DNA of 64,000 nucleotides from a candidate division KSB1 bacterium (GTDB lineage Bacteria > Zhuqueibacterota > Zhuqueibacteria > Residuimicrobiales > Krinioviventaceae), in NCBI GenBank assembly GCA_034521575.1, contig JAXHMJ010000003.1:62001-126000 (forward strand). The letters run 5' to 3'. The translations under genes and the position numbers were made by a program. Below the pieces are notes generated by a model. That model was not told where the DNA came from, searched no databases, and saw only the letters and a program-made list of their open reading frames with translations. Shown here one piece after another: positions 1 to 64,000 of the stretch. Within the stretch, counting starts at the first letter, position 1. Each line of letters starts with the position of its first letter.

Positions 1-2
1 GA

Positions 3-386
3 ACAGGTTTTAGCCGCAATCCGAGAAAAGAAATTACAAAGAACCATCGATTTTATTTTTATGACACCGGTGTTAGAAATGCATGTATTCAGAATTTCAA
101 TCCGATTCAATTGAGAAATGATAAAGGTATGCTTTGGGAAAATTACGTGCTGACAGAGCGTTTGAAACGTAACGACTATCTGAATCATCACGCCTCTTTT
201 TATTTCTGGCGCACCTATGATCGCAACGAGATTGATCTTGTTGAAGAAGCGGGTGGAAAACTGAATGGCTATGAAATTAAATGGCAAAAAGGCAAGGGCA
301 AGGCGCCGAAAAAGTGGCAAATGTTCTATCCGAATGCTGAATACTCGGTCGTTCATACGGAGAACTATATGAATTTTATTAGTTAA
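3..386 (+). CDS. DUF4143-type AAA ATPase, C-terminal fragment
   Basis: The open frame enters from the left edge and ends at the TAA at 384-386, so only the last 127 residues are visible. The segment RFYFYDTGVRN, then LWENYV and a FWRTYDRNEIDLVEE stretch, is typical of the DUF4143 domain at the C-terminus of predicted ATPases of the ATPase_2/DUF4143 class. The D(x)E(x)D plus later EIKW pattern resembles the nuclease-like core of that domain. The N-terminal AAA domain lies outside the window. Substrate and role are unknown; these proteins are common in accessory regions. Confidence 0.8.
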   Translation, partial: TGFSRNPRKEITKNHRFYFYDTGVRNACIQNFNPIQLRNDKGMLWENYVLTERLKRNDYLNHHASFYFWRTYDRNEIDLVEEAGGKLNGYEIKWQKGKGKAPKKWQMFYPNAEYSVVHTENYMNFIS

Positions 387-850
387 TGTTTTATTTGAAT
401 GTAAAGAGGGGGAGGTTTCCCCCTCGCTGCCCCGTGAGATAGGTGTTTGATGTAATAGTCGGGTAAAAGCGGTCGGGGTATTTTATTTATTTTTTTCAAC
501 GAGGTTGCATGATCTCACAGGGCGGGGCACCACCTCGCTAAACCGGCTTTGCAACAGCTCCCCTCTGCGGTCACACAGCAGATGATGTGATTTCCAATTC
601 CCCTGTTCCCGCGCCCCGGTTTACCGGGCTGAACAACGCAGCCTGGCCGCCTGTTTTCCGCTGCCCCCTCTGTTTTCAGGACGTGCCGTGAGCCGCGGTC
701 ATGCGTTGGAATCCGTCCTTTGTCGTACTGCTCCCCGGCTGTGCGACAAATACAAAGGGCAGGGCTCGGCCTTTTGTCCCGCAGCTTTGGAGCCGTGCAG
801 ATCATGCAACGCGCAAAGCATAGACCCTTTCGGACCTGCCGATACCCATC
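387..850. other. GC-rich non-coding stretch left of the RAYT locus
   Basis: No believable gene is present. Open frames exist on both strands, but they overlap one another and lack recognisable motifs. An 8-bp perfect GC-rich hairpin (406-413 with 418-425, loop GGTT) follows the ATPase stop and has no T-run. TGCCCCG..TGAGAT near 428-440 recurs inverted near 512-528 (GTGAGAT/ATCTCAC perfect), separated by an AT-rich stretch. TTTGTCG...CGACAAA lies at about 719-749. The stretch from about 510 to 850 looks clearly richer in GC than its neighbours. Possible explanations are a small mobile element, a structured RNA or a dead gene. Confidence 0.4.
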
Positions 851-853
851 CTT

Positions 854-925
854 CTCGTTGGAAAATTTCATTTTGGAACGGGATTGTATGCGAAACTATT
901 GTTTCGCGTCTGTTGTACGTGCATT
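854..925 (+). repeat. REP-like double-palindrome, copy A
   Basis: The unit has two parts: a near-palindrome (GGAAAATTTCATTTTGGAAC, about 860-879) and a second hairpin GCGAAAC-tatt-GTTTCGC at about 890-907. It matches copy B (about 1579-1650) in the same order and orientation. The two copies flank the transposase gene as direct repeats, as expected for elements mobilised by a RAYT. Confidence 0.7.
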
Positions 926-948
926 GGTCTGCCCATCCTTTGATGAAT

Positions 949-1488
949 TCAAAACCCCCAATCCCTCTCAACATAAATAATCGACTCGTCCTCTGTAAAA
1001 TAATTTCGCGCCGAACTGTACACCCAGTGCTCCGGCTGCTGCACATACCCCCGCTCGACTGGATTTCTGTGAATATATTCGATTTTCTGACGCATCATGT
1101 CCGGAGACTGCATATATTTCGGATGCATACCCTCCTGCCAGACCTGATACCGGCTTTCAGTTTTGTACGCCTTTTTGTAAAATTTTAGTTGATTCAAGAG
1201 CCAGGTCATCTGATCCAACTCGAGCTGTTTGATAATGGCTTTTGACGTAAACTTGCGGAACGACGCGACAACCGATCTCAAGTTTTCCGCTGCAGCAACG
1301 AGGTGCAGATGATTGTCCAGAATGACATAGGCATACAATTCCAGATTTTTATACTTCATGCAATAGTTCAGAGAATCAATGATAATTTCAAAATAGCGGC
1401 GTTTGGTAAACACCGGCAGCCATTCGACTATGGTGGATGTGAGAAAATAAATACCTTCATCCGTCAGGATTTTATAGCGATCCCGCAT
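949..1488 (-). CDS. REP-associated tyrosine transposase (RAYT, Y1/IS200-like)
   Basis: A 179-residue protein of the IS200-like Y1 superfamily. The metal-binding H-x-H is in DNHLHLV (His60/His62) and the probable nucleophile is Tyr138 in YIHRNPV, a hallmark of RAYTs. Length is normal for single-domain RAYTs. The ATG at 1488 is preceded by an AGGGG-type ribosome binding site. Family knowledge: RAYTs nick and join single-stranded palindromic REP sequences and are usually single-copy, domesticated genes. The gene sits between two copies of a palindromic repeat (854-925 and 1579-1650), which supports the assignment. No IS-like ends beyond these repeats were seen. Confidence 0.88.
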   Translation of the reverse strand: MRDRYKILTDEGIYFLTSTIVEWLPVFTKRRYFEIIIDSLNYCMKYKNLELYAYVILDNHLHLVAAAENLRSVVASFRKFTSKAIIKQLELDQMTWLLNQLKFYKKAYKTESRYQVWQEGMHPKYMQSPDMMRQKIEYIHRNPVERGYVQQPEHWVYSSARNYFTEDESIIYVERDWGF

Positions 1489-1578
1489 GGGTGTCCCCTT
1501 TTGTTTTCTGATTCTATTATTTTTTATTATTGCAAAAGAATCTACAAACAGTCTCTCCGCACAATCTCACACTTTTAC

Positions 1579-1650
1579 TCGTTCCAAAATTTCATTTTGG
1601 AACGGGCCTGTCCGCGAACCTGTGTTTCGCGTTTGTCTTGTGCGCAGAGA
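1579..1650 (+). repeat. REP-like double-palindrome, copy B
   Basis: It contains a perfect 10-bp inverted repeat, GTTCCAAAAT-ttc-ATTTTGGAAC (1581-1603), then a second imperfect hairpin GCGAAC-ctgt-GTTTCGC (about 1613-1630). It is a direct repeat of copy A on the other side of the transposase and lies between the transposase start and the stop of the HNH gene. Confidence 0.8.
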
Positions 1651-1671
1651 CTTTGTTAAAACTTGATAATT

Positions 1672-3024
1672 TTATGATATATTTGATTTTATAGAACCAT
1701 CTCTATGTTTCTTGATGTGTTTATTTTTAAACACTGCTTCATTTCTCATTTCGAACATCTGCCAATTCGCTTTATAGCGTCCTATATTTTTTGTTGGCTT
1801 TAACACTTCAGCGAGTCGTGGACCATTTTCTTCAGCCAAAGCCCGCTTCGCAGTCCATGTTGAGCCACAGCTTTTACATAACACCTCAATTTCCTCAATA
1901 GATCGTTTTAGTGTGAATTTTATATTTTTGCTATCACATACTGGACAGCAAAATCCGTAAAATTTAGCCAGAGATTTAATGTTTTCGGCTGTCACTAGTT
2001 CCAGACGCCGTACATGGGCGCGGACAGGGTGATACCCGTTTCCCGATCGATTTTTGCGTTGATGAGCCCGTACCATAGTAAAATAACGATTTTTTATGTC
2101 CCCCCAGACCCGTTCATGTCCAATATCTGGTTCCAAGCCATGGTGAAAAGCGCATAAACAAACGAGATTGTTCGGTGTATGTTCTCCCCCTTGAGAGATG
2201 GGCTTCTTATGATGAACTTGAATACTTACACGAGAAGGACATCCAGTGACTTGACATCTATTTTCATCCCTATTAATAACAAACTGTTTTAAAGCGTCCC
2301 AAAAAGGAGGATAATCCGGCCAGTGTCTAAAAACGTATAGAACAGTCCGGTCTTGTTGTGAGAGTTCAGCTGATGGATCATGGAAATGACGCATGATTGG
2401 CTGTTGTGGCTCGGGATGCTCTGTATCCCATTCGGGAATTTCCATGGAAAAATCAAATTTTATTATGTCTGGTTTTGGATGTTTTATTTCCCACATCATC
2501 ATTCTATTTGAATCCAAATCAGATATTTTTTTTGCTGATATAAAGCAAAAAACCGTTCCAGCAAGTCCAATTAAAGGAATTGACAAGCTTAATAATAAAA
2601 AAATTGCAGTTGCAATCCAGAATAGAGTGGGTACACCTGTATATGGAGAATTGGACTTGAATTCACACCGACCCTGAATCCATTCCAATTTTTTTCTTGA
2701 CACATGTCTATTGATTTTTTCAATTAATAACTCCTGTTCTGCCCGCCATGTTTGATATCTTTGTTTGTAGCTTTTAAGTAGATATTCATACTTTTCAGGA
2801 TAGGATATTCCAGATATTTTTTCAATACACGATTGACATAGATAAGCTCTGTTGTTTAATAAAATTCCCGGATTTTGGACATTTTGGCACATCACACAGT
2901 GCAAGTATGTTGATTCACTGCTATGATTATGATCAATATTGTTTTCATATATCAATTGTTCAATATTAACTCGTTCCATAAATGAACTGGGGATATATGA
3001 ATGATGCCAAAATTCTTGGGTCAT
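1672..3024 (-). CDS. membrane-anchored HNH endonuclease with two zinc-ribbon-like modules
   Basis: A 450-residue protein. The N-terminal knuckle pair is C43-x2-C46 and C63-x2-C66. A hydrophobic hairpin at about 132-166 should form two membrane segments. The HNH nuclease core is at about 250-295 (CQVTGC, HHKKP, GGEHTPNNLV, then a CxFHH ending). A second cysteine cluster (CCPVC ... CKSCG, about 366-403) precedes a basic tail. HNH domains cut DNA in defence, repair or mobile-element contexts. Combination with a membrane hairpin is unusual, and the real substrate is unknown. The next gene on the same strand encodes a PD-(D/E)XK-like protein, 221 bp upstream with a palindromic repeat between them. 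Co-transcription is possible but not shown. Confidence 0.75.
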   Translation of the reverse strand: MTQEFWHHSYIPSSFMERVNIEQLIYENNIDHNHSSESTYLHCVMCQNVQNPGILLNNRAYLCQSCIEKISGISYPEKYEYLLKSYKQRYQTWRAEQELLIEKINRHVSRKKLEWIQGRCEFKSNSPYTGVPTLFWIATAIFLLLSLSIPLIGLAGTVFCFISAKKISDLDSNRMMMWEIKHPKPDIIKFDFSMEIPEWDTEHPEPQQPIMRHFHDPSAELSQQDRTVLYVFRHWPDYPPFWDALKQFVINRDENRCQVTGCPSRVSIQVHHKKPISQGGEHTPNNLVCLCAFHHGLEPDIGHERVWGDIKNRYFTMVRAHQRKNRSGNGYHPVRAHVRRLELVTAENIKSLAKFYGFCCPVCDSKNIKFTLKRSIEEIEVLCKSCGSTWTAKRALAEENGPRLAEVLKPTKNIGRYKANWQMFEMRNEAVFKNKHIKKHRDGSIKSNIS

Positions 3025-3146
3025 GTGGTTTGACTTTTAATAATACTTGGAAATACTTTTTTGTATACTGTTTGATTTTGGAATTCTGTTTTGTAATCCT
3101 TTAATTCTATGAATTTGCTTTATCACCGAGGGAATTTATATGCAAC

Positions 3147-3195
3147 ACGAAACAAAGTTTCGTCCCAATGGGTTCCCAAATGGAATTTGGGAACC
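3147..3195 (-). repeat. REP-like double-palindrome, copy C (inverted orientation)
   Basis: A 7-bp perfect hairpin ACGAAAC-aaa-GTTTCGT (3147-3163) is followed by an 11-bp perfect hairpin GGTTCCCAAAT-gga-ATTTGGGAACC (3171-3195). The two hairpins are the same pair as in copies A and B but in reverse order, so this is a copy on the opposite strand. The stem bases differ from copy B in compensating pairs, which suggests the fold is what is conserved. It lies in the gap between the two nuclease genes. Confidence 0.75.
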
Positions 3196-3245
3196 AGGAA
3201 AAGCTCATGGATTACTTTTATTAAATCTATATGTTTCTAGTAGTC

Positions 3246-4026
3246 TCAAGCAGGTTCACCACTTAATACAACAATACAAGTATTTTTTGGAATTTTTGAT
3301 TGTCTTAAAAATAAATTCCATTCACTTTCTGGTCGAATTCGACTCGTTTCATAGATAACATAAATAAAACGTTTCCATTCAGGAGATGTGTATCCACGCG
3401 TATCCGCAAGTACTTCATCTGCAATTCTGCTCACATTTTCACTACGAGATAAATATTTGTATTCAATCAACGTATTAATTGATTGTATGCCCGTATCCGG
3501 TTCAAAATTTTTGATTTGTTTTGTTAAAGTTGGCTTGTGTTTCAAGTCTGGAAAAACACATTTTAAAATTGATTCAATCCTTTGGTGTACGTCAGACTCG
3601 TATCTGGGCTTCCCATGAAACACTTTTGTATCTGTAATAACATAATGAATGTTCCTAATAATCTCGAGTATATCCTTATTTACAATTGTCGTACTGTCAA
3701 TCATAAAAATATTTTTTAAGGCGTTTAGATAACAAATTATTCTTCCAAGTGCTAATGAATGTGATAAACCATCATCAGTAGATTCTAAGGAATAAAAACC
3801 ATTTTCCGAATTTTTTCATCTCAAGGTATTCTTGTAATGCCATTTTTCTCATTTCGGGCAGCTCTAAAATTTCGAGTAATGCCAAAAGTTGTAAAAAACA
3901 TGAATCAATCCTCCAAGGAAAATTATAATCATATGCTGAATTATGATATTCAATGAAATCCGAGTCAGTGGTTAGTATTTTTGATTGAAGACCTTGAATC
4001 GCTGTTTGGATGTCTATTTCTTTCAT
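3246..4026 (-). CDS. PD-(D/E)XK-like nuclease, frameshifted
   Basis: Two frames join into one protein of about 259 residues. The first runs from the ATG at 4026 to a break near 3796, where an A-run appears one base too long. The second continues as GFYSLESTDDGLSHSLALG and on to the stop at 3246. The C-terminal half carries D-x9-E-x-K (EPDTGIQSINTLIEYKY), the pattern of a PD-(D/E)XK active site, followed by a conserved-looking RGYTSPEWKRFIYVIYE block. Proteins with this ending are annotated as PD-(D/E)XK nuclease-domain proteins of unknown substrate. The N-terminal 80 residues are helical and unrecognised. It lies upstream of the HNH gene on the same strand, suggesting a small DNA-cutting module. 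Confidence 0.6.
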
Positions 4027-4105
4027 GTGTTTCCTTGTAATTATTTTGATTTATTTAACATATCACAAACTTTTTTAGAATGATAAAACTTTTTTTCAAG
4101 TTGCC

Positions 4106-7100
4106 TTAATCTTGTACACAACGTAAAGAGTATCCATAATGTTTATCAGTGCTAGTTAGAGATATGAATGAATTACTATAGTAAATTTCGCGATAAAAAG
4201 CATTATCTGTATCATATTCTGTTAAAGTCCAGAAAAAAGTATAATTACCTATGTTGTGAAAGGGGCCAGTACCGGCGCGAAATCCTCCAGGCAGTGCAGA
4301 AAAACCGCTAATTCCAAATAAAGGATCATTATCTAACTCACCATCTCGCCATAATAACGCGTTCCCTGCCAGCTTACTGCCCTCATTTGTGCCGCGAAAT
4401 CCCGTATTATAGGCATTAGATTCACTCATCCCCAGCGCCATTTCCAACTCTTTCCACACCTCATCAGTCGGCACATGCCAGCCCTCCGGTGCAATATTTC
4501 GTGTATCATCAACCGCATACCAATTATACAAATACCCGTAAACATCCGCATTGCTTTCCAGATTATCATAGGCACAATAGGCACCGGATGATAACGCCTG
4601 CCATTCTGAATCAATTGTCACATTAGCGATCGCATCCCCATTCCGATAATGCGTCACCCTGAGATTCTCCGCCATCCACCACTGATCGCCGATCTTGACG
4701 GTCTGATAGGTGTTGCCGTCGATATCGATGACGGTACTGGTTTCAGAAACGCTGTCAGTCACCGAAATCTGCCGGGTGGTCGAATGGGTCAATCCGCCGG
4801 TGTCCATAACTTGCAAATTCACGGTTTTACTGCCAGGGCTTGAAAAAGTGTGAGTCGCGGTTTTGGTTGTCGAATAGCCGGTATCCCAGGTGCCGTCGTT
4901 TTCCCAGTCCCAGCGGACCTGCAGGGCCGAGACGACATCATCATTATCGGAACAGCCCGAGGCGTCAAAGGTGAAGGGTGTTTCGGTTGTGCCAGAGGTT
5001 GGGGAGATGGAAAATGAAGCATTGGGGGGGATATTTGCTTGCGTACCTACTTCACCCTTAACACATCTTACTGACTTGCCGTTATTTTTGTCTTTGTCCA
5101 TACGCCACACGTTCGTATATCCATTATCATACAACTCACGATCCCACGCTTTCTCATTATTATCTTCCGTACTGGTCCAAAATAGTGCATTTTCTTTCAT
5201 TTTTCTAAATTCACCATCATATAAACGATAGCCTGCTAGTAATGCATTAAATACTCCCTCTTTAAGTTTTTTACCCTCACTTGTTCCACGTCCTTGATAA
5301 TCATCTGCGTCTACTCTACTCATCCCTAACGTCATTTCCAACTGCTTCCATTCTTCATCGGTCGGGACATGCCAACCTTCTGGGGCTATATTCTGACTGT
5401 CATATAAGGCAAACCAATTATATAGATAGCCATAATTACCTACATTATTTTCATTATTATTATAAGCACAGTAAGCTCCGGATGATAAATTACTCCATTC
5501 TATATCAATGGTTACGTTCGGTATATCATCCCCATTCCGATAATGTGTCACCCTGAGATTTTCCGCCATCCACCACTGATCGCCGATTTTCACGGTTTTA
5601 TAGGTGTTGCCGTCGATGTCTATGACAGTTCCGGTTGTTGTGGTTTCGATTTCAAACTGCCATACTTTTGACCACTTTCCGAAATTTCCATATGCATCTT
5701 TACCTCTCACCCGCCAAAAATATTTATTATCGTCCAAAGATTGTGAAATAGTATATTCTGAATCTGACAAATTATCAATATCAATCTCAGGATTTATAAT
5801 ACCAATGTCATCATAGACCTGAAGATGATAGTATTCAGCATCACTCACAGCTGACCAACGTAATGTAGGTGTACTGTTGCTCAATTCCATGTCATTCGCA
5901 GGCGCCACCGGCTGCGGTGCATCCGGCCCCTTCGTATCAATACTGAACGACCATATATCCGACCAATTGCCCCAGTTACCATGCGCATCCCTACCGCGTA
6001 CACTCCAGTAATATTGGTTGTCCGATAAGGCTGTGGAAGTCGTGTATGCCGGTTGTTCGAAGCCGCTTTCAGCAATTACTGGCGTGCCAAAGTCGGTGTC
6101 GTCATCAATGCGTATTTGATAGTAGACTGCATCCACTGGGCCCCAAGTGAATATAGGCAATGAATCAGTAATTACTATATCATTCTGCGGCTTTCTCAAC
6201 TGCGGTGCCTCCGGTACCCGTGCATCAACGACAAACGACCAAGTCTCCGACCAAGCACCCCAATGTCCCTGAGCGTCGCGGGCGCGCACCCGCCAGACAT
6301 AGGACGCATCGTCCAGGGATGACGGCGTGTACAAGGTTTCATTCAAGGCTGTATCTCGAGCCACCGGTGCCGTGAACGCCGAACTGGTGTCAATCACCAC
6401 CTCGTAGGTCTGCGCTTCACTCACCTGCTGCCAGCTGAGGGTGGGAGTGTCTGTATCAAGCACGCTGCCGTCTGCAGGTTGGGTGAGTGACGGCGCCTCG
6501 GGACCGCGGGTATCCAGGGTAAAGCGCCATATATCCGACCAACCGCCCCAGGGTCCGGTGTAGCGGGCGCGTACCTGCCAATAGTACAACCGATCTGATA
6601 GAGAATCCGGGAAAAACATAGATTCGGTGAGAGTCAAGTCCTGCGCTTCCGGAGAGGAAAAGCCCGGCTGATCATCGACGCGCACGTGCCAGGCCTGAAT
6701 ATCCGGCTGGTCCTTCCACTGCAGTTTCGGCAGGGCGCTGAGCACCGATTGATCCGCAGGCGCTATTAACACGGGCGCGTCCGGTGCGCCCGTGTTGATG
6801 CGGAATGTGCGGACATCCGACCAGTGTCCGGGAGTGTCCTGTTCATCGCGCGGCCGCACGCGCCAGTGCCAGGTTGCGTCGCTCAATGGCGTTTCGAGCG
6901 TCAATTCAGCAGCGGTCAGAGCAGACTCGCTGATTTCCGGAGCCGAAAAATCCTGTTGATCATCGATCTGCAGGTCATAACTGACAGCTCCGGGACAGTT
7001 TTGCCACGCCAGTGCCGGTTTATTCTGAAACAGCAGACTATCCGCTCCCGGCTGCAAAAGCTTGACGGTGAACGCATTCCAGGTCAGGACGACCGTACGC

Positions 7101-7471
7101 GTTTCACCTTTATTCAGATCAATACTGTCCGTATAGGCCTGCCCGACGGTCACGCTCTGATGCCGTCCCAGCAGACTCACCGAATAGCCGTTGCCCGGCT
7201 CCAGTTTGATGTCGTTCTGAAACCGGCCGTTTTCGGGCGTCAAACTTTCGTTGTAAACAATCTTGTTGCTACGCTGAACCATGCACTGCAGACTGTCAAT
7301 GGACGTCATGGTTTTGGCCAGCGCTTCCTGTTCCGTCTCCCGCACTTGCAGCAGCAGATACGCCGACCGGTCCTGCGGTTGAAAAATACCGCAACTGAAA
7401 GCAAAAAGAAGCGTTAAAATAGCTGCAATATTAGCGTATATTTTGGAATTCTGCATATTCTGCATAATCAT
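4106..7471 (-). CDS. large FnIII-like/FISUMP/PKD surface lipoprotein
   Basis: A 1121-residue exported protein. The signal peptide ends in a lipobox (LLFAFSC), so it is probably lipid-anchored. In order: a prealbumin-like segment (about 30-130); five FnIII-like repeats of about 95 residues, each ending W-x-F-x-(I/V/L)-D-(T/A)-x-x-P-(D/E)-A-P; a FISUMP domain (VKIGDQWWMAENLRVTHYRNG ... GYLYNW ... EGWHVPTDEEW); a PKD domain (about 840-925); and a second FISUMP domain closing the protein. FISUMP domains were named from Fibrobacter paralogous surface proteins; their function is unknown, probably binding or adhesion. It starts 19 bp after the PEGA-like gene, so the two are likely co-transcribed. 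It may act at the cell surface; no catalytic motif is visible. Confidence 0.85.
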   Translation of the reverse strand: MIMQNMQNSKIYANIAAILTLLFAFSCGIFQPQDRSAYLLLQVRETEQEALAKTMTSIDSLQCMVQRSNKIVYNESLTPENGRFQNDIKLEPGNGYSVSLLGRHQSVTVGQAYTDSIDLNKGETRTVVLTWNAFTVKLLQPGADSLLFQNKPALAWQNCPGAVSYDLQIDDQQDFSAPEISESALTAAELTLETPLSDATWHWRVRPRDEQDTPGHWSDVRTFRINTGAPDAPVLIAPADQSVLSALPKLQWKDQPDIQAWHVRVDDQPGFSSPEAQDLTLTESMFFPDSLSDRLYYWQVRARYTGPWGGWSDIWRFTLDTRGPEAPSLTQPADGSVLDTDTPTLSWQQVSEAQTYEVVIDTSSAFTAPVARDTALNETLYTPSSLDDASYVWRVRARDAQGHWGAWSETWSFVVDARVPEAPQLRKPQNDIVITDSLPIFTWGPVDAVYYQIRIDDDTDFGTPVIAESGFEQPAYTTSTALSDNQYYWSVRGRDAHGNWGNWSDIWSFSIDTKGPDAPQPVAPANDMELSNSTPTLRWSAVSDAEYYHLQVYDDIGIINPEIDIDNLSDSEYTISQSLDDNKYFWRVRGKDAYGNFGKWSKVWQFEIETTTTGTVIDIDGNTYKTVKIGDQWWMAENLRVTHYRNGDDIPNVTIDIEWSNLSSGAYCAYNNNENNVGNYGYLYNWFALYDSQNIAPEGWHVPTDEEWKQLEMTLGMSRVDADDYQGRGTSEGKKLKEGVFNALLAGYRLYDGEFRKMKENALFWTSTEDNNEKAWDRELYDNGYTNVWRMDKDKNNGKSVRCVKGEVGTQANIPPNASFSISPTSGTTETPFTFDASGCSDNDDVVSALQVRWDWENDGTWDTGYSTTKTATHTFSSPGSKTVNLQVMDTGGLTHSTTRQISVTDSVSETSTVIDIDGNTYQTVKIGDQWWMAENLRVTHYRNGDAIANVTIDSEWQALSSGAYCAYDNLESNADVYGYLYNWYAVDDTRNIAPEGWHVPTDEVWKELEMALGMSESNAYNTGFRGTNEGSKLAGNALLWRDGELDNDPLFGISGFSALPGGFRAGTGPFHNIGNYTFFWTLTEYDTDNAFYREIYYSNSFISLTSTDKHYGYSLRCVQD

Positions 7472-7489
7472 CCCACCGGTTTGGAATTT

Positions 7490-8456
7490 TTAATTACCGA
7501 CCTGATCCGGCATATCAATCCGCAAGACCGCGGATGACTCGTTTTTTCTGACATGGTTGATGTAATAATAGGTACCGCCGCCGATTGCCGCGGCGCCTAG
7601 CGCCCACCAGTACCATTTCTTTGATTTTAGTTTTGCATTTTTTGCATCCACAGGCAGCATACTGATGCGTCCTTTGATCCGTTGTCCGGCCGGAACCGAA
7701 AATTTCCCGGTTCGCGGTTCATAATGGCTGTGCGTGATGCGGTATTTAAAGGTTCCGGGCGGCAGCTGAGTAAAAGTGTGACTGCCGGTTGCTGTAAACG
7801 TCTCGCCGTTTTCGTGCCTTAAAACAATCGAGGCGTCCTGGGGAGTAAGCGAGAGATCGACAACGGCGTATTCGGAGCGGGCGTTCAGGTTGATCCGAAC
7901 CAGAGCATGCTCGAGGTCCACAGATACCACCGTATCCTTGCTCATGAATCCGGGTTTGGTATGCTGAAATGCGGTGCTGGCCGGGCGTCAACAAATGCTG
8001 GATATCCGTGCTCGGGTCGCCGCCGTCAATGCGCAGGGAGACATTTTCCGGATCAGTGAGGATTGTGACGGGAACGGGATGCTTTTGCGGCTCACCGGTG
8101 ATCTGGATTTGCCAAACCTGTCGACTTTTAAGATGAATTCCCGCCTCAAGTAATATAATTTGACTGGGTTTAAATCCGGTATGAAAAATTTCAAGAACGC
8201 GTTCATCCGGTGAGAGATACACCAAATCCTGTCCCGGCTGATGGTCCACTCGTACAACGCCGTTATAGGATGTATAACGCAGTCCTTCCAGGTCCGAGAT
8301 GACCTTGAGACCCGCGCATATGCGTCCATTTACATCGTCAACACCGACAAATTCGTTTTCAATGCGTATCGGTTGCCCCACCAAACGCATTTCCGGTATG
8401 TCCTGAGCAAAAGATAAACAGGCTGGAATCAAAATAATAAACAGTAAGCGTTTCAT
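7490..8456 (-). CDS. PEGA-like repeat envelope protein, frameshifted
   Basis: Two frames form one protein of about 321 residues with one extra base near 7965; GQHRISA in the first frame continues as FQHTKPGFMSKDT in the second. It has an N-terminal signal peptide (MKRLLFIILIPACLSFAQ). Two beta-rich PEGA-like units follow (VSLRIDGGDP..., and ASIVLRHENGE ... LPPGTFKYRITHSHYEP). A single C-terminal membrane segment (WYWWALGAAAIGGGTYYYI) precedes a short tail. PEGA domains occur in surface or periplasmic proteins and probably bind other envelope parts. The gene heads a two-gene transcription unit with the FISUMP lipoprotein. Confidence 0.65.
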
Positions 8457-8459
8457 ACT

Positions 8460-8522
8460 ACCCCTTGGAATTGGCTTTCCGTTTTTGAAACATAGGGCTT
8501 TTCTGTTTGAATTTCAAGGGGT
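8460..8522. promoter_or_regulatory. Spaced inverted repeat before the PEGA-like gene
   Basis: ACCCCTTGGAATT at 8460-8472 pairs with AATTTCAAGGGGT at 8510-8522 (12 of 13 positions), separated by 37 bases. It begins four bases from the start codon of the minus-strand gene. It could be an operator or a 5' leader hairpin; no factor can be assigned. Confidence 0.3.
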
Positions 8523-8555
8523 ATTTTGAGATTTATTGATTTAGCCCTTTGGATT

Positions 8556-8590
8556 GGCCGTGAAACTGTGTTTCGTGTTTGTTCCGAGCT
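8556..8590 (+). repeat. Partial REP-like repeat, copy D
   Basis: CGTGAAAC-tgt-GTTTCGTG followed by TTTGTTCC resembles the second hairpin of copies A and B. The GTTCC/GGAAC hairpin is missing. It lies in the 273-bp divergent gap between the PEGA-like gene and the sigma-54 activator. Confidence 0.45.
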
Positions 8591-8729
8591 GCAGCAAGCT
8601 TGTAACCTGCGAATAAAGCGCAGTGCAAATTATCCCTTGACCGCGTTCCATCAATTTATTATGTTTAGTTAAAAGATAGCGAATGATAACAACACCCTGT
8701 CAATTCTCCGTTAATGGTCACAAGATACT

Positions 8730-10522
8730 ATGAATAAAATTCCAGACATCCAGCGATTATCCTATTTCACCATCAAACAGTCCAATGAACCCGTTTTCTG
8801 GATCAAATCTGACGGTGAAATTGTACATCTGAACGAAGCGGCTCTGAATTACAGCGGATTTGCCTATGACGACATTGTGGGAACAAAGATATATGACCTG
8901 CATCCCCAGGAAAACGAGCACACCTGGAAAGAACGGTGGCGGGAGCTGCAGGACAAGAAACGCGTTGTCTTTGAAAAATGGCAGCCGCGCCAGGATGGCA
9001 GCTGGCTGCGCATGAAAGTCACCCAGAATCTGATTGAGGTGGACGGCGCCGAATATACGGTGAGTCTGGTTGAAGACAAGACGCGCGAGTATGAAATGCA
9101 GCAGCAGATGCGGGAGAGCGAACGGCGTCTGTCTACACTGATGGGCAATCTGCCCGGTATGGCTTACCGCTGTTTGAATGACGACAACTGGACCATGCAG
9201 TTTGTCAGTCAGGGCTGTGAAGCGCTGACCGGATACAAAGCAAAAGATCTGATCGGCAACCGCGTGGTGGCCTTTAATGAACTCGTTCATCCCAAAGACC
9301 GCGTACGTGTGAAAAGAGCCGTAAGAGCCAGGCTCAAGAGCGGTGAACACTTTAAAGTCACCTATCGCATTCAAACGTCAAACGGAACAGAACGCTGGGT
9401 CTGGGAGCGCGGCACGCCGGTGCCGTGTGAAGAATCCGATTGCACGGTGATTGAAGGATTTATCTCTGATATTACCGATATGAAAAACGCCGAGCAGGAG
9501 CTGATTGAAAAAGAAAAAACCCTGCGCCAGCTCAAAGACCGGCTGCAGGAAGAAACCGTGTATCTGCGCCAGGAGATCAAGGCCACCAGCAATTTTGAAG
9601 AGATTATTTCCCGCAGCGAGGTGTTTCATCAGGTGCTGCGCCATGTGGAAAAAGTTGCGGATACGGACAGCACGGTGCTGATCCTGGGGGAAACGGGGAC
9701 CGGCAAGGAACTCGTTGCGCGGGCGCTGCACAACAACAGCAGCCGCAGCAATCGCGCATTGGTTACAGTCAATTGCGCCGCCCTGCCTGCAGAGATGATC
9801 GAAAGCGAATTGTTTGGTCATGAAAAAGGTGCGTTCACCGGCGCTTATGAAAAAAGAGCGGACGGTTCGAGCTTGCGCACCAGGGCACAATTTTCCTGGA
9901 TGAGATCGGCGATCTGCCTTTGAATCTGCAAACCAAGCTGCTGCGCGTGCTGCAGGAAGGCGAATTCCAGCGGCTGGGCAGTTCCCGGACCATCCAGGCG
10001 GATGTTCGCGTGATTGCCGCTACAAACCGCGATCTTGAGGCCGCGGTGCGCAGCGGCGATTTCAGAGAAGACCTGTATTACCGGCTGAATGTGTTTCCGA
10101 TTTGGGTGCCGCCGTTGCGCGACCGTAAAGAGGATATTCCGCTTTTGGTACGGCATTTCATTAAAAAATACGCGGCCAAAACAGGCAGACAAGTGCGGGA
10201 AACCTCGCAAAAAGTCATGGATCAGCTGATGAGCTATGACTGGCCCGGAAACATCCGGGAACTCGAAAATGTGATTGAACGCGCTGTAATTCTGTGTGAA
10301 GGGGAACGCATCAAACCGGGGAGCTGGATACCGGCGTCTAAAGGCGAAGAACAGGCTTATATCTCTACGCTGGAAGAACACGAGCGCGAACATATTCTCA
10401 AAGCACTCCAGGCCACCAACTGGCGCGTCAGCGGCGCAAACGGCGCGGCGCAGCTGCTCGGACTCAAACGCACCACGCTGGAGGCGCGTATGAAAAAACT
10501 GGGGATCCAGCGACCTCAATAA
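8730..10522 (+). CDS. PAS-PAS sigma-54-dependent transcriptional activator, frameshifted
   Basis: Two frames give one protein of about 597 residues; one G appears to be lost near 9861, just after GAFTGA. Two PAS domains (about 10-120 and 130-255) and a short coiled coil precede an AAA+ domain with Walker A GETGTGKE, the sigma-54-contacting GAFTGA loop, the LDEIGDLP region, an AATNRDL sensor and WPGNIRELEN. The protein ends with a Fis-type helix-turn-helix (AAQLLGLKRTTLEARMKKLGI). It should remodel the RNA polymerase-sigma-54 closed complex in response to a small ligand or redox signal sensed by PAS. There is no receiver domain. The next gene has a -24/-12 promoter and an inverted repeat in front of it, so that gene is the obvious candidate target. 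Confidence 0.88.
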
Positions 10523-10557
10523 TGCCAATATATTGACATGATGCCGAAATATTGGCA
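10523..10557. promoter_or_regulatory. Inverted repeat, candidate activator binding site
   Basis: TGCCAATAT (10523-10531) is repeated inverted as ATATTGGCA (10549-10557), starting one base after the activator stop codon. The right arm is itself part of a second near-palindrome, TGCCGAAATATTGGCA. No T-run follows, so a terminator is unlikely. It lies about 90-120 bp upstream of the -24 element, the usual range for sigma-54 enhancer sites, and the activator's Fis-like domain would bind such dyads. This is inference. Confidence 0.45.
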
Positions 10558-10643
10558 ATTTGACAACAGTTCTGTAACACAAAATAGTTTAAAAAAATTA
10601 CAAGTAATTGTATTCAAAGGATATAGGGGTTTATATATTTTTG

Positions 10644-10660
10644 TGGCACGGTCCTTGTCT
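10644..10660 (+). promoter_or_regulatory. Sigma-54 (-24/-12) promoter
   Basis: TGGCAC-GGTCC-TTGTCT matches the TGGCAC-N5-TTGCW consensus except for T in place of C in the -12 element. The spacing is exact. Transcription would start near 10670 and give a 5' leader of about 175 bases, which contains a hairpin CAAAGAT...ATCTTTG at about 10670-10692. Confidence 0.6.
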
Positions 10661-10844
10661 ATTAGAAGACCAAAGATGATCGATGATCTTTGATCCTGGC
10701 AACTGCATAATTCTGATTGCCGGAATCGATCCGTTTTCGGCCATATTTTGACCGGTCAGAATGGAGGTCCGGTCCTCAGAATGTACAGATGTGACGATCA
10801 GGCATCGGTATTTTATTATTTACACACAAACGAAAGGAAACATC

Positions 10845-11423
10845 ATGAAATGTGCACGAATTGCAGCAGTTGGAGTTTTATTATTGTCGTTCATGACATT
10901 GCAAGCGCAGGACCGCTGGAGCTTTGATATCCGGGGCGGAGCCGACTATGCGACAACAGAGTTGGGTGACGCGGATCTCAATGTTGGGCTCGGTTTCGAA
11001 GGCACTGCGGCGTATCGTTTTATGCCGCATATGGCAGTCTATATGGGATGGGGCTGGAATCATTTTAACGCAGACCAGTCATTTGCCGGTTCAGACATTG
11101 ATTTTGAAGAGACCGGCTACACCTTTGGTATACAATTCGTTCATCCTCTCGGTGATACACAAACAAGTTACCTTGTCCGGGCCGGTGGTGTCTTTAACCA
11201 CATCGAAGTTGAAGACCAGGAACGGGATTTTATAGGCGACTCTGAACATGGTTTCGGCTGGCAAGTCGGTGCCGGACTTTTGGTTCCCCTGAATACCCAT
11301 TGGAGTCTCACACCCAGTGTGCGTTATCGGTCGTTATCAAGTGAGATTGAAATTGACGCAGCCGCAACAGATGTGGATCTAAACTATATTTCAATCGGAG
11401 TTGGTATATCCCGGTCATTCTAG
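10845..11423 (+). CDS. Outer-membrane beta-barrel protein (small porin-like)
   Basis: A 192-residue protein. I use the ATG at 10845 because it follows AAAGGAA at good spacing and opens a clear signal peptide (MKCARIAAVGVLLLSFMTLQAQ); an earlier in-frame ATG at 10761 adds a non-hydrophobic stretch. The mature part has alternating strands and ends in an aromatic residue (SRSF), the outer-membrane insertion signal, consistent with an 8-stranded barrel of the OmpW/opacity type. It lies behind the sigma-54 promoter and a terminator follows, so it is probably a single-gene unit controlled by the upstream activator. Confidence 0.8.
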   Translation: MKCARIAAVGVLLLSFMTLQAQDRWSFDIRGGADYATTELGDADLNVGLGFEGTAAYRFMPHMAVYMGWGWNHFNADQSFAGSDIDFEETGYTFGIQFVHPLGDTQTSYLVRAGGVFNHIEVEDQERDFIGDSEHGFGWQVGAGLLVPLNTHWSLTPSVRYRSLSSEIEIDAAATDVDLNYISIGVGISRSF

Positions 11424-11439
11424 ACCCTGGAGGTATTAG

Positions 11440-11474
11440 ATGCCGGGCGTATCCTGTGCGTCCGGCATTTTTTA
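11440..11474 (+). terminator. Rho-independent terminator after the beta-barrel gene
   Basis: ATGCCGGGCG pairs with CGTCCGGCAT (one G-U pair) around a 9-base loop, followed by a run of T from 11468. It ends the beta-barrel transcript. Confidence 0.75.
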
Positions 11475-11511
11475 AGCTGAAACGTTTGCACTAAAATCAT
11501 ACAAAGGCAAG

Positions 11512-12318
11512 ATGAAATACACAATTTTCATATTTTTGATTGGATTGATTGGTTCTGTCTCTGCAAATTCCGGCATACAATTCCGGGTCTCTGCCGGCCT
11601 GGATGTATTTGAGGCCAGGACTCGGAAAAAAAATACCATGATCATGAAAACCGGTTATCCGGTGCTCAAGGGTCAGCCGCTGCATGCAGGCATGCGTGTT
11701 TCCATTCCCGGCGAAAACAGTGAGCATCATTTTTTATTCAGCCTGTCGCATTCTTCTTTGATTTCTGATGACGGTCTGGGTCATAATTATATTCTGCAAA
11801 GCGCAGACAGCAAATTCACCTGCTTGCAGCTCGAACATCAAATGCAGATGGATATCCTTCGGTTTTACGCCTTTGATGTGGATTTTGCCCCGCTTGCCGG
11901 GATTGAATATCAAAAAAGGCATTTGATTTATCCCGGTCAGGCTGAACTGAAAACATCGGATGTCAATGTCTTTTTCGGTATTCGAACACTGCCCCGGCTT
12001 TTGCTCACAGAACGGTTTAGTTTGCAGTCCGGTTTTGATTCGTTTTTTTATCTACCGTATTTAAATATGGGCAGCCTGAAGAGATGGAACAGCAGACATG
12101 ATCAAATTGAATCTACACCATATCACGGATTTTACTACAGGACCCGGTTTCATTGTGCGTTGGTTTACAGGATTGAGGATAGAGATCTATTGAAACTGGG
12201 CTACCGGCATGAGAGAACCGTGGGTTTTGCCAATCGAACCCCGTTGTTTTATATCGATGAACTGATCCATCACCGTATGGATGAGTTACACCGCATCTAT
12301 CTGGAATATCAGTTGTAG
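11512..12318 (+). CDS. Secreted hypothetical protein, probable outer-membrane barrel
   Basis: A 268-residue protein with a signal peptide (MKYTIFIFLIGLIGSVSAN). The mature part is rich in alternating aromatic and polar strands and ends RIYLEYQL, consistent with an outer-membrane beta-barrel. I do not recognise a family. The following lipoprotein gene begins 12 bp after the stop, so this likely starts an operon through at least 13928. Confidence 0.6.
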   Translation: MKYTIFIFLIGLIGSVSANSGIQFRVSAGLDVFEARTRKKNTMIMKTGYPVLKGQPLHAGMRVSIPGENSEHHFLFSLSHSSLISDDGLGHNYILQSADSKFTCLQLEHQMQMDILRFYAFDVDFAPLAGIEYQKRHLIYPGQAELKTSDVNVFFGIRTLPRLLLTERFSLQSGFDSFFYLPYLNMGSLKRWNSRHDQIESTPYHGFYYRTRFHCALVYRIEDRDLLKLGYRHERTVGFANRTPLFYIDELIHHRMDELHRIYLEYQL

Positions 12319-12330
12319 GAGGCCTGATTG

Positions 12331-13128
12331 ATGAAATCTGTTCAAATAATGATACCGTGCATATTGCTGCTGTTTTCCTGTACGGAATTTATCGCAGAGC
12401 CGGACCTGGATGATAACTGGCAGTTGGCGGAAAACGGACCGATCAGGCTGTATACCAAACCTGCGGGCGCCGGTGACGCACCCTCGCCAAACCAACAGCA
12501 GATCAATACGATTCTGGAAAATCAGTTATTCTATTATCAGGCTATTCAGGACAGCATTCAGCGTTCATTCAAAGATCCGGTGTTGATCTATTTGTACAAT
12601 AAGGATCAGGCGCAGGAGGCCATCGGCACCTCCGGCGGCGGACTGGCGCAGCCGCGCCACTTGACGATTTATTACACGTTTCTTCATGATAATGCTGCGT
12701 ATACGGACCAGTATGGTATCGAGTGTCCCTATGTGGGTGCGCATGAGCTGGTGCATGTGATCACGCATCAGGCGCTGGGTCATCCGGGAACCCGGCTGAT
12801 GAGCGAAGGTTATGCGGTATGGCTGGACGGCAGTTATGGTCGGCGGGATATTGAGGATCATATTTCTGCATTTCACGAGCAGCATCCTGACTTTCTGCTG
12901 ACACCCACACAGTTGCTGCAGGAAACCGTGGATGCCGAACGCATCTACTATCCGAATGCCGGAATGTGGGTTCGTTTTGCCACAGAAACCTATGGGATTG
13001 ACAAACTGAATCAACTTTTTACCGTGAGCCGTGAGCAATTTATCAAAAAATTTAAGACAACCGGGATCTCCTGGTCACGTATGGAGTCGGATTATGATCA
13101 ATATTTACAACAATTAAAGGAACACTAA
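12331..13128 (+). CDS. Lipoprotein with HExxH zinc-peptidase motif
   Basis: A 265-residue exported lipoprotein; the lipobox cysteine is Cys17 (LLFSC). The ATG at 12331 follows TAGGAGG with 7-bp spacing; a TTG one codon earlier is less likely. HELVH at 138-142 is the HExxH zinc site, and E159 in MSEGYAVW is well placed as the third ligand, as in gluzincin (MA clan) peptidases. It therefore probably hydrolyses peptides in the periplasm or at the outer membrane. The rest of the sequence is too divergent to name a family. It is followed after 2 bp by another lipoprotein gene. Confidence 0.7.
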   Translation: MKSVQIMIPCILLLFSCTEFIAEPDLDDNWQLAENGPIRLYTKPAGAGDAPSPNQQQINTILENQLFYYQAIQDSIQRSFKDPVLIYLYNKDQAQEAIGTSGGGLAQPRHLTIYYTFLHDNAAYTDQYGIECPYVGAHELVHVITHQALGHPGTRLMSEGYAVWLDGSYGRRDIEDHISAFHEQHPDFLLTPTQLLQETVDAERIYYPNAGMWVRFATETYGIDKLNQLFTVSREQFIKKFKTTGISWSRMESDYDQYLQQLKEH

Positions 13129-13130
13129 AA

Positions 13131-13928
13131 ATGAAAAAAATACTATTGGGTGTCATCATGATGGGACTATTGAATTGCAGTTCAAACAAGCAGGTCGGCC
13201 GGTTTTTTTCAAATGCAAATCCGGTCAGCGGCGCCCGCTTTTCTTATGAGCAACTGGACAGTCTGCCGCAGCCGGTGCAGCGCTATTTTAAATATGCACT
13301 GCCCGACGGACAGCCTTACCTGAGTTATCTGCGTCTGCAGCACAGCGGCACGTTTCAAACCGGAATGGGCAAACCGGCCATGGATATCAAAGGCGAACAG
13401 TACTTTACTGCTCAACCGCCGGGATTTGTCTGGATCGGCAAAACCAGACTGTTCCGGGCGCATGACTCGTATGTGAATAATACCGGAAATCTTTCGGTGT
13501 ATTTGTTCGGACTTTTGCGCATTGTCAACAGCAGTGGCGAAACCATCGACCAGGCCGAACTGCTGCGCTGGCTGGGCGAGAGCGTGTGGATGCCCACCAA
13601 CCTGCTGCCGGATGAGCATAAACAGTGGTCCGCCATTGATGATCAAACCGCCAGGATCACGTTCACCTGGAACGGTCAGTCGGTGTACTATATCGTGCAT
13701 GTTAATGAACAGGGACAAATCACCCGACTGGAAACCGAACGTTATATGGACGAGAACACGCTGAAAGACTGGGTCGGAGAGGTCAGTGAATACCGCGAGG
13801 TGGACGGTGTGCTGGTGCCGACGGAAATCAAGGCAAGCTGGCTGTTGGATGAGGGAAAATACACCTATGCACATTTTTTTGTCGACACCTTTGAATATGA
13901 TGTGCCGCGGCGTTTTGAACGGAACTGA
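13131..13928 (+). CDS. Lipoprotein, DUF6544-like
   Basis: A 265-residue protein with a short signal and lipobox (MGLLNCSS). The region around LPQPVQRYFKYALPDGQPYL and the later W-x-P-T-x-LLP and DGVLVPTEIKASW blocks resemble the DUF6544 group, whose function is unknown. The predicted fold is mostly beta with a hydrophobic pocket, as in lipid-binding periplasmic proteins. It lies 2 bp after the peptidase lipoprotein and 24 bp before the thioredoxin-like gene, so it is part of the same operon. Confidence 0.6.
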   Translation: MKKILLGVIMMGLLNCSSNKQVGRFFSNANPVSGARFSYEQLDSLPQPVQRYFKYALPDGQPYLSYLRLQHSGTFQTGMGKPAMDIKGEQYFTAQPPGFVWIGKTRLFRAHDSYVNNTGNLSVYLFGLLRIVNSSGETIDQAELLRWLGESVWMPTNLLPDEHKQWSAIDDQTARITFTWNGQSVYYIVHVNEQGQITRLETERYMDENTLKDWVGEVSEYREVDGVLVPTEIKASWLLDEGKYTYAHFFVDTFEYDVPRRFERN

Positions 13929-13952
13929 ATTCGGAGAGGCGGATCCTACACG

Positions 13953-14258
13953 ATGAAGTTGAATCAAGCTATACAGAAAAAACAAAATATTATCGTCGAG
14001 TTTTTCACAGACTGGAGCGCGTCATCTTTTATGATGAGTGAGCTGCTCAAACAGCTGCAGCGCGAATATGCTGCTCGGTTTAAAGTGTTTTTCATCAATG
14101 CAGACGAATCCGGGCCATTATGCGCACAATACCGCGTTCAGAAAATTCCCACACTGGTGTTTATCAAACAAGGGCAGGTGGTCAAGATTCTGGAGGGCAC
14201 AGCGTCGCGCTCGGATATGATCAATCTCATCGAAAAGTTGTTTTTGAAAAAAGATTGA
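13953..14258 (+). CDS. Thioredoxin-fold protein lacking the CxxC active site
   Basis: A 101-residue cytoplasmic protein with the full thioredoxin outline: IIVEFFTDW, then a central strand FKVFFINAD, then the cis-proline loop KIPTLVFIKQG. Where thioredoxins have WCGPC this protein has WSASS, so both redox cysteines are gone. One cysteine remains at LCAQY. It cannot act as a classic disulfide reductase and may be a binding or chaperone-like protein, or be decaying. Base errors are less likely because both cysteine codons are changed while the frame is intact. It follows the DUF6544-like gene closely. Confidence 0.75.
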   Translation: MKLNQAIQKKQNIIVEFFTDWSASSFMMSELLKQLQREYAARFKVFFINADESGPLCAQYRVQKIPTLVFIKQGQVVKILEGTASRSDMINLIEKLFLKKD

Positions 14259-14267
14259 GGAATCATT

Positions 14268-14819
14268 ATGTTTTTTACAACATCGAATTCGGTCAGATTG
14301 TCATTTCAAACATATGGGAATCCGTGCAATCGTGCCATGCTGTTGATACACAGATTGGGCGCGGACGGACAGATGTGGGGGCCGCAAATCAAACTGTTTC
14401 CGGACCAGGGATATTATTTGATTGTACCGGATGTGCGCGGTCATGGACAATCATCAGAGGTTGAGACGTTCAGCATAGAGGATTGTGCCCGGGATATGGT
14501 GGAATTGATTGATCATCTCGGGATTGAAACCGTGACCGTGGTCGGTGTGAGTATGGGCGGGGTGATTGCGCAGCAGCTTGCATGTGATTATCCGGATGCT
14601 CTGGACAAGCTGATCCTTTGCGACACGTTTAGTGCGGTCAGGTCAATCAAAACCAAAATCGGCGGCTGGTTTGTTAAAGGCAATCGTCAGATAGCCGAAA
14701 ACATACCCCAAAGCCGATTTGTCGTTCTGGAAAACAGCATGGATCCCTCCAATTTGGTTGCAGCCGAGTGTTTTAACCGGGAGGTCTTGGTCTTTTTGCA
14801 AAACAAAGATGTAGAATAA
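14268..14819 (+). CDS. Alpha/beta hydrolase with an internal deletion
   Basis: A 183-residue protein; intact relatives are about 250-270 residues. The N-terminal half is normal: a lost HG motif (LLIHRLGADGQMW), DVRGHGQS, and the nucleophile elbow GVSMGG. After LILCDTFSAVR the sequence jumps to NRQIAENIPQSRFVVLENSMDPSNL, which is the C-terminal end of such enzymes. The lid and the strand carrying the catalytic aspartate are missing, and the catalytic histidine position reads Asp. The protein is probably inactive. The frame is intact, so the deletion looks like real decay and not a single-base error. It lies 9 bp after the thioredoxin-like gene. Confidence 0.7.
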   Translation: MFFTTSNSVRLSFQTYGNPCNRAMLLIHRLGADGQMWGPQIKLFPDQGYYLIVPDVRGHGQSSEVETFSIEDCARDMVELIDHLGIETVTVVGVSMGGVIAQQLACDYPDALDKLILCDTFSAVRSIKTKIGGWFVKGNRQIAENIPQSRFVVLENSMDPSNLVAAECFNREVLVFLQNKDVE

Positions 14820-14828
14820 TCCCTTTTT

Positions 14829-14862
14829 GCCCCCTGGTCAAGGGGGCTGTGCTTGTTTTTTT
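14829..14862 (+). terminator. Probable terminator after the hydrolase
   Basis: GCCCCCT-ggtca-AGGGGGC forms a 7-bp GC stem at 14829-14847; a T-run follows at 14855-14862 after a 7-base spacer. It would end the 11.5-14.8 kb transcript. Confidence 0.5.
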
Positions 14863-14881
14863 AAAAATAGAAAGGTTTATC

Positions 14882-14974
14882 ATGAATAAACATATTTTAT
14901 TGGATAAACTCATAGCTTCAATCGGTTCATCACTTTTAATGAATAAAAAAACCAGAGGTCAATATGTTATCTGA
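14882..14974 (+). CDS. Possible 30-residue leader ORF
   Basis: An ATG at 14882 follows AAAGG at suitable spacing and reads 30 codons to a TGA that overlaps the start of the nitroreductase gene by 11 bases. The overlap would allow translational coupling. The product begins MNKHILLDKLIASIGSSLL and resembles nothing I know. It could be a leader peptide, a deletion remnant or chance. Confidence 0.3.
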   Translation: MNKHILLDKLIASIGSSLLMNKKTRGQYVI

Positions 14975-15944
14975 AAATAAATCACGGGCCGTAACAGTCA
15001 TGAAAGATATAATCCGGTATGCCATCATGGCGCCCTCGGGACACAACACGCAGCCCTGGCTGTTTTCGATTGATGAAAATGTCATTACAATCCACCCGGA
15101 TTACAGCAAACGTCTGCCGGTCGTGGATCCGGATGATCACGCTTTGTTCATCAGTCTGGGCTGTGCTTTGGAAAATATGGTGATCGCGGCTCGTCATTAC
15201 GGGTTTGAACCGTCTGTTGATTTGGACCCGGAATCTGATGAAATAAAAGTTGCATTCACAAAAAATGGTGGTGCAGACGATAACCGTCTTTTTGAGGCCA
15301 TTCCGCAGCGTCAGGCCGCCCGCCGAACCTATGACGGAAACCCGATTCCGGAAAAGGATCTCGAGGCGCTGCGAAATGCATCTGTTCAGGATGATGTGCT
15401 GTTCAGGATTTTCAAAGACCCTGTCGAAATTGAACCGCTTGTTGAATTTGTCAAAGAGGGCAATCGTCTCCAGTTCAGCAACAATGCGTTTGTCAATGAG
15501 CTGATCTCGTGGATTCGCTTTAAAAAATCGGAGGCGCAGCGCCAAGGCGACGGTCTGAATTCAGCATCAATGGGCGCGCCTTCCGTGCCTCAATGGCTCG
15601 GCAGGCTGTTTCTAAACATGGCGTCTGCCGAGGGTGAAGCGAAAAAATGCGAAAAGGCCATCAAAAGCTCCTCTGCATTGATGATGTTCATTGCAGAGGA
15701 TAACAGCAAACGCGCCTGGATCAATCTGGGCCGCAGCTTTGAACGTGTTGCGTTAACCGCCACCCGCTTGAATATCCGGCATGCGCATCTGAATATGCCG
15801 TGCGAGGAACAACATCTGCGCAAAAAACTGCAGAATCATTTGAATTTAACTCGGGAACAACCGCTGCTGCTGCTGAGAATCGGTTATGCCGACCCCATGC
15901 CCTGTTCTCTGCGCAGACCGGTTGAACAGGTTATCATCAATTAA
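14964..15944 (+). CDS. Acg-family FMN-binding nitroreductase-like protein
   Basis: A 326-residue protein of the Acg group of the nitroreductase superfamily. AIMAPSGHNTQPW near the N-terminus is the FMN-phosphate-binding block; LPVVDPDDHALFISLGCALEN and the ending LLRIGYADP-x4-RRPVEQVI are also family marks. The middle (RRTYDGNPIP, SWIRFKKSEAQRQGDGL) fits. Members bind FMN; some may store flavin or reduce nitro compounds, and the real reaction is not established. It has no export signal, unlike its decayed relative at 16.5 kb. A membrane-protein gene follows after 14 bp. Confidence 0.8.
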   Translation: MLSENKSRAVTVMKDIIRYAIMAPSGHNTQPWLFSIDENVITIHPDYSKRLPVVDPDDHALFISLGCALENMVIAARHYGFEPSVDLDPESDEIKVAFTKNGGADDNRLFEAIPQRQAARRTYDGNPIPEKDLEALRNASVQDDVLFRIFKDPVEIEPLVEFVKEGNRLQFSNNAFVNELISWIRFKKSEAQRQGDGLNSASMGAPSVPQWLGRLFLNMASAEGEAKKCEKAIKSSSALMMFIAEDNSKRAWINLGRSFERVALTATRLNIRHAHLNMPCEEQHLRKKLQNHLNLTREQPLLLLRIGYADPMPCSLRRPVEQVIIN

Positions 15945-15958
15945 AGGAGGAAAAAACC

Positions 15959-16399
15959 ATGTCATCGAAACCATCACGACCCGTCAGCGTCTATCTGCTC
16001 ATGATTTTAATGCTGTTTCAGGGATTAAGCGGACTAGCCGGGGGAATCGGACTTGTTCTGGATCCGAGCGGTAAATCCATGCAGATTCCGCTGGAATGGC
16101 TGCAGGGCTCGCCGTTCACCACTTATTTAATCCCGGGCATTGTGCTTTTTGCCGTACTTGGATTGTTTCCGCTGGTCGTTTTTATCGGGCTGCTGAAACG
16201 ATGGCGCCTCGCCTGGTATGCATCGCTTTTGATTGGCATTGCGCTTATGATCTGGCTGACTGTCGAAATCATGGTGATCGGATACCAGCCGCAGCCGCCG
16301 CTGCAGGTGATTTACGGCCTGGTTGGGATTGGTATATTGACAACTGTATTGTTACCTTCGGTCAAGAAAAACTACCTTTTTATTTATAAAAACTATTGA
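15959..16399 (+). CDS. Four-helix integral membrane protein, unknown function
   Basis: A 146-residue protein with four hydrophobic segments (about 9-33, 55-78, 85-105 and 115-133). A strong AAAGGAGG site precedes the ATG at 15959. I recognise no family. It sits between two Acg-type genes and overlaps neither, so it may be co-transcribed with the intact one. Confidence 0.6.
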   Translation: MSSKPSRPVSVYLLMILMLFQGLSGLAGGIGLVLDPSGKSMQIPLEWLQGSPFTTYLIPGIVLFAVLGLFPLVVFIGLLKRWRLAWYASLLIGIALMIWLTVEIMVIGYQPQPPLQVIYGLVGIGILTTVLLPSVKKNYLFIYKNY

Positions 16400-16468
16400 T
16401 GTTAAAACGCTCTGTTTAAATCAATAGAATGAGTATTAACAAGATATTCTGTCAAGTTGAGAAGAACT

Positions 16469-17298
16469 ATGAAAAGAAGAGAATTTCTAAAATCATCACT
16501 GACGTTTGCGGGTGCCTTGAGCAGCTTACCCATAATCACTTCCTGTGCCGGCGTGCACAGAAGATCACTAGCGGAATTCGAAAGTGGGGAACGCTTATTA
16601 CTTGGTGTACCGGGGCGAATGATGCACATATTAAACTACGGGGCCTTGGCCCCCAGTGGTCATAATACACAACCATGGCTTGTGGAAATTATATCCGATT
16701 CCGAGTTGATCGTCCAATCGGATCAAAGTCGATGGCTCCCCCAGGTCGATCCGGACAACCGGGAAACCTTTCTCTCCCTGTCAGCCTTTGCAGAAAGCAT
16801 TCGGCTGGCAGCCCGATCATCAGGTCTGCATGCTGAGGTCGAACTGATTGCCACCAGCAGGAAGGATCAGAATGTGTTTAAAATAACCTTGAAGCAAAAA
16901 TCAGGCATGCAGCATAATGATCTAAACCTGATTAAAAAACGCTCCACCACGCGCAGCAATTATGAAACCCGTGAGCTTGCAAATAATACAGTTATGCCTT
17001 TAATGGATTTGGATCGCAAGCATGTACATTATTTTCCATTGCAGAGTCAGGAAGGGCAATGGATTGCTGATCATCTGCCGGAAGCTATTCAGCAACAAAC
17101 GTTCAACGATGCCAAATAGAAGGAACTTTGCCAATGGTTGCGCTTTTCCAAAGATAATATTGAAAAACGGCATGATGGGCTGACAGCAGAAGCTTTGGGT
17201 ATGAATGGGATGACCCGATTCAATTTGTTATTCGTGTGGGCTATGGTGAAAAGTCAAAGCCGAGTATACAAAGGCCAGTAAAAAGCTTTGTCATATAA
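16469..17298 (+). pseudogene. Tat-exported Acg-type nitroreductase, decayed
   Basis: It starts with a twin-arginine lipoprotein signal (MKRREFLKSS ... LPIITSC) and continues with the same GALAPSGHNTQPW and DPDNRETFLSL blocks as the gene at 14964. The frame stops at 17117-17119 (TAG). Directly after the stop the same frame reads KELCQWLRFSKDN, homologous to the SWIRFKKSE part of the intact copy. A segment of roughly 100 residues is then missing, and in another frame the C-terminal block (IQFVIRVGYGEKSKPSIQRPVKSFVI) runs to a TAA at 17298. One stop, one deletion and one frame change together indicate a true pseudogene. The first 216 residues could still be made. Confidence 0.75.
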
Positions 17299-17436
17299 GA
17301 GAATGACTTGTTCATGTTTAGAAAAAAGGACACATTACAGGTGCAATCACTTCAGATGAACGAAAGTCATGTTTTATTGTATATGAAAAGATATTAAAAC
17401 AAATCCTTGAATAATAAGGTGTTTGAAAATGATTGA

Positions 17437-18183
17437 ATCGGTAACGATACAAAAGAAGATAATGAAGAGAACTATACGCCCCGGATTTTCCAGGTCCGCG
17501 CCAACATGCAGCGGAAACTGTCCGCCGAGACCTATGTGGGTCTTAAAGCTAATTTAAAATATCACAAGATACTCACCATCGCGGATGGCGAATTTCAAAG
17601 CAGCGGCGATATTGTCGGCAGAGGAACCGGTACGGCATCCGGTTTGGGAGTGAGTCTGACCCGGGATACCCGGAACAATGTTTTTTATCCGTCTGCAGGG
17701 ACGCTGTTTAAAATTGCAGTACAGCGATTCGACGGCCTGATTGGCAGCGATTATGATTTTACCCGATTGAGTGCTGATGTTCGCAGCTATCTCCGACCGT
17801 TCCAATCCCATATAATCGCCATCAATGGCTATGCGAGTTTCATGACCGGCAATCCGCCGTTTCATATGCTTTCCTTACTCGGCCAAGTTGGCGAACGAAA
17901 CGTCATGCGCGGCTATTATCAGGGACGATATCGGGATAATAATATCCTTGTTTTGCAAACAGAGTATCGTATGCCGGTCTGGTGGCGTTTTGGCTGTGCT
18001 GTGTTTGGGGGTATTGGCGATGTGAGTCATAAAATGAGTGGATTAAAAAGGCGCCGCTGGTTTCCAGCGGGTAAATATTACGGCGAATTTTCTCTCACGC
18101 AGGCTCTGTATGGTTGTCCTTGTCAGTTGAGTCTGGGGAAAAGCGCTTTTTTCGGTTTAGCTGAAATTGTGGTTCAAAAATGA
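17437..18183 (+). pseudogene. BamA/TamA-type outer-membrane barrel, C-terminal remnant
   Basis: The open frame begins at 17437 after a stop and reads GNDTKEDNEENYTPRIFQVRANMQ and on to 18183. The content is the last half of a surface-antigen (Bac_surface_Ag/Omp85-like) barrel: GLGVSLTRDTRNNVFYPSAGT is the typical strand motif, and GERNVMRGYYQGRYRDNN is the conserved (V/I)RG(Y/F) lid-lock region. POTRA domains and signal peptide are absent, and no start with a ribosome site precedes it. An internal ATG at 17506 would give 225 residues with no export signal. I read it as a truncated remnant. Confidence 0.65.
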
Positions 18184-18243
18184 TGTACGGGTGTAAATCG
18201 ACAAATGAACAAGTCATGAACAAGAATGAGAAAGGACCCGAAC

Positions 18244-18822
18244 ATGATGAGAATGTTTTGTACCTTATTATGCCTGATAGGTCTGACCGCTTCAAGCCTT
18301 TTTTCGCAGTCTGAAAAAAAATGGTCACAATCGAATTACAGGCATTCAATAGAGACGAGTCCGTTGTCGCCATTGCTGCAAATGGCAGATAAAGGTATCT
18401 GGGGTATAAAGTATGAATATGCTTTGACACCACACGATGAGCTAAAGGTAGGTCTTGCCTATATGAACATTCATTTTGATGAAGGCAATACCAACTCACC
18501 CGGTTTGATCCTGGGATACCGCAGGTATGTGTGGAAAAAATTATACATAGAGTATGAATTATGGCCGTGTTATGATGCCTTTTATGAAAAAAACGAGGAT
18601 ACTTACTATCGGGGTTTCGATCTCTGGAATGAGTTTCGGCTTGGCTATCAGTTTAATTTCCAGATCAAAAAAGTGCCCATGTTCGTCAATGTCGCCTGGC
18701 CGTTTGGTTTCGGTCTCTATAGTATAAACAAACCCGACAGTTTTTATGACCGCATGAACCAGGGCTTTGGTGATAAATATTATTATCAATTTCCTTTGAT
18801 ATTTGTCGGTCTCAAGTTTTGA
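18244..18822 (+). CDS. Secreted hypothetical protein, probable small beta-barrel
   Basis: About 192 residues. The ATG at 18244 follows AGAAAGGA at good spacing; an upstream ATG at 18226 would add six residues and lacks a ribosome site. Signal peptide MMRMFCTLLCLIGLTASSLFSQ. The mature part alternates aromatic strands and ends IFVGLKF, the terminal-Phe signal of outer-membrane barrels. No family recognised. It sits between two decayed genes. Confidence 0.6.
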   Translation: MMRMFCTLLCLIGLTASSLFSQSEKKWSQSNYRHSIETSPLSPLLQMADKGIWGIKYEYALTPHDELKVGLAYMNIHFDEGNTNSPGLILGYRRYVWKKLYIEYELWPCYDAFYEKNEDTYYRGFDLWNEFRLGYQFNFQIKKVPMFVNVAWPFGFGLYSINKPDSFYDRMNQGFGDKYYYQFPLIFVGLKF

Positions 18823-18879
18823 AATGAACTCAATGTGATCGGTTAATAATTAATTACACCTGATCTTTTAATTCAAGGA

Positions 18880-19175
18880 ATGAAAACTGTGAACCGTAAA
18901 AATATTATTTCATTCTATTAGAGGGATACCGCGGATTTACCGTTGGAAAATTAATAACAAGCATTCGGGTAGAAAAATAAGATGGTGGACATCCGGGCAT
19001 TGTAAAATCCTTGATCAGAAATGTGTTACGAATGATCGACGGTCTGCCGGCATTAAATATCGCTGGAATCATTTCCATATTGCTTTCACAGGAAAATGCC
19101 CGAATCGGAGACAAATTGGCCAAAACCCGGATTGTCAAACATCAATCAACCGAAAACCGGTCATCATGCTTTTAA
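18880..19175 (+). pseudogene. RDD-family membrane protein, decayed
   Basis: A start with a ribosome site (CAAGGA-ATG at 18880) gives MKTVNRKNIISFY and stops at once (18919-18921). From 18921 another frame reads EGYRGFTVGKLITSIRVEK, a TAA at 18978, then DGGHPGIVKSLIRNVLRMID and an RIGDKLAKTRIV ending. The GxTxGK, R-N-x-LRxID and R(I/L)GDxLA-T-V blocks are those of the RDD family of small membrane proteins. The N-terminal helix pair is deleted. Neither piece exceeds 70 codons, so automatic calling would miss it. Confidence 0.65.
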
Positions 19176-19323
19176 TACCGACGATCCCGCAAAGAGCGGT
19201 TTAAACCAGTCGGGGATTTTTTTGTACCATTGGGCCGTATGATGCGTAAAACAATCTGTGGCAAAGTCAAAGGCCTAAAAATCAAAAGTAAAATATATAA
19301 AAAATATCAGGTTTGGTGATCCT

Positions 19324-20493
19324 ATGAAAACAGTGTTTTACAGTATTACTGTTGTTATGATACTGGTATCGTCCGGGTATTCAGCCGAGGTGGAGGATTA
19401 TCTGCAGGTGCTGCGGGGTCAGGGACAGCAGCCGGCCGAATTTGTCAGGGAACAGCTGATACAGCATGATCTGTTAATTTTGGATGATGGACTGCATGCA
19501 GCGGTGGAGCCGTTTGAATTTATTACCGATTATTTACGTCAATATCCGCACAGTGTGGACGTGCTGTTTCTTGAAGTCATTCCCATCAATGTCCAGGCAG
19601 ACATTGATTCGTTTATGCACTCAGAAGTTAGGGACACCATGCTGCTGGCGCCGGTGTTTCAGGAGGATTTTCGTTACGGTTGGCCGTACGAGACCTATCT
19701 GGATCTGTTCTGCGCGGTGTGGGAGATCAACCATGAATCCGATGCGGACATCCGCATTGTGGGCGTGAATCAGCCGATTTACTGGGAGGGACTGCACACC
19801 CGTGAGGATTATAACACATTCCAGAAAAGCTTGATCGGACGTGATTATTTCATGTACAAAACTATTTTGGGGCATATGAACGGGTTTGAATCCGGATTAA
19901 ACGGTCTGTTTATGACCAATACCCGGCATGCCTACAAATGCATCCGGGATTCAGGCGGCGATATCTACTGGAATAGCGGTACCTTTTTTCACCAGTGGCA
20001 TCCGGGACAAACCTTTTCCATCCGCTTTCATAATATGAGCCTGAACGTCAAAGCAGAAAAGAACATGGAAAACGCTTCAATGGAAGGAATGGATCGTCTG
20101 GTCTATGAATGGATTCGGCTGGACGATGGACGCTGGGATCAGGCCTTTGAACAAAACGCCAATCAGCCGGTGGCGGTGCCGTTTGAGGGGAACGGTTTCG
20201 GAGAGACAGCGTATACCGGCAATCATTCCGCGGATGCCCTGCCCAGACAGACGCAATACGATGCCTATGATGCGCTGATTTTTCTGAAACCGCTTGAAGA
20301 AACGCGGTTCAGCGCACACACCAAATTTTACTATACCGATGCGTTCAAAAAAGAGCTAAAACACCGGGTACGGGTGATGCATGGACATGATCTGGAAAGA
20401 TTTTTGATCCAAAATAATGTTGAAACGGTCACCGGCTATGTGGAAAAGCTGTCGGAATACAGACCGGAGACCCCGAATCCACTGGTTGAATGA
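19324..20493 (+). CDS. Exported protein, weakly erythromycin-esterase/ChaN-like
   Basis: A 389-residue protein with a signal peptide (MKTVFYSITVVMILVSSGYSA). The block HDLLILDDGLHAAVEPFEFI followed by VDVLFLEVIPIN resembles the strand-helix-strand with conserved Glu/His of the EreA/ChaN/TIKI fold, but the match is loose and the GE-x-H signature is changed to DGLH. Later NTRHAY and TFFHQWHPG carry further histidines that could bind metal. Function unknown. It appears monocistronic, with 148 bp of leader from the RDD remnant and 178 bp to the helicase. Confidence 0.55.
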   Translation: MKTVFYSITVVMILVSSGYSAEVEDYLQVLRGQGQQPAEFVREQLIQHDLLILDDGLHAAVEPFEFITDYLRQYPHSVDVLFLEVIPINVQADIDSFMHSEVRDTMLLAPVFQEDFRYGWPYETYLDLFCAVWEINHESDADIRIVGVNQPIYWEGLHTREDYNTFQKSLIGRDYFMYKTILGHMNGFESGLNGLFMTNTRHAYKCIRDSGGDIYWNSGTFFHQWHPGQTFSIRFHNMSLNVKAEKNMENASMEGMDRLVYEWIRLDDGRWDQAFEQNANQPVAVPFEGNGFGETAYTGNHSADALPRQTQYDAYDALIFLKPLEETRFSAHTKFYYTDAFKKELKHRVRVMHGHDLERFLIQNNVETVTGYVEKLSEYRPETPNPLVE

Positions 20494-20671
20494 TGTTCTT
20501 TTCATTGTCAGACGAGCTTGGACGTCTCAGGGGGATGAATACTTGGGGTTTGCTGTGTGTTTAGCTGTCCTAATTGCTTGTAAAAAAGAGTTTGCATTCC
20601 AGATTTGGTTTTATTAATTTTATACTAAAACTTGTAATAAATACTGCACCTGTAAAATCGGATATGGATCA

Positions 20672-22979
20672 ATGGCTGATAAACAAGAGATTCCCCGCTC
20701 TACAAAAGTCCCTTATTATCGCAAACCCGCGGATTTAAACGTCGATGAATGGCAAACGGCTCTAAGGCGTCAGTTTGCTGAAAATCAGGAATTCGAAATC
20801 AGGAACAGGGGAGACCATCCGGTGTTTTCCGATTTTACGGTGTTTAATCCGGAATCCGGGAATACCTACAAGGTCTGTATTCGGGACAATGAACACAGCC
20901 ATCATTTTTGCTCCTGCCCGGATTTCAGAACCAACGGTCTGGGCACCTGCAAGCATATCGAAAATGTGATTCTGACGCTTCAGAAAAATAAAAAAAATTG
21001 GACCTATTTTAATCAAACGCATCCCCAAGCTTATTCCTCTCTGAGTTTGTACTATGGGCATGAACGGCGTCTGCGCTTGAAAATCGGTGGGGAAAACGGC
21101 GGCGCTGTAAAGGAGGTTCTAAAACCTGTTATCGACCGCAAGGGATTTGTGAAACCGGAAAAACTGGCTGAACTTGAGCCTCTTATAGAAAAAGTTGTAG
21201 CGCTTGATCCTGATTTTAGAGTTTACCCGGATGTGTACGAATTCATACAGGGACACCAAAAGCAACGGCAACGCCGGCAACTGGCGCAAACCCTGTTCCC
21301 ACAAGGTATTCAGAGTCCGGTGTTCGATGACTTGATCCGAACCCAACTCTACCCTTACCAAAAGGAAGCGGTGATCAAAACGTTTACTGCCGGCCGGGTT
21401 CTCGTCGCCGATGAAATGGGATTGGGCAAAACCGTTCAGGCGTTGGCTGCTGTGGAGCTGTTTGCGCGTTATTTAAATGTCAGGCAGGTACTGATTGTTT
21501 GCCCCACATCATTGAAATATCAGTGGCAAAAGGAAATCGAAAAATTTACCGGGCGTTCGTCTTTGGTGGTCGAGGGGCTGGTTCACAAACGCAAATCCCT
21601 GTATCAAGAACCTGAATTTTATAAAATCATCAGTTACGGCATCACGCGCAATGATCAAGAGTTGATCAAACACATGTCACCGGATCTGGTGATCATCGAT
21701 GAAGCGCAGCGCATCAAAAACTGGCAAACCAAAACCGCCAAGGCGGTCAAACAGATCCAGTCATCTTATGCCCTGGTCCTGACCGGCACCCCCCTGGAAA
21801 ACCGGCTTCAGGAACTGCATTCGATCGTCGAATTTATCGATATGTACAAACTGGGTCCATTGTTTCGGTTCCTGGACACTCATCAAACCACGGATGCTTT
21901 TGGAAAGATTATCGGTTACAAAAAGCTAAAATCCATCAACAAAACCCTGAAACCTATCCTTATTCGCCGTACCAAGACTGAAATCATTGATCAGCTGCCC
22001 GGCCGCATTGATAAAAACCTGTTTGTGGATATGACGAATGAACAGAAAAGCGATCATGATAACTATTATGAAGTTGTGTGCCGTCTGGTCACTAAATGGC
22101 GCAATCAGGGATTTCTTCGGGAAAAAGAACGTGAATATTTGCTAATCAACTTGTCCTGTATGCGTATGGTTGCGGATTCTACGTATATTCTCAATCAGGA
22201 TGTACGTAATGATGTCAAAATCGATGAACTGATGTTTCTTCTAACTGAAATCCTGGAAACGCCGCAGAACAAAGTGGTGATATTCAGCGAATGGAAAAAG
22301 ATGTTCGAGTTGGTGATCCTTGAACTTGAAAAACGCGGTATCGAATACGTGTATCTGCACGGCGGACTGTCACCCCGGCAGCGCAGGCATATCATCAGCC
22401 GCTATCATCAGGAGCCGAATCGTAAAGATATTTTTGTCCACTGATGCCGGCGGCCTGGGGTTGAACCTGCAATGTGCCAACATTGCCATCAATCTGGATT
22501 TGCCCTGGAATCCGGCCCGACTGGAGCAGCGAATTGCACGGGTTTATCGTCTGGGACAGAATCAGCATGCCTATATTTACAATTTTATTTCCAGAGATTC
22601 CATTGAAAACCGCATTTACCATTTGCTGGGATTCAAAAAATCCTTGTTCAGCGGCGCTTTGGACGGAGAAAAAGATACAGTCAGGCTGGATGACAAGCAT
22701 ATGGGCGGTTTTATGGAGACGGTGGAAACACTGACCCGCGAAGAGGCGCAGGACGATAAATCCACAGAAAAAAAGATAAAGAGTAAACCTCAACCGCGTT
22801 CAAAAGATAAAGCGAATCAACCTGATTCCGTTAGCCGGCCCGGGAAAAATCCGGTTACACGCAATGTTCACTCTCAACAAAAAAAGCAGCCACAACCGGC
22901 GGCAAAACAGCCGAAACGATCTCTGTTGCGTCGCATGGGGAAGATTGTCACGACATTTTTCAAATGGTTCAGACGGTAA
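20672..22979 (+). CDS. SWIM-zinc-finger SNF2 family helicase, frameshifted
   Basis: Two frames make one protein of about 768 residues; a base appears inserted near 22433, where KDIFVH stops and the second frame continues STDAGGLGLNLQ. The N-terminus has a SWIM-type finger (C80-x-C82 ... C93-x-H95). The SNF2 helicase follows: ADEMGLGKT (Walker A), IIDEAQRIKN (Walker B), LTGTPLENR, then the C-terminal lobe with VIFSEW, YLHGGLSPRQRR, NPARLEQRIARVYRLGQ. The last 90 residues are a Lys/Gln/Pro-rich basic tail. It is an ATP-driven DNA translocase; bacterial SWIM-SNF2 proteins are often linked to transcription recycling or defence. No partner gene is adjacent. Confidence 0.85.
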
Positions 22980-23015
22980 ATTTTATTACATTTATCTGTT
23001 AACTTGATTCTGGTA

Positions 23016-23138
23016 TTAAGCCTTTTTCATTTCTTTGGTATTCTCATGAGATGAATACGTTGTTCTTTGATGAACATAACGTCCCATAGCTTTCGAGAGC
23101 AAATTAATATCCGCCCGGGATTGGGCCGGACGGATCAT
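23016..23138 (-). CDS. Possible 40-residue small protein after icd
   Basis: An ATG five bases after the icd stop (TAAAAGCATG) opens 40 codons ending at TAA 23016. The product is basic and begins MIRPAQSRADINLLSKAMGRY. The ribosome site is weak. The codon pattern looks gene-like and the position as last gene of the operon is natural. It could instead be the start of a longer protein cut short by an error. Not recognised. Confidence 0.35.
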   Translation of the reverse strand: MIRPAQSRADINLLSKAMGRYVHQRTTYSSHENTKEMKKA

Positions 23139-23142
23139 GCTT

Positions 23143-24338
23143 TTATCGTGTATAGGATTCGTAGCGTTTTTCAAGATTCGGGTCCTTGACCGTATCGAGA
23201 ATATAATCGCAGAATTCGCGTCCGGTCACGCCGGTATCCCGACCGGTGATCTGATATTTCTTTTCATACTGCTGACAAATTTCAAGCGCCATTTCCAGTT
23301 TTTTGCCGCGTTCTGTGAAACCGATGTGATTGAGCATCATGGTGGCGGCGCGAATCAGGCTGGAGGGATCTGCATAGTGACCGCGTCCCTCTTTGATCAT
23401 ACGCGGCGCCGAGCCGTGGATGGCCTCAAACATGGCGTAGCGTTTGCCGATATTGGCGCTGCCGGCGGTGCCGACGCCGCCCTGGAATTCCGCTGCTTCG
23501 TCTGTCAAAATGTCTCCGTACAGATTGGGCAACACCATCACTTTGAATTGAGTCCGGCGTTTGGGATCAACCAGTTTTGCGGTCATGATATCGATATACC
23601 AGCCTTCCCAGTTGATGTCCGGATAGTCCTTGGCCAGGCGTTCCGCCGTTTCCAGAAACAGACCATCGGTGGTTTTCACCACATTGGCCTTGGTGACCAC
23701 AGTTACAGAGTTGATGCTGTTCTTTTTCGCGTAATCGAACGCCATACGGATGATACGCTCTGCGCCCTGTTTGGTAATCACCTTGAAATCAATGGCCAGA
23801 TCCTCCGTCACCTGAAGACCCTGGCTGCCCAGCACATAGGCGCCCTCTGTATTTTCACGAAAGAATACCCAGTCGATGCCCTGCGACGGTACCTTGACCG
23901 GCCGCACATTGGCAAACAGATCCAGTTCCCGGCGCATCGCCACATTGGCGCTTTCGATATTGGGGTAGGGACCGCCTTTTTCCGGAGTCGTCGTCGGCGC
24001 TTTCAGTCACATGACAGCGCTTGCAGTTCCTCGAGCACATCATCCGGAATGGCCTGCATATGTTTGACCCGGTTTTCGATGGTCAGCCCGTCGATTGTGC
24101 GGAATTCCAGTTTCCCGCTTTTGATTTCATCCTCCAAAAGATGCTGCAATACCCGTTCGGTGTCCTGCGATATGTTTGGACCAATCCCGTCTCCCCAACA
24201 AAATCCAACGGTGATCGGTTTTTCCTGGCTATAGTCGATCCAGTCTTTGGCCTGTTTCAGCTGTTCAACCCGGTCCAGCTGTGCTTTAACCAGATTTTGA
24301 AAATGCTGTGCAGCCCGATCCAGTATTTCATCGCTCAT
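23143..24338 (-). CDS. icd: Isocitrate dehydrogenase, frameshifted
   Basis: Two frames combine to about 398 residues with one base missing near 24004 (LSCD then LKAPTTTPEKGGPYPNIESANV). GDGIGPNI is the start of the dinucleotide site; RRELDLFANVRPVK is the isocitrate-contact helix and loop; FFRENTEGAYV carries the catalytic Tyr region; DILTDEAAEFQGGVGTAGSANIG and EAIHGSAPR complete the family marks. The enzyme oxidatively decarboxylates isocitrate to 2-oxoglutarate. I assign isocitrate rather than isopropylmalate by the ANVRP and NTEG motifs; cofactor preference is not settled. It is the last recognisable gene of a four-gene operon with a citrate-synthase-like gene. Confidence 0.82.
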
Positions 24339-24354
24339 GATCAGTCCTCTTTTT

Positions 24355-24858
24355 TTAAGGTTCGTTATTTTCTGAACGGTCTTTTCGGTCGTGCCGATAA
24401 ATATAAAAACGTTCCTTGAGTTCGTTCATGCGTTTTTGCAATTTTAGCTGTTCTTTCAAGTAGGTTCGTGCAAATTCGTTGCGGACCCTCGCAAATAAAT
24501 CCCGGCACACCCGCAGCATATTGATCATATCTTTGTGTTCTCTGCTGCTTTCCGTAATGACCCGCCAAAGCTCTTTCTCAATGATGTCAAACGCCTGCTG
24601 AACTTCTTCCAGCGTATAGCCCTCATTGGAGCGTTTTTCTGCCAGATATCGAACATAGGAAAGCAAATCGTCGGGTTCATTGATTTTTAGATAATGTTCG
24701 ACCTTGTGAATAAAATCTTCCTCGCGCTCCTGGTGGCGTTCAAAGTCGATGTTTTCATAATGGGACGGGGAGAGTTTCTGCAGCTGATTGCAAATTTTGA
24801 TGATCATTTCGTCAAAATGTGCGCTGATTTCTTCAATCAGTTCAGTTTTTGGATTCAT
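24355..24858 (-). CDS. Helical protein with RsbRD N-terminal-like sensor domain
   Basis: A 167-residue all-alpha protein. YVRYLAEKRSNEGYTLEEVQQAFDIIEKELW matches the pattern of the RsbRD_N domain, a globin-like four-helix sensory module found on stressosome and histidine-kinase proteins. There is no STAS, kinase or DNA-binding domain. The C-terminal 30 residues are a charged coiled coil. It overlaps the upstream amidoligase gene by 17 bp and precedes icd by 16 bp, so its translation is coupled to that operon. A regulatory or scaffold role is a guess. Confidence 0.55.
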   Translation of the reverse strand: MNPKTELIEEISAHFDEMIIKICNQLQKLSPSHYENIDFERHQEREEDFIHKVEHYLKINEPDDLLSYVRYLAEKRSNEGYTLEEVQQAFDIIEKELWRVITESSREHKDMINMLRVCRDLFARVRNEFARTYLKEQLKLQKRMNELKERFYIYRHDRKDRSENNEP

Positions 24859-26728
24859 GGTATTTCTTGATCCGTTTGTTACGTCGGTTCAGACGTTCTT
24901 CTATTCTTCCGATGATGCGCATGGCATAATTTTCGTATGAGGTGTCGACTTTTTCCGATTCTGCCGTTAACCCTTTTTCAACGACCGCAACAAATTCATT
25001 AATCTCCGAATCGCTGAGCGGCGTTGGGGAAGCAGCCCATATTTTTAACTGTTCCTGAAGCGATTGTATTCCAGGATCATTCTCAATTTCCCGGCATCCC
25101 TGAAAAGGATAGGGATTGAGTTCCTGTTGAAAACCTTTCAGCGCCATAATCAACGGCTGATAGTCGTATTCGTAAAAAAGTCGTGGAAACTGATATTCCA
25201 CCACAAACGACCATTTGCGTTCTTCGGGGTTTTTATGGTGTTTGTTCAGGCGTGAAAAAAGCATATTACCTTCTCTGGACATGATTTCATTGCGGTAAAT
25301 TCTCATTTCACGCAAGTTTCCCTGAGCATCCTCGCGCAAATCACCGCCGAGAATCAAAAGGCATAAATAGTATTCTAATTTTTCAACTCGTTTAAAATGC
25401 TCCGTATCCGGGGCGCCGAAGGTTAAATGTACACTGTGCGGCCGGATATCCAGAAACCGTACCGCCAGATCAATGATCTGGGAAAGCACCCAGGGGTCCT
25501 GAGTGGCCGGCTTGGAAACGTCGCCCAGCAGTTTATAGCGTCCAAATGCGAGTTCCAGAAATCCGCGTGTGCGCGTATGTGTTGATGTCAAAAATCCATG
25601 ATCATCCACATGCGCGCCCAGTTTCCAGCCGCGCCGCATCAAGTCAAAGTCGTAGAAATAATAAAAGGCATCAAACGTCGAGTCCTGGCCGGAGGACGCG
25701 CCAATGGCTCGATGCCCCAGATTTGAGAATTCGAGTTCTGCTCCCAGCGGAGTGAGGCCGATATGCCGGTTTTGGCGAATCCATTCCAGAATATGATCGC
25801 CTTTTTCCCGGCTGTAAAGCTCCTCGGTGATAAAGATGGCGCCCACTGCATAGTCTGTATACACCATATTGGTTTCCCAGTGATCAATGCCGAGCTGCAT
25901 TATGGCCGCCTGAATCGCCTGATGGTTGTCAATAATAAGCTTCAGCGCCATAAGCGTGGACATGGTGTGTAAAAAATACGCGTCCGTCACCTTGACGTAA
26001 AAGCGATAATCGTTGCGGAAGCGTTCTTCCAGCCGACTGAAAATCATAAAAAACACAGAAAGCGACATGTATCGGTCCGCGTACGGCTGCGCTTCCGGTT
26101 CCCGGCGCAGCCAGTCCAGACGCGGAATGCTTGCTTTTTCAATTTCATGTTTGATGATAAACCAGGGCAGTCCGTAATCATGAAAATACTGTCGAATCAG
26201 ACTGTGCACCTCTTCAGACAAGAGTTCCCGGGTTACTTTGACGGAAAGGGATTCGCGGTCATAACTGAGCAGATAATCAGCTTTGTTCTTTAAATAGCGA
26301 TCAACGTTTTTTTCTACAAATTCTTCTACCCGATCACGTTCCTGAAAGCCTCGCTTCATATAGGGTTTGATTGCCTTGACAATTCCGATATAAATGAATG
26401 CGCGGATTTCATGATCATCCACCCGGACGGTTCCGATACGGCGTTCGTACAACGAACCTTCATTTTCATATTCATCCAGTATCTCGATGATTTCCGGCGT
26501 AATATTGTAAAGCAGCCGCCCTTTAATGGTGTAACCGCGCCAGGGCAGGGCGAACGGAAAACTTTTTTCGGGCTGTATGCGGCGATGGTTGAGCAGCACA
26601 GCCGGTTCGCTTTCGAAATGCCGGCCGGTGAGCAGCTGCAGATGATAGTCGCTGTTCAGAGAACCATAGACAAACAGCTTGTCTATGGCCTCTGCTGTAT
26701 TGCCTCGTTGTTGCGGGGAATCACTCAT
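24842..26728 (-). CDS. Gamma-glutamylcyclotransferase fused to GS-like amidoligase
   Basis: A 628-residue fusion. Residues about 16-118 are a GGCT/AIG2-like domain: VYGSL at 20-24 binds the glutamyl group, and LDEYENEGSLYERR (84-97) carries the expected catalytic Glu and Tyr-x-Arg. The middle (150-320) is helical and unrecognised. Residues about 320-540 look like a glutamine-synthetase/gamma-GCS-type amidoligase: PLGAELEF (327-334) gives the paired metal-binding glutamates, and HSVHLTFG (431-438) the paired-His strand. Known families of both kinds act on gamma-glutamyl amide bonds, one making and the other cleaving by cyclisation. The gene overlaps its neighbours by 4 and 17 bp. The substrate cannot be read from sequence; the amidoligase call rests on short motifs. 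Confidence 0.6.
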   Translation of the reverse strand: MSDSPQQRGNTAEAIDKLFVYGSLNSDYHLQLLTGRHFESEPAVLLNHRRIQPEKSFPFALPWRGYTIKGRLLYNITPEIIEILDEYENEGSLYERRIGTVRVDDHEIRAFIYIGIVKAIKPYMKRGFQERDRVEEFVEKNVDRYLKNKADYLLSYDRESLSVKVTRELLSEEVHSLIRQYFHDYGLPWFIIKHEIEKASIPRLDWLRREPEAQPYADRYMSLSVFFMIFSRLEERFRNDYRFYVKVTDAYFLHTMSTLMALKLIIDNHQAIQAAIMQLGIDHWETNMVYTDYAVGAIFITEELYSREKGDHILEWIRQNRHIGLTPLGAELEFSNLGHRAIGASSGQDSTFDAFYYFYDFDLMRRGWKLGAHVDDHGFLTSTHTRTRGFLELAFGRYKLLGDVSKPATQDPWVLSQIIDLAVRFLDIRPHSVHLTFGAPDTEHFKRVEKLEYYLCLLILGGDLREDAQGNLREMRIYRNEIMSREGNMLFSRLNKHHKNPEERKWSFVVEYQFPRLFYEYDYQPLIMALKGFQQELNPYPFQGCREIENDPGIQSLQEQLKIWAASPTPLSDSEINEFVAVVEKGLTAESEKVDTSYENYAMRIIGRIEERLNRRNKRIKKYHESKN

Positions 26729-28086
26729 GACTTGTTTTGATCGGCTTGCGGAAAATGTCGTTTAAATTGTTCGATCATTTCTTCTGGAGAAATGGCAGTG
26801 ATTCTGCCTTTTCTGTACTGTTCTTCGACCCATTCAAAGATTTTGGCTACCTGGGGATTGCGTTTGTCGACTAGGGGCAGACCGTGTTGTTTCAGCTGTT
26901 GGTTCACCCAGAACCCCACGCCGGCAATGCCGGAGCGGTCTGTGATGTTGACGTCCAGTGGGCGGCCGAGAATTTTTCCGGTATCAAAAATGTTATAGAT
27001 CTCTTCATTTTTAATCACACCGTCGGCATGAATACCTGCTTTGGTGACGTTGAAATGCTCGCCGACTAACGGAAAATTGGTGGGAATATGCGTCCCGATC
27101 TCTCTCATGTACTCGGCAATTTCATTGATGGCCAGCAAATCCATCCCTGCTGTATCGCCTTTAATCGAAGCGTATTCAATCGCCAGGGCCTCAATCGGCG
27201 AGTTACCGGTACGTTCACCAAATCCCATCAGGGAGCCGTTGACCGCGGAAACACCGGAATGCCAGGCGCAGAGTGAATTGGCATGGACTTTGTGGAAATC
27301 ATTATGGCCGTGCCATTCCAGTTTTTCCGAGGGGATGCCCACTTCCTGCTGTAGATGATAGACAATTTTACGGATAGAGCGCGGCAGCGCCACACCGGGG
27401 AACGGATCACCGTATCCCATGGTGTCGCAGAGGCGGATTTTGATATTGAGTCCGCTTTTTTGGGAAAACTGCATCAATTCCTCTGCAAACGGAACCACCG
27501 TACCCCAGTAATCAGCTCGGGTCACATCTTCGAAATGACAGCGTACTGTTTCCAGTCCTGCGTCGGCTGCGGACTGGACAACGTTCATGAACTGTTCAAG
27601 AACCTGACGCCGGGTTTTACGGAATTTTAAAAAGATATGGTAATCAGAAATCGATGTCAGAATGCCGATTTCCTTGATCCCGACCTTGCGCGCCAGTTCA
27701 AAATCTTTGGGATTGGCGCGAATCCATGCCGTGACCTCGGGATAGCGGTATCCTTTGTTGCGGACCTCTTCCAGAATTTCCCGATCCTGATCGGAATAAA
27801 TAAAAAATTCAGATTGACGAATGATACCGTTCGGGCCGGATAGACGATGCATCAGATCGAATAGTTTTGATACCTGCTCCGCTGAATACGGGGGCCGCGC
27901 CTGTTGGCCGTCGCGGAAGGTTGTATCTGTAATCCATATGTCTTTGGCTGGTTTTACATCAACTATTTTATTATCAAATACAGTTCTGGGTATTTCTGAA
28001 TATGGAAAATATTCTCTCCAAAGATTAGGCTCTTGCACATCAACAAGGGGATGTTTGCGTTTCTTTGTTTTGTCGTTTGTGCTCAT
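26725..28086 (-). CDS. Citrate/homocitrate-synthase-like HMGL enzyme (candidate Re-citrate synthase)
   Basis: A 453-residue member of the DRE-TIM acyltransferase family. ITDTTFRDGQQARPPY holds the DTTFRDG active-site start (usually D-T-T-L-R-D-G). CHFEDVTRAD, LCDTMGYGDP and the metal-binding HGHNDFHKV follow, with NGSLMGFGERTGN as the loop typical of homocitrate/isopropylmalate synthases. It lacks the C-terminal regulatory domain of LeuA. The TTFRDGQQ-x-RPP start resembles the Re-citrate synthases related to homocitrate synthase. Being in one operon with icd supports condensation of oxaloacetate and acetyl-CoA, but homocitrate-type chemistry remains possible. ATG 28086 follows GGAGG. Confidence 0.75.
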   Translation of the reverse strand: MSTNDKTKKRKHPLVDVQEPNLWREYFPYSEIPRTVFDNKIVDVKPAKDIWITDTTFRDGQQARPPYSAEQVSKLFDLMHRLSGPNGIIRQSEFFIYSDQDREILEEVRNKGYRYPEVTAWIRANPKDFELARKVGIKEIGILTSISDYHIFLKFRKTRRQVLEQFMNVVQSAADAGLETVRCHFEDVTRADYWGTVVPFAEELMQFSQKSGLNIKIRLCDTMGYGDPFPGVALPRSIRKIVYHLQQEVGIPSEKLEWHGHNDFHKVHANSLCAWHSGVSAVNGSLMGFGERTGNSPIEALAIEYASIKGDTAGMDLLAINEIAEYMREIGTHIPTNFPLVGEHFNVTKAGIHADGVIKNEEIYNIFDTGKILGRPLDVNITDRSGIAGVGFWVNQQLKQHGLPLVDKRNPQVAKIFEWVEEQYRKGRITAISPEEMIEQFKRHFPQADQNKS

Positions 28087-28089
28087 ATG

Positions 28090-28500
28090 CCCTCCAAATT
28101 AATTTATAATGTTATTCCGTGATTATCGAGTTAACAGACCTCGATCAGACCATTCAGAGTTTTACGTGCAGGAAAGTTATAGAATTCGACCAAGCGGTCG
28201 GTCGTCTGATAGAAGAGGATAGAGAATCCATACCGCAGGGACCGTGCCGCCCCCGGAACGATATGAGGTCAAACGTAGATGGGGAGGGGCAAGCAAACCA
28301 CGGCCTTTGGATGTTGCGGTCAAGGCGCGCGCAAACCGTTCCGTTGGATGGCTTGAAAAAATGATTTGCTTTAGTAACAACCCGTTCTCCCAAAAAATAA
28401 GTTTATATGCTTTAAATAATACGTTGTTTTTTAACAAAAGTCAAGATTTAAAATAATCTCTGTTGATTTTCATATTCTTTTTCTCTAATTTAAGGGTGTA
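28090..28500. other. Divergent intergenic region without a gene
   Basis: This 440-bp gap between the minus-strand operon and the plus-strand SPOR gene should hold both promoters. The part from about 28195 to 28345 looks richer in GC than its flanks and has open frames on both strands that overlap and show no motifs. From 28360 it is AT-rich. I found no tRNA or clear repeat in it. Confidence 0.35.
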
Positions 28501-28525
28501 AAATATCAACGTACAGGAGATTTGT

Positions 28526-29077
28526 ATGATGTTCCGGTTGTGTGTGTGTTCAGCTCTGTCTATGCTTTTATTCTATTGTGCGGGTCCGTCTAACCTGCAG
28601 CAACTTCAGCAACGACAAGATGTGAAAAGTAAAAAACAGCAGAAAAAGCTGAATGAATCGTTTGATCCGACCAGTCTTGATGACTATGAAAAAGATTGGG
28701 GACGTAAAGAGTCACCGGATCTTGAGACGGTCAATATTGAGCAGCTGTTAAAAGGTCGGTCTACAGCTGAGGCTTTAAACGAGTCACAAAAAGTATCCGG
28801 GTACCGTGTTCAGTTAATCGCCACACGTGATGAAAAAGAGGCTCATGCCGTCATGCGCGAAGCGATTCTCACCTTTGAATATCGGGTATACCGCACCTTT
28901 GACGATCCTTATTACAAGGTCCGCATCGGTGATTTTGTGTCTCGAATGAAAGCCGATCAGGTGCGAGAGCAGGCCATACAGAATGATTATCTCGAAGCCT
29001 GGGTTGTGCGGGAACGTGTCTGGAAAGGAGAACCGCTTGAGACAACCGAGGCAGAGGCGGATACAACAGGTATATAG
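28526..29077 (+). CDS. SPOR-domain lipoprotein
   Basis: A 183-residue lipoprotein (signal then LLFYCAG). A Gln/Lys-rich linker follows, and a SPOR domain covers about 90-165 (SGYRVQLIATRDEKEAHAVM ... YYKVRIGDFVSRMKAD). SPOR domains bind glycan strands lacking stem peptides, usually at the division septum. A strong terminator follows, so it is transcribed alone. Confidence 0.85.
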   Translation: MMFRLCVCSALSMLLFYCAGPSNLQQLQQRQDVKSKKQQKKLNESFDPTSLDDYEKDWGRKESPDLETVNIEQLLKGRSTAEALNESQKVSGYRVQLIATRDEKEAHAVMREAILTFEYRVYRTFDDPYYKVRIGDFVSRMKADQVREQAIQNDYLEAWVVRERVWKGEPLETTEAEADTTGI

Positions 29078-29106
29078 TTGGATTTTGAATACTGCGGCGT
29101 ATAAAG

Positions 29107-29142
29107 GGCTCAATTTTTTTGTTGAAATTGAGCCTTTTTTTT
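29107..29142 (+). terminator. Strong rho-independent terminator
   Basis: GGCTCAATTT (29107-29116) pairs perfectly with AAATTGAGCC (29125-29134) and an 8-base T-run follows. It closes the SPOR gene transcript. Confidence 0.9.
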
Positions 29143-29211
29143 AGTATATTCCAGACTTGTAAGCTTTATTCTTGATAAATTGTACACGGATGCAGAATAT
29201 AGATTAGCAAT

Positions 29212-29250
29212 AAACCCCATCTCGGAACCTGCAGGTGTGGGTTTTTATTT
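29212..29250 (+). terminator. Terminator-like hairpin in the yebC leader
   Basis: AAACCC(CA) at 29212-29219 pairs with (TG)TGGGTTT at about 29236-29243 and is followed by a T-rich stretch, only about 15 bases before the yebC start codon. It could act as an attenuator for the yebC-ruvCAB transcript or be chance. Confidence 0.35.
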
Positions 29251-29264
29251 TTACAGGAGGTTGC

Positions 29265-30014
29265 ATGTCAGGACATTCAAAATGGAGTACCATTAAAAGA
29301 AAAAAAGCAGCCAAGGATGCACAAAAAGGACGTGTTTTTACGCGGCTGATTCGTGAGATCACGGTGGCTGCCAAGGAAGGCGGCGGTGATGAGGAATCGA
29401 ATCCTCGTTTGAGAACAGCCGTTCAGGATGCCAAGGCTGCCAATATGCCGGTTTCTAATATAGAAAAGGCGATTAAAAAAGGCACCGGAGAGCTTCCCGG
29501 TGTCAGTTATGAAGAGGTGGTATATGAAGGGTATGCTCCGGGCGGTGTGGCATTGTATATGCAAACTCTGACTGACAACAAGAACCGTACCGTTGCAGAA
29601 ATTCGTCATATTTTGTCCAAACACGGCGGCAGTCTGGGTGAAAGCGGCAGTGTGGGATGGATGTTTACCAAGCTCGGTGTGATCAATGTGCCCGCGGATT
29701 CTATTTCAGAAGATGATTTGATGATGATGGCTCTGGACGCGGGGGCCGAGGATATTGAGAATGATCCGGATTATTTTATTGTCAAAACAGATCCCGGTGA
29801 TCTCTCGGATGTTAAAAGTGCGCTGGATGAAAACGGGTTAAAATATATAGACAGCAAAATAATCATGGAACCCCAGAATACGGTAGCTGTGGAAGGCAAG
29901 GAAGCGGAACAGGTTTTAAAGCTGATGGATGCTTTGGAAGACCAGGATGATATGCAAAATATTTACGCCAACTTTGATATTGATGACAGTGTGATCGAGG
30001 AGTACAACTCCTGA
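29265..30014 (+). CDS. yebC: YebC/TACO1-family protein
   Basis: A 249-residue protein opening MSGHSKWSTIKRKKAAKDAQKGRVFTRL... as in all family members, with the YEGYAPGGVALY and RHILSKHGGSLGESGSVGWMF blocks. The ATG at 29265 follows CAGGAGG; an upstream in-frame start adds ten residues unlike the family. YebC proteins bind DNA or act on ribosomes stalled at proline motifs. It is followed after one base by ruvC, a common arrangement. Confidence 0.95.
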   Translation: MSGHSKWSTIKRKKAAKDAQKGRVFTRLIREITVAAKEGGGDEESNPRLRTAVQDAKAANMPVSNIEKAIKKGTGELPGVSYEEVVYEGYAPGGVALYMQTLTDNKNRTVAEIRHILSKHGGSLGESGSVGWMFTKLGVINVPADSISEDDLMMMALDAGAEDIENDPDYFIVKTDPGDLSDVKSALDENGLKYIDSKIIMEPQNTVAVEGKEAEQVLKLMDALEDQDDMQNIYANFDIDDSVIEEYNS

Positions 30015-30015
30015 G

Positions 30016-30510
30016 ATGATTGTTCTGGGTATTGATCCCGGGAGCGCGGTTACGGGATATGGTGTTATTGATACAGAGCGAAAAAAGTTAAAATGCGTGA
30101 CGTACGGTGCAATTCGCACGCCGCATGAAAAAGATCTGGCAGACAAATTAAAAATCATCTATGGTTCCCTGGATGAACTGATCCGTGAATATAATCCTCG
30201 GGATATCGCTCTGGAAGATGTGTTCTTTGGTCAAAATATACAATCTGCTCTCAAGTTGGGTCAAGCCCGGGGAGCGGCGATACTTGCCGCTGCGAATAAT
30301 GAGAAACCCGTATTCACTTATGCCGCCCGCGCTGTAAAACAGGCTTTGACCGGTAATGGCGCTGCATCCAAAGAGCAGGTACAGAGAATGATACAGTCGC
30401 TTTTGCGCTTTCAGGAGCCGGTGCGACCGTTGGATGCATCAGATGCTTTGGCCATTGCCGTTTGTCATGCCCGAAGACGTGAGATGCATGAACTTTTTTC
30501 TAAATTGTAG
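30016..30510 (+). CDS. ruvC: Holliday junction resolvase RuvC
   Basis: 164 residues. The RNase H-like acidic set is visible: D7 in GIDPGSAVTGYG, the Glu in IALEDVFFGQN, and the pair in LDASDALAIAVCH. It cuts four-way junctions placed by RuvAB. It is the first of three adjacent ruv genes; 5 bp separate it from ruvA. Confidence 0.95.
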   Translation: MIVLGIDPGSAVTGYGVIDTERKKLKCVTYGAIRTPHEKDLADKLKIIYGSLDELIREYNPRDIALEDVFFGQNIQSALKLGQARGAAILAAANNEKPVFTYAARAVKQALTGNGAASKEQVQRMIQSLLRFQEPVRPLDASDALAIAVCHARRREMHELFSKL

Positions 30511-30515
30511 GCCCT

Positions 30516-31121
30516 ATGATCTCTTTTATTCGCGGTTTGCTGATTGAAAAACAACCGACGTTTGCCCTCCTCGAAACAGGTGGTATCGGTTATGAAATTT
30601 CCATACCTGTCTCTACTTACCAGGTATTGGGAGAGGTGGGTCATGAATCGCAACTGCATACGTATTTGCATGTACGTGAAGATGCGATGAACCTGTTCGG
30701 CTTTTCAACGATTGAGGAAAGACAGTTATTTCTGGACTTGTTGTCTGTATCCGGCATAGGCCCAAAGCTGGCATTGACAATTCTATCCAAAAGTCACGTT
30801 CAGCAGATTTATCAGAATATTGCGGATGGAAATGAAAGCAGTCTGGTCAAAATTAAAGGTCTGGGTAAAAAAACAGCACAGCGGCTGATATTGGATTTGA
30901 AAGACCGTGCTTTGAATAAAGTGCAGAAGCGCGCTCCGGCGCCGGATTCCACAATGGACCTGAAATCGGAAACCGAAGAGCAGAGTGTTCGGGCAATGAT
31001 GTCTCTGGGGTATACACGCTCGGAGGCGGAAAAAGCGATCATGCGCGCTGCGGGTGTAAAAGGTTCCCTGGCCAGTGTTGAAGAATTGATACGTATTGCA
31101 CTTGGCGGGGAATCGAACTGA
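30516..31121 (+). CDS. ruvA: Holliday junction DNA helicase subunit RuvA
   Basis: 201 residues. It opens [28 protein letters not shown] (OB-fold). Two HhH motifs follow ([16 protein letters not shown] and [19 protein letters not shown]), and a C-terminal domain III ([15 protein letters not shown]) contacts RuvB. It tetramerises on the junction. Its stop overlaps the ruvB start codon by one base. Confidence 0.95.
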
Positions 31122-32146
31122 TGACAGACGAACGTTATATTGACCCAAACCCGATGCAAGGGGATAACGATCTTGATTTGACCTTGAGGCCGACGCGTTT
31201 GAGCGAGTTTGTCGGGCATGAAAAGCTAAAATCAAATCTTTCGGTCTTTATCAAAGCTGCACTTGAGCGTCGGGAATCTCTGGACCATGTGATATTTCAC
31301 GGTCCTCCGGGGTTGGGAAAAACAACCCTGGCTAATGTGATTGCCCGCGAGATGGGCAGTGAAATTCGCACCACATCCGGTCCGGCTCTGGAACGGCCGG
31401 CTGACCTGGCCGGAATCTTGACCAATCTGGGTGAGCGTGATGTGTTGTTTATCGACGAGATTCATCGTCTCAATCGGGTGATCGAAGAATATCTGTATCC
31501 GGCCATGGAGGACTTTACGCTGGATATCATAATTGACAAGGGCGCCAATGCCCGCACCGTGCAGCTGTCTCTTCCGCGCTTTACGCTGGTGGGCGCGACT
31601 ACGCGAGCCGGACTGGTAACGTCTCCGCTGCGCGCACGTTTTGGCGTTTCCTTTCGTCTGGATTTTTACAAAGCCGATTCCCTGCGGATGATTGTTGAGC
31701 GTTCCGCAAGGATTCTCGGAATCGGTATTGATTCGGATGCAGCTCTGGAAATTGCCAGACGATCGCGCGGCACGCCGAGAATTGCAAACCGGCTGCTGCG
31801 CCGAATTCGCGACTTTGCACAAATCGCCGGCAAAGAACAAGTTGATCTCCCGTCGGCCCGGGATGCGCTTTCCAGGCTGGAAGTGGACAGCCACGGTCTG
31901 GATGATATGGACAAACGTATACTTTTGGCCCTGATTGAAAAGTTTGCAGGCGGCCCGGTGGGATTGAGTACATTGGCCATGTCCATCGGTGAAGAAGGTG
32001 ATACCATCGAAGAGGTGTATGAGCCCTTTTTGATTCAGATGGGCTTTATCAATCGGACTCCGCGCGGCCGAATCGCAACAGAACGCGCCTACAAGCATTT
32101 TAATAAAGAGAAAACAATATCGTCCCAGCGCGACCTTTTTAATTAA
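31121..32146 (+). CDS. ruvB: Holliday junction branch-migration ATPase RuvB
   Basis: 341 residues. [16 protein letters not shown] at the start, Walker A GPPGLGKT, Walker [29 protein letters not shown], and a C-terminal winged helix ([17 protein letters not shown]). It is the motor that drives branch migration on RuvA-bound junctions. Confidence 0.97.
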
Positions 32147-32194
32147 AGCGCTGGAAATTTTATATACACTATACATAATGGAGGTTTACGCCCC

Positions 32195-33231
32195 ATGAAA
32201 CTATCGGATTTTAAATACACATTGCCTGAAGAATTGATTGCACAGTATCCCAGTAAAAAACGAGACGAGTGCCGGCTGATGGTGCTGGACCGTGAAACCG
32301 GAAATACAGACCATAAAAAATTCAGAGATGTGGTCGATTATATGCAAAACGGGGATACTCTGGTCGTTAATGAAACACAAGTGTTTCCCGCACGTCTGGA
32401 GGGAACCAAAGATAAAACCGACGCCAAGGTTGAGGTTTTTCTGCTTCGGGAACTTGAACATTCACAAGGTCTTTGGGAAGTATTTGGTCAAACCGGCTCG
32501 CAAAGTACGGGTGGGCAATCGTTTGACTATCGGCAATGTGCTGTCCTGCGATGTGATTGATAATACAGTATCAGGCGGCCGAGTGGTGCGCTTTAATGAT
32601 ATTGACAATTTTTATCAGCGGGTGGATGAACTTGGAAAATCGCCGCTGCCGCCTTATATCAAACGTGAACCGGAGCCTATGGATAAAGACCGCTATCAGA
32701 CTGTTTATGCAAAACGGCGGGGCGCGGTTGCAGCTCCGACTGCCGGACTGCACTTTACCGAAGGACTTTTGAAAAAACTGGGAGAAAAAGGGTGTAACGG
32801 TAGTGCCCGTTGTGCTGCATCTCGGACTCGGCAGTTTTCGGCCTGTCGTGGTGGAAGATTTGGGGCGTCATAAAATGGATTCAGAGTATTATGAGATTCC
32901 CCAAGAAACCGTGGATGCGGTGAATGAAAGCAAACGCAACAATAAAAAAGTATTTGGAGTGGGCACCAGTGTGGTGCGCACCTTGGAAACCAGTGTAACT
33001 TCGGAAGGATGGTCCAAGGCGTCCAGTGGGTGGACGGATAAATTTATTTATCCGCCGTATGATTTCCACATTATCGATGCGCTGATTACCAATTTTCATT
33101 TGCCTGACTCGACTTTGTTGATGCTTGTATCTGCATTTGCGTCCACCTCGATGATTTTCAATGCCTACAAAGAGGCGATCAAAGAAAAGTATCAGTTTTA
33201 CAGTTATGGCGACGCCATGCTGATCAAATAG
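32195..33231 (+). CDS. queA: tRNA epoxyqueuosine-precursor synthase QueA, frameshifted twice
   Basis: Three frames join to about 344 residues, normal for QueA. One T appears inserted near 32483 (LWEV then [17 protein letters not shown]) and one G near 32791 (GEKG then [18 protein letters not shown]). Family marks: [62 protein letters not shown]. The enzyme transfers and isomerises ribose from S-adenosylmethionine onto 7-aminomethyl-7-deazaguanine in tRNA. GGAGG precedes the ATG. Confidence 0.9.
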
Positions 33232-33241
33232 CAGAAGGATT

Positions 33242-33934
33242 ATGCACAAGACTGCAATTATTGTAGCCGCAGGCTCCGGGCAAAGAATGCGGTGTAAAAC
33301 GCCCAAACAGTTTATCGAAATCGCAGGCAAACCCATCCTGCAGCATACGCTTCAGGTGTTTGAGAGCTGTGATGATATTGATGATATTTTGGTGGTTCTG
33401 CCCCCGGAATGGGTGAGTGTTTATGACCCGATCTTTAGGTCCGATTGGAAAATCAGCAAACTGATGCAAACAGTCGCGGGAGCCGGTCAGCGTCACTTGT
33501 CTGTGTGGAACGGATTGCAGGCTTTACCGGATGATACAGAGATTGTTATCATTCATGACGGTGTAAGACCCCTGATCACGCGCGATATCATCCGAAACAG
33601 TATTTATACCGCGGCCAGAGACGGCGCTGCAGTCGTTGGTGTGCAGTCCAAAGATACGATAAAACGGGTTAAAGATACCCGGATTGTCGAAACGATTCCA
33701 CGCGATGATTTGATCCTGGTGCAGACACCGCAAACTTTTCGCAAGGATGTGATTTTAGCAGCCAACCGGTCTGCGTTCGACACCGATCGATTCAGTACGG
33801 ATGATGCGGCGCTGGCGGAAATGGCCGGATATCCGGTGACCCTGGTGCCGGGCATCTGGACAAATATTAAAATAACATCACCTGAAGATCTAAAGGTGGC
33901 CGAATGGCTGCTCAGAGAACGGAGCCAAGAATGA
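33242..33934 (+). CDS. ispD: 2-C-methyl-D-erythritol 4-phosphate cytidylyltransferase IspD
   Basis: 230 residues. IIVAAGSGQRM is the CTP-binding loop; KQFIEIAGKPILQHTL, VIIHDGVRPL and QTPQTFRKDVI are family marks. It makes CDP-ME in the non-mevalonate isoprenoid route. The stop overlaps the ispF start (ATGA). Confidence 0.95.
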   Translation: MHKTAIIVAAGSGQRMRCKTPKQFIEIAGKPILQHTLQVFESCDDIDDILVVLPPEWVSVYDPIFRSDWKISKLMQTVAGAGQRHLSVWNGLQALPDDTEIVIIHDGVRPLITRDIIRNSIYTAARDGAAVVGVQSKDTIKRVKDTRIVETIPRDDLILVQTPQTFRKDVILAANRSAFDTDRFSTDDAALAEMAGYPVTLVPGIWTNIKITSPEDLKVAEWLLRERSQE

Positions 33935-34416
33935 GAATCGGACAAGGCTTTGATGTGCACAGGTTCATCAAGGGACGCCCGCTGATCCTGGGCGGTGTGA
34001 CTGTTCCGCATGATCGGGGTCTGCAGGGACATTCGGATGCGGATGTGTTGGTACATGCCGTTAACGACGCGCTGCTCGGCGCTGCCGCTCTCGGTGATAT
34101 TGGTCAGCATTTCCCGGATTCTGATAACCGGTATGCGAATATCTCCAGCCTGCGTCTGTTGCAGCAGGTCGATGAACTCTTGAAAGAACGCAAGTACAGA
34201 ATCCTAAATATCGACAGCACTCTGATTATGCAGCAGCCCAAGGTTTTCAGTTATGTGGATAAAATGCGTGAAACGATATCTGATGTGCTGAACATATCGA
34301 TTGATCTTGTGTCGGTCAAGGCCACGACAACAGAAAAACTCGGATTTACAGGACGCGAAGAAGGTGTTGCCGCTATGGCAGTCGCGTTAATTGAAAAGGA
34401 ATCATCATGTCATTAA
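33931..34416 (+). CDS. ispF: 2-C-methyl-D-erythritol 2,4-cyclodiphosphate synthase IspF
   Basis: 161 residues. I start at the ATG at 33931 because MRIGQGFDVHRF is the conserved N-terminus and the ATGA overlap with ispD is typical; a longer frame from 33904 is unlikely. GFDVHRF, GHSDADVLVHA (zinc ligands Asp and His) and VSVKATTTEKLGFTGREEG are present. It acts two steps after IspD. Confidence 0.96.
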   Translation: MRIGQGFDVHRFIKGRPLILGGVTVPHDRGLQGHSDADVLVHAVNDALLGAAALGDIGQHFPDSDNRYANISSLRLLQQVDELLKERKYRILNIDSTLIMQQPKVFSYVDKMRETISDVLNISIDLVSVKATTTEKLGFTGREEGVAAMAVALIEKESSCH

Positions 34417-35843
34417 AAATATTTAACAGCCTGGGACGGGAACTGCAGGAATTCGAGCCGATTATCAAAGGACGCGTGCATATATATGTCTGCGGCCCGA
34501 CTGTCTACGACTATCCGCATATCGGTCATGCCAAGAGCTATATTTCATTTGACGTGGTTGTCCGTTATTTTCGCTATCTCGGGTACAAGGTCCGCTATGT
34601 GCAGAATATTACTGATGTGGGCCACCTCTTGGATGACGGGGAGGACCGTATACTAAAGGGCGCCAAACGCGAAAAACTGGAGCCTATGGAGCTGGTGGAA
34701 CGCTATACGCGCGCCTATTTTGATGCTATGGATGCTCTCAATGTCCTCAGGCCGGATATTTCTCCGCATGCAGCCGGCCACATCCCCGAACAGATAGAAT
34801 GGGTGGAAACTTTGCTCGAAAAGGGATATGCTTATAACGTAAAGGGGTCGGTTTATTTTGATATATCGAAATGGCCCGGATACGGCAAGCTATCCGGCCG
34901 CAAAGTCGATGACCAGCAGGCCGGAGCCCGTCTGGATGTGAACACTGAAAAAAAACATCCTGCGGATTTTGCTCTGTGGAAAAAAGCCGAGCCGGAACAT
35001 ATCATGCAATGGAAGAGTCCCTGGGGGATGGGCTATCCGGGGTGGCATCTGGAATGTTCCACGATGTCGACAAAATATCTGGGAGAAACATTTGATATTC
35101 ACGGCGGCGGACTCGATAACCAGTTCCCGCATCATGAATGCGAAATTGCTCAGGCAGAGGCGGCTACGGAAAAACCGTTTGCCCGATACTGGATGCACAA
35201 TAATATGGTGCTGGTGGACGGCAATAAAATGTCAAAATCGCTCGGAAATTTTACGACCCTGTCCGAGGCCCTGGAACAATTTTCCGGCACCCAAATCCGT
35301 TTCTTTATTCTTCAGACTCATTACCGCAGTCCTGTGGATTTTACGCAAGAGGCTGTTTACGCTGCCGCGCAGGGATTAAGCAAGCTTCAGAATACAATGC
35401 GCGTTCTGAATGAGGCTCTTAATTCTGCTCAACAGGGTAAAGCGGAACAAAATATCATCGATCGCGTTTCAAAACATCGTCAGGCGTTCGAAGCGGAAAT
35501 GAATAATGATTTCAACACGCCTTCTGCGATTGGAATGCTGTTCGAATTCTCAAAAGAGATCAACAAATGGCTCGATCAGAATGACCTGTCTCGGGAGACC
35601 TTGTCAGTTATTCAGCAGGCTTACTATAGTCTGGGTGAAGATGTTCTTGGAATTCTGAGTTCAGCGGAGCAAAATTCGATGCAGGCGACACCGTTTATTG
35701 ATATGTTGGTGAATTTGAGAAAAGATCTGCGCGAACAGAAAAACTGGGAATTGGCGGACTGGATTCGGGATAACTTGCAGGAAAACGGCGTGGAAATCCG
35801 GGATAGCAAGCAGGGAACACGCTATAGGATAAAAAATTTATGA
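34407..35843 (+). CDS. cysS: Cysteinyl-tRNA synthetase
   Basis: 478 residues. CGPTVYDYPHIGHAKSY carries the zinc Cys and HIGH signature; GWHLECSTMS and HGGGLDNQFPHHECEIAQ complete the zinc site; KMSKSLGNF is the KMSKS loop. The start overlaps the ispF end by 10 bp and follows a GGAATC-type site. ispD-ispF-cysS is a frequent cluster. Confidence 0.97.
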   Translation: MSLKIFNSLGRELQEFEPIIKGRVHIYVCGPTVYDYPHIGHAKSYISFDVVVRYFRYLGYKVRYVQNITDVGHLLDDGEDRILKGAKREKLEPMELVERYTRAYFDAMDALNVLRPDISPHAAGHIPEQIEWVETLLEKGYAYNVKGSVYFDISKWPGYGKLSGRKVDDQQAGARLDVNTEKKHPADFALWKKAEPEHIMQWKSPWGMGYPGWHLECSTMSTKYLGETFDIHGGGLDNQFPHHECEIAQAEAATEKPFARYWMHNNMVLVDGNKMSKSLGNFTTLSEALEQFSGTQIRFFILQTHYRSPVDFTQEAVYAAAQGLSKLQNTMRVLNEALNSAQQGKAEQNIIDRVSKHRQAFEAEMNNDFNTPSAIGMLFEFSKEINKWLDQNDLSRETLSVIQQAYYSLGEDVLGILSSAEQNSMQATPFIDMLVNLRKDLREQKNWELADWIRDNLQENGVEIRDSKQGTRYRIKNL

Positions 35844-35861
35844 AATTTTCAAAAAATATCT

Positions 35862-35928
35862 TGATTTTTAGATAATAAATCGTTAAACTAATGGGCTTTC
35901 TCGTATAGTAAATATTTTTAGAGAAAGC
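35862..35928 (+). promoter_or_regulatory. Probable promoter and leader hairpin of the tRNA-tuf unit
   Basis: TTGATT (35862-35867) and TAAACT (35884-35889), 16 bp apart, resemble -35 and -10 boxes. Just downstream GCTTTCTC (35895-35902) recurs inverted as GAGAAAGC (35921-35928). The first tRNA begins at 35934. Confidence 0.4.
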
Positions 35929-35933
35929 AGCTG

Positions 35934-36006
35934 GCCACCATAGCTCAGCTGGTAGAGCACCTCACTTGTAATGAGGCTGTCGCGGGTTCGATCCCTGCTG
36001 GTGGCT
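35934..36006 (+). tRNA. tRNA-Thr (anticodon TGT)
   Basis: A full cloverleaf: acceptor GCCACCA/TGGTGGC, anticodon stem CCTCA/TGAGG with loop CTTGTAA, and T-arm GCGGG-TTCGATC-CCTGC. No CCA is encoded. First of four clustered tRNAs ahead of tuf, the same order as the E. coli thrU-tyrU-glyT-thrT-tufB unit. Confidence 0.95.
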
Positions 36007-36018
36007 CGCAAATATCGC

Positions 36019-36100
36019 GGGGAGGTTCCCGAGCGGCCAAAGGGAACAGACTGTAAATCTGTCGGCGAAGCCTTCGGAGGTTCGAATCCTCCCCTCCCCA
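36019..36100 (+). tRNA. tRNA-Tyr (anticodon GTA)
   Basis: Acceptor GGGGAGG/CCTCCCC, anticodon loop CTGTAAA in stem ACAGA/TCTGT, a long variable arm (class II) and T-loop TTCGAAT. No encoded CCA. Confidence 0.95.
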
Positions 36101-36202
36101 CGACAGATTGAAAGAATATCGGTCTCAGTGTGTGTCGGAAAAGTTGAGCCGATATTTTCTTTGTCATAGGTGCTCTATGAGTCTGTGCTGTAGAGACTGC
36201 TC

Positions 36203-36278
36203 GCGGGAGTAACTCAGCCGGCTATGAGTCCACAGCCTTCCAAGCTGTTGGTCGCGGGTTCGAATCCCGTCTCCCGCT
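36203..36278 (+). tRNA. tRNA-Gly (anticodon TCC)
   Basis: Acceptor GCGGGAG/CTCCCGC, anticodon loop CTTCCAA in stem CAGC/GCTG, T-arm CGGG-TTCGAAT-CCCG. No encoded CCA. Confidence 0.92.
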
Positions 36279-36287
36279 CTGCAAGGT

Positions 36288-36360
36288 GCCCACGTAGCTC
36301 AGTCGGTAGAGCGTATCCTTGGTAAGGATAAGGTCACCGGTTTCAATCCGGTCGTGGGCT
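36288..36360 (+). tRNA. tRNA-Thr (anticodon GGT), unusual T-loop
   Basis: Acceptor GCCCACG/CGTGGGC, anticodon loop TTGGTAA in stem TATCC/GGATA. The T-stem ACCGG/CCGGT is perfect, but the loop reads TTTCAAT where TTCGAAT or TTCAAAT is expected, so the near-universal C56 is T. It may be a base error given the error density next door. Confidence 0.9.
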
Positions 36361-36420
36361 CGCGATTTTGAATATTTGAACAAATGTGCGTTAAAAGCAT
36401 TATAATAGTTCGGAGGAATT

Positions 36421-37631
36421 ATGGCTAAAGAAAAATTTGAACGAACCAAACCGCATGTGAATATCGGGACGATCGGTCACGTTGATCACGGCAAGACGAC
36501 CTTGACCGCTGCGATGACGATGTATTTGGCCGAACATGGGTCAGGCGGATATTAAAAAGTATGATGAGATTGACAATGCGCCTGAAGAGAAAGAGTCGTG
36601 GTATTACGATCAACACCGCTCACGTGGAATATGAGACAGAAAAGCGTCACTATGCTCACGTTGACTGTCCGGGACACGCAGACTATATCAAGAACATGAT
36701 TACCGGGAGCGGCGCAGATGGACGGCGCCGATGCTGGTGGTATCTGCTGCCGACGGACCGATGCCGCAGACGCGCGAGCACATTTTGCTGGCCCGTCAGG
36801 TGAACGTGCCATCGATCGTGGTGTTTATGAACAAGACGGATCAGGTAGATGATCCCGAGCTTGTTGAGCTGGTTGAGCTGGAGGTTCGCGAACTTCTTTC
36901 CGAACTATGAGTTTCCGGGTGATGAGATTCCGATCGTCAAGGGTTCTGCCTTAAAGGCGATGGAGAAAGGTATATCCGGTGATTTTACGGGTGAAGAATG
37001 GGGGCCGGTGAAGAGGCTGCTGGATGCGATTGATGATTACGTACCGACCCCGTCGCGTGACAAGGACAAGCCGTTTTTGATGCCGGTTGAGGATGTTTTT
37101 TCGATTACCGGTCGCGGTACTGTAGGTACCGGCCGAATCGAGCGCGGTGTGATTCATGTGAATGATGAAGTCGAGGTGATTGGTCTGGGAGCGACATCCG
37201 CAAGACGGTCTGTACCGGAATAGAGATGTTCCGCAAGATGCTGGATGAAGGACAGGCCGGTGATAATGCGGGATTGCTGCTTCGTGGTGTTAACAAGGAT
37301 GCGACTGGATCGCGGTATGGTCGTTGCAAAGCCGGGTTCGATTACGCCTCACACCCAATTTTTGGCAGAGATTTATGTATTAAGTAAAGACGAAGGTGGA
37401 CGCCACACGCCGTTTTTCAATGGATATCGTCCGCAGTTTTATTTTCGCACGACGGATGTGACGGGCCAGATAACGTTGCCGGAAGGCACAGAGATGGTGA
37501 TGCCGGGAGATAATGTCAAGGTGACGGCTCAGTTGATCACCGAGATCGCCATGGAAGAAGGGCTTCGGTTTGCGGTTCGCGAAGGCGGTCGTACGGTCGG
37601 CGCCGGTGTTGTAACCAAAATTATAGAGTAG
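36421..37631 (+). CDS. tuf: Elongation factor Tu, copy 1, frame broken by eight single-base insertions
   Basis: It differs from the intact copy at 52395-53597 by a few substitutions and eight extra bases (1211 against 1203 bp). Examples: TTGGCcGAAC near 36532, ATTACcGGG near 36706, GCCGaTGC near 36730, CTTTCcGAAC near 36901, two within GCGaCATCcGC near 37196-37202. Each gain is a single base and none is a loss. With the extra bases removed the full 400-residue EF-Tu is recovered. The tRNA cluster context is canonical for tuf. I read this as an assembly or consensus artefact between two near-identical copies, not a real pseudogene. EF-Tu brings aminoacyl-tRNA to the ribosome with GTP. Confidence 0.85.
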
Positions 37632-37663
37632 GATTTATTCACGTTTAAATAGACGAGTACTTT

Positions 37664-37813
37664 ATGAGAGACCTTGTGATCCTGGAATGCACCGAGTGCA
37701 AGAGAAGAAATTACTCTGGCGATAAAAACAAACGCAAGCATTCCGGGCGAATCGAGCAAAAAAAGTATTGTAAATGGTGTAACAAGCGCACAATCCATAA
37801 GGAAACGCGCTAG
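37664..37813 (+). CDS. rpmG: Ribosomal protein bL33, zinc-binding type
   Basis: A 49-residue protein between tuf and tRNA-Trp. MRDLVILECTECKRRNY supplies the first CxxC and KYCKWCNKRT the second, so this is the zinc-containing form. The position before secE is conserved in many bacteria. Confidence 0.93.
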   Translation: MRDLVILECTECKRRNYSGDKNKRKHSGRIEQKKYCKWCNKRTIHKETR

Positions 37814-37823
37814 GATGTTATGT

Positions 37824-37898
37824 AGGCCTGTAGCACAATTTGGCTAGTGCACTGGACTCCAAATCCAGGGGTTGGGGGTTCGAGTCCCTCCAGGCCTG
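37824..37898 (+). tRNA. tRNA-Trp (anticodon CCA)
   Basis: Acceptor AGGCCTG/CAGGCCT, anticodon loop CTCCAAA in stem TGGA/TCCA, T-arm GGGGG-TTCGAGT-CCCTC. Located between rpmG and secE as in many genomes. Confidence 0.93.
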
Positions 37899-37953
37899 CT
37901 TTTTTTAGAATCCAACAGATCAAGATAGAACTATCCACACGGAATGGTACATT

Positions 37954-38136
37954 ATGATTCAAAAGATCGGCAAATTTTTGCGGGATGTAAAGCAAGAGAT
38001 GTCCAAAGTGAGCTGGCCTACGCGGGAAGAGCTAAAGGGACAGACGATTATTGTGATTATGCTTTCTCTTTTTCTTTCTCTTTTCGTATTTATCGTAGAC
38101 CATGTACTGACGTGGGTAATGAACCTGCTGTATTAA
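37954..38136 (+). CDS. secE: Preprotein translocase subunit SecE
   Basis: 60 residues: an amphipathic start (KFLRDVKQEMSKVSWPTREEL, the conserved SecE block) and one membrane helix. It pairs with SecY, encoded at the right edge of the window. The stop overlaps the region of the nusG start. Confidence 0.95.
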   Translation: MIQKIGKFLRDVKQEMSKVSWPTREELKGQTIIVIMLSLFLSLFVFIVDHVLTWVMNLLY

Positions 38137-38137
38137 T

Positions 38138-38718
38138 GTGAACCGAAAGGGAGATTTGAATTTACCTGTGACTGAACTCGAAGAAAATAAACTCGAAGCA
38201 AAATGGTATGCCATTCATGTGCTCTCCGGGCATGAAAATAAGGTAAAGACCTTTATCGAAAAAGAAGCTGTCGATGCCGGTATCGAAGAAAAGATTGAAA
38301 AGATTCTTATACCGTCTGAACAGATTACAGAGATGAAGAATGGCAAAAAACGGGTTCGAAACAAGATCATGTTCCCTGGTTATATGTTAATACGCATGCA
38401 CTTTGACAAACAAACACGTCATCTTGTGCTGAATACCCCCGGTGTTACAAATTTTGTTGGTAGAAAAGATGAGCCGGTCCCTCTTAAGCAGGATGAAGCA
38501 GAGCGGATTATCGGCAAGACCGAAGGCTCTCGGGATCGATCGAATATACCATTCCAAATTGGAATTCCCATCAAAGTCGTTGACGGACCTTTTACGGATT
38601 TCACGGGCCGTATTGAAGAAGTCAATGAAGAGAAAGCAAAGTTCGAGTCAGTGTAAGTATCTTTGGCAGATCCACACCGGTCGAACTGAATTTTCTGCAA
38701 GTTGAACTGGAATCTTAG
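38138..38718 (+). CDS. nusG: Transcription antitermination factor NusG, frameshifted near the end
   Basis: About 193 residues once a missing G near 38650 is allowed for (KAKFE then [22 protein letters not shown]). The NGN domain ([20 protein letters not shown] ... [10 protein letters not shown]) and the KOW segment ([15 protein letters not shown]) are clear. The start is uncertain: a GTG at 38138 just past the secE stop is used; in-frame TTG 38156 and GTG 38168 are alternatives, and the AGGGAG at 38148-38153 fits none well. NusG couples RNA polymerase to ribosomes or Rho. Confidence 0.9.
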
Positions 38719-38726
38719 GATTTATT

Positions 38727-39152
38727 ATGGCAAAGAAAATAATTGGAAACATCAAACTGCAAATTCCTGCAGGAAGTGCAAATCCTTCACCTCCTGTCGG
38801 CCCTGCTTTGGGTCAGCATGGCGTAAACATTATGGAGTTTTGTAAAGCGTTTAACGCCAAAACCCAAGACCAGCAGGGTCTGATCATACCGGTTATCATT
38901 ACGGTATATCAGGATCATACCTTTAGTTTTATCACAAAGACGCCGCCTGCGGCTGTTTTGATTAAAAAGGCAATAGGTCTGGATAAAGGCTCTGGTGAAC
39001 CGAATCGTGAAAAAGTCGGCAAAATCACCAAAGCACAAATCAAAGAAATTGCTGAAATTAAACGGCCTGATCTGAATGCGAATGAAGTGGAAATGGCGAT
39101 GCGTCAAATTGAAGGTACGGCCCGAAGCATGGGCGTCATTGTTGAAGGATAA
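38727..39152 (+). CDS. rplK: Ribosomal protein uL11
   Basis: 141 residues of standard length, with [26 protein letters not shown] at the N-terminus. It forms the GTPase-associated stalk base. First gene of the rplKAJL run. Confidence 0.97.
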
Positions 39153-39184
39153 ATGATTCTGCAGAATGGCTTAATGGAGATATA

Positions 39185-39883
39185 ATGAAGCGAAGCAGAA
39201 GATATAAAGAAAATCTGGAAAAGGTTGATCGTGAAAAAATTTACAGCCTTAAAGAAGCGATCACTCTAGTCCAGGAGACAGCCAATGCGGGTTTTGATGA
39301 AAGTGTAGAAGTTGATGTGCGTCTGGGAGTAGACCCGCGTAAAGCCGATCAAAATATCCGCGGTACAGTGGTGTTGCCTGCCGGTACCGGAAAAACCATA
39401 CGGGTATTGGTGTTGACATCAACGGACAAGGAGCAGGAAGCCAAAGATGCCGGCGCTGATCATGTTGGGGCTGACGATCTTGTTGAAAAAATACAAGGCG
39501 GCTGGCTCGATTTTGATGTGGTTATCACCACTCCTGATATGATGCCCAAAGTCGGAAAGTTGGGCAAAGTCCTTGGTCCGCGTGGTTTAATGCCGAATCC
39601 GAAAAGCGGAACTGTGACCCAAAACGTCGGATCGGCTGTAGAAGAAGCCAAAGCTGGAAAAATTGACTTTCGGGTGGATCGATACGGAATCGTTCATACC
39701 TCAATTGGGAAACGTTCTTTCTCTGAAGAAAGTCTGACTCAAAATATTCGTGCTTTTTTAAACGTTATCAATCGTTTGCGCCCGGTTTCCACGAAAGGGG
39801 TTTATATCAAAAATATAACCCTGGCAAGCACAATGGGGCCCGGCATTAAGGTTGATAAAAATTCGATTATCGATGTAACATAA
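39185..39883 (+). CDS. rplA: Ribosomal protein uL1
   Basis: 232 residues; [44 protein letters not shown] and the C-terminal NVINRLRP...KGVYI blocks are typical. It builds the mobile L1 stalk and in many bacteria represses its own operon; no clear L1 leader site was identified here. Confidence 0.97.
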
Positions 39884-39913
39884 CATAGCTTGTATTTCTC
39901 TAGGGAATGAATT

Positions 39914-40450
39914 ATGCCACGACCAGAAAAAATTCAAAAAGTTGAAGAGTTGGCCGAACTTCTCGAGTCTTCTCAAGGAATTTATTTGACCGACTATTCA
40001 GGGCTGACTGTTGAAGAGATTACCGAGCTAAGACGCGCGTTTCACAATGCCGATGTCTCTTATTTGGTCATAAAAAATACATTGGCGCGGCGATCTTGTG
40101 AAAAAGCGGGTTTGACGGGCTTTAATTCCTATCTGACCGGCCCCAATGCTATAGCTGTAGCCAAAGGTGATCCGGCTGCTCCGGCTCGTGTAATAGCCGA
40201 TTTTTTGAAAGAACATGAAGAAAAAGGCAAGCCGGCTATCAAAGGAGCTGTTCTTGAAGGACAACTTTTGAGTGCCGAAGAAACGACCAAGATCAAAGAC
40301 ATCCCTCCGCGCGAGGTATTGTTGAGTCAGGTCGTCTCAGCGGTCTCTTCACCCCTGACAGGGTTTGTTGGCGGATTGCAAGGCATCTTGCGTCAATTAG
40401 TCGGCACAATCGATGCTGTTAAACGGTCTAAAGAAGAAAACGATTTATAA
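39914..40450 (+). CDS. rplJ: Ribosomal protein uL10
   Basis: 178 residues. YLTDYSGLTVEEITELRRAF is the conserved start and the C-terminal helix anchors L7/L12 dimers. The 30-bp gap upstream is too short for a classical L10 leader. Confidence 0.96.
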   Translation: MPRPEKIQKVEELAELLESSQGIYLTDYSGLTVEEITELRRAFHNADVSYLVIKNTLARRSCEKAGLTGFNSYLTGPNAIAVAKGDPAAPARVIADFLKEHEEKGKPAIKGAVLEGQLLSAEETTKIKDIPPREVLLSQVVSAVSSPLTGFVGGLQGILRQLVGTIDAVKRSKEENDL

Positions 40451-40474
40451 CTATCATATTAACGGGAGGTTGAA

Positions 40475-40906
40475 ATGCCCGAAGAAAAAGATGTCAAAGT
40501 TGAAGAAAAAGTCGATATCGATGATCCAAAGATTGAAGAGATCTTAACGTCCATCGAAGAAATGAGCGTTCTGCAGCTTTCGCGGCTTGTCAAGGCGCTT
40601 GAGGACAGATTCGGTGTAACTGCTGCTGCTCCTGTGATGGCCGGCGCAATGCCTGGCGCTGCGGCCGGCGGCGGTGAAGCTGCTGTTGAAGAACAAACTG
40701 AATTTGATGTTGTCTTGAAATCAGCCGGCGCCAAAAAGATTCAGGTGATCAAAGAAGTCCGCAGTATCACAAACTTGGGTCTGAAAGAAGCCAAAGAGCT
40801 TGTCGATGGCGCCCCTAATGATGTTAAAAAAGGCGTGACCAAAGAAGAAGCTGAGGAGATCAAGACCAAGCTCGAAGAAGCTGGCGCTGAGATTGAAATC
40901 AAGTAA
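40475..40906 (+). CDS. rplL: Ribosomal protein bL12 (L7/L12), with extended N-terminus
   Basis: 143 residues, about 20 longer than usual because of an acidic N-terminal extension ([19 protein letters not shown]). The Ala/Gly hinge and the factor-binding domain ([24 protein letters not shown]-, [13 protein letters not shown]) are normal. GGGAGG precedes the start. Confidence 0.96.
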
Positions 40907-40936
40907 TACATATCGACTTTGAAGAAAACTGTAAAA

Positions 40937-40970
40937 GCCGGGCTGAATAATTGCTTTCAGCCCGGTTTTT
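40937..40970 (+). terminator. Terminator/attenuator between rplL and rpoB
   Basis: CCGGGCTGA (40938-40946) pairs with TCAGCCCGG (40957-40965), then TTTTT. A partial terminator at this place sets the ribosomal-protein to polymerase ratio in E. coli; the same role is likely. Confidence 0.8.
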
Positions 40971-41004
40971 GAGTGTTTACTAATTCTAAAAGGGAGTGAT
41001 CTCT

Positions 41005-44000
41005 TTGGCGATAACAAAGAAAAAAGAGAGAAAATCTTTTTCAAAAATTACTGCAGCGGCTGAACTTCCCGATCTTTTGGATATTCAGTTAAAGTCGTTT
41101 GAAGAGTTTGTTCAACAGGGTGTAGACCCCGACAAACGCGTACATAAAGGACTGCAGGCTGTTTTTGAAAGCGTTTTTCCCATTACGGACAGCAGAGATA
41201 ATTTTGAGCTCGAGTTTTTGGAGTACAATGTCGATACGCCAAAATACTCTGTTGATGAGTGTCAGGAGCGTGGTACGACTTATTCCGCGGCACTAAAAGC
41301 CAAACTTCGTCTCTCCATAAAAGATGAATATGAAGGTGATGACCCTCTTGCCAATTCGATCGAACAAGTGGTCTATCTCGGCAATCTTCCGTTTATGACC
41401 AATCGGGGAACATTTATTATCAATGGAGCGGAGCGTATCATTGTCAGTCAGCTGCATCGGTCTCCCGGTGTGTTTTTTGACGAAATGGTGCATCCCAACG
41501 GAACCAAGCTTTATTCCGCGCGAGTGATCCCGCTGAGAGGTTCCTGGATTGAGTTCAGCACTGATATTTACGATCTTTTAAACGTTTATATCGACCGCAG
41601 GAAAAAGTTTTTAGCTTCAACACTTTTACGCGCTATCGGTTTTTCAACTGATCGGCAGATTTTGGAAGCATTTGAATTAATTCGCGAAATCAAGACCACC
41701 AAGAGCAGCCTTGAAAAAGCGATCGGAGAGAAAGTTGTCGATGATCTCATTGATATGAGCACGGGTGAGGTCATTGTTGATAAATATACAGAAATAACCC
41801 CTGAAAAGGTTGAAATTATTCTGAGCCTGGGCCTTAAAAAGCTCGAGATATTGAAAAGTGAACGTGAGCTGGGACATGAAATTATTTCCAGCACCCTGAA
41901 ACGTGACCCCACCCACAGCATGGAAGAAGCGCTGGATTTGATTTATCGGCAGTTGCGCTCCGGTGAGCCGCCCGATTCGGATACCGCCAAGCAGCTGATC
42001 GAACGTTTGTTTTTTAACCCCAAGCGCTATGAACTCGGCAAAGTCGGAAGACATCGGTTGAATAAAAAGCTGGGTGTTAAAGTCGATGTCGAAAATCTGG
42101 CGTTGACCAAGGATGACTTGATTGGAATTTTAAAGTATTTGATCCGTCTGCGGCACGGTAAACAGGCCGCAGATGATATTGATCATTTGGGCAACAGACG
42201 GGTCCGCACCGTTGGTGAACAGCTCTCCGCCCAGATGATGGTTGGCCTTTCCAGAATGGCGCGGACCATTAAAGAACGCATGAATTTGCGTGAAAGCGAA
42301 AATCCGACTCCACAGGATCTGGTCAATGCACGCACGATATTGTCCGTCATTAACACCTTTTTCGGAACCAGTCAGTTATCACAGTTTATGGATCAGACGA
42401 ATCCGCTTGCTGAAATGACCCATAAGCGCCGATTGTCTGCGCTGGGACCGGGTGGATTAACGCGTGAACGCGCCGGATTTGAAGTCAGGGATGTTCACTA
42501 TACCCATTATGGACGTCTGTGTCCGATTGAAACTCCGGAAGGACCCAATATCGGTCTGATTTCTTCGTTGACCACGTATGCACGCATTAATGGATTCGGA
42601 TTTATCGAGGCGCCGTACCGCAAGGTCAAAGACGGCAAAGCCATCACGGATATTGTCTTTCTCAGCGCTGACGATGAAGAGAATGAAATCGTTGCTCAGG
42701 CGAATGAGATACTCAACAATGACGGCAGTTTTGTCAATGATAAAGTGACTTGTCGATCCCGAGGCGAGTTTCCTGTAACTGATCCGGATAAAGTCAGCTA
42801 TATGGATGTGTCGCCCAATCAGATTGTGTCCGCTGCAGCCGCGCTGATTCCGTTTCTGGAACACGATGATGCCAACCGGGCGCTCATGGGCTCCAATATG
42901 CAACGACAGGCGGTGCCTTTGCTTGTCCCCGAGGCTCCGATGGTCGGAACCGGCATGGAAAAGAAGGTTGCTTCTGATTCCCGCGCCACTATTCTCAGTG
43001 AGGTGGACGGCGTGGTGGAAAAAGTGGATGCACAAAAGATTGTGGTGCGTAAGAAATCAGCAAAAACCAAAAAAGAAGTCATGGATCAGTTGCTGGATTT
43101 TGATGAATCCGATAAACGTATTTACTATTTGACAAAATTCAAGCGAACCAACCAGGATACCTGCATTAATCAGCGACCTGTGGTCAAAGAAGGTGATGTG
43201 GTTCAGGAAGGTGATGTCATTGCAGACGGCCATTCCACAGATCACGGAGAACTGGCGCTCGGGCGCAACGTGCTGGTTGCTTTTATGCCCTGGCGGGGAT
43301 ATAACTTTGAAGATGCGATTATTCTGTCTGAACGCGTGGTTCGCGATGATATTTATACATCTATTCATATTGAAGAATTTGAACTTCAGGTTCGGGACAC
43401 CAAGCGCGGCGAAGAGGAATTGACCCAGGAAATTCCCAATGTCAGTGAGGAAGCCACCCGGGACCTGGACGAAGATGGTATTATCCGGATTGGCGCCGAA
43501 GTCAGTTCCGGCGATATTCTGGTGGGAAAAGTGACGCCGAAAGGCAAGTACCGATTGCACACCCGAGGAAAAACTTTTGAAAGCTATTTTCGGTGAAAAA
43601 GCCGGAGATGTCAAGGATGCTTCTCTGAAAGGGTCTCCCGGATTAAAAGGCGTGGTCATTGATACGCATCTGTATTCCCGCAAGAAGAAAGATACAGAAA
43701 CCAAGCAGGAAGAAAAGAAGCTGATCGATGCGCTTGACAACTGGAAAAAGAACACGATTTCCATAGCGCGTCAGATGCGTAATGAAAAACTGGCTGAACT
43801 TTTGGATGATCAGGTTTCTGTCGGCATACGCGATGTTCATTCCGGCAAGACAGTGATTCGCGCCAATACTAAAATCAATAAAGCCAATCTGGAAAAGATT
43901 GATCTGGACGCTGTGGACTATTCTCAGCCTCTGGTCGAAGATGAGAAGGTCAATGAACTTGCCAAGCAGGTCATTGATCGCTATAATGCCAAGCTTGAGA

Positions 44001-44789
44001 GTATTTCAGAAGAATATGAACTGCAAAAATTTAAAATAGTCGTAGGTGATGAGCTGCCTCCGGGTATCACTCAGCTGGCCAAAGTTTATGTTGCCAAAAA
44101 AAGAAAATTAATGGTGGGTGACAAGATGGCCGGACGTCACGGAAATAAAGGGGTTGTATCCAAAATCGTTCCGATTGAGGATATGCCGTTTTTACCGGAT
44201 GGAACGCCGGTTGATATTGTGCTAAATCCATTGGGTGTGCCCTCTCGGATGAATCTGGGTCAGATTCTGGAGACAAACCTGGGATGGGCAGCTGAAAAGC
44301 TGGGTATTAATTATGCGACTCCCGTTTTTGACGGAGCCAATCTAAAAGAGATCAGCCAGGAGATGGAAAAAGCCGGGCTTCCCAAAGACGGAAAATCACA
44401 ATTATACGACGGTATGACGGGTGAGCCGTTTGAGGATCGTGTTACTGTCGGTATGATCTATATACTCAAGCTGTCACATCTGGTCGAGGACAAGATACAC
44501 GCCCGATCCATCGGCCCGTACTCTCTGATTACGCAACAACCGCTGGGCGGTAAAGCTCAGTTTGGCGGACAGCGATTTGGAGAAATGGAGGTCTGGGCCC
44601 TCGAAGCCTACGGCGCTGCTTATACATTACAGGAAATCCTGACTGTTAAAAGTGATGATGTGAGCGGACGATCCCGAACTTACGAGGCTATCGTAAAAGG
44701 TGAAAATTTACCTGAACCGGGTTTGCCGGAATCCTTTAATGTGCTTATCCGGGAGCTTCAGGGATTGGGGCTGGATGTTCAGCTCGTCC

Positions 44790-44797
<8 letters not shown>
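41005..44797 (+). CDS. rpoB: RNA polymerase beta subunit, frameshifted
   Basis: About 1263 residues. The TTG at 41005 is chosen since AAGGGAG lies eight bases upstream; a GTG at 40996 sits inside that site. One base appears inserted near 43548 (VTPKG, then [20 protein letters not shown] resumes). Typical marks: [12 protein letters not shown], the rifampicin region [36 protein letters not shown], and the C-terminal [24 protein letters not shown]. The stop overlaps the rpoC start. Confidence 0.95.
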
Positions 44798-49127
<4,330 letters not shown>

Positions 49128-49144
49128 AATAGTTAAAAAAAAAC

Positions 49145-49173
49145 TTGCATTAAATCAACTTATTTGTTAAATT
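49145..49173 (+). promoter_or_regulatory. Probable promoter of the rpsL-rpsG-fusA-tuf unit
   Basis: TTGCAT (49145-49150), a 17-bp spacer and TAAATT (49168-49173) in an AT-rich 77-bp gap between rpoC and rpsL. It matches a housekeeping promoter in spacing; the boxes are imperfect. Confidence 0.45.
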
Positions 49174-49204
49174 AATAGGCTTTATTGAAAAAAATGGAGG
49201 AATT

Positions 49205-49576
49205 GTGCCCACACTCAATCAACTGATAAACAAGGGCCGGAAAAAAGTTGTATCGAAGCGAAATTCGCCGGCGTTGATGGGTTCACCGCAGAAACGCGGA
49301 GTGTGTACCAGAGTTTATACAACAACACCGAAAAAGCCAAATTCAGCTTTGCGCAAGGTGGCTCGTGTGCGGTTGACAAATGGTTTCGAAGTTACTGCTT
49401 ATATCCCCGGTGAGGGGCACAATCTGCAGGAACACTCTATTGTTATGATTCGGGGGGGGCGTGTAAAAGATCTTCCCGGTGTTCGTTATCATATTGTTCG
49501 CGGTGTGTTGGATACGAGTGGCGTGCAGGATCGTATGCAGAGCCGTTCAAAGTACGGTACGAAATTAAAGAAATAA
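49205..49576 (+). CDS. rpsL: Ribosomal protein uS12
   Basis: 123 residues, with a GTG start after [26 protein letters not shown] is the decoding-centre loop with the lysine linked to streptomycin sensitivity; [12 protein letters not shown] follows. The sequence is wild type at those places. Confidence 0.97.
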
Positions 49577-49601
49577 AGAACTTAAACTCTGAGACTATTG
49601 A

Positions 49602-50072
49602 ATGCCTAGAAGAAAAAGAGCGACAAAACGCAAGGTTTTGCCGGATCCAAAATACAACAGCGTGCTGGTTACAAAGTTCATTAACGGACTGTTGGAGGAC
49701 GGCAAGCGCAGTGTTGCCGAAAAGATATTTTACGAAGCAATTGACAGAAGCAATGAAAAACTCGGCGGTGAAGGTGTCGAGAGTTTTGAAAAGGCGCTTG
49801 AAAATGTAAAGCCTATTCTCGAAGTAAGATCCCGTCGTGTCGGCGGCGCCACCTATCAGGTGCCGATTGAAGTTCGTTCAGATCGCCGCCAGGCTTTAGC
49901 TATTCGCTGGTTGATTAATTTCGCCCGGAATCGTTCCGAGAAAACGATGGCTGAGCGGCTGGCGTCGGAATTTATTTCTGCTTTTAATAATGAAGGTGCT
50001 TCGGTAAAAAAGAAGGAAGATACTCATAGAATGGCAGAGGCAAACAAAGCCTTTGCGCATTTTAAATGGTAA
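49602..50072 (+). CDS. rpsG: Ribosomal protein uS7
   Basis: 156 residues, standard length. [39 protein letters not shown] and [20 protein letters not shown] are diagnostic. In E. coli it represses its own operon; the structured gap that follows here may serve a similar end. Confidence 0.97.
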
Positions 50073-50260
50073 AAGACTGCCGACCTTGCAGTCCAACTCC
50101 AAAAAGTGTCGTTTGATTGGAAAGTAGTTGCAGGGAAAGGCGCTTCAATAAATTTTTCAGGACCATCCGGTTCAAGAAAAGTTATTGTGAGAAGCGCTCT
50201 TTCTGTGTATCTCACAATAAAGGCTTGCAAAGCCCAAGCTTGAATCTGGTGGTTTTTTTT
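50073..50260 (+). promoter_or_regulatory. Structured rpsG-fusA leader with competing hairpins
   Basis: This 188-bp gap is much longer than others in the operon. An 11-bp perfect inverted repeat, TTATTGTGAGA (50182-50192) and TCTCACAATAA (50210-50220), forms a stable hairpin. GCGCTTC (50140-50146) can instead pair with GAAGCGC (50191-50197), which overlaps the first stem, so two exclusive folds are possible. GGCTT-gca-AAGCC adds a third small stem. No terminator T-run follows the large hairpin directly; a T-run precedes the fusA ATG. A translational or attenuation switch for fusA is plausible. Confidence 0.45.
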
Positions 50261-52348
50261 ATGGCAAAGTTGAAACCTTTGGGAAAATTTCGCAATATCG
50301 GTATTATGGCGCATATTGATGCCGGTAAGACAACGACGACAGAGCGTTTTCTGTTCTATACGGGAAAGGTGCATCGTATCGGCGAAGTCGACGAAGGTAT
50401 GGCTACCATGGACTGGATGACGCAGGAAAAAGAACGCGGTATAACGATTACCTCGGCTGCTATATCCTGCGAATGGAAAGATCATCAGATCAATATCATT
50501 GATACACCCGGACACGTGGACTTTACTGCAGAAGTCGAACGGTCTTTGAGAGTTTTGGATGGCGCTGTTGCTGTTTTTTGTGCAGTCGGCGGTGTTGAGC
50601 CTCAGTCGGAGACTGTCTGGCTGCAGGCTGACAAGTATCATATTCCCAGACTGGCTTTTATCAACAAGATGGACCGACTTGGCGCTGATTTTTATAATGC
50701 GCTGGATATGATGAGAGACCGGTTTTCCGTAAATCCGGTGCCCATTGAACTCCCTGTCGGGGCCGGAGATGATTTTCGAGCTGTCATTGATCTGCTTAAT
50801 ATGAAGATGCTGGTGTACGACAAGGAATCAAAGGGCGCCAAATGGGAAACTGTCGATATTCCTGATGATTTGCTTGAAAAAGCCCGGTCTTATCGGAATC
50901 AACTGTTGGATTCTGTAGTCGAATACGATGACGCAGTGATGGAAAAGTATTTAAACGCAGAAACGGTTGGTACCGCTGAACTGAATAACTGTATCCGCAA
51001 AGCTACATTGAAAAATGATATAGTCCCTGTCCTCTGCGGCGCTGCTCTGCGTAATATCGGTGTGCAGCAGCTTCTCGACGCCGTAGTGAACTATTTGCCC
51101 TGTCCTACGGATGTGCCCAGCATAGAGGGTGTGAATCCGTATACGAAGAAAGAAGAAAAACGGGTTTCCAGTCGTGAAGAGCCTTTTGCGGCCCTTGCCT
51201 TTAAGGTGCAGATCGATCAGTATGTGGGAAAATTGACTTATATTCGAGTGTATTCCGGTGAAATTGAGGCGGGAAATACCGCGATTAATGTCGGCGCCAA
51301 TAAAAAAGAGCGGTTTCAACGTATTCTGCTCATGTCATCCAACAAACAGCATGATGTAAAGAAAATAGCTGCCGGCGATATCGCGGCCATCGTGGGATTA
51401 CGGCAAACCAAAACCGGTGATACGCTGACTGATCCGAAACATCCGATCTTGTTAGAGACTTTACAATTCCCGATCCCGGTTATTTCTGTCGCCATTGAGC
51501 CCAAGAGTAAAGCTGATGAAGAAAAAATGATTGAAGCGTTGAACGCTCTGACCGATGAAGATCCAACCTTTCAGTTTAAAACTGATCCTGAAACGGGTCA
51601 AATGATCATATCCGGCATGGGTGAGCTTCATATTGAGATTTTGGTCCGCAGGCTGCGGGAAGAGTTTAAAGTGAACGCCAATGTGGGCAAACCCCAGGTC
51701 GCCTATCGCGAAACCATTACTCAGCCCATTACACGTGAAATGACCATTGAACGGCAGATCAGCGGCGATCACCATTATGCCCATGTAAAGCTTCAATTTG
51801 AACCTTTGCCGGCTGAGGGTAAATATTTTGAATTTGAAAACCAGCTGCCTGAAGGCAAGATCCCAGATGTATTTGTAAAACCTGTTGCTGATGGTATCAG
51901 AGAATCCATGTCCGGAGGCAGTATAGCAGGATATCCGGTTATCGGAATTAAAGTCAAGCTGATCGACGCGGACTTTGACGAAAGTGACTCCAGTGAGCTC
52001 GCTTTTAAAATTGCCGGAGCGCAGGCGCTGCAAACAGCCCTGCGAGAGGGGGATTCTGTATTGATGGAGCCGATGATGAAGCTCGAAGTAATCACCCCGG
52101 AAGAATATTTCGGTACGATTTTGAGTGATTTGGCGTCCAGGCGTGCTAAAATACAAGGTCACGGTAAACGCGGTGACAGCACCGTGATTGATGCCAAAGC
52201 GCCGCTTTCAGAAATGTTTGGATATGCCACTGCACTGAGAAATATGTCGCAGGGCCGGGCAGTATTTACGATGCAGTTTTCAAACTATAATACCGTTAGC
52301 GGTGAAATCTTTAAAAAACTTTTGGAGCAGATGGGCATCACCGCATAG
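50261..52348 (+). CDS. fusA: Elongation factor G
   Basis: 695 residues. I start at the ATG at 50261 (MAKLKPLGKFRNIGIMAHIDAGKTTTTERF); an upstream in-frame start at 50117 adds 48 residues that belong to the leader. DTPGHVDF (G3), NKMDRLGADF (G4) and a C-terminal GYATALRNMSQGRAVFTMQF are standard. It drives translocation with GTP. Confidence 0.97.
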   Translation: MAKLKPLGKFRNIGIMAHIDAGKTTTTERFLFYTGKVHRIGEVDEGMATMDWMTQEKERGITITSAAISCEWKDHQINIIDTPGHVDFTAEVERSLRVLDGAVAVFCAVGGVEPQSETVWLQADKYHIPRLAFINKMDRLGADFYNALDMMRDRFSVNPVPIELPVGAGDDFRAVIDLLNMKMLVYDKESKGAKWETVDIPDDLLEKARSYRNQLLDSVVEYDDAVMEKYLNAETVGTAELNNCIRKATLKNDIVPVLCGAALRNIGVQQLLDAVVNYLPCPTDVPSIEGVNPYTKKEEKRVSSREEPFAALAFKVQIDQYVGKLTYIRVYSGEIEAGNTAINVGANKKERFQRILLMSSNKQHDVKKIAAGDIAAIVGLRQTKTGDTLTDPKHPILLETLQFPIPVISVAIEPKSKADEEKMIEALNALTDEDPTFQFKTDPETGQMIISGMGELHIEILVRRLREEFKVNANVGKPQVAYRETITQPITREMTIERQISGDHHYAHVKLQFEPLPAEGKYFEFENQLPEGKIPDVFVKPVADGIRESMSGGSIAGYPVIGIKVKLIDADFDESDSSELAFKIAGAQALQTALREGDSVLMEPMMKLEVITPEEYFGTILSDLASRRAKIQGHGKRGDSTVIDAKAPLSEMFGYATALRNMSQGRAVFTMQFSNYNTVSGEIFKKLLEQMGITA

Positions 52349-52394
52349 AATTTTGTAAAGAATGGACGTTGCTCAATAAATAAAGGAGATAGCA

Positions 52395-53597
52395 ATGGCT
52401 AAAGAAAAATTTGAACGAACCAAGCCGCATGTGAATATAGGGACGATCGGTCACGTTGATCACGGCAAGACGACCTTGACCGCTGCGATGACGATGTATT
52501 TGGCGAACATGGGTCAGGCGGATATTAAAAAGTATGATGAGATTGACAATGCGCCTGAAGAAAAGAGTCGTGGTATTACGATCAACACCGCTCACGTGGA
52601 ATATGAGACAGAAAAGCGTCACTATGCTCACGTTGACTGTCCGGGACACGCAGACTATATCAAGAACATGATTACGGGAGCGGCGCAGATGGACGGCGCC
52701 GTGCTGGTGGTATCTGCTGCCGACGGACCGATGCCGCAGACGCGCGAGCACATTTTGCTGGCCCGTCAGGTGAACGTGCCATCGATTGTGGTGTTTATGA
52801 ACAAGACGGATCAGGTAGATGATCCCGAGTTGCTTGAGCTGGTTGAGCTGGAGGTTCGCGAACTTCTTTCGAACTATGAGTTTCCGGGTGATGAGATTCC
52901 GATCGTCAAGGGTTCTGCCTTAAAGGCGATGGAAAAAGGTATATCCGGTGATTTTACAGGTGAAGAATGGGGGCCGGTGAAAGCGCTGTTGGATGCGATT
53001 GATGATTACGTACCGACCCCGTCGCGTGACAAGGACAAGCCGTTTTTGATGCCGGTTGAGGATGTTTTTTCGATTACCGGTCGCGGTACTGTAGGTACCG
53101 GCCGAATCGAGCGCGGTGTGATTCATGTGAATGATGAAGTCGAGGTGATTGGTCTGGGAGCGCATCGCAAGACGGTCTGTACCGGAATAGAGATGTTCCG
53201 CAAGATGCTGGATGAAGGACAGGCCGGTGATAATGCGGGATTGCTGCTTCGTGGTGTTAACAAGGATGAGCTGGATCGCGGTATGGTCGTTGCAAAGCCG
53301 GGTTCGATTACGCCTCACACCCAATTTTTGGCAGAGATTTATGTATTAAGTAAAGACGAAGGTGGACGCCACACGCCGTTTTTCAATGGATATCGTCCGC
53401 AGTTTTATTTTCGCACGACGGATGTGACGGGCCAGATAACGTTGCCGGAAGGCACAGAGATGGTGATGCCGGGAGATAATGTCAAGGTGACGGCTCAGTT
53501 GATCACCGAGATCGCCATGGAAGAAGGGCTTCGGTTTGCGGTTCGCGAAGGCGGTCGTACGGTCGGCGCCGGTGTTGTAACCAAAATTATTGAATAA
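52395..53597 (+). CDS. tuf: Elongation factor Tu, copy 2 (intact)
   Basis: 400 residues, full length and uninterrupted. [36 protein letters not shown] and [11 protein letters not shown] carry the GTPase motifs. Near-identical in DNA to copy 1, 15 kb upstream, for the whole gene, with divergence beginning outside the coding region, as expected when two tuf genes are kept alike by gene conversion. Confidence 0.97.
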
Positions 53598-53635
53598 CTT
53601 AAAAAGTAATGACAAAGACTATGTGGAGTAAATAG

Positions 53636-53944
53636 ATGGCGGGTCAAAAAATTCGCATAAAATTACAGGCATATGATCATCGGTTGATCGACAAATCAAC
53701 TGAAAAGATCATAAAGACAGCAAAAAATACAGGTGCTATGATTTCCGGGCCGATACCACTGCCTACGCGAAGGACTGTGTTTACGGTAAATCGATCACCG
53801 CATGTCAATAAAAAGTCTCGTGAGCAATTTGAGACTCGAGTTCATAAACGTCTGGTCGATATTCTGAATTCTTCCCCAAAAACAGTCGACGCTTTGATGA
53901 AGCTCGAACTGCCGGCTGGAGTAGATGTTGAAATCAAAGTCTGA
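53636..53944 (+). CDS. rpsJ: Ribosomal protein uS10
   Basis: 102 residues; [22 protein letters not shown] and the [19 protein letters not shown] block. It opens the S10 operon, 38 bp after tuf. It is also NusE, a partner of NusG in antitermination. Confidence 0.97.
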
Positions 53945-53999
53945 TTAATTACGAAATTTAGACCCGTTTAAACGAACAATAGAATCAATCGGAAAGCAA

Positions 54000-54617
54000 A
54001 TGCGCGGAATAATTGGAAAAAAACTTGGTATGACTCTCTTTTTTGATGATGCCGGATATTCAAAATCCGGTACGGTCATCGAAGTGGGTCCGTGTTGTGT
54101 CACTCAAATAAAGACAATAGAAAAAGATGGTTACAGCGCTGTGCAACTTGGTTTTGGTGCGCGAAGGAAGAAAAGAGCGACAAAACCCGAGATTGGTCAT
54201 GTGAAAAAACATGGACTGGAACCGTTTCAGGTGTTGCGTGAATTCCGGGATTTTGAGGTGAGTGAACTCAAGACCGGCGATGAAATAAAAGCAGATTTGT
54301 TCTCTGTTGGAGAAAAAGTCGATGTGACGGGTGTCTCCAAAGGACGCGGTTTTGCCGGTACTATAAAACGATGGGGATTCGGCGGTGGCCCGAAAACTCA
54401 TGGTCAGAGCAACAAATATAGAATGCCTGGTTCCATTGGTCACTCGAGTGATCCGTCGCGTGTCTTTAAAGGCAAGCATATGGCTGGTCGTATGGGCAAT
54501 GAACGTGTGACCATCAAAAATTTGGAAATATTGAAAATTGACCCGGAAAACAACATTATTGTTGTCAAGGGTGCTGTTCCGGGAGCAAAAAAAGGTATTG
54601 TCTTAATTAGAAAGTAA
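54000..54617 (+). CDS. rplC: Ribosomal protein uL3
   Basis: 205 residues. MRGIIGKKLGMTLFF start; KGRGFAGTIKRWGFGGGPKTHGQS and PGSIGHSSDPSRVFKGKHMAGRMG lie near the peptidyl-transferase centre. Six bases separate it from rplD. Confidence 0.97.
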   Translation: MRGIIGKKLGMTLFFDDAGYSKSGTVIEVGPCCVTQIKTIEKDGYSAVQLGFGARRKKRATKPEIGHVKKHGLEPFQVLREFRDFEVSELKTGDEIKADLFSVGEKVDVTGVSKGRGFAGTIKRWGFGGGPKTHGQSNKYRMPGSIGHSSDPSRVFKGKHMAGRMGNERVTIKNLEILKIDPENNIIVVKGAVPGAKKGIVLIRK

Positions 54618-54623
54618 TAAACT

Positions 54624-55251
54624 ATGGAACTTGAAGTCTATACAAAAGATGGCAAAGCTGCCGGCCGTAAAGTGAATGCGAGTGATGCGGTCTTTGGAGC
54701 GGAAATTAATGAACATTGTGTTTACCTGGCTGTTAATTCACAAATGAAAAACAGCCGCCAGGGTACCCGCTCTACCAAAACCCGAAACGAAGTGAGAGGG
54801 GGCGGAAAGAAACCCTGGCGTCAAAAAGGTAGAGGTACCGCCAGAGCAGGTTCGACTCGCTCTCCGATTTGGGTGGGTGGGAGTACCATTTTCGGTCCTC
54901 GCCCGATTCATTTTAAAAGCCGGTTGACAAAGCGAGTCAAACAAATGGCGCGTATTTCGGCGTTCAGCGCCAGGCAGAAAGATGACAAGATTAAAGTGGT
55001 TGAAACTTTTAGTCTTGAACAACCCAAGACACGAAATATGAAATGAGGTTATCAAGAGTTTTGGCCTGTCTGATGAAAAAACACTGGTTCTGGTTCCCGA
55101 GTATGACAAGAATTTGCTGTTGGCCAGTCGAAATATGAAAAACTGCAAGGTGCTTGTCGCAAAAGAAGCGTCAACCTATGACCTGCTAAAAAATCAGAAT
55201 CTTCTGATCATGGAAGATGCTATTCCAACAATAGAGGAAGTATTGCTATAA
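54624..55251 (+). CDS. rplD: Ribosomal protein uL4, frameshifted
   Basis: About 208 residues. An A-run near 55042 has one base too many; NM then [20 protein letters not shown] continues in the next frame to TAA 55251, which overlaps the rplW start. [25 protein letters not shown] is the conserved loop. Confidence 0.93.
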
Positions 55252-55553
55252 TGGATACCCAAACGAATATACTTGTAAGACCTTTGGTTACCGAAAAAAT
55301 GCTTCATAAACAGGAAACCGACAATCAATACGGGTTTGTGGTCGATGTCAAGGCGAACAAAATTGATATCAAGCGGGCTGTGGAAAAAAAGTTTGACGTG
55401 GCTGTTGTAAATGTCAGAACTATTTTGGTTAAAGGAAAAACCAAAAAAAATCAGACCCGTAGAGGCATTACTGAAGGTAAACGCAAAGACTGGAAAAAAG
55501 CTATTGTCACTCTGAGAGAAGATGATAGTATTGATTTTTTCGAAACTTCATAA
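55251..55553 (+). CDS. rplW: Ribosomal protein uL23
   Basis: 100 residues, ILVRPLVTEKMLHKQETDNQYGFVV and a Lys-rich loop. It lies at the peptide exit tunnel and binds trigger factor and SRP. Start codon overlaps the rplD stop (TAATG). Confidence 0.96.
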   Translation: MDTQTNILVRPLVTEKMLHKQETDNQYGFVVDVKANKIDIKRAVEKKFDVAVVNVRTILVKGKTKKNQTRRGITEGKRKDWKKAIVTLREDDSIDFFETS

Positions 55554-55584
55554 AAGCAAGCAGGATTGAGGAGACTGTATCTCT

Positions 55585-56403
55585 ATGAAAAATTATAAAC
55601 CAACAACTCCGGGTCAACGATACAGGACCGTCAGTACCTATGAGGGTGTAGACCGGGTGAAACCGGAAAAATCCCTTTTAAAACCCGTGAAAAAGACGGG
55701 CGGTCGAAATAACCGGGGTCGTGTCACATCGAGGCACCGTGGTGGCGGTCATAAAAGAGCTTACCGGGTAATCGATTTTAAGCGTGACAAGCATGATGTT
55801 CCGGCCAAAGTGGTCTCTGTTCAATACGATCCAAACCGAAGCGCTTTTATTGCGTTGCTGCATTATCTGGACGGTGAAAAAAGATATATTCTTTGTCCCA
55901 AGGGACTCACTGTTGGCGAAAAGGTGGTCTCTGGAGAAAAAACCGAGATCAGAACAGGTAATTCTCTTTTGTTGAGTAATATTCCCCTGGGTACATGGGT
56001 TCATAATGTTGAATTGAAGCCCGGTAAAGGCGGACAAATGGCCCGCGGAGCCGGATCCTATGCTCAGCTGGTCGCAAAAGAGGGGACTTATGCCCAGCTT
56101 AAATTGCCGTCGGGTGAAGTTCGTTTGGTGAGAATAGAGTGCCGGGCAACAATCGGACAGGTCGGTAATCTCGATCATGAAAATCTTAGCCTGGGTAAAG
56201 CGGGCCGTTCGCGCTGGTTGGGCAGACGACCCAAAGTCAGAGGCGTGGCTATGAATCCCATTGACCATCCCATGGGCGGTGGCGAAGGCAAAAGCTCCGG
56301 TGGTCGGCATCCCTGTTCCCCTTGGGGACAGAACAGTAAAGGTCATAAAACCCGTAAACGTAAAGCGAGCGACGCTCTCATAGTAAGACGTCGGAATAAA
56401 TAG
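55585..56403 (+). CDS. rplB: Ribosomal protein uL2
   Basis: 272 residues. [26 protein letters not shown] and [31 protein letters not shown] are diagnostic, the latter with the His needed for peptidyl transfer. Confidence 0.97.
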
Positions 56404-56413
56404 GATAAGGATT

Positions 56414-56695
56414 ATGTCAAGATCGATCAAAAAAGGCCCTTATATAGATGAAAATCTGATGGGAAAAATCGAAGCGCTTAATGATAGCAATCAAAAAAAG
56501 GTTATAAAAACCTGGTCGCGACGGTCAACCATTCCACCTGAATTCATCGGCCATACAATAGCAGTACACAATGGCAACAAGTTTATTCCGGTTTTTATAA
56601 ACGAGAATATGGTTGGCCACAAGCTTGGTGAATTTGCTCCGACACGTACTTTTCGCGGGCATATTGACAGAAAAGCAGAAAAAGCAAGACATTAA
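56414..56695 (+). CDS. rpsS: Ribosomal protein uS19
   Basis: 93 residues. [37 protein letters not shown] and [16 protein letters not shown] are the family blocks. Confidence 0.97.
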
Positions 56696-56715
56696 TATTT
56701 CCGGAGAGACTATTC

Positions 56716-57065
56716 ATGGAAGCAAAGGCAGTTGCAAAATATATTCGTATGTCTCCGTATAAAGTGAGACGTATTGCAAACCTTGTCAGAGGCAAGGACG
56801 TGAACGAGGCGATCAATGTGCTGCATTTTAACAGTGCTTCAGCAGCAATGCCCTTGGAAAAGGCGATTCGTTCTGCGGTAGCGAATATGATGAATAAAGA
56901 AGAGGCCTCAAAATTATTCCGCTGATGATTTGTACATCAAAGAATTACGGGTCAGATGGCGGTTTCAAGTTGAAACGTTTTCGTGCTGCATCTATGGGAC
57001 GTGCGATGCGTATCAACAAACCAACCAGTCATATATCTATTGTTGTTGCGAACAAAGAAAATTAG
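56716..57065 (+). CDS. rplV: Ribosomal protein uL22, frameshifted twice
   Basis: About 115 residues. One base is extra near 56915 (EEASKL then [12 protein letters not shown]) and one near 56954 (V then [20 protein letters not shown]), after which the frame reaches TAG 57065. [20 protein letters not shown] is the conserved start. It lines the exit tunnel. Confidence 0.9.
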
Positions 57066-57080
57066 TCATAGGAGAAAAGT

Positions 57081-57722
57081 TTGGGACAAAAAACAAATCC
57101 TATAGGTTTTAGACTTGGCGTTATTCGGACATGGGAGTCCAAGTGGTTTGAGAAGCATAGTCTGGATAAAAAGCTCGAAGAAGATAATATGCTGCGTACC
57201 TATATACGCAAACGTCTTCAAAGAGCCAGTGTTTCAAAAATTATTATCGAAAGAACACCCAAGCATATCACCATCACAATTTACACAGCACGTCCTGGGA
57301 TTGTGATTGGAAGAAAAGGCGCCGAGGTCGACAAATTAAAAGAAGAGCTGCAAAGGCTGACCGGAAACGATATTCAATTGAATATTAATGAAATCAAGCG
57401 TCCTGAGCTTGATGCCTATCTTGTGGCTGAAAATATTGCAAACCAGTTGGCAGGCCGTATCTCTTTTAGACGGGCGATGAAAAAAGCTATGATGTCTTCA
57501 ATGAGAATGGGAGCAGAAGGTATACGTGTTATCTGTTCAGGTCGACTGGGCGGCGCTGAAATGGCCAGACGTGAACAATATAAACAAGGACGAATTCCGT
57601 TGCATACACTACGCGCGGATATAGATTACGCCAGTATTACTTCCCATACTCAATATGGATCAATCGGCGTCAAAGTCTGGATCTGTAAAGGTGAAATTAT
57701 CGGCGATGAATTCGTGGAATAG
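57081..57722 (+). CDS. rpsC: Ribosomal protein uS3
   Basis: 213 residues; TTG start six bases after [27 protein letters not shown], the KH domain [18 protein letters not shown], and [18 protein letters not shown] are clear. Confidence 0.96.
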
Positions 57723-57743
57723 GATTTTCGGAGATATTGAATT

Positions 57744-58163
57744 ATGTTAATGCCAAAACGTGTAAAATATCGTAAACAGCAACGCGGTCGTATGAAGGGC
57801 AAGGCTCAGAGAGGCAGTCGTCTGGCTTATGGGACTTTTGGGCTCAAATCCCTGGATTCTCACTGGATTACGGCACGTCAAATCGAGGCCGCCCGTGTTG
57901 CGATCACCCGGCACCTGAAACGCAGCGGAAAGTTATGGATCCGTCTGTTTCCGGATAAACCGTTTACTCAAACTCCCGCCGAAACACGTATGGGAAAAGG
58001 TAAAGGAGCGCCGGAATATTGGGTGGCCGTCGTCAAACCAGGTAAAATTATGTTTGAGCTAGATGGTGTGCCCGAGAACATTGCCAGAGAGGCTCTGAAA
58101 TTGGCTTCAAATAAATTACCTGTAAAGACGAAATTTGTAATGGCTTCAGATTTCGGAGATTAA
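57744..58163 (+). CDS. rplP: Ribosomal protein uL16
   Basis: 139 residues, [19 protein letters not shown] start; an ATG two codons later (57750) is also possible. [22 protein letters not shown]-like block is seen as [20 protein letters not shown]. It helps place A-site tRNA. Confidence 0.97.
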
Positions 58164-58167
58164 TATT

Positions 58168-58368
58168 ATGAAGATGGAAGAAATTAAGCAACTGTCTAAA
58201 GATGAAATTGAATTGCGGCTTGAAGACGCAACCGAAGAATTGGCGAACCTCAGATTTCAGAATTCAATGCACCAGCTCGATAACCCGTTAAGTATTCGGT
58301 CTGTTAAAAAGGATATTGCTCGTTTAAAGACCGCATTGAGGGAAATGGAATTTGGAATCACAAAGTGA
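58168..58368 (+). CDS. rpmC: Ribosomal protein uL29
   Basis: 66 residues, two helices, with EELANLRFQNSMHQLDNP as the family block. Four bases after rplP. Confidence 0.95.
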   Translation: MKMEEIKQLSKDEIELRLEDATEELANLRFQNSMHQLDNPLSIRSVKKDIARLKTALREMEFGITK

Positions 58369-58405
58369 TCCAATAAATTGAACGATCTTATTTGGAGATT
58401 ATAAA

Positions 58406-58660
58406 GTGGAACGAGGTAAGAGAAAATCCTTAATTGGTATTGTTTCCAGCAATAAAATGGACAAGACGTGTGTCGTTAAAGTACAGCGTTTCGTTGAACA
58501 TCCTCTGTACAAAAAATATGTCAAAAAGAGCAAAAAGTTTATGGCACATGACATGAATAATGACTCCCGTATTGGTGACAAAGTGAAGATCATGGAAGCA
58601 AGGCCGATAAGCCGGAAAAAAAGATGGCGTCTTGTTGAAATTATCGAACGAGCCAAATAG
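58406..58660 (+). CDS. rpsQ: Ribosomal protein uS17
   Basis: 84 residues; GTG start with TTGGAG upstream. [25 protein letters not shown] and [23 protein letters not shown] are typical. Confidence 0.96.
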
Positions 58661-58694
58661 GGATTTCGACCGAGTCAACGAAAAGGAATAGACA

Positions 58695-59063
58695 ATGATC
58701 CAGGAATACAGTAAACTTAATGTTGCGGATAATACCGGTGCCAAGCGCGTTGCGTGCATTCGAGTATTGGGAGGAACCGGCAGGCGATACGCTTCGGTGG
58801 GCGATGTTATTTTGGTTTCTGTAAAGCATGCTCTGCCGAATGCCGCGGTCAAAAAAGGCGATAAAAGCAAAGCGGTTATCGTCAGAACCAAAAAGGAGTA
58901 CAAGCGCAGAGACGGCTCTTATATCCGCTTTGATGAAAACGCTGCCGTGCTTATCACTGATGACGGTGAGCCAAAAGGATCCCGTATTTTTGGTCCGGTT
59001 GCCCGCGAGCTGCGTGAAAAACAATTTATGAGAATTGTTTCATTAGCTCCTGAAGTATTATAA
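58695..59063 (+). CDS. rplN: Ribosomal protein uL14
   Basis: 122 residues. [27 protein letters not shown] and [26 protein letters not shown] are diagnostic. Confidence 0.97.
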
Positions 59064-59095
59064 ACAGTTAATACAAGCCAAAAGGCAAGAATAAT

Positions 59096-59431
59096 ATGCG
59101 AGTTAGAAAAAATGATCAGGTTTTGGTTCTTTCGGGGAATTATAAAGGTAAAAAAGGCAAGGTCTTAAAAGTCTACCCTGAAGAGGACCGGCTTATTGTT
59201 GAAGGTGTGAATTTTGTAAAACGACACACCCGGCCTTCTCAGCAGAATCAGCAAGGCGGTATTGTTGAAAAAGAAGCGCCGATTGACGCGTCCAGCGTTA
59301 TGGTTGTTTGTCCCAAATGCAACACCCCAACCCGTGTTGAAAAAACAACGGTTTGGGATGAACAGCGCCATCGGCATAATAAGGTGCGTGTGTGTAAAAA
59401 ATGTAATGAAATGATAATCTCAAACTCATAG
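59096..59431 (+). CDS. rplX: Ribosomal protein uL24
   Basis: 111 residues; KOW motif VLSGNYKGKKGKVLKV, then a C-terminal CPKCNTPTR...CKKC pair. This four-cysteine ending is found in some L24 and suggests zinc binding. Confidence 0.96.
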   Translation: MRVRKNDQVLVLSGNYKGKKGKVLKVYPEEDRLIVEGVNFVKRHTRPSQQNQQGGIVEKEAPIDASSVMVVCPKCNTPTRVEKTTVWDEQRHRHNKVRVCKKCNEMIISNS

Positions 59432-59450
59432 TTAGTATTGGACAGCAACA

Positions 59451-60011
59451 ATGGCAGAAAAAAAATATCAACCACGTTTGATTGACACTTATCGGAAAGA
59501 AGTTGCACCTTCTCTTGAGAAAAAGTTTGGTTATAAAAACAAGCATCAAATTCCAAGCTTGGAAAAGATTGTCTTGAATATAGGAGCAGGTGAAGCAACT
59601 GAGAATCCCAAAGTATTGGAAAATGCAGTTGAAGATCTTACCCGGATAGCCGGACAAAAACCCATAATCCGACGGGCCAAACGATCCATTTCAAATTTCA
59701 AGGTACGTGAAGGAATGCCGATCGGGTGCAGCGTCACTTTGAGACGTCAACGGATGTACGAGTTTCTGGACCGTCTGATCTCGATTGCTATTCCCCGAGT
59801 GCGTGACTTTCGCGGTTTACCCGTAAGGTTTGACGGTCGCGGGAATTACAATGTTTCAATGAAGGAACAGATCGTTTTTCCGGAAATTGACTACGATAAA
59901 ATTGACAAAATTCGCGGCATTAATATTACTATTGTAACATCTGCACAAACAGATGAAGAAGCACATGAAATGCTGAAAGCTTTCGGCTTTCCATTTGTAA
60001 AAAATGAATAG
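59451..60011 (+). CDS. rplE: Ribosomal protein uL5
   Basis: 186 residues. [38 protein letters not shown] and the [21 protein letters not shown] block. It binds 5S rRNA. Confidence 0.97.
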
Positions 60012-60035
60012 TCAATAAATTTTAAAGGAGAACCA

Positions 60036-60221
60036 TTGGCTAAAAAAGCACTGATTTACAAGTCAAAGCAAGAGCCCAAGTTCAAGGTGAGGAAATACAA
60101 CAGGTGCTCACGCTGTGGACGTCCTCGCGGTTATTACCGAAAGTTCGGAATTTGCAGAATATGTCTGAGAGAGCTGGCACTTGAAGGCAAGCTTCCAGGT
60201 GTTACAAAAGCGAGCTGGTAG
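60036..60221 (+). CDS. rpsN: Ribosomal protein uS14, zinc-binding type Z
   Basis: 61 residues with [24 protein letters not shown], the four-Cys zinc site of the short form. TTG start after AAAGGAG. Confidence 0.95.
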
Positions 60222-60288
60222 TAACTATTAAAACACGAACATCAAATAACCAACGTTACTCAGTTAAGGGTTGTTAGGGAGAAAATAA

Positions 60289-60686
60289 ATGTTTAAAACG
60301 GATCCCATCGCAGATTATTTAACATGTATTCGTAATGCGACACGGGCTAAGCACCGAAAGGTCGACATTCCTGCTTCAAAGTTAAAAAAGAAGTGACTCG
60401 TATTTTGCAGGAAGAGCATTATATTAAAAACTTTATCCAGATTGAAGATGCTAAACAGTCGATCATACGGATTTATCTAAGTTACAATGACGACAATCGA
60501 AGTGTGATATCCGGATTGAAACGTATGAGCAGGCCGGGCTTCCGTCAGTATGTGAGAAAAGACGTTATACCCCGTGTATACAATAATCTGGGCATCTCTA
60601 TCATGACCACATCTCAGGGTGTTATGACAGGTCAGGAAGCGAGACGTCGTGGTGTCGGTGGTGAAGTCTTGTGTTTTGTTTGGTAA
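60289..60686 (+). CDS. rpsH: Ribosomal protein uS8, frameshifted
   Basis: 132 residues if one A is restored in the A-run near 60385-60390 (ASKLKK then [15 protein letters not shown]). [28 protein letters not shown] at the start; [26 protein letters not shown] at the end. S8 also represses the spc operon in E. coli. Confidence 0.93.
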
Positions 60687-60705
60687 AAAATAATAGGAGT
60701 ACACT

Positions 60706-61235
60706 GTGTCACGAATTGGAAAATTACCGGTTCAAATTCCCGATAGTGTTACTTTGGACATAAAAGACAATGTTGTCACCGCCAAAGGCCCCAAGGGAGA
60801 GCTTTCGGTCAATGTTGATCCAAAGATAACTATTGAAAAAATGAGGGCAACCTGACGGTTATTCGACCCTCCGATGAAAAAAAATATCGCGCTCTGCACG
60901 GTCTGTATCGGGCCCTGATTGCTAATATTGTCCAGGGCGTAACAGAGGGATATGAAAAACGCCTGGAAATCATTGGTGTTGGTTTCCGTGCGCTGATGAA
61001 CGGTAAAAATCTCGTTCTCTCCGTGGGGCTTTCCCATGATACGGTGTTCAAACCACCGGAAGAGATAGAGTTTGCCGTAGAAAAAAATGTCGTGATCATC
61101 CGAGGTATTAATAAACAGGTCGTGGGTCAGGTGACGGCAAAAATACGCTCCTTGCGTCCGCCGGAACCCTATAAGGGCAAAGGTATCCGCTATCAGGACG
61201 AGTATATTCGCAGAAAAGCTGGAAAGAGTGCGTAA
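60706..61235 (+). CDS. rplF: Ribosomal protein uL6, frameshifted
   Basis: 176 residues if one A is restored in the A-run near 60836-60841 (TIEK then [22 protein letters not shown]). GTG start; [18 protein letters not shown] and the C-terminal [24 protein letters not shown] are diagnostic. Confidence 0.93.
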
Positions 61236-61270
61236 ATTAATTAACTTTAACTTGATTGTAGAGATTAACT

Positions 61271-61645
61271 ATGGCGTTCAGAGTATTTGAAAAAAAACGA
61301 GCACGGGCAAAACGGCGGAAGCATATCCGCAAAGTGATCAAAGGTACTGCCGAGAGGCCTCGTTTGGTCGTATTCCGCAGTAATAAGAGTATCTACGGTC
61401 AGATCATTGATGACACGAGCGGAACAACCCTGGCTTCTTCGTCATCGCTCTCGTCTGGAATAAAAGAAAAAGTGGACGCAGCGAAAAATAAAGTGGAACA
61501 GGCTAAAATCGTCGGTTCTCATATTGCAGAAGCTGCAAAAGAAAAAAAGATCGACAAAGTCGTTTTTGATCGCGCCGGTTATCGATATCATGGTCGAGTC
61601 AAGGCATTTGCCGAAGGCGCTCGAAAAGGCGGATTAAATTTTTAA
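61271..61645 (+). CDS. rplR: Ribosomal protein uL18
   Basis: 124 residues. [21 protein letters not shown] and [26 protein letters not shown] are typical. It binds 5S rRNA with L5. Confidence 0.97.
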
Positions 61646-61673
61646 CAAGTCTTGTATATTGAAAAGGTGAACA

Positions 61674-62228
61674 ATGGCTAAAAAGCGTTCGGAAAGAATA
61701 AATCCTAACGAATTGGATCTTGTGGAAAAAGTTGTTCATGTTAACCGTGTCGCCAAAGTTGTCAAGGGTGGTAGACGATTCAGTTTCAATGCCATCGTTG
61801 TGGTTGGTGATGGGAACGGTAATGTGGGTGTCGGTCTCGGAAAGGCTAATGAAGTATCTGACTGTATCGCCAAAGGCGCTGATGCCGCCAAAAAAAGCCT
61901 GGTTCGGGTCCCGATTATTAACGGAACAATTACTCACGAGATTGTCGGAAAACACGGTGCAGGCAAGGTCTTTTTAAAACCTGCTTCGCCGGGTACCGGT
62001 GTTATCGCCGGCGGTCCGGTTCGTGCCATTTTAGAGGCAGTTGGGATAAAAGACGTGCTGACGAAAAACAGAGGGTCCACAAACCCTCATAATATGGTCA
62101 AGGCAACTCTGGTTGCACTTGAAAACCTGATGGATGCAGAATCTGTTTCACGCAAACGCAATATGTCTGTGATGCGGGTTTTTAACACAGACCCCAAACC
62201 TAAACAGAGTAATAACGATCAGGAATAA
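61674..62228 (+). CDS. rpsE: Ribosomal protein uS5
   Basis: 184 residues. [40 protein letters not shown] and the [18 protein letters not shown] block. The stop overlaps the rpmD ATG. Confidence 0.97.
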
Positions 62229-62428
62229 TGAGAATGGCAAAAAAGACTAGTAAAAAAATACGAATTACCCTGAAGCGCAGCACTATCAAACGTGTGCAAA
62301 AACAAAAAGACACGGCTGTCGCCTTGGGATTGAGAAAGCTGAATCAGACCGTTGAACGCAGTGATACACCTGTGATTCGCGGTATGGTCAACCGCATTTC
62401 TCATCTTGTAAAAGTCGAAGAAATCTAA
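62228..62428 (+). CDS. rpmD: Ribosomal protein uL30
   Basis: 66 residues; ITLKRSTIKRVQKQKDTAVALGLRKL is the family block. The ATG at 62228 overlaps the rpsE stop; an ATG two codons later (62234) may be the real start. Confidence 0.94.
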   Translation: MRMAKKTSKKIRITLKRSTIKRVQKQKDTAVALGLRKLNQTVERSDTPVIRGMVNRISHLVKVEEI

Positions 62429-62469
62429 GAAAATAGTCGGCATGGAATTTCAAGAGTGTTGAGGCTTAA

Positions 62470-62901
62470 ATGGATTTATCTACTTTAAAATATTCTGAAG
62501 GAGCGCACAAGAAAGCAAAGCGTATCGGACGCGGTGGCGCTCGTGGTGGAACTTCCGGTAAAGGGCAAAATGGACAGAGATCCCGTTCAGGCGCCAAGAG
62601 AAGATTGTGGTTTGAGGGCGGTCAAATGCCTATCCAACGCCGGTTACCAAAACGCGGTTTTAAAAACCGAAATCGTATTGAATATCAGGTGATTAACGTT
62701 GAGGATTTGGCCAGAATAAAGGCTGATACCATAAACCCGGATGTTTTGCTTGAAAACGGACTGATCTCCAAAAAGAACCAGCCGGTCAAGATATTGGGCG
62801 AAGGTGAATGTTCGAAAAAAATCGATGTGACGGCCAATGCCTTTAGCAAATCTGCGGTAGAAAAAATCACCGCTGCTGGTGGGAGGACTAATATACTATG
62901 A
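62470..62901 (+). CDS. rplO: Ribosomal protein uL15
   Basis: 143 residues. KRIGRGGARGGTSGKGQNGQRSRSG is the conserved N-terminal loop, then GGQMPIQRRLPKRGF. Its TGA stop overlaps the secY start. Confidence 0.96.
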   Translation: MDLSTLKYSEGAHKKAKRIGRGGARGGTSGKGQNGQRSRSGAKRRLWFEGGQMPIQRRLPKRGFKNRNRIEYQVINVEDLARIKADTINPDVLLENGLISKKNQPVKILGEGECSKKIDVTANAFSKSAVEKITAAGGRTNIL

Positions 62902-64000
62902 TGGACAGTATAAAAAGCGTATTTAAAATTCCGGAGTTGAAACGCAAGATTCTGTTCACGTTTATGATCATTATTGTGTACCGTATTGGTGGTCATATTC
63001 CTACCCCCGGGATCAATGCCCAGGCATTGATAGAATACTTTGAGCAATCGCAACGAGGGCTTCTCGGTTTATACGATTTGTTCGCCGGCGGCGCTTTTAG
63101 ACGCGCCACTATTTTTGCGTTGGGTATTATGCCGTATATTTCCGCATCCATTATTATTCAGCTGCTTGGTGCGGTAGTGCCTTATTTCCAAAAGCTGCAA
63201 AAAGAAGGCGAGCAGGGACGTAAAAAAATCATGCAGCTGACCCGCTACGGCACGGTATTGATCGCTTTTATGCAGTCCTGGGGTGTCAGCATCTTTTTGG
63301 AACGCATCGGAACTACAGCCACGGGACAAATGGTTGTGCCGTTTCCCGGCATGGGGTTCAGATTGTTAACAGTACTAACTTTGACCTCTGGAACCGTTTT
63401 GATTATGTGGCTCGGTGAAATGATCACTGAAAAGGGTATCGGGAATGGTATTTCTCTCATCATTTTTACTGGTATTATCGCCAGAATGCCCAATTCAATT
63501 CTCGATGAAATCCAGCAGGTTGTCAGTGGCAACCGGACTATTCTGACCGAGATCGCGCTTTTTGTTGTATTTTTTGTTACTGTAGCCGGAACGGTGGCCC
63601 TCACGCAGGGAACCCGGAAAATTCCGGTCCAGTATGCAAAGCGGGTCGTCGGGAGAAAAATATACGGCGGACAGAGTACACATATTCCGCTGCGTGTCAA
63701 CACAGCCGGTGTGATGCCTATCATATTTGCCCAGTCTATTCTCTTTGTGCCGCAGACCGTTGCGACTTTTTTCCCGGACAGCAATTTCTGGATGAGTGTG
63801 ACACGCGCCTTTGATTATTCGTCCTGGGTTTACTGGCTGATTTATGGATTGATGATAGTCTTTTTCACTTATTTTTACACAGCTATAGCCTTTAATCCGG
63901 TGGACGTTGCGGATAACATGAAAAAGCAAGGCGGTTTTATTCCGGGTGTACGGCCTGGTAAAAAGACCTCTGAATTTATCGATAATATTTTAACACGTAT
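62898..64000 (+). CDS. secY: Preprotein translocase subunit SecY, N-terminal part
   Basis: About 367 residues are visible and the frame is open at the right edge. KVFKIPEL-like start (SVFKIPELKRKILFTFMIIIVYRIG), IPTPGIN, the plug region GLYDLFAGGAFRRATIFALGIMPYISASIIIQLL, GEMITEKGIGNGISLIIF and the later ARRV-like loop YAKRVVGRKIYGGQSTHIPLRVN are diagnostic. It forms the membrane channel with SecE. Overlap with rplO by 4 bp. Confidence 0.97.
   Translation, partial: MMDSIKSVFKIPELKRKILFTFMIIIVYRIGGHIPTPGINAQALIEYFEQSQRGLLGLYDLFAGGAFRRATIFALGIMPYISASIIIQLLGAVVPYFQKLQKEGEQGRKKIMQLTRYGTVLIAFMQSWGVSIFLERIGTTATGQMVVPFPGMGFRLLTVLTLTSGTVLIMWLGEMITEKGIGNGISLIIFTGIIARMPNSILDEIQQVVSGNRTILTEIALFVVFFVTVAGTVALTQGTRKIPVQYAKRVVGRKIYGGQSTHIPLRVNTAGVMPIIFAQSILFVPQTVATFFPDSNFWMSVTRAFDYSSWVYWLIYGLMIVFFTYFYTAIAFNPVDVADNMKKQGGFIPGVRPGKKTSEFIDNILTR

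Follow-up and report, generated by a model that had tools for sequence, protein, structure and literature searches.

A predicted local sigma-54 switch made of a PAS-input activator, tandem palindromes and a -24/-12 promoter in a candidate division KSB1 bacterium

Results

An activator gene, two palindromes and a -24/-12 element precede a run of ten genes

The window analysed here is a 64,000-nucleotide stretch from a candidate division KSB1 bacterium. The part under study begins with a gene (8730-10522) whose product would be a sigma-54 activator (bEBP) with PAS input, and passes through two palindromes and a -24/-12 element into a series of genes on the same strand. The features are as follows.

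8730..9923, + strand: activator, first part, with PAS (PF13426/PF00989), PAS_3 (PF08447) and the first half of the sigma-54 AAA+ domain, including GAFTGA
9920..10522, + strand: activator, second part, in another frame, with the remaining AAA+ domain, the AAA lid and a Fis-type HTH (PF02954)
10523..10538, no strand: proposed enhancer site 1, TGCCAATATATTGACA, 7 of 8 pairs, kept in the orthologous loci
10542..10557, no strand: proposed enhancer site 2, TGCCGAAATATTGGCA, 6 of 8 pairs, 3 nt after site 1
10644..10658, + strand: putative -24/-12 promoter, TGGCAC-GGTCC-TTGT, with TGGCA(C/T)-N5-TTGT in all four orthologous loci and a predicted start near 10670
10845..11423, + strand: small outer-membrane beta-barrel (PF13505), first gene, product 56% identical to the first-gene product of L088
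11512..12318, + strand: ORF for a protein of unknown family, 268 aa
12328..13128, + strand: weak Pfam match to Peptidase_MA_2, below cut-off
13131..13928, + strand: DUF6544 protein (Pfam)
13953..14258, + strand: thioredoxin-family protein without CxxC (WSASS instead), a downstream gene in all four loci
14268..14819, + strand: alpha/beta hydrolase, frame ends early
14964..15944, + strand: Acg family FMN-binding oxidoreductase (NF047509, 306.1 bits, cut-off 199)
15959..16399, + strand: small hydrophobic protein, 146 aa, probably membrane (by eye), no Pfam or NCBIfam family
16457..17119, + strand: second Acg-like oxidoreductase (114.6 bits, below cut-off) with a Tat-like leader (by eye), frame ends early
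17506..18183, + strand: Omp85-type beta-barrel fragment, gene start outside the frame, probable last operon gene

Orthologues of the activator were found with a PAS-linker probe, and those with 55-67% identity across the whole probe, among the matches listed, were taken as true. This gave four orthologous loci: the window, L048 (a KSB1 MAG), L087 (a Caldithrix MAG) and L088 (a Neomarinimicrobiota MAG), the phyla of the last two apparently differing from that of the window. Orthologues were present in at least 2 of 82 genomes in the window's phylum, where 16 genomes had a match of some kind at 1e-30 and the best one after the orthologues reached 48%. For the phyla of L087 and L088 the figures were at least 1 of 40 (3 with a match at 1e-35) and at least 1 of 245 (14 with some match). 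So patchy a distribution hints at transfer or at numerous losses. No GAFTGA-type motif was found in the matched frame of 11 loci examined from the 77 past the first three, among the matches listed; the same pattern also missed the true orthologue in L087 (2598-4394), in which GAFTSA replaces GAFTGA.

The activator frame is probably interrupted by an assembly indel

The earlier note had described a PAS-PAS-AAA-HTH activator. Its domains were recovered by Pfam as two PAS regions, a sigma-54 AAA+ domain, a lid and a C-terminal Fis-type HTH (PF02954, 5.4e-9), but a single open frame was not: the two ORFs (8730-9923 and 9920-10522) lie in different frames and the split falls inside the AAA+ domain. 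PF00158 (Sigma54_activat) matched in both halves, and the GAFTGA loop lies in the first. The first PAS domain gave no match in the L048 orthologue, and among NCBIfam models the intact L088 orthologue came closest to that of the formate hydrogenlyase activator, at 419 bits against a cut-off of 830.

The frame offset was placed near 9857-9890, where the orthologues in L048, L087 and L088 are intact. A programmed frameshift is unsupported, since all three cross that place in one frame. Split frames were also found elsewhere: 4 of the 18 sigma-54 activator domains of this genome are split (26 rows minus three weak AAA matches of 21-36 bits, with nine rows merged into four split genes), as are an SNF2-helicase-like gene (20672-22979) and an isocitrate-dehydrogenase-like gene (23143-24338) in the window, both named by eye. 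Because of these other splits and the intact orthologues, we read the interruption of the activator as probably an assembly indel. Split or early-ending frames in conserved genes, seen here at 9857-9890, 14819, 17119, 20672-22979 and 23143-24338, are typical of uncorrected assembly indels. The division of the AAA+ domain between two frames would also fit a decayed pseudogene, with the circuit dead in this organism; we consider this very unlikely, because the other split activator domains and the two further split genes point to assembly indels and because the sites and the promoter are intact.

Two tandem palindromes of one type follow the activator stop codon at four loci

As the earlier note had stated, the activator ends directly before the dyad, with its TAA at 10520-10522 and TGCCAATAT starting at 10523. 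The dyad itself, described there as 9-17-9, was confirmed in sequence, with ATATTGGCA reaching to 10557, and revised in structure: its arms are the outer arms of two tandem 16-bp palindromes found at all four loci, and the single dyad was dropped. Both palindromes are of one type (TGYCRAWATATYGRCA-like) and are exactly 3 nt apart in every orthologous locus, with site 1 starting 0, 1, 1 and 4 nt past the activator stop codon. The sites read TGTCGATATATCGGCA and CGCCAAAATATCGGCA in L048, TGCCAACATTTTGGCA and TGTTAAAATATTGGCA in L087 (Caldithrix sp. Bin_012), and TGCCGATATATCGTCA and TGCCGAATTATCGGCG in L088. Self-pairing reached 7 of 8 for site 1 at all four loci and 6, 5, 5 and 5 of 8 for site 2; two loci have A-T, and the other two G-C, as the pair at positions 5/12 of site 1. 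When 130-nt stretches of the four loci were shuffled with dinucleotides preserved, the tandem-palindrome score was equalled or exceeded in 7, 18, 70 and 69 of 2000 shuffles. This support is modest per locus, but identical spacing recurs in all four. The palindromes are conserved in the orthologues, and their distance upstream of the promoter falls in the range expected of enhancer sites (about 100-250 bp).

The sites appear to be unique in the genome. The degenerate 16-mer, for which chance predicts 0.04 occurrences on each strand of 5.26 Mb if all bases are equally frequent, occurred exactly only at sites 1 and 2 in the 5,258,914-base genome (five contigs). With up to two mismatches it occurred 53 times forward and 57 times in reverse, compared to 50 and 45 for a control, which is little excess. 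The earlier note had raised a search for the dyad near other -24/-12 promoters; the four one-mismatch places taken (C3:61184, C5:600809, C5:1971573 and C2:537117) had neither a second site 3 nt off nor TGGCAY-N5-TTGY within the stretches retrieved around them. A weight matrix built from the sites was run over 210 loci (1.62 Mb) and found tandem pairs solely in copies of the four loci, a scan that tests uniqueness and is no independent proof, the matrix having been trained on those loci. The recognition helix is much alike across the four orthologues; this says little, because near-identical helices also occur in more distant activators with tandem sites unlike this consensus.

The same segment folds well as RNA. 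Only 2, 0, 0 and 20 of 200 shuffles at the four loci folded as well or better, and the inner arms pair in part too, so that the 9-17-9 dyad could be a hairpin ending the activator mRNA, as a terminator or 3' stabiliser, with no role as a DNA-binding site. However, tandem copies of one palindrome necessarily fold in this way with or without an RNA role. Furthermore, none of the four loci has a run of four or more T within about 15 nt downstream, and other activators of the phylum have different palindromes at this place, ahead of the promoter. We give the RNA hairpin only a slight chance and prefer tandem DNA-binding sites.

Two further observations concern palindromes in this setting. A near-perfect one, AGATGATCGATGATCT, lies at 10674-10689, directly past the predicted start site, and none was present at that position among the five best of each of the other three loci. 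Six related activators (L036, L038, L039, L040, L041 and L050), 57-63% identical over the C-terminal 200 aa, are followed by palindromes of other sequence, of the TCAGGAATTCCTGA type in five and TTTTGACATATCAAAA in L050, with promoters of the form TGGCA(C/T)-N5-TTGA.

A conserved -24/-12 element follows the sites

The earlier note had also placed a -24/-12 element about 90 bp past the dyad, and TGGCAC-N5-TTGT was indeed found 86 bp on, at 10644-10658. Compared to TGGCAY-N5-TTGC, the -24 part and the spacing fit, while the -12 part is TTGT and not the consensus TTGC, as it is in all four loci. Across the four loci, 96-130 bp separate the centres of the sites from the GG of the promoter; for site 1 the distances are 115, 115, 119 and 130 bp. 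The -24/-12 match by itself is weak: 70 occurrences were counted genome-wide, and 45 of the reversed pattern. The genome does have rpoN (PF04552, 204.7 bits), an intact 467-aa ORF with ARRTVAKYREQ located 26 kb before the window. Least probable of the alternatives is that the operon runs from a sigma-70 promoter at 10560-10588 (TTGACA-N17-AATAGT, 10/12 match; such matches number 29 over 8400-19400, compared to 17.4 in shuffles, sd 3.9) while the dyads serve another DNA-binding protein, since the four-locus alignment keeps the -24/-12 element and the tandem sites but not the TTGACA hexamer (the sigma-70 scan itself covered the window alone), and the activator gene adjoins in all four loci.

The promoter probably serves a whole operon

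An outer-membrane protein gene does stand behind the promoter, as claimed earlier: the PF13505 gene starts at 10845 and encodes a small barrel of the OMP_b-brl type, at most a putative porin. Porin expression alone proved too narrow a reading. Two of the four loci open with a barrel gene, but in L048 and L087 there is none behind the promoter and the thioredoxin-like gene comes first. Because ten same-strand genes follow in the window, the target is probably the whole operon, with its two Acg-type oxidoreductases, rather than one porin gene. These genes (10845-18183) are all on the + strand, cover about 7.5 kb and are mostly less than 100 nt apart; the operon end at the Omp85 gene was set by conservation, and no terminator was used. 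The longer gaps, 14819-14964 and 17119-17506, adjoin genes with broken frames, and terminator-like patterns over 8400-19400 are somewhat above shuffles (16 versus 11.2). The two long gaps, this excess and the varying gene content count against the proposed circuit, as do the broken activator frame, the T at -12 and the sigma-70-like match.

Gene order was compared as far as the contigs allowed, those of L087 and L088 stopping inside the operon. In L088 the barrel gene comes first behind the promoter and the thioredoxin-like gene second. The order after the thioredoxin-like gene in L048 is shortened Acg gene, 146-aa gene, Omp85 gene; in L087 the 146-aa gene is next, and the contig reaches no further than its start. 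The thioredoxin-like gene (window 13953-14258; L048 9392-9694; L087 4551-4874; L088 12388-12699) is thus common to all four loci and the barrel gene to two. Its product matches solved thioredoxins in sequence, and both active-site cysteines are absent in all four loci, CxxC being replaced by WSASS, SNASS, WSASS and WSGSS. The L048 Acg gene (9758-10240) lacks its middle, with residues ~76-240 of the window protein unmatched, and its frame is nevertheless open. In G011, a relative from the same order, a second contig, L201 (7.9 kb), carries the thioredoxin-like gene, the hydrolase, DUF6544/Acg remnants and the 146-aa gene in window order; neither activator nor sites were found on that contig. 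The thioredoxin relative of this second KSB1 copy (L201 2582-2881) is without both active-site cysteines too.

Sampled promoters near activators of the phylum often lack C at -12

We collected 120 stretches (L241-L360) behind activator genes of the phylum, from list rows 3-62 without gaps and then 20 and 40 lower rows. Some lower rows were omitted by hand, the full activator list is longer, and similarity to the window activator was the basis of collection. For TGGCAY-N-TTG in 80 stretches, spacing 5 gave 23 forward and 0 reverse matches, compared to 0-4 forward for spacings 2-4 and 6-9. In the first 300 nt of the 120 stretches, TGGCAY-N5-TTG gave 29 forward matches and 1 reverse. The base at -12 was A in 18, T in 6, C in 1 and G in 1 of the 26 unique forward matches with TGGCAY; with TGGTAY (n = 10) it was C in 7 and A, T and G in 1 each. 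The association of -24 with -12 gave a Fisher value of 1e-4, which rose to 6e-4 when five promoters from the genome of the window itself were included, in a sample whose related genomes are not independent. Three of those five promoters read TGGCAY...TTGC, contrary to the pattern. By our own count from part of PMC3844500, 25 of 29 Salmonella intergenic sigma-54 sites have C at -12; TTGT is not unheard of, as pspA and pspG in that set have it. As a lead only, the sampled sigma-54 promoters by activators in the phylum mostly have A or T, not C, at -12. A tentative extension, which we hold to be rather doubtful, is that sigma-54 promoters by activators in the KSB1 lineage balance their elements, a strong -24 (TGGCAY) going with A or T and a weaker one (TGGTAY) with C.

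Discussion

Sequence analysis establishes the activator domains, the sites and their spacing and conservation, the uniqueness of the site in the genome and the presence of rpoN. A switch of these parts is supported because the arrangement of activator, sites, spacing and promoter recurs in all four loci, which span several deep lineages, and we regard it as quite likely that a PAS-input bEBP drives the neighbouring operon through two tandem sites and a sigma-54 promoter, as a local regulator. The proposal of the earlier note that the activator controls its neighbour thus gains support from four-locus conservation and from rpoN in the genome. Dimers of the Fis-type HTH would occupy the two 16-bp palindromes directly past the activator's own stop codon. 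The AAA+ domain would then hydrolyse ATP and, with the DNA looped, convert the closed complex that sigma-54 RNA polymerase forms at TGGCAC-N5-TTGT into an open one. Transcription would start near 10670 and yield a transcript of about 7.5 kb for the barrel, the thioredoxin-like protein, the Acg-type oxidoreductases, the small hydrophobic protein and the Omp85 barrel. The activator would be local and probably single-target.

Judged from these features, the circuit is real but ordinary, a fresh example of a well-known design, the single-target bEBP with tandem enhancer sites. FhlA and NifA have GAF-type input. Circuits of the FhlA/NifA class, whose upstream sites belong to the TGT-N10-12-ACA type described in PMC6615313, resemble the present one in their Fis-type HTH, 16-bp TGY-N10-RCA palindromes, a distance of about 100-130 bp before -24 and a neighbouring target; they differ in that the input in the window is PAS-PAS, the operon is neither hydrogenlyase nor nif, and the -12 part is TTGT. 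In the Clostridiales sigma-54 regulons published in PMC6615313, sites are TGT-N10-12-ACA, several per target and 100-250 bp upstream, PAS input is common, targets are usually co-localised, and 65% of EBPs go with one operon. This single-operon design is shared with the window circuit, in different phyla; the words 'nitroreductase' and 'thioredoxin' are absent from the main text of that paper. In the open-licence PMC literature, we found no paper on sigma-54/RpoN in KSB1 or Caldithrix.

The earlier note had suggested a small-molecule or redox signal sensed through the PAS domains, which is a guess. In the DosR regulon of M. tuberculosis (acg, Rv3131; PMC3110807), the regulator answers hypoxia and nitric oxide. 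Both systems have Acg-type FMN oxidoreductases, inducible in that regulon; dosRS is a two-component system, whereas the window regulator is a sigma-54 activator, and we do not claim the same signal for it. By analogy, the operon may have a role in redox or hypoxic stress, and hypoxia-type or redox stress as the activator's signal, taken from the Acg family, is likewise a guess.

If promoter elements were balanced as tentatively proposed above, the TTGT circuit, with four orthologues in three lineages, would be a tuned promoter, and an easier-melting -12 pair would be part of activator action; the -12 lead could bear on how activators melt sigma-54 promoters. The predicted circuit would place a flavin oxidoreductase of the Acg type and a relative of thioredoxin without cysteines in one probably inducible operon, and an uncultured phylum gains a testable set of regulator, site and promoter, whose consensus may be used for finding others.
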